DNA from: Rickettsiales bacterium
Lineage (GTDB): Bacteria; Pseudomonadota; Alphaproteobacteria; Rickettsiales; UBA1997
Assembly: GCA_005787525.1 (NCBI GenBank)
Contig: SYAR01000025.1
Span: forward strand, 1 to 32,170
Direction of reading: 5' to 3'
DNA length: 32,170 bases
The notes beneath the pieces were generated by a model. That model saw only the letters and a list, made by a program, of their open reading frames with translations, searched no databases and was not told the DNA's origin. Below are positions 1 to 32,170 of the stretch, piece by piece. Every line of letters starts with the position of its first letter. Within the stretch, counting starts at the first letter, position 1. The translations under genes and the position numbers were made by a program.

Positions 1-157
1 CCAAAATACTTACGCTATTATCGCTTGAGCCATCGTCAATGACAATAATTTCTATGTTTTTATAATCTTGATTCCAAATGCTTTCTAAGCATTTGGGGAT
101 GAATTTTTCGTGATTATAACTTACGCAACAAACCGAAAGTAAAGGATTATTATTCAT
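1..157 (-). CDS. family 2 glycosyltransferase, partial (cut by window edge)
   Basis: Only the first 52 codons, read leftward from an ATG at 157-155, lie inside the window; the rest runs off position 1. The visible part is the start of a GT-A fold: a beta strand ending in SYNHEKFI, then NQDYKNIEIIVIDDGSSDNS, the classic nucleotide-sugar binding strand and acidic turn of family 2 glycosyltransferases (IDDGSSD). The ATG overlaps the TGA of the preceding short stub as ATGA, so the two are probably translationally coupled. The acceptor and donor sugar cannot be told from this fragment; a surface polysaccharide role is inferred from the neighbouring glycosyltransferases. Confidence 0.85.
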   Translation of the reverse strand, partial: MNNNPLLSVCCVSYNHEKFIPKCLESIWNQDYKNIEIIVIDDGSSDNSVSIL

Positions 158-258
158 AAATTCTTTATTATTAATGTTTGATTTAGTGCTGATTCAATCG
201 CCTCGCCAACAAATTTATCATGATTATAGCACGACATTAAAACTGAAATTTTCATCAT
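154..258 (-). pseudogene. N-terminal stub of a family 2 glycosyltransferase
   Basis: A 34-codon reading frame starts at ATG 258-256 (or the next ATG at 255-253) and stops at TGA 156-154. Its product begins MMKISVLMSCYNHDKFVGEA and continues to SALNQT, which matches the first secondary-structure elements of family 2 glycosyltransferases and resembles the start of the next gene (SYNHEKF, SIWNQD). It then ends abruptly after LIIKNL, before the acidic IDDGS strand, so it cannot be a working enzyme. It looks like what is left when most of a tandem glycosyltransferase gene was deleted. It sits 8 bases after the stop of the upstream minus-strand gene. Confidence 0.6.
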
Positions 259-266
259 AAATTAAA

Positions 267-1016
267 TTAAATTTTAATTTTAAAAACATTCTCAACTTCA
301 AGCACATCATTGCCAAGAAATTTCCCGGGGCGTTGATAATCAAGCACTTCCGCAATAAATTCGGGTTTTATTAATTTTTTTGCAGAGCTATTATTAAATT
401 TTTTGTTTAGATCTTTTCTTACCAACCACATATGTTCCATTCGTAAATCTTGCGGTTCAAAATATTTAAATTTTCTATTGCCATTCATTTTGCGAGTAGG
501 GTCAACTAAAACTGGAAAATAAGATTTTCCGGAAAGCTTAGTGAATAAATTTATTTTTGCGATAAAGGGTACGTAAGTTTGCGAATAGTTTTGAATTTGC
601 CAAGTTGGTTGCTTAATGTAGTCGATAAATTTGCAAGAAGAAGCCTCGATTTTATTGGCGATAATAAATTTTTTTGCTTCATCAAATTGATTTTTGTGAT
701 AAAATTCATCGCAATCTAAATTGAGGAAATGACTACAGAATCGGGCTTTGGCGATATTCAGACCAATATTTCTTTTGCGAATCTCATTTTTGCCGGCCGA
801 AGTATTTTTTGGAGTATAACAATAAATTTTATCGATTAATTTTTTCTGCACCAAATCACTTAATAAATCTTCAAGATTTTCCGAGCAAGGCTCGCCCCAA
901 TTCGAAGTTTTTTGATAAACAACATTAATGTGATCGGCGGAACCACGCACCGATTGGATCGAATATTCAAGAAGTTCTTCGCCGTCAAATAAATTATAAG
1001 ATATGCCAAGTTTCAT
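267..1016 (-). CDS. GT-A type glycosyltransferase-like protein
   Basis: 249 residues, no signal peptide or membrane segment, so probably cytoplasmic. It starts MKLGISYNLFDGEELLEYSI, where glycosyltransferases carry the first nucleotide-binding strand, and about residue 99 has LNLDCDEFY. This is a DxD-like acidic motif followed by E-F, typical of the Glyco_tranf_2_4 type of enzyme that binds a metal and a nucleotide sugar. The middle contains an N-I-G-L-N-I-A-K-A-R stretch that resembles the helix before the DxD in family 2 enzymes. It is followed on the same strand by a glycosyltransferase stub and another family 2 enzyme, so it probably belongs to a surface-sugar locus. Assignment is from motif appearance only; the substrate is unknown. 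Confidence 0.65.
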   Translation of the reverse strand: MKLGISYNLFDGEELLEYSIQSVRGSADHINVVYQKTSNWGEPCSENLEDLLSDLVQKKLIDKIYCYTPKNTSAGKNEIRKRNIGLNIAKARFCSHFLNLDCDEFYHKNQFDEAKKFIIANKIEASSCKFIDYIKQPTWQIQNYSQTYVPFIAKINLFTKLSGKSYFPVLVDPTRKMNGNRKFKYFEPQDLRMEHMWLVRKDLNKKFNNSSAKKLIKPEFIAEVLDYQRPGKFLGNDVLEVENVFKIKI

Positions 1017-1433
1017 GTGATGTAAATTAATTATTTAGGTTTAGTTTGATCCACAAAATCATTTGCTAAAATTTCATATTTTTAGAATTTTTCCTATAAT
1101 AAATTTTATTCTCTAAATATCAAATAATATATAATTCTAAAACTTAAAAATTACCGAGAAATTTATTAATAATTTTAAAAATTATGAGAAGTAATCCAAG
1201 AGAAGAGGGTGATTGGAACGTTCTAAAAACCATATTTGGGGCAATATAAATTTTGTTAAAATGCCAACAAATTCCCAGTCTTTAAAATTTGTTAAATAAT
1301 TAAAATATTAAAGTTGTAAAAAAATAAAATTAATAATAACTTTAATAAAAATTTAGTTTTTTAATTATAAATTTTTATTTTTGTGTGAAAATAATTTTTT
1401 TCATATTAAAAATAAATTAAAGAGATAAATATT
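1017..1433. other. AT-rich intergenic stretch with no clear gene
   Basis: About 417 bases of very AT-rich sequence between the divergent glycosyltransferase-like gene and the 220-residue hypothetical gene. It holds one 21-codon frame (1184-1249, plus strand) described separately, and on the minus strand a 16-codon open end at 1034-1081 that could be the tail of a decayed gene. I see no tRNA, no GC-rich hairpin terminator and no convincing promoter. Promoters for the two flanking genes should lie here but cannot be picked out against the AT background. Confidence 0.5.
1184..1249 (+). CDS. possible 21-residue small ORF or gene remnant
   Basis: ATG at 1184 opens a 21-codon frame beginning MRSNPREEGDWNVLKTIFG and ending with TAA at 1247-1249. 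The stretch stands out because it is less AT-rich than its surroundings and uses Gly, Trp, Arg and Glu, which are rare in random AT-rich frames. No ribosome binding site is visible in front of it. It may be a microprotein, a leader peptide, or the surviving start of a decayed gene. I do not recognise it. Confidence 0.2.
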   Translation: MRSNPREEGDWNVLKTIFGAI

Positions 1434-2096
1434 ATGGAAGCATATTTTTTGCCATCAGCGCAAACCGCACTTACTCTTGCAATTGTTTTTAATCTTAACT
1501 CGAAATTTAAATTAAATTATTTTTCATTGAAAAATATCGAAATTAATTCTTCGCAATCTTTGCAAAATAACGATATTAAAATTGATAAAAAAGCAGATTC
1601 GCAATTAAATTTTGAGCATCTTTGGCAAAAAACTGATCAAGAATTAAAGCAAAAACTTAATCCCGAACAACTTAAAAATTTAGCTCTTTATATTAGTTTA
1701 AAGTTGATGAGTGATTTTGGTAAAAATCCCTTGAAAACAAGGAGTTTAGAAGATTTTAGTGACGATAAAAAAGCCAATATTTTACAAACATTAAAACGTT
1801 GTTCGGATCTTTTAGAATTTTCTTCCAAAGAGCAATTAATTGAAAAGCTAAAAAATTTTAACAATCATGAGAAAATTAATGATGATATTTTGCAAAATTT
1901 ATTGAGCGTAGCTTTTTTGGGTTTTTTGACTTCGGCATATCAAGTTAATAAAAATAATAATTCGCCCAAAAACGAGGCTATTAAAAAATTTGTTAATATG
2001 ATTGAGTCGTCTGAAGTCAATAAGGTGTTCGCTCTAACCACATCTTCTAAAATAAAATTTATAAAAAACTTAATTAGCGACAATAGCTCTTTTTAA
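1434..2096 (+). CDS. hypothetical protein, 220 residues
   Basis: I do not recognise this protein. It starts at ATG 1434 with an AAAGAGA element about ten bases upstream that can serve as a ribosome binding site. The first 20 residues are mildly hydrophobic (AQTALTLAIVFNL) but lack the basic start of a signal peptide. The rest is rich in Lys, Asn, Leu, Glu and Ser and looks largely helical, with a second hydrophobic patch near residues 155-168 (LLSVAFLGFLTSAY). No cysteine cluster or enzyme motif is visible. Base use is like the surrounding genome, so recent transfer is not indicated. It is separated by more than 230 bases from both neighbours and is probably transcribed alone. A lineage-specific protein or secreted effector is possible but unproven. 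Confidence 0.6.
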   Translation: MEAYFLPSAQTALTLAIVFNLNSKFKLNYFSLKNIEINSSQSLQNNDIKIDKKADSQLNFEHLWQKTDQELKQKLNPEQLKNLALYISLKLMSDFGKNPLKTRSLEDFSDDKKANILQTLKRCSDLLEFSSKEQLIEKLKNFNNHEKINDDILQNLLSVAFLGFLTSAYQVNKNNNSPKNEAIKKFVNMIESSEVNKVFALTTSSKIKFIKNLISDNSSF

Positions 2097-2218
2097 TTTT
2101 AAATTTTAATTAAATTATTGATTATTTCTTTGTAAAGATAATTTAAAATCATAAATTATAGTGCAAACAAAAACTATTTTACATTTAAAATAAATTTGTA
2201 AGGTTTTGTTTTTTTATA

Positions 2219-2245
2219 ATAATTATTTATTCATAATTATTTATT
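2219..2245. repeat. 13-base direct repeat in AT-rich intergenic DNA
   Basis: The 13-mer ATAATTATTTATT occurs at 2219-2231 and again at 2233-2245, one base apart, between the 220-residue and 74-residue hypothetical genes. It is built only from A and T, so chance is a real possibility in this composition. It could be a paired regulator site or simple slippage; nothing else supports either. Confidence 0.35.
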
Positions 2246-2329
2246 GATAAATATAAAATTATGATTTATGTTGATTAAAAGTTATTGTAAAATAATTAAT
2301 TAGTAAAAAATATAAATTTTAAAAACCCC

Positions 2330-2554
2330 ATGCTTGTTAACCAATCAGCTCTTTATAATCCAGAATTTTCCGGCCCATTTGTCTATAATTCGAACGTTGT
2401 TGAGAGAAACCCCAGTTTAAACCCCGCTAAACCTTCAGAGGAAAAGCTTACTCCAATCGGACGCTCTCCAACAGAAGTTGAGGGTTCTCAAGTTATATTA
2501 TCCAGTCAAGAATCGAGCAGAAATTCATCTTCCGCAAATGTACGAGTCCGTTAA
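2330..2554 (+). CDS. hypothetical protein, 74 residues, Ser/Pro-rich
   Basis: An ATG-to-TAA frame of 74 codons whose product is rich in Ser, Pro, Asn and Glu, with no hydrophobic segment and a polar Ser tail (SSQESSRNSSSANVRVR). It is likely disordered. By my count 93 of its 225 bases are G or C (about 41 percent), far above the intergenic DNA around it and above most genes in the window. That argues that it is a selected coding sequence or imported DNA rather than a chance frame. No ribosome binding site is visible before the ATG. It converges on ileS, whose stop is 54 bases away. I recognise no family. Confidence 0.4.
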   Translation: MLVNQSALYNPEFSGPFVYNSNVVERNPSLNPAKPSEEKLTPIGRSPTEVEGSQVILSSQESSRNSSSANVRVR

Positions 2555-2608
2555 TAATTTCCAATAAAATATTGGCTCAAAGTAAATATTTTTAGTTTAA
2601 TTCGAGCA

Positions 2609-5197
2609 TTATTTTTTAACTGATTTCAATCCGCACCAAACAAATTCGCTCGTGAATGGAAGCAATGGTGCCGAGGCTTCGCACATGGTTAGCAAAATCG
2701 TGTAAAGCACATCATAAGCGTTTTGTTTATCTTCATCAATTTCACTTTTCCAAAATCTTTGACGATTTCGACGAATATACCAATTATTCAAAACCTCAAA
2801 AAATTTGTTAAATTCATCGCAAGCTTGCACCGTATCATATTGTTGCATAGCCACGTCAATTGCGGTTACAGAGGATTTTAATTTTGCCAAAATATAGCGA
2901 TCAAGAATATTTTTAAAATCCTTTTTCTCATCGATGCGATTGGCGAAAATTCCATCGGCATTGGCGTAAAGACAAAAGAAATTATAAGCGTTAATAAGCG
3001 GTTTTATCGATAAACGTAAACTATCACGAATGGCTTTGCCTTCTTTGTCGATACGCAATTCTTGTCCACGCATGACAGGTTGCGAAATCATGTAAAAACG
3101 CATGGCGTCGGAGCCAATCGTTGAAAATATTTCCAACGGATCGGCGTAATTACGTAATCTTTTCGAAAGTTTTTGCGAATTTTCGTCTAAAATTGTGCCG
3201 TGGCAAATCACGTTTTTGAAGGGTGAGCGATCAAAAAGTGCGGTCGACAAAACCATTAAAGTATAAAACCAACCACGAGTTTGAGCGACATATTCGGTAA
3301 TAAAATCGGCGGGAAAATTATCTTCAAACCATTCTTTATTTTCAAATGGATAATGAATTTGGGCGTAAGGCATTGATCCACTTTCGAACCAGCAATCAAG
3401 CACGTCGGAAACGCGTCGAAATTCTTCGCCATCTTCAAAAAAAACAATTTCATCGATGAAAGGGCGATGCAAATTATCGATTTTTTTGCCCGAAATTTTT
3501 TCAAGTTCGGCGATCGATCCAAAGACTTTTAATTTGCCCGATTTACTTTTCCAAACTGGCACGGGACAGCCCCAGAAGCGGTTGCGCGTGATTGACCAAT
3601 CGCGGGCACCTTCAAGCCATTTACCAAATTGTCCGTCCTTAATATTGTTTGGAATCCAATTTATTTGTTGATTTAATTCAACCATGCGATCTTTAAAAGC
3701 GGTAACTTTAACATACCACGAACTCACGGCTTTGTAAATTAGCGGCGTGTCCGTACGCCAACAATGTGGATAATTATGGAGGATTTGTTCGGGATTGCCG
3801 AAGAGAATTTTATTTTCCTTAAGATATTTTATGATGTCATCATTAGTGTCGAAAACTTGGCGTCCATCAAGCTTCAAACCACCTTCTTTACTATCATCAT
3901 TAATGCGATAAACATTATTATTTTTGCCGACAAAACCAATTGCCGAATTAAATTTGCCACCTTCATCAACGGGGCAAATGGTTGGAATGCCATTGGCTTT
4001 GCAAAGCAATTGATCATCTTCACCAAAGCCGGGAGCGATGTGAACGATGCCAGTTCCTTCTTCGATTGAAACGAAATCGCCAGCCAAAATTGTGAAAACT
4101 TTGGCGGATTCATTTCTTAGCGAAACTACGTTCGCATCATTTTGAAAATTATTATTGTGAGGAAATAATTGTTTATAACCAAGTCCAATCAACTGATGAC
4201 CCATAACGCTTCCAAGCAGTTCATGTTCGCCAAAATCTTTGGCAAATTTTTCAACTAAATTTTTGGCTAAAATTAAAATTTCATGATCTTTTTTGATTAA
4301 AGCATATTCAATTTTTTCGCCAATTGCTAAAGCTAAATTCGAAGGCAAAGTCCATGGCGTTGTAGTCCAAGCGATTAATGCAATTTTGGTTTCAGATGTT
4401 GAAAATTTTTGTAAAAAACTCGGAATTTCTTGAAGATGAAATTTAACCTTCGCCGTCTTACTCGCCTTCTGCCTGTAGGCGTTATCCATGCGCGTTTCAA
4501 AATTTGAAAGCGGAGTTTGGCACGCCCAAGAATATGGAACAACGCGAAAATCTTCATAAAGTAAGCCCTTATTATGCAATTCTTTAAACGCCCACAAAAC
4601 CGATTCCATGTAGTTTAAATCCATGGTTTTGTAACTATTTTTAAAATCGACAAAACGCCCTTGACGCGTAACATAATTTTCCCAATCATCGGCATATTTC
4701 ATCACTGATTTTTGACAAGCATCATTGAATTTTTCAATGCCAAATTCTTGAATAGCAATTTGCCCCGAAATTGGCTTTCCTTCTCGCTTGGTAAGCTCTT
4801 TTTCGGTTTCCATTTCGACCGGCAAACCATGCGTATCCCAGCCAAAACGCCGTTCAACTTTTTTACCTTTCATGGTTTGATAACGCGCCACTAAATCTTT
4901 TATAAAGCCTGTAAGTAAATGTCCGTAGTGCGGAAGACCGTTAGCAAAAGGCGGGCCATCATAAAAAACAAATTCATTTTTTTCAATTTTTTCGTGACGA
5001 CAATTTTTGTGCTCTTTAAGTGAGCAAGGATTGACAACGGGCGAAGTGTTATCTTCGTCAAGTTCACTGGCAAAATTTCGCATTTCAACTGATTTTTCAA
5101 AGATTTTTTGCTCTTGCCAAAATTTTAAAATATCCTCTTCCATCTTAGCGAAATCAAGGTTCTGATTAGCGTCTGGGTAAAATTTTTTCTTTGTCAT
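2609..5197 (-). CDS. ileS: isoleucyl-tRNA synthetase (eukaryote-like type), C-terminally short
   Basis: Charges tRNA-Ile with isoleucine in the cytoplasm. Class I signatures are clear: GPPFANGLPHYGH at residues 81-93 (HIGH variant HYGH) and QKLSKR near residue 675 (KMSKR variant KLSKR). The CP1 editing domain is present, with WTTTPWTLPSN and GTGIVHIAPGFGEDD. Wording such as SVMKYADDWENYVTRQGRF and PYSWACQTPLSNFETR follows the Rickettsia enzyme, which belongs to the eukaryote-like group. Two oddities: about 30 extra residues (roughly 42-71) with C58, H63, C66 and H68 lie before the HIGH motif, and the protein stops at residue 862, just after APLLPFTSEFVW. Relatives are about 1,000-1,090 residues long and continue for some 200 residues. 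I found no continuation in other frames downstream. Diverges from hom. Confidence 0.96.
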   Translation of the reverse strand: MTKKKFYPDANQNLDFAKMEEDILKFWQEQKIFEKSVEMRNFASELDEDNTSPVVNPCSLKEHKNCRHEKIEKNEFVFYDGPPFANGLPHYGHLLTGFIKDLVARYQTMKGKKVERRFGWDTHGLPVEMETEKELTKREGKPISGQIAIQEFGIEKFNDACQKSVMKYADDWENYVTRQGRFVDFKNSYKTMDLNYMESVLWAFKELHNKGLLYEDFRVVPYSWACQTPLSNFETRMDNAYRQKASKTAKVKFHLQEIPSFLQKFSTSETKIALIAWTTTPWTLPSNLALAIGEKIEYALIKKDHEILILAKNLVEKFAKDFGEHELLGSVMGHQLIGLGYKQLFPHNNNFQNDANVVSLRNESAKVFTILAGDFVSIEEGTGIVHIAPGFGEDDQLLCKANGIPTICPVDEGGKFNSAIGFVGKNNNVYRINDDSKEGGLKLDGRQVFDTNDDIIKYLKENKILFGNPEQILHNYPHCWRTDTPLIYKAVSSWYVKVTAFKDRMVELNQQINWIPNNIKDGQFGKWLEGARDWSITRNRFWGCPVPVWKSKSGKLKVFGSIAELEKISGKKIDNLHRPFIDEIVFFEDGEEFRRVSDVLDCWFESGSMPYAQIHYPFENKEWFEDNFPADFITEYVAQTRGWFYTLMVLSTALFDRSPFKNVICHGTILDENSQKLSKRLRNYADPLEIFSTIGSDAMRFYMISQPVMRGQELRIDKEGKAIRDSLRLSIKPLINAYNFFCLYANADGIFANRIDEKKDFKNILDRYILAKLKSSVTAIDVAMQQYDTVQACDEFNKFFEVLNNWYIRRNRQRFWKSEIDEDKQNAYDVLYTILLTMCEASAPLLPFTSEFVWCGLKSVKK

Positions 5198-5336
5198 TGT
5201 AAGTTTTTGAAAAAAGATTTTATTTTTTTATGAAATTTTTCTATAAATTTTAGAATTCGTTAATTATAATAACGATTTTAAATTAAATCTATTTTAAAAA
5301 TTAGTTTTAATTTTGCTAAAAAAATTTTTATAAATC

Positions 5337-6623
5337 ATGAAAAAAATTAAAGTTGGAATTGCGGGTCTTGGCACTGTAGGTCGCGGAGTTTATGAAATTT
5401 TACAAAATCAAAAAGATTTACTCGCTCTTCGCACTAATTGCGAGTTTGAGGTCGTCGCAGTTGCTTCGCGTTCGAAAAAAGATTTCGTCGACACGAAAAT
5501 AAAATTTTATAACAATATTTTAGATCTCGCCGAAGATGAAAATGTTGATGTGGTGGTTGAGTTGATGGGCGGTTATGATGTGGCAAAAGATTTAATTCAT
5601 AGTAGTTTAAAAAATAACAAAAAAGTAGTTACCGCCAACAAGGCGTTGCTGGCAGAACATGGAAAAGAAATTTTAAACTGGGTTGAAAAATATCGCGGAA
5701 GCATCGGATTTGAAGCTTCGGTAGCGGGTGCCAATCCAATCATTAAAGCCTTTAAAGAAGGTTTTGTTGCTAATGAAATTTCCGAAATTTATGGAATTCT
5801 AAACGGCACTTGCAATTTCATTTTAACTAAAATGAAAAATGAAAAACAAGATTATAAAATTGCTTTGCAAGAAGCTCAAGAGCTCGGTTACGCCGAAGCC
5901 GATCCGCGTTTTGATGTTGAGGGCAACGACACCGCGCATAAAATTGTTTTATTATCGGCAATTGCCCGTTCTTCGCTCCCAAATTATTCGCAAACTTATA
6001 TTGAAGGAATTAATAAAATTTCGATTGACGACATCAATCTTGCCGACGAATTGGGCTACAAAGTCAAGCTTCTGGCGGTTTATAAAAATTTAGGCGACGA
6101 AGTGCAACAATCAGTTTATCCAGCTTTAATTAAAAATTCTGAAAAAATTGCTCAAATCGATGGCTCTTACAACGCCGTACTTTCCAAGGGTTCAAACTTT
6201 GAATATAATTTGATGGTTGGACGTGGGGCAGGGGGCAAGCCTACGGGTTCAGCGGTTGTCGCCGATATCGTCGATATTGCTTTGAATAGAACTAATAGTT
6301 TTTTATTTAACGCTGAAAATTATAACCTTCAAGCGACCAATATTATCAATATTGAAAAACGATTTGGACAATATTTTATTGTATTTAATTTTGATAAAAA
6401 TAATTTAGCAAAAGGCAATGTTGTTGAGCAAATTTTTGCAAATCGCATTAATCCGCAACAAATTATTTTTAAACAACAAAGCGAGTCCAATAAAGACATT
6501 TTTTTGGGGGCAATTTTAACCGAAAATCACCTTGAAAAAGATATTGTTGATGCCCTCGCGATGGTTGATAAAAGCCGAATAGACAACATTAAATTTATTC
6601 GTGTTGAACAAACCAATTTTTAA
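5337..6623 (+). CDS. hom: homoserine dehydrogenase
   Basis: Reduces aspartate semialdehyde to homoserine with NAD(P)H, the branch step to threonine and methionine. At 428 residues it has the usual bacterial length and domain order: an N-terminal Rossmann domain with GLGTVG at residues 10-15, the ANKALLAEHG segment after the cofactor domain, the catalytic domain with GTCNFILTKM and the AEADPRFDVEGNDTAHK stretch, and a C-terminal ACT domain (YFIVFNF through DALAMVDKSRIDNIKFIRVE). The ACT domain suggests allosteric control, classically by threonine. It is not fused to aspartokinase. It heads a plus-strand run, and glyS begins two bases after its stop. Threonine synthase lies at 28253-29659; homoserine kinase is not in the window. 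Confidence 0.95.
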   Translation: MKKIKVGIAGLGTVGRGVYEILQNQKDLLALRTNCEFEVVAVASRSKKDFVDTKIKFYNNILDLAEDENVDVVVELMGGYDVAKDLIHSSLKNNKKVVTANKALLAEHGKEILNWVEKYRGSIGFEASVAGANPIIKAFKEGFVANEISEIYGILNGTCNFILTKMKNEKQDYKIALQEAQELGYAEADPRFDVEGNDTAHKIVLLSAIARSSLPNYSQTYIEGINKISIDDINLADELGYKVKLLAVYKNLGDEVQQSVYPALIKNSEKIAQIDGSYNAVLSKGSNFEYNLMVGRGAGGKPTGSAVVADIVDIALNRTNSFLFNAENYNLQATNIINIEKRFGQYFIVFNFDKNNLAKGNVVEQIFANRINPQQIIFKQQSESNKDIFLGAILTENHLEKDIVDALAMVDKSRIDNIKFIRVEQTNF

Positions 6624-6625
6624 TC

Positions 6626-8770
6626 ATGACAGATTTTGTTTTAGAAATTTTTAGCGAAGAAATTCCCGCTAGAATGCAAAAAAATTCGGCGGAAAACTTT
6701 TTGAAAATTGCTCAAGAAATTTTAGCAAAAAATAATTTAAATTTAAGCGAAGACTCGATCAAAGTTTTTATTTCGCCACGAAGATTGGCGTTAATTTTAA
6801 AAAATTTAAATGTTGAGCAAACTCAAAATTCTCAAAAAAAGATTGGTCCAAAAATCGGCTCGGAACCTAGAGCTATAGAGGGTTTTTTAAAATCAACTGG
6901 GCAAAATAAATTAGAAGATTTACAGATTATTGACGGTTTTTACGTTTTTAACAAGCCAGAATTAAAAATAAAAACTTCCGAAATAATTGCTTCTGCACTT
7001 CCAACGATTTTACAAAAAATGCAAAATTCTTGGCAAAAATTAATGCGTTATGATGTTGATCAAGAGGGCAATCAAGCCAAGTGGATTCGCCCAATTCGTG
7101 GCATTGTGGCGTTGTTTGACGATAAAATAATTGATTTAAATTTTGCCTTTATTCAAGCAAAAAATATTACTTTTGATAAATTTGGTAATCATATTTTAAT
7201 TAATAATGCCAAGGATTACGAACATATTTTACAAAAAAATAATATCATTATTGATCAACATAAAAGAAAGCAAAAAATTTTACAAAAACTTCACAAAATT
7301 ACTCACGAAAATTATTTAAAATTGCCCGATAATTTTGAAAAATCAAATTTTTTTGATGAGCTGGTTGGAATGTGTGAAAGCCCAGAATTGTTGGTTGGAG
7401 AGGTTGATAATAAATTTTTAGAATTACCAAATGAAGCTTTGGTTTTAACTTTACAATCAAACCAAAAATATATTTGTTGCACTGATTTTGATGGCAAATT
7501 TTCTTCAAAATTTTTATTTATTGTCGATTGCGAAATTAACGAAAATAATGTTAAAAAAATTATCGCCGATAATGAAAAAATAATGCGTGCAAGGCTTACC
7601 GATCTTGAGTTCTTCATTAATGAAGATTTGAAAAATCACTTGAGTGATTATGTGGTTAAATTGCAAAAAATTATTTATCACCAAAAAATTGGCACGATGT
7701 TTGAAAAGGTCGAACGTTTAAAAGAGATGACAAAATTTTTATCAATTTTTGTTCCGCATTGTGAAATTGGTTTAATTGAAAGAGCGGTTGATTTATCCAA
7801 GGCTGATTTAGCAACTAAGGCGGTGGCGGAATTGCCTGAATTGCAAGGTCGTTTCGGTAGTTTTTATGCCACAAAACAACTGGAAAATCATAAAATTTCT
7901 GAAGCAATTTATGAGCATTATTTGCCCGACGGTGCTAATTCGCCGACCCCGCAATCGCCTCTTGGAATTGCTTTGGCGATTGCCGATAAAATCGATACCA
8001 TTGTTGGATTTTTCTTGGTTGATGAAAAGCCGACAAGTTCAAAAGATCCATTTGCGCTTCGTCGTTGTGCTCTCGGAATTATTCGCACTTCGCATCAACA
8101 TAATATTGCTTTTCCGATTAGAATTTTAGTTGAGCGCTCTTTAAAATCATATCCGCCAAAGCTTCTCAAGCAACATATTTCAACTAATAAAAAAGATTTT
8201 TTTGAGTTGAAGAAAAAATTAATTGAAGAAATTGTGCGCTTTATTGTTGAGAGATTAAAAGTTTATTTAAAAGATCAAGAACAAGTGCGTCAAGATGTGC
8301 TAAATGTGGTGATGAATGCTTACCTAGAAAGCTTAGAGTCCCATAAGTCGGTCGATATTTTATATTTAATAAAAAAAATCAAATTTTTAGATAATTTTTT
8401 ATCAAATGATAAGCATAAAAAACTGATTGAACTTTACAAAAGATCAACCAATATTTTAGCGATTGAAGAAAAAAAGGATGGAAAAAAATATCAAGGACGC
8501 CCTTCGGTTCTAGGCTTTAAAAGCAAATATGAAAAATTACTTTATCGTCGAATTAAACAAATTTCTCGTGATTTTTATAAATTTATTAACAAAGCGGAAT
8601 TTGAAAAAGCCTTCGCGTTGTTAGCGGTTATTGAGGCGCCACTTGATCATTTTTTTGAACATGTGGTGGTCAATGATGTTGATAATTACGCTCGAGAAAA
8701 TCGTTTAATACTTTTGGCGATGATTAGGAGTTTGTTTGATGAGGTGGGCGATCTATCTTTAGTAATGTAG
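6626..8770 (+). CDS. glyS: glycyl-tRNA synthetase beta subunit
   Basis: The beta subunit of the bacterial alpha2-beta2 glycyl-tRNA synthetase, which recognises tRNA-Gly while the alpha subunit (GlyQ) makes the adenylate. At 714 residues it is full length. It begins FVLEIFSEEIPARMQ, the conserved beta-subunit start. It carries the RWIRPIRGIVALFD-like segment (KWIRPIRGIVALFDD) and the HD-like central part (ELPELQGRFGSFYA, ADKIDTIVGFF, KDPFALRRCALGIIR), and ends in the helical anticodon-binding region (HFFEHVVVN, ENRLILLAMIRSLF). It starts two bases after the hom stop, so the two are probably cotranscribed. glyQ, normally directly upstream of glyS, is not here. Confidence 0.96.
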   Translation: MTDFVLEIFSEEIPARMQKNSAENFLKIAQEILAKNNLNLSEDSIKVFISPRRLALILKNLNVEQTQNSQKKIGPKIGSEPRAIEGFLKSTGQNKLEDLQIIDGFYVFNKPELKIKTSEIIASALPTILQKMQNSWQKLMRYDVDQEGNQAKWIRPIRGIVALFDDKIIDLNFAFIQAKNITFDKFGNHILINNAKDYEHILQKNNIIIDQHKRKQKILQKLHKITHENYLKLPDNFEKSNFFDELVGMCESPELLVGEVDNKFLELPNEALVLTLQSNQKYICCTDFDGKFSSKFLFIVDCEINENNVKKIIADNEKIMRARLTDLEFFINEDLKNHLSDYVVKLQKIIYHQKIGTMFEKVERLKEMTKFLSIFVPHCEIGLIERAVDLSKADLATKAVAELPELQGRFGSFYATKQLENHKISEAIYEHYLPDGANSPTPQSPLGIALAIADKIDTIVGFFLVDEKPTSSKDPFALRRCALGIIRTSHQHNIAFPIRILVERSLKSYPPKLLKQHISTNKKDFFELKKKLIEEIVRFIVERLKVYLKDQEQVRQDVLNVVMNAYLESLESHKSVDILYLIKKIKFLDNFLSNDKHKKLIELYKRSTNILAIEEKKDGKKYQGRPSVLGFKSKYEKLLYRRIKQISRDFYKFINKAEFEKAFALLAVIEAPLDHFFEHVVVNDVDNYARENRLILLAMIRSLFDEVGDLSLVM

Positions 8771-8822
8771 ATTTTGCAAGTTATTTTAAATTAATATTGT
8801 AATCAATTTTTATTGAAAATTT

Positions 8823-10091
8823 ATGCGTTTATCGAAATATTTTTTACCAACTCTGAAGGAAAATCCAATCGATGCAACGGTGGTGTCGCATCAATTAATG
8901 GTTAGAGCCGGAATGATTCGTCAAACCGCTTCGGGAATTTATTCTTGGTTGCCACTCGGCTTAAAAGTTTTGCGAAAAGTTGAGAAAATTATCAAAGAAG
9001 AAATGGATAAGGCTGGTGCTTTGGAAGTGCTAATGCCAACGATTCAGCCTGCAGAATTATGGATTGAATCGGGTCGTTATGAAGCTTATGGCAAGGAAAT
9101 GCTTAGAATCAAGGATCGCCACGATCGTGATATTCTTTACGGTCCAACTCATGAAGAAGTTGTTACAGATTTATTCCGCAAAAATATCACTTCTTACAAG
9201 GATTTGCCGAAAAATTTATATCAAATTCATTGGAAATTTCGCGACGAAATCCGCCCTAGATTTGGCTTGATGCGTGGTCGAGAATTTTTGATGAAAGATT
9301 CTTACTCCTTCGATTTAAATGCGGAAGACGCGCGCAAAACTTATGATTTAATGTATGAAACTTATTTCAAAATTTTTCGTAAAATGGGTTTGAAGCCAAT
9401 CGCTTTGAGAGCAGATACCGGAGCGATCGGGGGCGATTTGTCGCATGAATTTCATATTTTGGCGGATGTCGGTGAAAGCGCTATTTTTTATGATAAAAAA
9501 TTTGATGAATTGAGTGAAGAGCAAGAAATCGATATCGCTCAAACCCAACAAATATATGCCATGGCCGATGATTTACATATTCCAGAAAAATGCCCAATTC
9601 CAGCGGATCAGCTTGCTTCTAGGCGTGGAATTGAAGTTGGTCAAGTTTTTAATTTTGGTTTAAAATATTCAAAAGCCATGGAGGCTTCAGTAATGGGAGC
9701 GGGTGGCGAAAAAATTTATCCAAATATGGGCTCTTACGGCATCGGCGTTTCTCGAGTTGTGGCGGCGGCGATCGAAGCCAATCATGATGAAAATGGCATT
9801 ATTTGGCCGGCTCAAATCGCTCCTTTCGATGTAATTTTGATTAATATTCGAGTTGGCGACGAAGCCTGCGACAAGGCTTGCGAGGAGCTTTATTCTAGGC
9901 TTCAAAACAAGGGTGTTGAAGTGCTTTACGACGATACCAAAAATAGCTTAGGGCAAAAATTTTCGGTGGCAGATTTAATCGGCGTCCCAACGCAAATTAT
10001 CGTCGGACCGAAATCATTGGCTCTGGGAAAAGTTGAAATTAAGAATCGTAAAACTGGTGCGAAAAGCGAAATTCTTTTAGAAAAAATTTAA
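8823..10091 (+). CDS. proS: prolyl-tRNA synthetase (short alphaproteobacterial type)
   Basis: Charges tRNA-Pro with proline. This is a class II synthetase: the N-terminus reads MRLSKYFLPTLKENP and RQTASGIYSWLPLG, motif 2 is in KFRDEIRPRFGLMRGREFLMKD, and motif 3 is in GSYGIGVSRVVAA, followed by a C-terminal HGTA anticodon-binding domain (GVEVLYDDTKNSLGQKF). With 422 residues it lacks the about 180-residue INS editing domain found between motifs 2 and 3 in E. coli ProS, as is normal for alphaproteobacteria such as Rickettsia. There is a 52-base gap after glyS and a 10-base gap to the next gene. No clear ribosome binding site precedes the ATG. Confidence 0.96.
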   Translation: MRLSKYFLPTLKENPIDATVVSHQLMVRAGMIRQTASGIYSWLPLGLKVLRKVEKIIKEEMDKAGALEVLMPTIQPAELWIESGRYEAYGKEMLRIKDRHDRDILYGPTHEEVVTDLFRKNITSYKDLPKNLYQIHWKFRDEIRPRFGLMRGREFLMKDSYSFDLNAEDARKTYDLMYETYFKIFRKMGLKPIALRADTGAIGGDLSHEFHILADVGESAIFYDKKFDELSEEQEIDIAQTQQIYAMADDLHIPEKCPIPADQLASRRGIEVGQVFNFGLKYSKAMEASVMGAGGEKIYPNMGSYGIGVSRVVAAAIEANHDENGIIWPAQIAPFDVILINIRVGDEACDKACEELYSRLQNKGVEVLYDDTKNSLGQKFSVADLIGVPTQIIVGPKSLALGKVEIKNRKTGAKSEILLEKI

Positions 10092-10101
10092 AATAATCCA
10101 A

Positions 10102-11772
10102 ATGAATTTTAAAAATTATTTTAGCAAAAATTATAATTTTCTTAATGTAATATTTTTTTTGTTACTTATTTTATTTGGCTTTTTTGTTAGGGTCGGAGAC
10201 CTTGATAGATATGCTTTCTCGCAAGATGAATATTGGCATTTATATCTTTCTAATACAGATAATTTAACCGAATTATTTAAAAATATTTTTCGTGAAGAAG
10301 TTCATCCACCATTATCATTTATAATTTGGCATTATGCTTTTAAAATTAGTCACAATGAATTGTGGCTAAGAATGTTTTCAATAATTCCTGGGCTGTTATT
10401 GATTCCAAGTATTTATGTATTTGGTAGGCTTTTTATTAGCAAAAATGCTGGATATTTTTTATCGGCATTTGTTACTTTTGGCTCGATGTTAATGACTTTA
10501 TCGGTTGCGATCAGAGCCTATTCCATCCTCTTTTTGATTATGTGCTGGATGGTAATATTTGTTTATCGCTACATTAAAAAACCTAAAAATAAATATTTAT
10601 TTTACTATTTTTTTCTCGGATTTTTGGCGATCCAAACTCATCACGGAGTTTCGTTTTTTATATTCGCACTCGGCACCGCTCTAATGCATGATAGCTTTTT
10701 TAAAAAGAATAAAAAACATTTACTGGTAATAATTTTTGGTCATTTTATTTTGTGCCTTCAGTTATTATTGCATTTTTATTTATTATTTTATCTATTCGAT
10801 TTTGTACCAAATAATTTTCCTAAAGAGTTTGGTAATTTTATACATTCATTATTTTATTTAATCTTTTCTTTAAATATAAGCGAGATTACAAATTTCAATT
10901 ATGGCGAATTAAATAATGAATTAATAAAATTTTTAGATATTTTTCAAATTTTTTCATTTTTTATCGTAACAATTTTTTTGATTAAGAAAAAAAAATGGCT
11001 ATTGTTAAACATTATTTTTCTCCCAATTTTTTTAAATAGTGCAACCTCCGTTTTAAAATTATATCCACTTTTTTTAGAAAATATTCGCAGATTAACAATT
11101 TACTATTTTAATTTTTTAATTTTCGCTTTCTATGTTTGGTATATCATTTTTTCGTCAATTTTAAAGAAAATTAAATTAAATTTTATTGAGCCAAGAATTT
11201 TAATATTATTGATGTCCGCACCTTTATTTTACTATGTTTATACCCATAATTATTTAAAAAATTCTTACCCAAATTGTTTTGAATATTTTGAAAAAGAAGA
11301 TGAAAATATTTTTTATCAAAAACTAGATCAATATGTTAAAGAAGAGGGAAATGTTGTGATTTTACCAGCCAAAGCTATTTGGAAATTTAAATTTTTGAAA
11401 GATGGAAAGATTGAAAGAATATCTAAATATTTGGCAATTTTACATAAAGAAAATTATAAAATTTATATAATTGGATATGAAGAAAGAGCTGCGTTGTTAA
11501 ATGAACAATATAAGGAAGAGGTTTTTAATTTAATAAAAGCTGATAGCAAAAAACAAAAAATTAAATCAATTACTTTGGGAGATATTTGTTATGAAAATTA
11601 CAATTGTAATGTATTTTATGGAAATAGTAAAAATTCAGAAGATTTTCATTTTTTTAAAAATATGAATTTAAGTTATATCGAAGATAGATTTTATTTTAAA
11701 AAAGAAATTTCTAAAGGCTGTCTATTAAATATCTTTTTTGTAAAATTTAATCAAAAAATTATTCAAAATTAA
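10102..11772 (+). CDS. GT-C membrane glycosyltransferase, ArnT/PMT-like (family 39 type)
   Basis: A 556-residue polytopic inner-membrane protein. The first membrane helix spans about residues 13-30. The loop after it has D35, then SQDEYWH with the acidic pair D42-E43, and then EEVHPPLSF near residues 65-73. The acidic first loop and the H-P-P motif are typical of the PMT_2/ArnT group, which transfers a sugar from a polyprenyl-phosphate carrier to a substrate on the outer face. Many more helices follow up to about residue 390, then a soluble C-terminal part. The next gene, 10 bases downstream, is a DPM1-like enzyme of the kind that makes the lipid-linked sugar, which supports this reading. The target (protein, lipid A or glycan) is unknown. 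Confidence 0.75.
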   Translation: MNFKNYFSKNYNFLNVIFFLLLILFGFFVRVGDLDRYAFSQDEYWHLYLSNTDNLTELFKNIFREEVHPPLSFIIWHYAFKISHNELWLRMFSIIPGLLLIPSIYVFGRLFISKNAGYFLSAFVTFGSMLMTLSVAIRAYSILFLIMCWMVIFVYRYIKKPKNKYLFYYFFLGFLAIQTHHGVSFFIFALGTALMHDSFFKKNKKHLLVIIFGHFILCLQLLLHFYLLFYLFDFVPNNFPKEFGNFIHSLFYLIFSLNISEITNFNYGELNNELIKFLDIFQIFSFFIVTIFLIKKKKWLLLNIIFLPIFLNSATSVLKLYPLFLENIRRLTIYYFNFLIFAFYVWYIIFSSILKKIKLNFIEPRILILLMSAPLFYYVYTHNYLKNSYPNCFEYFEKEDENIFYQKLDQYVKEEGNVVILPAKAIWKFKFLKDGKIERISKYLAILHKENYKIYIIGYEERAALLNEQYKEEVFNLIKADSKKQKIKSITLGDICYENYNCNVFYGNSKNSEDFHFFKNMNLSYIEDRFYFKKEISKGCLLNIFFVKFNQKIIQN

Positions 11773-11782
11773 AGCAATATTT

Positions 11783-12571
11783 ATGATTAAAAAACTTTTA
11801 ATTTTTATCCCAGCTTATAACAATGAGAAGCATATAGAGCAGGTTATTAAATTAATTCCATTTGACGAAATTCAGCAAAAAATTAATTATTGTGAGGTTT
11901 TTATAAGCGATGATAATTCTATCGATTTTACGACAAAAATAGTTGAAAATTATCAAAAAATAAATCCTACGAAAAATATTAAATTGATTACGCAAACTAA
12001 GAATCTTGGCTATGGTGGCAACCAAAAATTTGCCTATAATTATGCCATAAAAAATAATTTTGATATTGTGATTATGGTTCACGGAGATTCGCAATATTCG
12101 CCCTTATTAATCCCTAAAATTATATCGCCAATAATATTAGAAAATTTTGATTGCGTCCTTGGTTCACGCATGATTAACAAAAGATCAGCGTTAAAAGGCA
12201 AGATGCCATTATATAAATTTTTTGGCAATATTGGTTTGACTTTTATGCAAAATATTTTGCTCGGACAAAAATTATCAGAATATCATACCGGTCTTCGTGC
12301 CTACAGAATAGAGTCTTTAAAACAGTTGCCTTTTGATTATAATAATAATGGTTTTTTATTTGATACCGATATTTTAATTCAAATTATTGATAATAAAATG
12401 TCGATTAATGAAATTGCAATTCCAACTCATTACGGCACCGAATATTGCAATCTAAATGTTATAAAATATGGCTTAGAAGCTTTGTTTTCAACGTTTTTCT
12501 CGCGATTACAAAAATTAAAATTAATCAATTTAAAAAAATTTGATTACCAAGATTTTAAAAAAGATCGCTAA
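11783..12571 (+). CDS. family 2 glycosyltransferase, DPM1/polyprenyl-phosphate sugar synthase-like
   Basis: 262 residues. IPAYNNE at 9-15 starts the nucleotide-sugar domain, SDDNS at 42-46 is the first acidic turn, NLGYGGNQKFAYNYAI at 74-89 is the conserved helix, HGDSQYSP at 100-107 is the metal-binding DxD-type motif (H-G-D), and GSRM at 127-130 is the family signature. All fit the DPM_DPG-synthase subfamily, which moves a sugar from a nucleotide to a polyprenyl phosphate. There are no C-terminal membrane helices, so it is a peripheral, cytoplasmic-face enzyme. It follows the GT-C gene by 10 bases, suggesting that it supplies that enzyme with its donor. It is convergent with the next gene. 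The sugar is not determined. Confidence 0.85.
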   Translation: MIKKLLIFIPAYNNEKHIEQVIKLIPFDEIQQKINYCEVFISDDNSIDFTTKIVENYQKINPTKNIKLITQTKNLGYGGNQKFAYNYAIKNNFDIVIMVHGDSQYSPLLIPKIISPIILENFDCVLGSRMINKRSALKGKMPLYKFFGNIGLTFMQNILLGQKLSEYHTGLRAYRIESLKQLPFDYNNNGFLFDTDILIQIIDNKMSINEIAIPTHYGTEYCNLNVIKYGLEALFSTFFSRLQKLKLINLKKFDYQDFKKDR

Positions 12572-12595
12572 GAAAATCTTTAAAACTCAAAGACG

Positions 12596-13393
12596 CTATT
12601 TTGGGGGAGTGGCTTCTCGATTTTTCGAAAGCGAAGAACCTGTAGGATTTACTACCAAGGTTTTCGACTTTTCCGCAAGTCTTTCTTCGGTAAATTGAAT
12701 AATATCTTTGTTTATGGATATTGTTGGCATCAAATTTATATTTCCCGATCCGCCAACCTCAAGACGAAGTGTCATATTAGGAGTTTTACTAAAAGAGTTA
12801 AAAAATTTAAAATTGATATTTTTCCACAGCTCAGCATTTTTTAATTCATCGATAAATTCAGGATTTACATCTATTCCTTCGTCAAATTCTATCCCTTTAT
12901 CACTAATTCTAAATTTTCCATTTAGTTTGGATACAAGTTCTTCTTTGCCCTCTTTTCCAAGCTTCATTATTTCGCTATTTTTTTTAAGTTTTAGATTTAG
13001 GCAACCTTCAAATCTACTATCCTCTCCAGTAATTTTAGCTAATTCTAAAATTAAATTCGACGCATTTCCATTTCTAGAATCTTCCGCGAAAGTATTAAAA
13101 ATCGTATAAATTTTTTTATTGTCATCTGTTGTTTTTACTTCTCCGCTTAACATTGAATGAATTTTATATTTAGAGTCTTCATTTTCTGCTTGTTTTGGAT
13201 TGAAAATAATAAATTTTTGGATTGTTGGATCTACTTGTTCTCGCTTCTTCCACCTTTCTAACAAACCTTCAGGAAGATCGGGAACAACATTGCGGTGAAT
13301 TTCACACATCTCTTTTTCACCGATCAATTTTTCCATTTCATCAACCGAAATAATTAGTATTGAAGACTTATTTTTATCTTGAGCATCTTTCAT
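12596..13393 (-). CDS. hypothetical protein, 265 residues
   Basis: I do not recognise this protein. It is acidic-basic mixed and soluble, with no signal peptide or membrane segment. The N-terminal third (ILIISVDEMEKLIGEKEMC, then RWKKREQVDPTIQKFIIFNP) and the middle (YTIFNTFAEDSRNGNASNLI) look folded. The last 30 or so residues (NPTGSSLSKNREATPPK) look disordered, and the protein ends in TPPK. Only a few cysteines are present (C30, C144 or so), not in a metal-binding pattern. It stands alone between a convergent glycosyltransferase and the TonB-dependent receptor, with no shared operon spacing. Such tails occur in secreted or effector proteins, but that is a guess. Confidence 0.6.
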   Translation of the reverse strand: MKDAQDKNKSSILIISVDEMEKLIGEKEMCEIHRNVVPDLPEGLLERWKKREQVDPTIQKFIIFNPKQAENEDSKYKIHSMLSGEVKTTDDNKKIYTIFNTFAEDSRNGNASNLILELAKITGEDSRFEGCLNLKLKKNSEIMKLGKEGKEELVSKLNGKFRISDKGIEFDEGIDVNPEFIDELKNAELWKNINFKFFNSFSKTPNMTLRLEVGGSGNINLMPTISINKDIIQFTEERLAEKSKTLVVNPTGSSLSKNREATPPK

Positions 13394-13471
13394 AATTTTA
13401 TAAAAATTAAATAATAAATTTATATTTTATAAAGTAGTAAATAATTATTCAATATTTATATTATTAAGCTA

Positions 13472-15610
13472 TCAAAACTCCATATTCAAACTAGCTTTTA
13501 AAGCACGAACAGAGCCGAATTGCAGATTGTTATTATTGTGAGCGGTGAGGAAATATTTTTTGTTAAAAATATTTTCAACATTAATTTGAGCGCGAATTTT
13601 TTCGTCAATTTTGTAAAATATTGCACCGTCGAAACGATTAAATCCTTTCAATTTTACTTTATTATCAACCGCTGAATATTGGCTTGATTGCTTGATAAAT
13701 CCGAGTCCGAAACTTAATGTTTGTGAAAATTTATATTTATTCCACAAGGCAATTTTGTTGCTCGGAGTGAGAGCCAATTTATTGCCTTTTTTGGCGTCGG
13801 CGGTGGTGCTAGAAATTTTGGCATCGAGATGAGAGTAGGACGCAACCACTTCAAATTTTTTACTAATTTCGCCCGTCGCCGAAGTTTCGAAGCCACGAAT
13901 TTTTGAACTTCCCGACAAAACAAAATATCCTGAACCGTTCGGGTCGTTAGCTCGACTATTAGTGCGATCTAATTGAAAAATTGCGGTGTTAAAATTAAGT
14001 TTGTCGGTTATGTCCCATTTGGTGCCGATTTCGTAATTTTGCAATTTCTCCGGTTTTAAAGATTTCGACTTGGCATCGAGTGCAGAAAATTGATCGCCCG
14101 CACTCGGTAAATAGCTGGTGCTGTAGCTTGAATAGATTGAAAGATTTTTTTGCGGTTTGAAAACTAAACCAACTTTTGGCGAAATAAAATTATCACGTCT
14201 TTTAAAATTTTGCCCAGTATTTTTATTTTCAAGCTTGATATCAAAACTGTCGAGGCGAAGGCCCGCTGTAAGCTCAAAATGCTCGTTAAAAGTGATTTGA
14301 TCTTGTAAATATGAACCCAAAACCGCCACAGTTGAGTTATTATTGGCATCGCTTGAAGCTCGACGATAATTGATTGGAGTTAAGTTTATGTCGTCGAAAA
14401 TTGAAATCCCTAAATTTAAGTCTTTGTTATTAAAATAGCCACTCAAGCGACTCGTCGACGAATCTTGATGAGAAATTTCGGTGCCAAATAACGCCAAATG
14501 TTTAAGCGAAAAAGCTTCAAATTTTTTAGTAAGATCGGTTTGGTTGGTGAAATTTTTGCGCTTTTGCGAATTGTTGTAAGCCGAGAGATTAAACTTATCG
14601 TTGGCGCCAACTTCGCCACTCGCATAAACATTTTTATAAAATTTTGAATATTGCGTAAAGCGCGTGTAATTTTTTAATTGCAATTGATTTGGAAATTCGT
14701 GATTGACGGTGGCAAAAACTGAATCCAATTTATTTTCCGAATCATTTTCGTTGGGATTTCCAAAAAATTTTGAAGCCGAACTTTTGAGAGGTTCGCCATT
14801 CTTCGAAGGGACGCCACGATCGTTAAAGCGATTATCGTAAAAATGTTCATAACCAAATTTAATGTCGGTATTTTTGCCAAGAATAATTGTGCCCGTTGGG
14901 TTGAAGCCAAAACGTTCTAAATTGCCATAATCGCGAAAAGTTTGTGATTTTTCATAAAAACCGTTGAAGCGAAGCGACAATTTGTCATTAATTTTTTCGC
15001 TTAAATCGGTTTGTAAACGGCGATTTTCAAAGGATCCGCCGGATAAAATAATTTGACGTTTTTTTATACCATCGGCAAATTTAGGAACTCGATTGACCAA
15101 GCCTCCAGCCCCACCTCGACCGAAAGCCAAGGCATTGGGACCATTCAAAAATTCAACTTTTTCAATGTTATAAAAATCACGAAAATATTGCATATCGTCA
15201 CGAGCGCCATCGATAAAAAAATCAGCGGTGGAGCTGTTGCCACGAATTGAAATTTGGTCGCGATTTCCTTCGCCTTGTTGAATGTTAACACTCGGAATAT
15301 AAAGCGTCGCTTGCTCCATATTCACAATATTTTGATCGCGAATTTGTTGTTGCGAAACTATATTAATTGTTTGCGGAATGTCACGTAAAATTTTATTGGT
15401 GCGAGTTGAACTGGATTGACTTTCAGCCTTATAGCCATCTTGATTTTCACTGGTGGCGGTGATGGTGATTTTGGGTAAAATATTTTTTTCGAAATTATTT
15501 TTTAAAATTTCGGGTGAGGGTGATTTTTTTGCCAAAATTTCACCGCAAAAAAAACTAAAAATAATTTGTAAAATCAAAAAATTTCTCGAAAAAAAATTTA
15601 AAAAAAACAT
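13472..15610 (-). CDS. TonB-dependent siderophore receptor
   Basis: An outer-membrane gated channel for ferric siderophores, powered by TonB-ExbB-ExbD. The 712 residues comprise a signal peptide (about 1-27, hydrophobic FLILQIIFSFF, cleavage near ILAKK), a TonB box-like PKITITA at 46-52, a plug domain at about 70-180 (ILRDIPQTINIVSQQQIRDQ, SIRGNSSTADFFIDG, RDDMQYFRDFYNIEKVEFLN, GRGGAGGLVN), and a 22-strand barrel ending in Phe (ASLNMEF), the signal for outer-membrane assembly. The plug wording fits the FhuA/FhuE/Fiu family for hydroxamate or catecholate siderophores. A Fur-box match lies 121 bases upstream, so iron repression is likely. tonB, exbBD and siderophore permease genes are not in the window; the ABC ATPase at 17915 is of a peptide type. 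Confidence 0.93.
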   Translation of the reverse strand: MFFLNFFSRNFLILQIIFSFFCGEILAKKSPSPEILKNNFEKNILPKITITATSENQDGYKAESQSSSTRTNKILRDIPQTINIVSQQQIRDQNIVNMEQATLYIPSVNIQQGEGNRDQISIRGNSSTADFFIDGARDDMQYFRDFYNIEKVEFLNGPNALAFGRGGAGGLVNRVPKFADGIKKRQIILSGGSFENRRLQTDLSEKINDKLSLRFNGFYEKSQTFRDYGNLERFGFNPTGTIILGKNTDIKFGYEHFYDNRFNDRGVPSKNGEPLKSSASKFFGNPNENDSENKLDSVFATVNHEFPNQLQLKNYTRFTQYSKFYKNVYASGEVGANDKFNLSAYNNSQKRKNFTNQTDLTKKFEAFSLKHLALFGTEISHQDSSTSRLSGYFNNKDLNLGISIFDDINLTPINYRRASSDANNNSTVAVLGSYLQDQITFNEHFELTAGLRLDSFDIKLENKNTGQNFKRRDNFISPKVGLVFKPQKNLSIYSSYSTSYLPSAGDQFSALDAKSKSLKPEKLQNYEIGTKWDITDKLNFNTAIFQLDRTNSRANDPNGSGYFVLSGSSKIRGFETSATGEISKKFEVVASYSHLDAKISSTTADAKKGNKLALTPSNKIALWNKYKFSQTLSFGLGFIKQSSQYSAVDNKVKLKGFNRFDGAIFYKIDEKIRAQINVENIFNKKYFLTAHNNNNLQFGSVRALKASLNMEF

Positions 15611-15731
15611 GAAAATTATAAAAAAATTGAAATAAAAATTGCAGAATTTATAAATTTATATTTTTGATTTGAAAAATACGAAACCTTTAAAATATTGGCT
15701 TCATGAGGCAAAAAAATAATTCAAAATTGGC

Positions 15732-15750
15732 AATAACGATTATCATTTTG
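15732..15750 (-). promoter_or_regulatory. Fur box upstream of the siderophore receptor
   Basis: The 19 bases AATAACGATTATCATTTTG match the classic Fur consensus GATAATGATAATCATTATC at 14 of 19 positions. The inner core CGATTATCATT keeps the dyad. It sits in the 165-base gap before the TonB-dependent receptor, 121 bases from its ATG, and just after the stop of the upstream unit. Its place in front of a siderophore receptor is exactly where Fur repression is expected. The -10 and -35 elements cannot be identified confidently in this AT-rich sequence, and no fur gene is in the window. Confidence 0.65.
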
Positions 15751-15751
15751 C

Positions 15752-15780
15752 AATAATATTTTAAAAATGCAAATATTATT
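15752..15780. repeat. 10-base perfect inverted repeat at the end of the DUF2237 gene
   Basis: Arms AATAATATTT (15752-15761) and AAATATTATT (15771-15780) pair perfectly around a 9-base loop. The structure includes the stop codon of the DUF2237 gene and lies next to the Fur box. On the minus strand it is not followed by a T run, and its stem is all A and T, so it would make a weak intrinsic terminator. It may instead be an operator or a chance feature. Confidence 0.35.
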
Positions 15781-16264
15781 TTTTCGGAAGAATTTGATAT
15801 TTTTTTAAAGTTTTTAAATCAATATAATCCAAAGTTTTTGAGTTGGTTGATTCTAATTTTATTTGGGGAGCGACGCCTGCTTCGTGAGCTTCGAGCCAAC
15901 GCAAAGCACAAAGGCACCAAAAATCTCCTGCCTTTAAGCCCTTGAAATTGTAGTGCGGAGCTGGAGTTATCAAATCATTACCTCTTGATAAGGTGAATTG
16001 CAAAAACTCTTCGGTGATTTGAGCACAAACAACGTGAGTGCCAACATCTTGAATATTGGTGTGGCAAAAACCGTCGCGAAAATAACCGGTGACGGGGTCG
16101 AGACAGCATGATTCGAGTTTGGTGCCAAGTACATTTTGAGCATTTTCTTTGAAATTTTTATTTGGAATTTTTGTCATATTTTCGAGCGCATTTGAGTTAT
16201 TTGAAAATAAAATTATCAATAAAATATTGAAAAAAATTATTTGTTGAATTTTTTTTAATGTCAT
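15776..16264 (-). CDS. DUF2237 family protein with a signal peptide
   Basis: Residues about 45-160 are a DUF2237 domain: NVLGTKLESCCLDPVTGYFRDGFC, DVGTHVVCAQITEEFL, FKGLKAGDFWCLCALRWLEAHEAG. The shared cysteines (C53, C54, C67 and the CLC pair) are kept; the biochemical role of the family is unknown. What is unusual is the N-terminus: KKIQQIIFFNILLIILFSNNSNA is a typical signal peptide with a cleavage site after SNA, so the protein would be periplasmic, whereas relatives I know of are about 120 residues and cytoplasmic. A later start at Met30 would remove it, but the ATG at 16264-16262 overlaps the TGA of the DUF2256 gene (ATGA), which supports the long form. Third gene of the photolyase unit. 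Confidence 0.85.
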   Translation of the reverse strand: MTLKKIQQIIFFNILLIILFSNNSNALENMTKIPNKNFKENAQNVLGTKLESCCLDPVTGYFRDGFCHTNIQDVGTHVVCAQITEEFLQFTLSRGNDLITPAPHYNFKGLKAGDFWCLCALRWLEAHEAGVAPQIKLESTNSKTLDYIDLKTLKKYQILPKK

Positions 16265-16398
16265 TTTTTTATTTTTTTACATTTTTCTGAACAAAATTTA
16301 ACATTGTCCCAAACTTTCTCCCACTTCTTTCGCCACGCAAAAGGTCTTTGGCATTTTTGGCAAATTTTTTGCGGTAAATTAAGTTTTTTATGAGCCAT
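16261..16398 (-). CDS. DUF2256 family zinc-ribbon small protein
   Basis: A 45-residue gene that begins at ATG 16398-16396, only two bases after the photolyase stop, and ends with a TGA that overlaps the start of the DUF2237 gene. The product contains KICQKCQRPFAWRKKWEKVW followed by DNVKFCSEKC. The two C-x2-C/C-x3-C pairs around the W-R-K-K-W core are the hallmark of DUF2256, a tiny zinc-ribbon-like family that, as I recall, is often found next to photolyase/cryptochrome genes. It is highly basic and could bind nucleic acid or partner protein; its function is unknown. The tight spacing on both sides makes cotranscription and coupled translation very likely. Confidence 0.9.
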   Translation of the reverse strand: MAHKKLNLPQKICQKCQRPFAWRKKWEKVWDNVKFCSEKCKKIKK

Positions 16399-16400
16399 TT

Positions 16401-17849
16401 TTAAGTTAATTTATCTTCGTCGCTAATTTTTGGAAGTGCCTTAAAAGTGCTTAGTGCCAAGTCTCGCGACTCATCAATTTTTACAATCGGATGCGGATAA
16501 TTTTTGCCTAATTTAATTCCTGAATTTTGTAAAATTTCTGTCGAAGCTTCCCACGGTTTGTATAAAAATTTTGCTGGTAAATTTTTTAATTCGGGCACAA
16601 ATTTTCGCGTATATTCGCCCTCGGGATCGAATTTTTCGCCTTGTAGAATCGGATTAAAAATGCGGAAATATGGCGCCGCGTCGGCTCCGCTTCCAGCCAC
16701 CCATTGCCAACTCGCCGAGTTGCTCGCTAAATCGGCATCGACCAAACAATCCCAAAACCATTTTTCACCCAAACGCCAATCGAGCAATAAATTTTTTACT
16801 AAAAATGAACCGACGATCATGCGCACGCGATTATGCATTTGACCAGTTTGCCACAACTCTCGCATGCCGGCGTCAACTATCGGATAACCGGTTTGCCCTT
16901 TACGCCAAGCCTTTAAAAAATTTTCATTTTTTTGCCATAAAAAATTATCAAAACGTGGTTGAAAATTTTTGTCGGGCAAATGCGGAAAATGAAAAAGTAA
17001 ATAATATGAAAATTCACGCCAGCCGAGCTCGCTTAAAAAATGATCGAGATTTAATTCGCCGGTTTTTTCACGATAATTTTCTTGAGAAAAATGCCAAATT
17101 TGATGCGGAGAAATTTCGCCAAAATGTAAGTGCGGAGATAGGCGAGAGACATTATTTTGCGACGGAAAATTGCGTCCATCTTTGTAATTTTTTAAATTAT
17201 TTTTGACAAAATTTTGCATTTTTTTGTAAGCAAAATCTTCGCCAATTTGCCAATAATTTTTCATCTCTTGATCCCATTTTATTGTCGGCAAAAGTGGCAA
17301 ATTTTTTAATTTAATTTTGTTATTTTCGTCGTAAAAAATTTTAAAATTTTCAGGTTTTTTTAAAGGTTTTCGTGGTGCAGTTTTTTGCAAGCAACCTTTG
17401 CGGTAGTAAGGCGTAAAGACTTTATAAGGCGTTTGATCGCTTTTCAAAACTTCATGCGGTTCCCACAAAAGCGAGGCGTTAAAACTTTGGGCAATAATAT
17501 TTTTTTGTTTAAAAAATGATTTTATTTCACGATCTTTTTCGATTCGCAGAGGTTCATAACAGCGATTCCAAAAAATTCCCGAAATTTCAAATTTCTCAAC
17601 TAAATTTTTTAAAATTTCTTTGGATTCTCCGCAATAAAAATTTAATTTATTATCGAGAGATTTATTTAAAGAATCTAAGCTGTGATGAAGCCACCATTTG
17701 CTCGCTGAGCCAATTTTCCTATTTTCGCCAATTTGTTCTTCAAAAATATAAATCGGCATGACGATGCCATTTTCAATCGCCGAGAGCAAGGCGGGATTGT
17801 CGCTAATTCGCAAATCTTGACGAAACCACATAATAAATTTTTTAGACAT
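16401..17849 (-). CDS. phr: deoxyribodipyrimidine photo-lyase (class I CPD photolyase)
   Basis: Uses blue/near-UV light and FADH- to split cyclobutane pyrimidine dimers in DNA. 482 residues, the usual length. The N-terminal antenna domain starts KKFIMWFRQDLRISDNPAL. The FAD-binding helical domain has HLHFGEISP near residue 240, GWREFSYYLLFHFP, GQTGYPIVDAGMRELWQTG, MHNRVRMIVGSFLVKNLL, and around residues 360-400 WFWDCLVDADLASN, WQWVAGSGADAAPYFRIFNP, including the tryptophans of the electron-transfer chain. Asn in DADLASN fits a photolyase rather than a plant-type cryptochrome. It leads a minus-strand unit with DUF2256 and DUF2237 and is divergent from the ABC ATPase gene, 65 bases away. A photolyase implies exposure to sunlight. 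Confidence 0.95.
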   Translation of the reverse strand: MSKKFIMWFRQDLRISDNPALLSAIENGIVMPIYIFEEQIGENRKIGSASKWWLHHSLDSLNKSLDNKLNFYCGESKEILKNLVEKFEISGIFWNRCYEPLRIEKDREIKSFFKQKNIIAQSFNASLLWEPHEVLKSDQTPYKVFTPYYRKGCLQKTAPRKPLKKPENFKIFYDENNKIKLKNLPLLPTIKWDQEMKNYWQIGEDFAYKKMQNFVKNNLKNYKDGRNFPSQNNVSRLSPHLHFGEISPHQIWHFSQENYREKTGELNLDHFLSELGWREFSYYLLFHFPHLPDKNFQPRFDNFLWQKNENFLKAWRKGQTGYPIVDAGMRELWQTGQMHNRVRMIVGSFLVKNLLLDWRLGEKWFWDCLVDADLASNSASWQWVAGSGADAAPYFRIFNPILQGEKFDPEGEYTRKFVPELKNLPAKFLYKPWEASTEILQNSGIKLGKNYPHPIVKIDESRDLALSTFKALPKISDEDKLT

Positions 17850-17914
17850 AAATAATAAAACTAATTTGATTTTTTGATAAAAAGAATAAGAATTATAAAA
17901 AAATTTTATAAAAA

Positions 17915-19384
17915 ATGCTTCTAAAAATTAACAATCTCAATATTAGTTTTGTAAATCGCAACCAACAAGAAAATTTAGTGGTTAAAAATTTTTGTTGCGA
18001 ACTTAAACCCGCTAAAATTTGTGCATTGGTTGGGCAAAGCGGATCAGGAAAATCAATCATCGCCCTCGCTATTTTAAGATTGTTAAATAACGCAAAAATT
18101 AGTGGCGAAATTTTATTTGAAAATCAAAATTTATTGCAACTTGACGAAAAATCTTTGCAAAAAATTCGTGGCAAAAAAATCGGTTTTATTTTTCAGGATC
18201 CAAATACCGCACTTAATCCTCTTCATAAAATTGGCAAACAAATTGAGGAGGCGATTAAAATTCATAATCCTAAAATTTCTAAAAATGAATTGAAAAAACA
18301 TTTGCATAGTTTGATGAGAGATGTTGAGCTCGATGCTCTGATTCCTAGGTTAAATTGTTATCCTCATCAACTTTCGGGTGGACAAAAACAACGAGTAATG
18401 ATTGCGATTGCAATTGCTAATAATCCACAAATTATTATTGCCGATGAGCCAACGACAGCGCTTGATGTTGTAGTGCAAAATGAAATTTTAAAATTGTTAA
18501 AAAATTTATCAAAAAATTTAAATATTGCCATTTTATTAATAAGTCACAATCGCAAAGCGGTGGCAAAATTGGCGGATGAAATTATTGAAATTGGTGAGAA
18601 AAATATTAATTTAGAAATTGCACGAAATATTGAAAATAAAGGCTTTGAAGCTAATAATAAAATTTTAGAAGTAAAAAACTTAACGGTCAAACATAAAGAA
18701 TTTTTTGCTAATAAAAATTTAAATTTTTCTTTAAACACTCAGCAAAATTTGGGGATAATTGGCGAAAGCGGATCGGGTAAATCAACACTCGCCAAAGCTT
18801 TGGTTAATTTAATAAAATTTGACGGAGAAGTAAATTTATTTGGTGATAAAAATTGGCAAAAAAATAGCGTAGAATTGCGTCGTAAAATTCAAATAATTTT
18901 TCAAGATCCATATTCGAGTTTGAACCCGCGGATGAAGGTTTGCGACATTATTGCCGAAGGTTTAATAATTCATAAAATTGCTTCTAAAAATTTTGAAAAA
19001 GATGTTCGCGGAATAATGCAAAAAATGAAGCTTGATGAAATTTTATTTAATAAATTTCCGCATCAACTTTCGGGCGGACAAAGACAGAGAGTGGCTTTGG
19101 CACGAAGTTTAATTTTAAATCCAGAAATTTTAATTTTGGATGAGCCGACTTCGGCACTTGATTTTGCTACGCAAAATGACATTTTGAATTTATTAATTTC
19201 GATTCAAAAACATCAAAAAATTTCTTATATTTTAATTTCACATGATTTAGAAGTGATTGCCAAAATGAGCGATTTTATTGCAGTTCTAAAAGATGGTGAA
19301 ATCGTTGAATATCAAGACGCGAACACTATTTTTTCCAAGCCAAAAAATGAATATGTTAAAACCTTAATTGCATTAGGTTTGTAA
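17915..19384 (+). CDS. ABC transporter ATPase with two nucleotide-binding domains (YejF/oligopeptide type)
   Basis: 489 residues made of two fused ATPase domains. Domain 1: Walker A GQSGSGKS at 40-47, Q-loop FQDPNTALNPL, signature LSGGQKQR near 153-160, Walker B IIIADEPTTALD, switch His in LLISHN. Domain 2: Walker A GESGSGKST near 283-291, FQDPYSSLNPR, LSGGQRQR near 384-391, ILILDEPTSALD, ILISHD. All catalytic elements are intact in both. The S-S/T-A-L-N-P Q-loop and domain pairing match the dipeptide/oligopeptide group such as YejF, GsiA or DdpD-DdpF fusions. No permease or substrate-binding gene is nearby, so its transporter must be encoded elsewhere. The terminal region is shorter than in YejF (about 530). 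Confidence 0.9.
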   Translation: MLLKINNLNISFVNRNQQENLVVKNFCCELKPAKICALVGQSGSGKSIIALAILRLLNNAKISGEILFENQNLLQLDEKSLQKIRGKKIGFIFQDPNTALNPLHKIGKQIEEAIKIHNPKISKNELKKHLHSLMRDVELDALIPRLNCYPHQLSGGQKQRVMIAIAIANNPQIIIADEPTTALDVVVQNEILKLLKNLSKNLNIAILLISHNRKAVAKLADEIIEIGEKNINLEIARNIENKGFEANNKILEVKNLTVKHKEFFANKNLNFSLNTQQNLGIIGESGSGKSTLAKALVNLIKFDGEVNLFGDKNWQKNSVELRRKIQIIFQDPYSSLNPRMKVCDIIAEGLIIHKIASKNFEKDVRGIMQKMKLDEILFNKFPHQLSGGQRQRVALARSLILNPEILILDEPTSALDFATQNDILNLLISIQKHQKISYILISHDLEVIAKMSDFIAVLKDGEIVEYQDANTIFSKPKNEYVKTLIALGL

Positions 19385-19413
19385 TTTTCATTACCTTATA
19401 GGGTTCGCTTGAG

Positions 19414-19593
19414 TTAATCCGCTATTTTTGCTTTCAATTCACTCAAAACTTGCGGTATTATTTTTTGCAAATTACGTAAATTTTTTAATTTATTTGGTGG
19501 CATTTCAACTAATTTTTTAAATGCTTCGGAGACTTCTCTTATCTCGGTTTGATTTATTTTTCGGCAAAAAAAAATTTTTTTGCTCTCATTCAT
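19414..19593 (-). CDS. possible small protein, 59 residues
   Basis: ATG at 19593-19591 opens a 59-codon frame ending with TAA at 19416-19414. The product is basic and helical (KLVEMPPNKLKNLRNLQKII, PQVLSELKAKIAD at the end), with one cysteine and no membrane segment. Its codon pattern (A/T in third positions, ordinary amino acid mixture) resembles real genes of the window. It fills most of the 333-base gap between the ABC ATPase and the Hsp20-like gene. No strong ribosome binding site is seen before the ATG. I recognise no family; it could be a DNA-binding or antitoxin-like protein, or the tail of a decayed gene. The rest of the gap (19594-19717) shows nothing I can name. Confidence 0.4.
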   Translation of the reverse strand: MNESKKIFFCRKINQTEIREVSEAFKKLVEMPPNKLKNLRNLQKIIPQVLSELKAKIAD

Positions 19594-19717
19594 TCAACTT
19601 AGAAAGAAGTTTTTGTTTAAAAAAATGAGGACATTGCATATTTATTATTGTAAATTACTTTTAAAAACTCATCCCAATTATGTATTTTTGATTATAAATA
19701 AAATGACCACATAAACA

Positions 19718-20383
19718 TTATTTTTTGTTTTTATTTTTTTTCGCAGAATTTTCTGAATTTTTAACAATTTTTTTAAACAATTTTACCGAAATTTTTTCAT
19801 TATTTTTTATGATTTCTGGAGAAATTTTTTCATCATATTCGGGTAAATAATTGGCGTAATAAAAATCAGCATTTGAGTTTGACTGGATTGATTGCTCCTC
19901 ATTTTTAGCGCTTAAAATTTCAGCTTTTTTTGAGCTAAAAATTAAATAATTTTTTTCGATTAAAACATTAATTTCTTCGGGTTTGATTCCCAAAAATTTT
20001 AATTCAAAATTATGTGATTTTTCATCTTCAAAATGTTGAAGAGAAGCTTGAATTTTTGATGAATTAGAATTTTCTAAAATTTTATTATTTTCTTCAAATG
20101 CTTGTCGCATCATTTTGCGGTGAGTCTTGAAGGCTCTTTCCATTCTTTTATGCATTTCATCAAAATCGGCAAAAAAATCTGCTTCAAAATCTTCGTCAAA
20201 ATCATGAAAAAAACGAGAGTGATATCTTTTTTTATAAGGGTTTTGATCATGATTCTGTTGGCATGAATAGGTTAAGAGCGAACCGATGATTAAAAAAATT
20301 GAAGCAAAAGTAATTTTTGATGAAATGATTTTTTTGAAGGCTTTTTTGATAACAAAGCTTTTATTGTCGTTGAGTTTTTGCAT
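19718..20383 (-). CDS. membrane-anchored Hsp20-like (alpha-crystallin domain) protein
   Basis: 221 residues. A basic N-terminus (VIKKAFKKIISSK) precedes one membrane helix at about 24-40; C41 follows LLTYS and could be a poor lipoprotein site. Residues 53-77 are rich in Phe, Asp and His (RFFHDFDEDFEADFF), then an amphipathic helix (DEMHKRMERAFKTHRKMMRQAF). Residues about 122-205 resemble an alpha-crystallin domain: FELKFLGIKPEEINVLIEKN, YLIFSSKK, then a gap and YANYLPEYDEKISPEIIKNN followed by KISVKLFKK, matching the beta-strand pattern of small heat-shock proteins (holdases). The orientation would put this domain in the periplasm. The C-terminus is Lys/Asn-rich. Divergent from queE. Identification rests on pattern only; an unrelated beta-sandwich is possible. 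Confidence 0.6.
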   Translation of the reverse strand: MQKLNDNKSFVIKKAFKKIISSKITFASIFLIIGSLLTYSCQQNHDQNPYKKRYHSRFFHDFDEDFEADFFADFDEMHKRMERAFKTHRKMMRQAFEENNKILENSNSSKIQASLQHFEDEKSHNFELKFLGIKPEEINVLIEKNYLIFSSKKAEILSAKNEEQSIQSNSNADFYYANYLPEYDEKISPEIIKNNEKISVKLFKKIVKNSENSAKKNKNKK

Positions 20384-20459
20384 AATTAAAAAAATTTTGT
20401 TGATGATTTTTTGTAATAATTTATCATTTAGTTTGCAAAAAAAATATTTTCAAGAGTCT

Positions 20460-21140
20460 ATGTTTGGTAAAAATAAAATTTTAAAAATTGAGCAACATGC
20501 CGGCGATTTTTTGGATGTTCAAGAAATATTCCCAACCCTTCAGGGCGAAGGACCTTTCGTCGGGCAAGGGGCGATATTTATTCGCCTTGGCGGTTGCAAT
20601 TTAAAATGTAATTTTTGCGATACCGAATTTGATAGTTTTAAAAATTTTTCTTTAACCGAAATTTTACAAAAAGTTGTTGAACTCGCCAAAAATTCTCAAC
20701 AAAAAATTGTTCGAAAATTAGTGGTTATCACAGGCGGAGAGCCGATGCGTCAACCGATTGAAAAACTTTGTAAAGAATTAATTTTATTAAATTTTTTAGT
20801 GCAAATCGAAACTAACGGCACCATATTTCGAGAACTTTCACCTCAAGTTAAAATTATTTGTTCACCCAAAATTTCCAATCATAAATATCATATTTTACGT
20901 CCCGATATTTTGTCAAAAATTGATGCTTTAAAATTTATAATTTCGGCAAGTAATGAAGATTATTCTGGGGTCGGCGAAGTAGGGCAGTCTGGTCGCCAAG
21001 ATATTGCGATTTATGTTCAGCCGATGGATGAATATAATGAAATAAAGAATAAAGAAAATTTACAAAAATGTTTGGATCTTTGCGAAGAAAACGGCTATTT
21101 TCTTTCGCTTCAAACACATAAAGTTATTGGATTAAAATAA
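20460..21140 (+). CDS. queE: 7-carboxy-7-deazaguanine synthase (radical SAM)
   Basis: Makes 7-carboxy-7-deazaguanine from carboxy-tetrahydropterin in the queuosine tRNA-modification pathway. From the chosen start (ATG 20460-20462) it has 226 residues, close to the family length. EIFPTLQGEGPFVGQGAIFI is the QueE signature. CNLKCNFC gives the CX3CX2C motif at C46, C50 and C53 for the 4Fe-4S cluster, and VVITGGEP at 88-95 is the SAM-binding GGE motif. An earlier in-frame ATG at 20286 would add 58 hydrophobic residues and overlap the divergent Hsp20-like gene by almost 100 bases, so I reject it. An AAGAG element precedes the chosen ATG. Other queuosine genes are not in the window. Confidence 0.93.
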   Translation: MFGKNKILKIEQHAGDFLDVQEIFPTLQGEGPFVGQGAIFIRLGGCNLKCNFCDTEFDSFKNFSLTEILQKVVELAKNSQQKIVRKLVVITGGEPMRQPIEKLCKELILLNFLVQIETNGTIFRELSPQVKIICSPKISNHKYHILRPDILSKIDALKFIISASNEDYSGVGEVGQSGRQDIAIYVQPMDEYNEIKNKENLQKCLDLCEENGYFLSLQTHKVIGLK

Positions 21141-21161
21141 CGCAAATTTAATCGCACATAA

Positions 21162-23240
21162 TTATAATTTTTTGCAATAAATAAATTCAACAAAAATTAT
21201 CGCCACAAAATAACAAAATCCAATTAAGTAAAGCAAAAAATGATAGCCGTAGAGCATAGAAAAATACTCAAGAAGGCCACCAAAAAGAGCTCCAACCATA
21301 TTTAATCCAAAAGAAATTTCGGCATTATTTTGATAAGAAAAATGGTTTGAAAATATCAAATTGGCAAAAAAAATCGGCAATAATGAAATTAAAATTGCTG
21401 ATAAATATTTTAAATAAAAAGGTAATTCAATAATTGATTTCAAAGGAAAGAAAATTGAAATTGCAATGGCAAAAATCATTAAAAAATAAAGAATTTTCTT
21501 ATTAAAAATCAATTTCATTTTAGTTAAAATTGCCGAAGTTAAAGCGAGACCTAAAATGGCAACAAAAACTAGTGAATTAACAATCCAAGTTGATCCAAAA
21601 AGCAATTGGAAATTAATAATATTTTTAGTTTCCAGAAGCATAAAACCAGCACCTAAAAAAAACATGTGCCAAGGAATAATTTTTAAGAATTTTTGCCAAG
21701 ATAAATTTTTGTTATTCTCTTCCGCTTTATATTTTTTTAAAAATAAAAATACCGCTAAGCCACTTAACGATATAATGAATGAAATTATAGTTAAATATGA
21801 TCTTGGAATTAAGGGTTTAAATAAATAAGAAAACGGCCAATTGTCGGTTCCAACTTGATTTTCTGGATTGATTTCAGAAGTTTTTTTAAAAGATAATTTG
21901 GTTTTTTCTTTTATAAATCTAGCTTCATTGAAGTCGGCAATTTTATTGCCCCCCATTAAAAGTGCACTTTCGTCAATTTTTGAAGTAATCACCAAAACTT
22001 TATCAGGAAAATTTTGTTCTAATATTTTTGTTAATTTTTCAATCAACCAATCTTTGCGATAATTATTATAAAGCATCAACATACCATTTTCTTTTAAAAG
22101 AGATTTAGCTTTGGCAAAAGATTCTACCGTCATTAAATAGCTTTCTAGCCTTGTGTTTGAGCTGTTGGAAGCCAATGTTAAAGAATCAGTTAAGGCAAAA
22201 ATTATTAAATCATATTTTTTGTCTTTTTGATTTTCGATAAAATTTCTGCCATCGGCTATGGTAATTTTAACTCGCGGATCGCTATATGGCTTAAGTGGAT
22301 GATATTCCTTGCCAATTTCGACTAATCTCGGTTCGATATCAACGGCGTCAATATTTTTTACGTTATGCTGTAATGCAATCGAAGCATCTTGACCGCTTCC
22401 AGCTCCTATTATCAAAACATCATCATATTGTGGATTTTTAAATGAATCATAAGGTATTCGATAAAACCACAATTTTGGTTTTTTTTCCATGGCTTGATGC
22501 CCTGTTTTATTGGTGAATATATGATAATATTCATCTTTTTTAAATTCCGTCAATTTGATAAAATAATATTTTGACCACCAAGAATTTTCATGAATAATAT
22601 TTAAAAATAGCGCAAAAGAAATTACTAATATCCAAACAAAAATTGAGTCATATTTTTTGTTTTTTGTTGGATTTTTGTGAGTGCGATTGATGATAAGCCA
22701 CAAAATAAAAGTAATGGAAATCCAATACATAAATCCCAATTCAAAATAAGAAAGAATGTTGAATGCTATAACACCAACAAGGCTTCCAAGTAGATCAAAA
22801 ATATAGGCATCAATTGATTTTTCGAAATTACGAAATGCCAATTTTAATTGTTGACCGAGGATTAAAAATAAAAAAGCAACAAATGAAAAAATAAAAATTA
22901 CAATTAGCCAGCTTGGTATTTTGTATTCACCTACGAAGTCTTGAAACATTAACATCTCGCTTTCCAAAGCATTAATCACTAAAAGTTGAGAGTTTAGAAT
23001 TAATAATAAAATCAATATTAAAGGGGGAAACAAATTAAATAGATTTCTTCTTATGCTCAGTAAACATCCGCCTCCAACGCCAAAAAAACTCGCTAATAAA
23101 ATTATGTTTGAATAGAAGCTAATTGATACAATTGTTGCACTTATGTAACGAATTAAAGTTAATTCAAAAAATAAAATCAAAAAACTAATTATAAAAATTT
23201 TTGAACAATTTTTATTAATAAAATTATTGATAAAAACCAT
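21162..23240 (-). CDS. polytopic membrane protein with a spermidine-synthase-like SAM domain
   Basis: 692 residues in three parts. About six membrane helices (residues 12-220) come first. A Rossmann SAM-binding domain follows (about 260-440) with VLIIGAGSGQDASIALQHNV near 270-290, VDIEPRLVEIG, and ITIADGRNFI. About seven more helices (480-690) include FFLGAGFMLLETKNIINFQL. The middle part is homologous to polyamine aminopropyltransferases (SpeE). However, the segment that reads D-S-T-D-P in SpeE reads A-L-T-D-S here (YDLIIFALTDSL), so the usual catalytic Asp is replaced by Ala. This pattern occurs in a family of membrane SpeE-like proteins of unknown function. It is the last gene of the gshA-containing minus-strand unit, 11 bases after the rluB stop. 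Confidence 0.8.
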   Translation of the reverse strand: MVFINNFINKNCSKIFIISFLILFFELTLIRYISATIVSISFYSNIILLASFFGVGGGCLLSIRRNLFNLFPPLILILLLILNSQLLVINALESEMLMFQDFVGEYKIPSWLIVIFIFSFVAFLFLILGQQLKLAFRNFEKSIDAYIFDLLGSLVGVIAFNILSYFELGFMYWISITFILWLIINRTHKNPTKNKKYDSIFVWILVISFALFLNIIHENSWWSKYYFIKLTEFKKDEYYHIFTNKTGHQAMEKKPKLWFYRIPYDSFKNPQYDDVLIIGAGSGQDASIALQHNVKNIDAVDIEPRLVEIGKEYHPLKPYSDPRVKITIADGRNFIENQKDKKYDLIIFALTDSLTLASNSSNTRLESYLMTVESFAKAKSLLKENGMLMLYNNYRKDWLIEKLTKILEQNFPDKVLVITSKIDESALLMGGNKIADFNEARFIKEKTKLSFKKTSEINPENQVGTDNWPFSYLFKPLIPRSYLTIISFIISLSGLAVFLFLKKYKAEENNKNLSWQKFLKIIPWHMFFLGAGFMLLETKNIINFQLLFGSTWIVNSLVFVAILGLALTSAILTKMKLIFNKKILYFLMIFAIAISIFFPLKSIIELPFYLKYLSAILISLLPIFFANLIFSNHFSYQNNAEISFGLNMVGALFGGLLEYFSMLYGYHFLLYLIGFCYFVAIIFVEFIYCKKL

Positions 23241-23251
23241 TTATATTTTGA

Positions 23252-24007
23252 TTAAATTATTTCTGGAACCGAAGCTTTTAAAGCTTTTTTAGAAACCTCA
23301 ACTATTTCGCCCGACTTCATGCTTCCTAGGATAAAAGGGCCAAAAGAAACGCGAATTAGGCGATTAACTTGCAAGCCGATATGCTCCATAATTTTACGAA
23401 TCTCGCGATTTTTACCCTCGGTTAAAGAAATTGTGAGCCAAGAATTTGAATCTTTTTCGGTGTCAATTTCAACTTTGATTGGACCATATTTGATGCCTTC
23501 GATCGAAATTCCTTTCGATAAAGCGTAAAGCCTTTCGTGATTGAGAGTGCCAAAAACGCGAGCACGATATTTGCGAATCCATTTATTTTTGGGAAGTTCG
23601 ATATATCTCGCAACCGCTCCATTAGTGGTTAGAAGCAACAAACCTTCGGTGTTAAAATCAAGGCGACCGATGCTGATTAAGCGTGGCAAGTTTTTTGGAA
23701 AAAAACTAAAAACGGTCGGGCGACGCTCTGGGTCTGACGTCGTGCAAATTGTGGCGACGGGTTTGTAAAATAAAAATAAGCGCGTTGGTTGTTTTTCGTT
23801 AATTAATTTTCCGTCAACTTTGATTGATTGATCGGTGATAAAAAGGGCGGGGTGATCAATATATTTACCATTAACTTGAACGCGACCCTCTAAAATCATT
23901 GCTTCGGCTTCGCGTCTAGAGCATAAACCACTTTGGGCAATTATTTTAGCAACACGAATGCCTTTTTCGTTAGAATTTTCATCTAAATTTTTTGAAATTT
24001 TATCCAT
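23252..24007 (-). CDS. rluB: ribosomal RNA pseudouridine synthase, RluB/RsuA family
   Basis: Isomerises a uridine in rRNA; RluB-type enzymes modify U2605 of 23S rRNA. From ATG 24007-24005 it has 251 residues. An S4 RNA-binding domain (GIRVAKIIAQSGLCSRREAE, ILEGRVQVNGK) occupies residues 16-70. The catalytic domain carries GRLDFNTEGLLLLTTNG with the catalytic Asp at 117 and ends with the EGKNREIRKIMEHIGLQVNR motif. An in-frame ATG at 24139 would add 44 residues lying inside the upstream amidohydrolase gene and is not supported. The chosen start overlaps the stop of that gene by eight bases, suggesting coupled translation. RsuA or RluE specificity cannot be fully excluded, but the S4 domain and NREIRKIME wording favour RluB. 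Confidence 0.9.
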   Translation of the reverse strand: MDKISKNLDENSNEKGIRVAKIIAQSGLCSRREAEAMILEGRVQVNGKYIDHPALFITDQSIKVDGKLINEKQPTRLFLFYKPVATICTTSDPERRPTVFSFFPKNLPRLISIGRLDFNTEGLLLLTTNGAVARYIELPKNKWIRKYRARVFGTLNHERLYALSKGISIEGIKYGPIKVEIDTEKDSNSWLTISLTEGKNREIRKIMEHIGLQVNRLIRVSFGPFILGSMKSGEIVEVSKKALKASVPEII

Positions 24008-24767
24008 GATTATTTTTAATTTTTTTATAAGAAGCTGATTGCTTAACAAATTCTTCAAAAAGTTTATTATCGGCTGAAGAAGTTTTGTATTCGGGATGCC
24101 ATTGAACGCCAATGCAAAATGGATGATGGGGATTTTCAAAAGCCTCGATTACGCCGTCGGGAGCCGTCGCAACAACTTTTAAACCATTACCAACATTTCC
24201 AATTGCTTGGTGATGCGAAGAATTGGCGGAAAATTTTTCTTGCTCGGTGATTTTATAAAATTGTGAATTTTTTTCAATTTTTAATTCGTGATAGGGTTTG
24301 CCATATTCTTTGAATTCGGCGAAATGACTTTGTTCATGATCCATTAATTGTGGATGGTCGGGAATATGTTGAATAATTTTTCCGCCTTTTAAAACGCTAA
24401 TTAATTGCATGCCGTTGCAAATCCCAAAAATCGGTAAATTAGTTTTCAAAGCTTTGCTGACAATTTCATGTTCGAAATTTTCTCTCGGCAAATTAAGTTT
24501 AACGGTTGGATGGACAAAATCTTCGCCATAACGCGAAGGGCTGATATCCATATATCCGCCAACAACCATTAAGCCATCAATCATTGATAAATAAGTGTCG
24601 ATGGCGTCGTAATTGTAAGTAAATAAAATGGGAAAACCGCCATTTTCAATGATGGCGTCGACATAATTAGCACGAATAGCATAATGATCTTTTTTAGAAT
24701 AACCATTGGCTGTACCTTCTTGAAAATCGGGCAAAATGCCGATGATTGGATGTGAGTTTTTGTTCAT
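24000..24767 (-). CDS. class I glutamine amidotransferase-like gamma-glutamyl hydrolase (peptidase C26)
   Basis: 255 residues, soluble. The nucleophile elbow FGICNGMQL places the catalytic Cys at 117, and the catalytic His and Glu are in QWHPEY (H224, E226). VVGGYMDISPSRYGE near 68-82 and LPRENFEHEIVSKAL are typical of the gamma-glutamyl-GABA hydrolase (PuuD) family, which cleaves gamma-glutamyl amide bonds. Its ATG overlaps the end of gshA by four bases (ATGA), and its end overlaps rluB. The placement directly after gamma-glutamylcysteine synthetase suggests work on gamma-glutamyl amides, perhaps as a repair or recycling hydrolase; this is inference. No other putrescine-degradation genes are seen. 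Confidence 0.88.
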   Translation of the reverse strand: MNKNSHPIIGILPDFQEGTANGYSKKDHYAIRANYVDAIIENGGFPILFTYNYDAIDTYLSMIDGLMVVGGYMDISPSRYGEDFVHPTVKLNLPRENFEHEIVSKALKTNLPIFGICNGMQLISVLKGGKIIQHIPDHPQLMDHEQSHFAEFKEYGKPYHELKIEKNSQFYKITEQEKFSANSSHHQAIGNVGNGLKVVATAPDGVIEAFENPHHPFCIGVQWHPEYKTSSADNKLFEEFVKQSASYKKIKNNHG

Positions 24768-26014
24768 AAATTTTTTAAAAATTGAAGTTCGATTGCTGAG
24801 GCTAAAGACGCCATCTTGGCAATTAATTCGTAAGTAATTATAAAATTATTTTTCGAATCGGTAAAATTACTTTCTTGAGGTAAATTTTCAAGATTATAAA
24901 AACTGGCTCCGCTAGCGTTCAAACTTATGTGATCGTCGCGAGATTGATTAGTGCGAAATAAATTTTCAGCAACATTGCCGTTAATCATGTAAATCATGGG
25001 TTCGCAAGGATTATTATTAATTTTATCGGCGGTAATTATGCCTTCTTGAATCATGACTTTGTGGGTTTGGGTCGAGCCTTTTAACATATTCATTTTATTA
25101 CGTTCTTTTTTGTTTATCTCAAGAACATCTTGCGGATTTGATACTGTCCAAACCGCCATTCCGTAGGTTCCGTTATCGGCTTTGATGTAGCAATATGGTT
25201 GATCTTTAATATTATATTCTAAATATTTTTCGGCGATTTTTTTTAAAATTTTATCAACATTTTTTGCCAAACATTCAAGCCCAATACTTTCTTTGAAATC
25301 AATGTCTTCGCAATGTTCATGCATTGAAGAAATAAGCCAAGGATCGAGATCTAAAATTTTGGCAATTTCATCGGCAATTTGATTATAAATAGTAAAATGT
25401 TGTGATTTGGTGCGTTGATGCCAACCCATGGCAATCGAAGGATTGACGGGGGTTGAGATGTTATTTAAAATTTCGGGAATTCCGTTGGTTAAATCATTAT
25501 TTAAAATTGCTAAATCGGCAAAAATATGTTGATTATTTTCATTTTCAATCGCCAATTTTCCAGAAATTTTTTGCAAAGGATAAAGAGTTATAGTGCTTTG
25601 ATTTTCAAGAGTTAAAACCGTTTTTAAAATTATTTCTGGATTGTAAGTTGCCACAAAAACTTGACATTTTTGACGTTGTAAAATCTCAACAATTATTGCC
25701 AAATTTTCGAGATAACGCATATTGCGCGTGTGATTTTCGGGAATGATAAAAATATTTTTTGGAATCGTGGAAAAATTTTTTGACAAAAATTTGGCGACCA
25801 AATTTTCGGCAATATTTTTACCCGATTCTGATAAATTATTAAAGCCTGCCGGATAGCAATTGGTGTCGATCGCGGAGATTTTATGAGAACTATGCCTTAA
25901 ATCAATCGAGTTATAAAAAAAAGCCGGATTTTCGTTAAATTTTTGTGTAAAAAAATCGTCAATTATTGATTTTTTCAAATGAATTTTTTGAGCGATGGTG
26001 TTGATAATTGTCAT
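24764..26014 (-). CDS. gshA: glutamate-cysteine ligase (T. ferrooxidans-type GshA)
   Basis: Joins glutamate and cysteine through a gamma-amide bond with ATP, the first step of glutathione synthesis. The 416 residues fit the proteobacterial family first defined in Acidithiobacillus, which is unrelated in sequence to E. coli GshA. Recognisable stretches are DTNCYPAGFNNL, IPENHTRNMRYLENL, ILNNDLTNGIPEIL, AMGWHQRTKSQHFTIYN, LDPWLISSMHEHCEDIDF, YIKADNGTYGMAVWTV, KMNMLKGSTQTHKVMIQEGI and SLNASGASFYNL. It begins three bases after the stop of the NDUFS4-like gene and its end overlaps the amidohydrolase gene. gshB is not in the window. Glutathione synthesis suggests an aerobic, oxidatively stressed lifestyle. 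Confidence 0.92.
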   Translation of the reverse strand: MTIINTIAQKIHLKKSIIDDFFTQKFNENPAFFYNSIDLRHSSHKISAIDTNCYPAGFNNLSESGKNIAENLVAKFLSKNFSTIPKNIFIIPENHTRNMRYLENLAIIVEILQRQKCQVFVATYNPEIILKTVLTLENQSTITLYPLQKISGKLAIENENNQHIFADLAILNNDLTNGIPEILNNISTPVNPSIAMGWHQRTKSQHFTIYNQIADEIAKILDLDPWLISSMHEHCEDIDFKESIGLECLAKNVDKILKKIAEKYLEYNIKDQPYCYIKADNGTYGMAVWTVSNPQDVLEINKKERNKMNMLKGSTQTHKVMIQEGIITADKINNNPCEPMIYMINGNVAENLFRTNQSRDDHISLNASGASFYNLENLPQESNFTDSKNNFIITYELIAKMASLASAIELQFLKNL

Positions 26015-26017
26015 GTT

Positions 26018-26302
26018 TTAATTGGTAAAATTTTCAGCGTAAGATTTGGGTTTTATTTTGAACTCTTGCGGTTCAACAACTTCATATTCAAAATTATTTT
26101 TGACGGCATAGTCAATCGCATCTTCTTTGTTGGTAAATTCAAATTTAAGTTGCGTTTGCGTGTTATCGCTAGAAACCCAACGCGTTAAATCATTGATTGT
26201 GCGTGAATTGGTTTCTTCGATTGGCGTTGCAAGCCATTTTTTACAATTTAATTTGCCTGATTGCATGGCGGATTTGGCTTGGCGATAAATTATTATTTTC
26301 AT
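26018..26302 (-). CDS. NDUFS4-like NADH dehydrogenase accessory subunit
   Basis: 94 residues of the ETC complex I NDUFS4/21 kDa family. Conserved features: MKIIIYRQAKSAMQSGK at the start, W near residue 43 in LTRWVSSDNTQTQL, FTNKEDAIDYAVKNNFEYEV, and the C-terminal KPKSYAENF. In mitochondria and alphaproteobacteria this subunit sits at the base of the peripheral arm of complex I and stabilises it. The family is essentially restricted to alphaproteobacteria and mitochondria, so it is a good lineage marker. It is the first gene after the dyad at 26331-26356 and lies three bases before gshA, so it probably heads the five-gene unit. Confidence 0.88.
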   Translation of the reverse strand: MKIIIYRQAKSAMQSGKLNCKKWLATPIEETNSRTINDLTRWVSSDNTQTQLKFEFTNKEDAIDYAVKNNFEYEVVEPQEFKIKPKSYAENFTN

Positions 26303-26330
26303 AAAAATTTTATAAAAAATTAGGTTTTCT

Positions 26331-26356
26331 ATTGTTTTAACATATATTAAAACAAT
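26331..26356. promoter_or_regulatory. 26-base dyad between ccmF and the NDUFS4-like gene
   Basis: Arms ATTGTTTTAA (26331-26340) and TTAAAACAAT (26347-26356) are perfect reverse complements around CATATA, and four of the six central bases also pair, giving 24 of 26 symmetric positions. It lies 29 bases upstream of the NDUFS4-like start and 34 bases downstream of the ccmF stop. The stem is too AT-rich and lacks a following T run on the minus strand, so an intrinsic terminator is unlikely. An operator for a dimeric regulator of the gshA-containing unit is the better guess. Confidence 0.45.
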
Positions 26357-26389
26357 AAATATTTTTATGGAAGAAATTTTATTTTTTAA

Positions 26390-28246
26390 TCAAGAACTTT
26401 TGACGAAAATTTTTAAAAAACCACTCAAAATTCCGAAGAAAATTAAGGCGACGCCGATCCAAATTAACGAAATCATCGGTTTGAAATAAGCACGAATGGC
26501 GTAATTTTCTTTTTCATCTTTAGTGCCGATGACGACATATAAATCATAAAGCGGATGATGATAAATGGCACTCTCATTGGTGGTGCGATCATTGATTGGA
26601 TAAAGTCTTAATTCGGGTTTTAGCGTTGTGATAATTTTGTTGTTTTTCGTTACTTCAAAAACGCCGATGCGAGCAATAAAATTCTTATCGGCGCGATAAT
26701 CGAGATTAGAAAATTTAATATCGAAATTATTGATCGCAAAAGTTTGATTTTTTTGTAAATTAATTTCCTTAATTTCAGCACCCGCATTAGAAATTATAAC
26801 GCCAATCATAATTAGTAAAAAACCGCCATGGGCAAGGGTTGAAATGAGTTTTTTGGAATGATAAAAATTTAAAATTAAAGCGTAAATTGCTAAAAATAAA
26901 TTTAACAAAATTAGCCATTCGATATTTTTAAAAATATAAAAAATAATTGCGGTGATGAGGGTTGAAGCCACTAAAATAATGGCGTTGGCGGGTTTTAATA
27001 TTTTTTTAAATTTGATTGAATTGGCGATAAAAAAAATAAAAAAAGGCACGAGCAAAATTCCGAAAACTTGATTATAATAAGAGGCGCCGATGCTAATAAA
27101 TTGATTAAATAAACCGCGAGATAAAATTGGGTAAATTGTTCCGATAAGAACAACGAGAAGGGCGGTGATCAGAAAATAATTATTAGCAATAATCAAAAAT
27201 AATTGACGATTTTTTTGTAAATTTTCCTTGGAAATTTTGATAAAATTTAAATTCTTGGCAAAAATATATAAGCCAAATCCGCCAATTATTGAGATTAAAA
27301 AAATAACGAAGAAACCGCGATTGGCACTGATGGCGAAGGAATGAACCGAAGTTAAAACGCCGGAGCGGGTTAAAAAAATTCCGAGCAAACATAAAATCAT
27401 GGTGAGGATTGCTAAAAATGCGCTCCAAGATTTCATGGCGGAATTTTCTTTGGCGAGCTTGAGGGCGTGGATTAGGGCGATTGCTGAAATCCATGGCATT
27501 AATGAAATATTTTCAACCGGGTCCCAAAACCAATATCCGCCCCAACCAAGTTCGCGATAAGCCCACCAAGAGCCAAGAGCAATTCCTAAAGTTAAAATCA
27601 TGAATGAAAAATAAACCAAATAACGAAGTGATTTTATAACTTTATCGTTGAAATCCTTTGAAATTAAGGATCCGATTGTGATGGCGAAAACTAGACTAAA
27701 GCCAAGATAACCAAAATAAAGCATCGGCGGATGAAGGGCCAAGCCGATATCTTGCAAAATTGGATTGAGTCCAAGCCCGTTTTGTGGTGTTGGAAAGATT
27801 CTTAAAAATGGGTTTGAGGTGAGGGCGGTGTAGGCGCAAAAAAGAGTGATAATAAAATTTTGAGTGGCAATCGAATTGATTTTTATGATGTTGGGCAATT
27901 TGCTAAAAAACGCAAAAATTAAATTATAAAAAGATAAAACCGAAATTAACAATAACATCGAGCCTTCATGATTGCCCCACGAGCCTGCTATTTTGTAAAG
28001 TAGGGGCTTGAGATGATGTGAGTTTTCGTAAACATTGGTAACCGAATAATCGGAAATTATAAAACTATAAATTAGGAAAATTTGCGATAAAATTGAGGCT
28101 CCAAAGCTTACGAAGCAAAGCATTAAATAGATTTTAGTAAAATCTTGGTCGCGATATTTTTGACGATAAAAAAAATAAAAAAAAGTTCCAAATAAAGTTG
28201 TCGATAAATTTAAAATTAACGATGCGAAACCAAGATTTGGAGCCAT
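26390..28246 (-). CDS. ccmF: cytochrome c haem lyase subunit CcmF
   Basis: Integral membrane protein that, with CcmH, attaches haem from CcmE to apocytochrome c on the periplasmic side. 618 residues, slightly shorter than the usual 630-660, with about 14 membrane helices. The WWD haem-handling motif is ELGWGGYWFWDPVENISLMP near residues 230-250. Further conserved parts are YKIAGSWGNHEGSMLL, HPPMLYFGYLGFS, LLGIFLTRSGVLTSVHSFA, and the periplasmic segment ending RLYPINDRTTNESAI (a TEV/NESAI match). It starts six bases after the thrC stop. Other ccm genes are not in the window. It indicates multi-haem-capable system I cytochrome c maturation. Confidence 0.95.
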   Translation of the reverse strand: MAPNLGFASLILNLSTTLFGTFFYFFYRQKYRDQDFTKIYLMLCFVSFGASILSQIFLIYSFIISDYSVTNVYENSHHLKPLLYKIAGSWGNHEGSMLLLISVLSFYNLIFAFFSKLPNIIKINSIATQNFIITLFCAYTALTSNPFLRIFPTPQNGLGLNPILQDIGLALHPPMLYFGYLGFSLVFAITIGSLISKDFNDKVIKSLRYLVYFSFMILTLGIALGSWWAYRELGWGGYWFWDPVENISLMPWISAIALIHALKLAKENSAMKSWSAFLAILTMILCLLGIFLTRSGVLTSVHSFAISANRGFFVIFLISIIGGFGLYIFAKNLNFIKISKENLQKNRQLFLIIANNYFLITALLVVLIGTIYPILSRGLFNQFISIGASYYNQVFGILLVPFFIFFIANSIKFKKILKPANAIILVASTLITAIIFYIFKNIEWLILLNLFLAIYALILNFYHSKKLISTLAHGGFLLIMIGVIISNAGAEIKEINLQKNQTFAINNFDIKFSNLDYRADKNFIARIGVFEVTKNNKIITTLKPELRLYPINDRTTNESAIYHHPLYDLYVVIGTKDEKENYAIRAYFKPMISLIWIGVALIFFGILSGFLKIFVKSS

Positions 28247-28252
28247 TTCAAA

Positions 28253-29659
28253 TTATATTTTTGCTGAAATAAATTTCTTCACCACATCGAGATTATTTTC
28301 CAAAATGGAAAATTTTTCTTCTCTTTCAAATAAATCATTTAAAAAATTTGGCAATTTTGGTTGCGGAATTTTTGCGGTTTCAATCGAGTCGGGGAACTTA
28401 GCGGGATGTGCCGTCGCCAAAGTAACGATCGCTTCACCGTGATAATCGGAAGTTTCCATAAATTTCTCAGTTGCTAAAGTGCCGATGGCGGTATGCGGGT
28501 CAAGAATTTCCCCGGTTTTTTCGTAATATTTTTGAATCGATTCGATGGTTTCGGCGTCGTTAATTTTAAAAGCGCAAAAATCTTTGCGAATATTTTTGTG
28601 AATTTCCGAAGGCATTTTTAAAATTCCTGTGCGTAAAAAATCATTAATTATTTCGGGAGTTTTTTGTTCGATTCTTTGAGCTTTTAAAGCGTCATAAATT
28701 AATCTTTCAAAATTGCTGGCGACTTGAATATTCATGCTCGGAGACAGAGTTTCAATCATGTCTTTTTTGCTATAATCGTTATTTTCGATGAAGCGTGTTA
28801 AAATGTCGTTGGAATTAGTGGCGATAATGAGTTTATTAATATTAAGTCCCATTTTTTTTGCCAAAAATCCAGCATAAATATCGCCAAAATTGCCACTTGG
28901 AACCGAAAATGAAATTGGAGTTTTCTCATCGCAGGCAAGACGCAAAGCACTATAAAAATAATAAACAATTTGTGCCATAATTCGAGCAAAATTAATCGAA
29001 TTTACCGCCACCATTTTTTTGCCATTGAGGAAATCTTGATCGCCAAACATTTTTTTCACCAGATTTTGACAATCATCAAAATTACCATTTAGAGCAATAT
29101 TAAAAACATTATCTTGAATAACCGTCGTCATTTGGCGACGTTGAACTTCGGAAACTTTTTGATGCGGATACATGATAAAAATTTCGGCATTTTTGCAATG
29201 CATGCAACCCTGAATTGCCGCCGAACCAGTATCGCCCGAAGTGGCACCAATAATTACAATTTTTTGATTACGAATTTTTAAAAAATAATCCAAAACATTG
29301 CCCAAAAATTGCAAAGCAAAATCTTTAAAAGCTAAAGTTGGACCGTGAAATAATTCCAGTAAATAATGATTTTTATCAAGTTGTTTAAGTGGAGCTATAG
29401 CTTGATGAGAGAAGGTCGCATAAGATTTCTCAATAATTTTTTTATATTCATCATTGGGAATTTCATTATCGACAAAAATGCGTGTGATTTCGAAAAATAA
29501 TTCTTGATAAGACATTTTGCGTAATTCTCGCAGTTTTTTTTCATCAAAACTTGGTAAAAATTCTGGGATATAAAGCCCGCCATCACTTGCTAAACCTTGA
29601 AATATTACATCTTCAAAATTTAAAATTGGCGCCGATAATCGAGTTGAGATAAATTTCAT
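28253..29659 (-). CDS. thrC: threonine synthase
   Basis: A PLP enzyme that turns O-phosphohomoserine into threonine. 468 residues, typical of the gammaproteobacterial/alphaproteobacterial type. MKFISTRLSAP and QGLASDGGLYIPEFLP form the start. LFHGPTLAFKDFALQFLGN carries the PLP lysine at 112. GATSGDTGSAAIQG is the phosphate-binding loop, followed by FNIALNGNFDDCQNLVKKMF and SVPSGNFGDIYAGFLAKKMG. TATAHPAKFP-type wording (LATAHPAKFPD) occurs near the end. It works two steps after Hom, encoded at 5337-6623. Divergent from rppH with 67 bases between, and likely cotranscribed with ccmF. Confidence 0.96.
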   Translation of the reverse strand: MKFISTRLSAPILNFEDVIFQGLASDGGLYIPEFLPSFDEKKLRELRKMSYQELFFEITRIFVDNEIPNDEYKKIIEKSYATFSHQAIAPLKQLDKNHYLLELFHGPTLAFKDFALQFLGNVLDYFLKIRNQKIVIIGATSGDTGSAAIQGCMHCKNAEIFIMYPHQKVSEVQRRQMTTVIQDNVFNIALNGNFDDCQNLVKKMFGDQDFLNGKKMVAVNSINFARIMAQIVYYFYSALRLACDEKTPISFSVPSGNFGDIYAGFLAKKMGLNINKLIIATNSNDILTRFIENNDYSKKDMIETLSPSMNIQVASNFERLIYDALKAQRIEQKTPEIINDFLRTGILKMPSEIHKNIRKDFCAFKINDAETIESIQKYYEKTGEILDPHTAIGTLATEKFMETSDYHGEAIVTLATAHPAKFPDSIETAKIPQPKLPNFLNDLFEREEKFSILENNLDVVKKFISAKI

Positions 29660-29726
29660 TGTTTGATTTTTGAATTAAAAAACTTTAATGTGTATTTATA
29701 AATAAATTTTAGCTAAAAAATCCATT

Positions 29727-30230
29727 ATGTCAACCATCGCAAAAAACATTAATCAACAAGAGCGACCAAACCACTTATATCGAAGTGGCGTTGGTGTTAT
29801 GCTCGTAAATAAGCATAAAAAAATTTTTGTCGGCAAAAGAATCGACAATCAGTCCGACTCATGGCAAATGCCTCAGGGTGGAATTGATGTCGGCGAGGAT
29901 GAAGATGTGGCAATGTTTCGTGAGCTTTTTGAGGAAACGGGAATTGCCAATAATTTTGTTAAAATTATCAAAAAAAGTGATAATTATTTTTATTATGATT
30001 TGCCTTATAAATTGCAAAAAAAATTTTGGGGCGGTAAATATTTAGGGCAAAGACAAAGATGGTATTTACTTGAATTTGAGGGCGATGATTCCAATATTAA
30101 TATTTCTTCGCAAGAGCCAGAATTTTGTGAGTGGAAATGGGTTGACAAAATAAATTTAATAGCATTAATTGTTAATTTTAAAAGAGAACTTTATCAACAA
30201 GTTATTAATGAATTTAATAATTTTTTATAA
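29727..30230 (+). CDS. rppH: RNA pyrophosphohydrolase
   Basis: A Nudix hydrolase that removes pyrophosphate from the 5' end of mRNA (and cuts dinucleoside polyphosphates), starting RNA decay. 167 residues. YRSGVGVMLVNKHKKIFVGK is the entry strand, WQMPQGGID the substrate loop, and the Nudix box is G51-x5-E57-x7-R65-E66-L-x-E69-E70-x-G72-I. KFWGGKYLGQRQRWYLLEF and EFCEWKWVD are family-specific. Called IalA in older alphaproteobacterial literature. It is followed six bases later by holC. No ribosome binding site is obvious before the ATG. Confidence 0.94.
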   Translation: MSTIAKNINQQERPNHLYRSGVGVMLVNKHKKIFVGKRIDNQSDSWQMPQGGIDVGEDEDVAMFRELFEETGIANNFVKIIKKSDNYFYYDLPYKLQKKFWGGKYLGQRQRWYLLEFEGDDSNINISSQEPEFCEWKWVDKINLIALIVNFKRELYQQVINEFNNFL

Positions 30231-30236
30231 ATAATT

Positions 30237-30653
30237 ATGAAAAAAGAAATTAATTTTTACGAAGTTGATGAAGGGGTTGTTAAAGCAATGGGTCCAGTGC
30301 TTCTCAAGATTCTCGATGAAAAAAAACGTGCTTTTATTTTTATCAAAAACCTTGAAAAAATTAAAGAAATAGATGCTTCTTTATGGAGTTATGGACGCAG
30401 TAAATTTATTCCGCATGTAACAATTTTTGATAAGGATTTTGTTAGCGTCGAACAACCAATTTTAATTTCTAATGAAGAAAAAAATTTAAATAATGCACAT
30501 TATCTGATTTTTTTAGACGAACCAAGTCAAGATTTTTTAAATGATTTTTCTCGGAGTTTTTATTTTTTTGAAAATTCGCCAAATTGCCCCAATATCAAAG
30601 CCGATAATTTCTTCAAAAAAGATAAGGGTAAATGGGCGAGAGTTTTGTTGTAG
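30237..30653 (+). CDS. holC: DNA polymerase III chi subunit
   Basis: 138 residues matching HolC: INFYEVDEG at the start, then KAMGPVLLKILDEKKRAFIF, EIDASLWSYGRSKFIPHVTI (the conserved L-W-x5-F-x-P-H motif) and EQPILISN, with RSFYFFEN toward the end. The chi subunit links the clamp loader to single-strand binding protein during lagging-strand synthesis. The gene is six bases after rppH and ends three bases before the next ORF, so the three may be one transcript. Confidence 0.88.
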   Translation: MKKEINFYEVDEGVVKAMGPVLLKILDEKKRAFIFIKNLEKIKEIDASLWSYGRSKFIPHVTIFDKDFVSVEQPILISNEEKNLNNAHYLIFLDEPSQDFLNDFSRSFYFFENSPNCPNIKADNFFKKDKGKWARVLL

Positions 30654-30656
30654 ATT

Positions 30657-31154
30657 ATGCTTGGGTTGTTTGAAGCTTTGGATGAAATAAATAAGTCTAT
30701 TTTTCAACATAATAAAGTAGAAAGGTCTAGACAGAATTCATCCAAAACACTTCCATTAAAAGATACTCCGAAGATAGATCCTGAAAATGAAGTTTTTGAT
30801 TTTTTTTCTACAATATTTAATCTGTGTTCAGTAGAGAGAAAACGAGATTGTGTTCGAAAAAACACACTTAATCCAACTCCAAATCCAACTTTTACAGATT
30901 CAACTCATATTGAAAAAAAATGCTATAAAATTTATAAAAATGAAAAAATCATGGCGATACTTGAATTGAATAATTCTGACTTTGAGGTTGTTGATGACCC
31001 TACTAATGTAGTATCGGATTTATATCAAATTAAACCTATTGGTGAATATTGGGAAATTAATAAAAAAAATGTAATAATAAAAAATAGGGATATAATAACA
31101 ACAATAAGTAAAAGAAGTAGTATATGTGGAGCAAGTAGTATTGCGTATATGTAA
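30657..31154 (+). CDS. hypothetical protein, 165 residues
   Basis: I do not recognise this protein. It starts three bases after the holC stop. The first 80 residues look partly disordered and include a charged stretch (NKVERSRQNSSKTLP). Residues 55-70 carry two cysteines (FNLCSVERKRDCVRKN), followed by a T-P-N-P repeat (LNPTPNPTFTDST). The second half is more ordered (KCYKIYKNEKIMAILELNNS, QIKPIGEYWEINKKNVIIKN). There is no signal peptide or membrane segment. Close spacing could mean cotranscription with rppH-holC, but the protein may be lineage-specific. Confidence 0.55.
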   Translation: MLGLFEALDEINKSIFQHNKVERSRQNSSKTLPLKDTPKIDPENEVFDFFSTIFNLCSVERKRDCVRKNTLNPTPNPTFTDSTHIEKKCYKIYKNEKIMAILELNNSDFEVVDDPTNVVSDLYQIKPIGEYWEINKKNVIIKNRDIITTISKRSSICGASSIAYM

Positions 31155-31220
31155 ATTGCAGAAATTTCTTAAAAAAATATATAAATCCATTTACAAATCA
31201 TCCTAAAATAATTTTATAAT

Positions 31221-32170
31221 TTATTTCCCAATAAAAATCGTTGAGATTTTTTCGATTTTTTTTGTGTCCAAATCTTCCAAAATCATTTCAATTAAAAGTT
31301 GATCTTCGCTAATTTCATCAATTTTTTGGGCTGGAATTGTAACGAAAACCTTCAAGTCAAGCGCTGTTTCGGCTGGTATCGTAAGATTTTTTTCATCATG
31401 ATTAGAAATTTTAATTTCGGCAAAAATTGGCTTAGAAATCGCCAAAGAAAATTTCTTATTTTGGTGATTTTTGTTAATAATTTTGAGATTATAAACATTG
31501 CGGATCGAGCCATCGCTTAGAGTTATAAAAAGCGGATTGCGTTCTTGAAAAATCGAAGTTTCGATTTGAGGCTTGTAAATCAAGCTTGTAAGCATCAATG
31601 AAGCAACCAAAATTAAAATTGCACTATAATAAAAAGTGCGCGCTTGAAAAAAACGGAATTTTTTTTGCGGAAGCGGATCAAGTAAGTGGGAGAGGGTGTC
31701 GTAGCGAATTAAACCTTTGGGTAAACCGACTTTTTCCATCACTTCATCACACGCATCAATGCACAAACCGCAAGCAATACATTCCATTTGTAAACCATTG
31801 CGAATGTCGATTCCCGTAGGGCAAACCACGACACATTGTTTGCAATCGATGCAATGTCCACGATTTTCAAAACTCTCACCGCGATGCCATTTTCCTCGCT
31901 CCTCGCCACGTTTTTTATCGTAAGAAATGATTAAAGTATTATCGTCAAACATTACAGATTGGAAGCGCGCGTAAGGGCACATATGAGCGCAAACTTGTTC
32001 GCGAGCGAATCCCGCCATTAAATAAGTCATAAAACCAATGCCTGAAATCCAGCCAATAATTTTTAAAGAAATTTCATCAAAGTTGAGATTTACTATTTTT
32101 TTTAGTAAATTTAGTGAATCGTTAAAATAATTTACAAAAACTAATCCCGTAATTAGAGAAATAAGGATCC
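31221..32170 (-). CDS. ccoG: CcoG/FixG-type 4Fe-4S protein for cbb3 oxidase assembly, partial
   Basis: The frame stays open to the right edge (residues such as GWISGIGFMTYLMAGFAREQ are read before any start), so the N-terminal membrane helices lie outside the window. Visible: REQVCAHMCPYARFQSVMFD, the ferredoxin part with CIDCKQCVVVCP and CIACGLCIDACD (two 4Fe-4S clusters), a membrane helix (YYSAILILVASLMLTSLIY) and a C-terminal periplasmic Ig-like domain with LDLKVFVTIPAQ. CcoG is a copper(II) reductase needed to deliver copper to cbb3 cytochrome c oxidase. Together with ccmF it points to a c-type cytochrome and cbb3 respiratory chain. The ccoNOPQ genes may lie beyond the edge. Confidence 0.95.
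   Translation of the reverse strand, partial: ILISLITGLVFVNYFNDSLNLLKKIVNLNFDEISLKIIGWISGIGFMTYLMAGFAREQVCAHMCPYARFQSVMFDDNTLIISYDKKRGEERGKWHRGESFENRGHCIDCKQCVVVCPTGIDIRNGLQMECIACGLCIDACDEVMEKVGLPKGLIRYDTLSHLLDPLPQKKFRFFQARTFYYSAILILVASLMLTSLIYKPQIETSIFQERNPLFITLSDGSIRNVYNLKIINKNHQNKKFSLAISKPIFAEIKISNHDEKNLTIPAETALDLKVFVTIPAQKIDEISEDQLLIEMILEDLDTKKIEKISTIFIGK

Follow-up and report, generated by a model that had tools for sequence, protein, structure and literature searches.

A DUF2237 protein with a predicted export leader in a Rickettsiales bacterium, and the stress genes that accompany it

The DUF2237 protein encoded in a Rickettsiales metagenomic contig carries an N-terminal hydrophobic leader that, judged by comparison with its relatives, looks like genuine coding sequence. 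We propose, giving the idea about an even chance of being right, that the product is a Sec-exported, cysteine-rich stress protein that would act beside a periplasmic glutathione peroxidase (GPx). The gene lies in a 32,170-nucleotide stretch of DNA (hereafter, the window; GenBank contig SYAR01000025.1), where it stands third, after photolyase and DUF2256, in a run of genes on one strand (Table 1). Its family assignment, made earlier in a sequence-only reading of the window, is confirmed by a match to Pfam PF09996 (E 3e-53, 179.1 bits against a cut-off of 25), which spans residues 43-156 of the protein and nearly the whole profile (1-114 of 115). NCBIfam gave no family match for either the DUF2237 or the DUF2256 protein. 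The start codon proposed in the same reading is likewise backed by a 4-nt overlap (ATGA) with the stop codon of the DUF2256 gene.

Table 1. Features of the DUF2237 gene and its upstream neighbours, in window coordinates
Feature	Position	Strand	Basis
DUF2237 protein with leader, 162 aa	15776..16264	-	ATG start; Pfam match; same-genus comparison
Leader codons 1-29 (putative signal peptide, about residues 1-26, then LEN)	16178..16264	-	Third-position differences, shuffles, leader rule, ATGA overlap
Met30, second in-frame ATG, possible alternative start	16175..16177	-	Present in all five same-genus members
DUF2237 domain with Cys53, Cys67, Cys80, Cys117, Cys119	15797..16138	-	Pfam and conserved positions
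DUF2256 protein, 45 aa, Cys-rich	16261..16398	-	Stop overlaps the DUF2237 ATG
DNA photolyase, first gene of the run	16401..17849	-	PF03441, PF00875

The leader and its reading frame

The leader reads MTLKKIQQIIFFNILLIILFSNNSNA, followed by LEN. It has the traits of a Sec signal peptide, namely a basic n-region, a hydrophobic core (by the rule given below), and suitable residues at -3 and -1 (by eye). The basic N-terminus and the SNA site of the sequence-only reading are both present, as Lys4 and Lys5 and as a Ser-Asn-Ala in front of the probable cleavage site. The core is there too, roughly from Ile9 to Ser21, but it is 12-13 residues long with one Asn inside, not the 14 residues claimed. Signal peptidase cleavage follows the -3/-1 rule, and the cleavage point was placed by eye on that basis.

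Ten genomes of the same genus, including the one under study, were compared. Photolyase is present in all ten, and DUF2237 in five, with DUF2256 adjacent in exactly the same five. All five DUF2237 members carry the hydrophobic leader in frame, the four relatives that have the gene among them, which runs against the refuting outcome named in the sequence-only reading, that close homologues all begin at Met30. Differences in the leader between the window and genome G009 fall on the first, second and third codon positions as 6, 2 and 13, with an additional in-frame indel of 9 nt, and those between the window and G004 as 0, 0 and 3. The excess at third positions (16 of 24) has a binomial probability of 9e-4 for the two pairs together, which are not fully independent, and of 7e-3 for G009 alone (13 of 21). 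At the amino acid level the leader appears to be loosely constrained, since 10 of its codons differ from G009 with and 7 without a change of residue, against 13 and 39 in the rest of the protein. When codons 2-29 were shuffled 5000 times with dinucleotides preserved, 807 of the shuffled sequences stayed open, and just 4 were both open and as hydrophobic as the real leader, whose best 10-mer has a mean Kyte-Doolittle value of 3.22.

Placement of the long start is also regular. In five genomes it shares exactly 4 nt with the stop of the gene ahead of it, which is DUF2256 (G000, G004), a DCC1-like gene (G045) or DUF423 (G229, G172). In G009 the start abuts the upstream stop, and in G071 and G001 it overlaps it by 13 and 17 nt, respectively; in G331, which completes the nine Rickettsiales leaders called by the rule below, there is only a 61-codon open frame upstream, ending 53 nt away. 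In-frame conservation, third-position differences and start placement together argue that the leader is real coding sequence. This bears on the idea that the leader is an untranslated spacer and the protein begins at Met30, remaining cytosolic like most of the family. The loose constraint on the leader's amino acids would suit such a spacer, as would the lack of a leader, by our rule, in 116 of 130 DUF2237 frames. A spacer, however, would hardly be expected to show third-position bias and an in-frame indel, ATGA overlaps with three kinds of upstream gene, a degree of hydrophobicity so seldom reached by shuffling, and, in genome G013, a counterpart in which the DUF2237 domain is fused to a GPx. 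We consider the spacer very improbable. Of the earlier proposal that DUF2237 is exported, then, the leader is well supported by comparison, and export itself is what we infer from it.

In genome G006 the leader takes another form: DUF2256, the hydrophobic segment and DUF2237 make up a single frame of 212 aa (L085 4430-5068). The segment is internal there and cannot serve as a free N-terminal signal peptide, which favours an alternative in which it is an uncleaved anchor that fixes a periplasmic DUF2237 domain to the inner membrane, close to DUF2256 in the cytosol. Against this, the same-genus leaders outside G006, that of the window included, are short in the core and by eye fit the -3/-1 pattern with small or allowed residues (SNA, SYA, IHA). 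The G006 frame, moreover, comes from one metagenome-assembled genome, and is either a real cross-membrane fusion or a slip of sequencing or assembly. We regard an anchor as rather unlikely, and prefer a cleaved signal peptide.

Distribution of leaders in the family

We called a leader when a frame had a start codon, a 10-mer with mean Kyte-Doolittle hydropathy of at least 2.2 within its first 22 residues, and 16-75 residues ahead of the domain. None of 32 cytosolic control frames was called (photolyases 9 and 5, DPRP 7, DCC1-like 11). Positive controls were called in 28 of 38 cases for GPx (frames from the 30 best-scoring loci of the order and from DUF2237 neighbours) and in 3 of 7 for TonB receptors, which indicates that the rule misses real leaders; it is also silent on cleavage.

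Among 130 distinct closed DUF2237 frames the rule called 14 leaders: nine in Rickettsiales, three in Saprospiraceae (L149, L151, L176), one in bin.35 (L116), and one in L133, which is titled Proteobacteria and groups with Bacteriovoracaceae. Four more were added by eye to give 18 leader-bearing rows. These are the G006 fusion, the G013 GPx fusion and the Bacteriovoracaceae loci L139 and L154 (rows L004, L009, L139 and L154; two fusions, one long N-terminus and one GTG start, none of them called by the rule). Within the order, 11 of the 25 DUF2237-positive genomes have a leader-bearing copy (nine by rule and two fusions), and one of them, G172, has a plain copy as well. Sampling of the family was not random, as the named loci are the best 80 of at least 588 matches. 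At the level of the class, where 53 genomes outside our own matched and 30 loci were fetched, one of them the window, no leader was called in the 29 loci examined, a count that covers the matches with a locus. A hydrophobic stretch upstream of DUF2237 in G059 was considered as a further leader and left uncounted, as it coincides with a DUF423-like frame.

A tree of 131 DUF2237 domains, 18 leader-bearing and 113 plain, was built without four short frames, which came from two distinct genes represented twice each. The leader label requires 11 changes on this tree (10-11 in bootstrap replicates), though well-supported branches force just 3 of them, many forks being unresolved. Leaders thus appear to have been gained, or lost, several times. 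Their presence in other families of Rickettsiales, in Saprospiraceae (Bacteroidota) and in Bacteriovoracaceae (Bdellovibrionota; leaders mostly seen by eye) suggests that an exported form recurs within the family. According to the sequence-only reading, export would be a new location for the family; the leader stands, and its uniqueness does not, with leaders recurring in distant lineages. Export of DUF2237 is not described in the available text of the literature that we found on the family. Separately, G050 has two different DUF2237 genes adjoining each other (L101 6828-7641), one of them with a long branch in the tree. G009 has a second, partial DUF2237 gene (L109 1-201), which shares 98% identity with the window protein and is followed by a TonB receptor; this is perhaps a sign of strain mixture in the assembly.

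A second in-frame ATG lies between leader and domain in all 14 called leaders, as compared to 13 of 28 leader-bearing GPx (Fisher 5e-4, kinship ignored), and Met30 is kept in every same-genus member. Both starts might be used, the long product being exported and the short one staying in the cytosol, so that one gene would serve two locations. The inner ATG may, on the other hand, be no more than the ancestral start, which stayed in place as leaders arose in front of it. A GGAG or GAGG was seen by eye ahead of the inner ATG in 2 of 16 loci (L089, L091), and an AAGG in L133, a count that says little, for most of the long starts also have no GGAG- or GAGG-like site. We think dual use of the starts improbable.

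Gene company and known light-stress systems

We surveyed 343 genomes of the order, 25 with DUF2237 and 318 without. Photolyase (PF03441) is found in all 25 positive genomes and in 133 of the 318 negative ones (Fisher 1e-9), and GPx over the cut-off in 21 and 67, respectively (Fisher 3e-10), kinship being ignored in both tests. DUF2256 occurs in 20 of 25 against 28 of 318, with matches that are broken or in pieces in G059, G065 and G229. As DUF2237 goes with photolyase, GPx and DUF2256 alike, its co-occurrence with photolyase requires no physical partnership, and the link probably reflects a shared set of stress genes. The sequence-only reading had found an exported domain odd as the partner of a DNA repair enzyme. 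With GPx that themselves bear leaders in the same company, this puzzle mostly dissolves, and what stands is the co-occurrence.

In G013, leader, GPx and DUF2237 form a single chain of 324 aa (L088 4001-5011) with DUF2237 as its C-terminal half. Like the G006 frame, this fusion is known from a single genome, and many of the genomes are metagenome-assembled. In four genomes (G017, G027, G032, G172) a 4-nt overlap joins the GPx gene to the start of DUF2237, and in G065 GPx is one gene away. The DUF2237 proteins next to GPx in those four genomes have no leader, which indicates that a periplasmic partnership with GPx is not general. In the genome of the window GPx is on another contig (C55), and G004, which has leader and DUF2237, gave no GPx match. 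Elsewhere such surroundings are rare: among the best 80 of at least 588 loci, the fetched flanks contain a photolyase-type gene in 5 cases, four of them from the order of the window, and GPx in one, a flavobacterium.

The surroundings of DUF2237 in G229 and G059 contain photolyases and DCC1-like, DUF423, glyoxalase-like and SOUL genes. An island resembling a light-stress gene set was noted in a genome of the order (L093 37-8354), where two photolyases, a DPRP-type photolyase, DCC1-like, DUF423, a leader-bearing DUF2237, glyoxalase-like and SOUL genes stand in a row. In the Bacteriovoracaceae locus L154, a DUF2256-DUF3253 fusion (4569-4961) lies near the leader-bearing DUF2237, which brings DUF2256 and DUF2237 into proximity in a second phylum.

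Among exported light-stress proteins, the closest precedent is PgpD of Shewanella. The available text of PMC4336711 describes it as a periplasmic GPx, localized by PhoA fusion and with measured peroxidase activity, whose gene belongs to one RpoE2 regulon together with photolyase genes. The likeness lies in an exported stress protein within a gene set that includes photolyases, leaders being common in the GPx of our sample as well. The difference is that PgpD is a GPx of measured activity, whereas the window protein belongs to DUF2237. In Rhodobacter capsulatus, according to the available text of PMC7074977, the rpoE-chrR locus is accompanied by a singlet-oxygen-induced operon of the GPx BsaA1, CryB and two hypothetical proteins; there, too, GPx and a photolyase relative come together in a light-stress operon. 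A search for the anti-sigma factor ChrR gave no match in the 47 genomes of the family to which the window belongs, including its own, which is 85% complete, and was positive in the Caulobacter control; for this reason we do not claim membership in an RpoE-ChrR singlet-oxygen regulon. Rhodopsin gave no match in the 47 family genomes, but none in the control genomes either.

For the DUF2237 family itself, which is widespread and strongly conserved, the available text of PMC5932025 reports enrichment in light-using microbes, that is, rhodopsin- and photosystem-bearing prokaryotes, and reduced phototaxis upon knockout of Synechocystis slr1628. According to excerpts of PMC12727749, 19 genes of Synechococcus elongatus respond with increased levels to heavy metals as well as to produced water, and a DUF2237 gene ranks among the top 6 of them; those of PMC3877281 mention a DUF2237 paralogue, unk14, in the chromatic-acclimation island of some Synechococcus.

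Cysteines, fold and a possible role

The window protein has all conserved cysteines of the domain. Across the 18 leader-bearing rows Cys53, Cys67 and Cys117 are kept in every one, Cys119 in 17 and Cys80 in 16. Seven or more cysteines are found in 2 of these 18 rows and in 54 of the 113 plain ones, mostly through position 66, where cysteine occurs in none of the former and in 45 of the latter; kinship may explain the difference, and we draw no conclusion from it. A structure model of the window protein, based on 18 sequences, has a mean pLDDT of 79, with residues 27-34 and 61-73 poorly modelled. Its only significant matches in PDB are three DUF2237 entries (3ush, 4ioh and 2lq3; E 2e-12 to 6e-10), whose titles give no function. 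The window protein shares the full-length domain with these solved members and with Synechocystis slr1628, as well as the same conserved Cys, His, Arg and Trp residues. It differs in its N-terminal leader, the domain of the solved members beginning 2-4 residues from the chain start.

The following mechanism may be suggested. The leader would take the cysteine-rich domain into the periplasm via Sec, and would probably be cleaved after Ala26. Photolyase, DUF2256, leader-bearing GPx and DUF2237 would make up a gene set for light and oxidative stress, as their association suggests. DUF2237 would most likely act alongside GPx in the envelope by means of its conserved cysteines: it would be a thiol or redox partner of that enzyme, or else trap a reactive or metal species that arises under stress. 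Since the domain is found without a leader in most lineages and with one in others, with conserved residues kept, its substrate would be neither DNA nor photolyase but something small and diffusible that occurs on either side of the membrane; repeated leaders and retained cysteines argue for such a target. More broadly, and with clearly less than an even chance, DUF2237 could be a light- and peroxide-stress domain indifferent to its location, a partner of GPx that was moved to the periplasm several times by gain of a leader or by fusion to an exported GPx. If correct, a family formerly tied to phototrophy would for the first time have a defined role, and the GPx fusion of G013 names a partner to assay, which makes the family testable.

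Some minor observations concern the neighbourhood. A TonB-dependent siderophore receptor follows DUF2237 on the same strand (window 13472-15610, -), as it does in G001, G006 and G009; the G004 contig stops short of it. A Fur box ahead of this receptor was sought with the 19-base consensus, and is not claimed, as there was no match with up to 3 mismatches in the window; a Fur-like stretch at about 15730-15752 departs from this consensus by more than 3 mismatches. Elsewhere in the window, the longest reading of the frame at 20286-21140 (+) overlaps the 5' end of a divergent ORF (19718-20383, -), and its listed start may for this reason be too far upstream.
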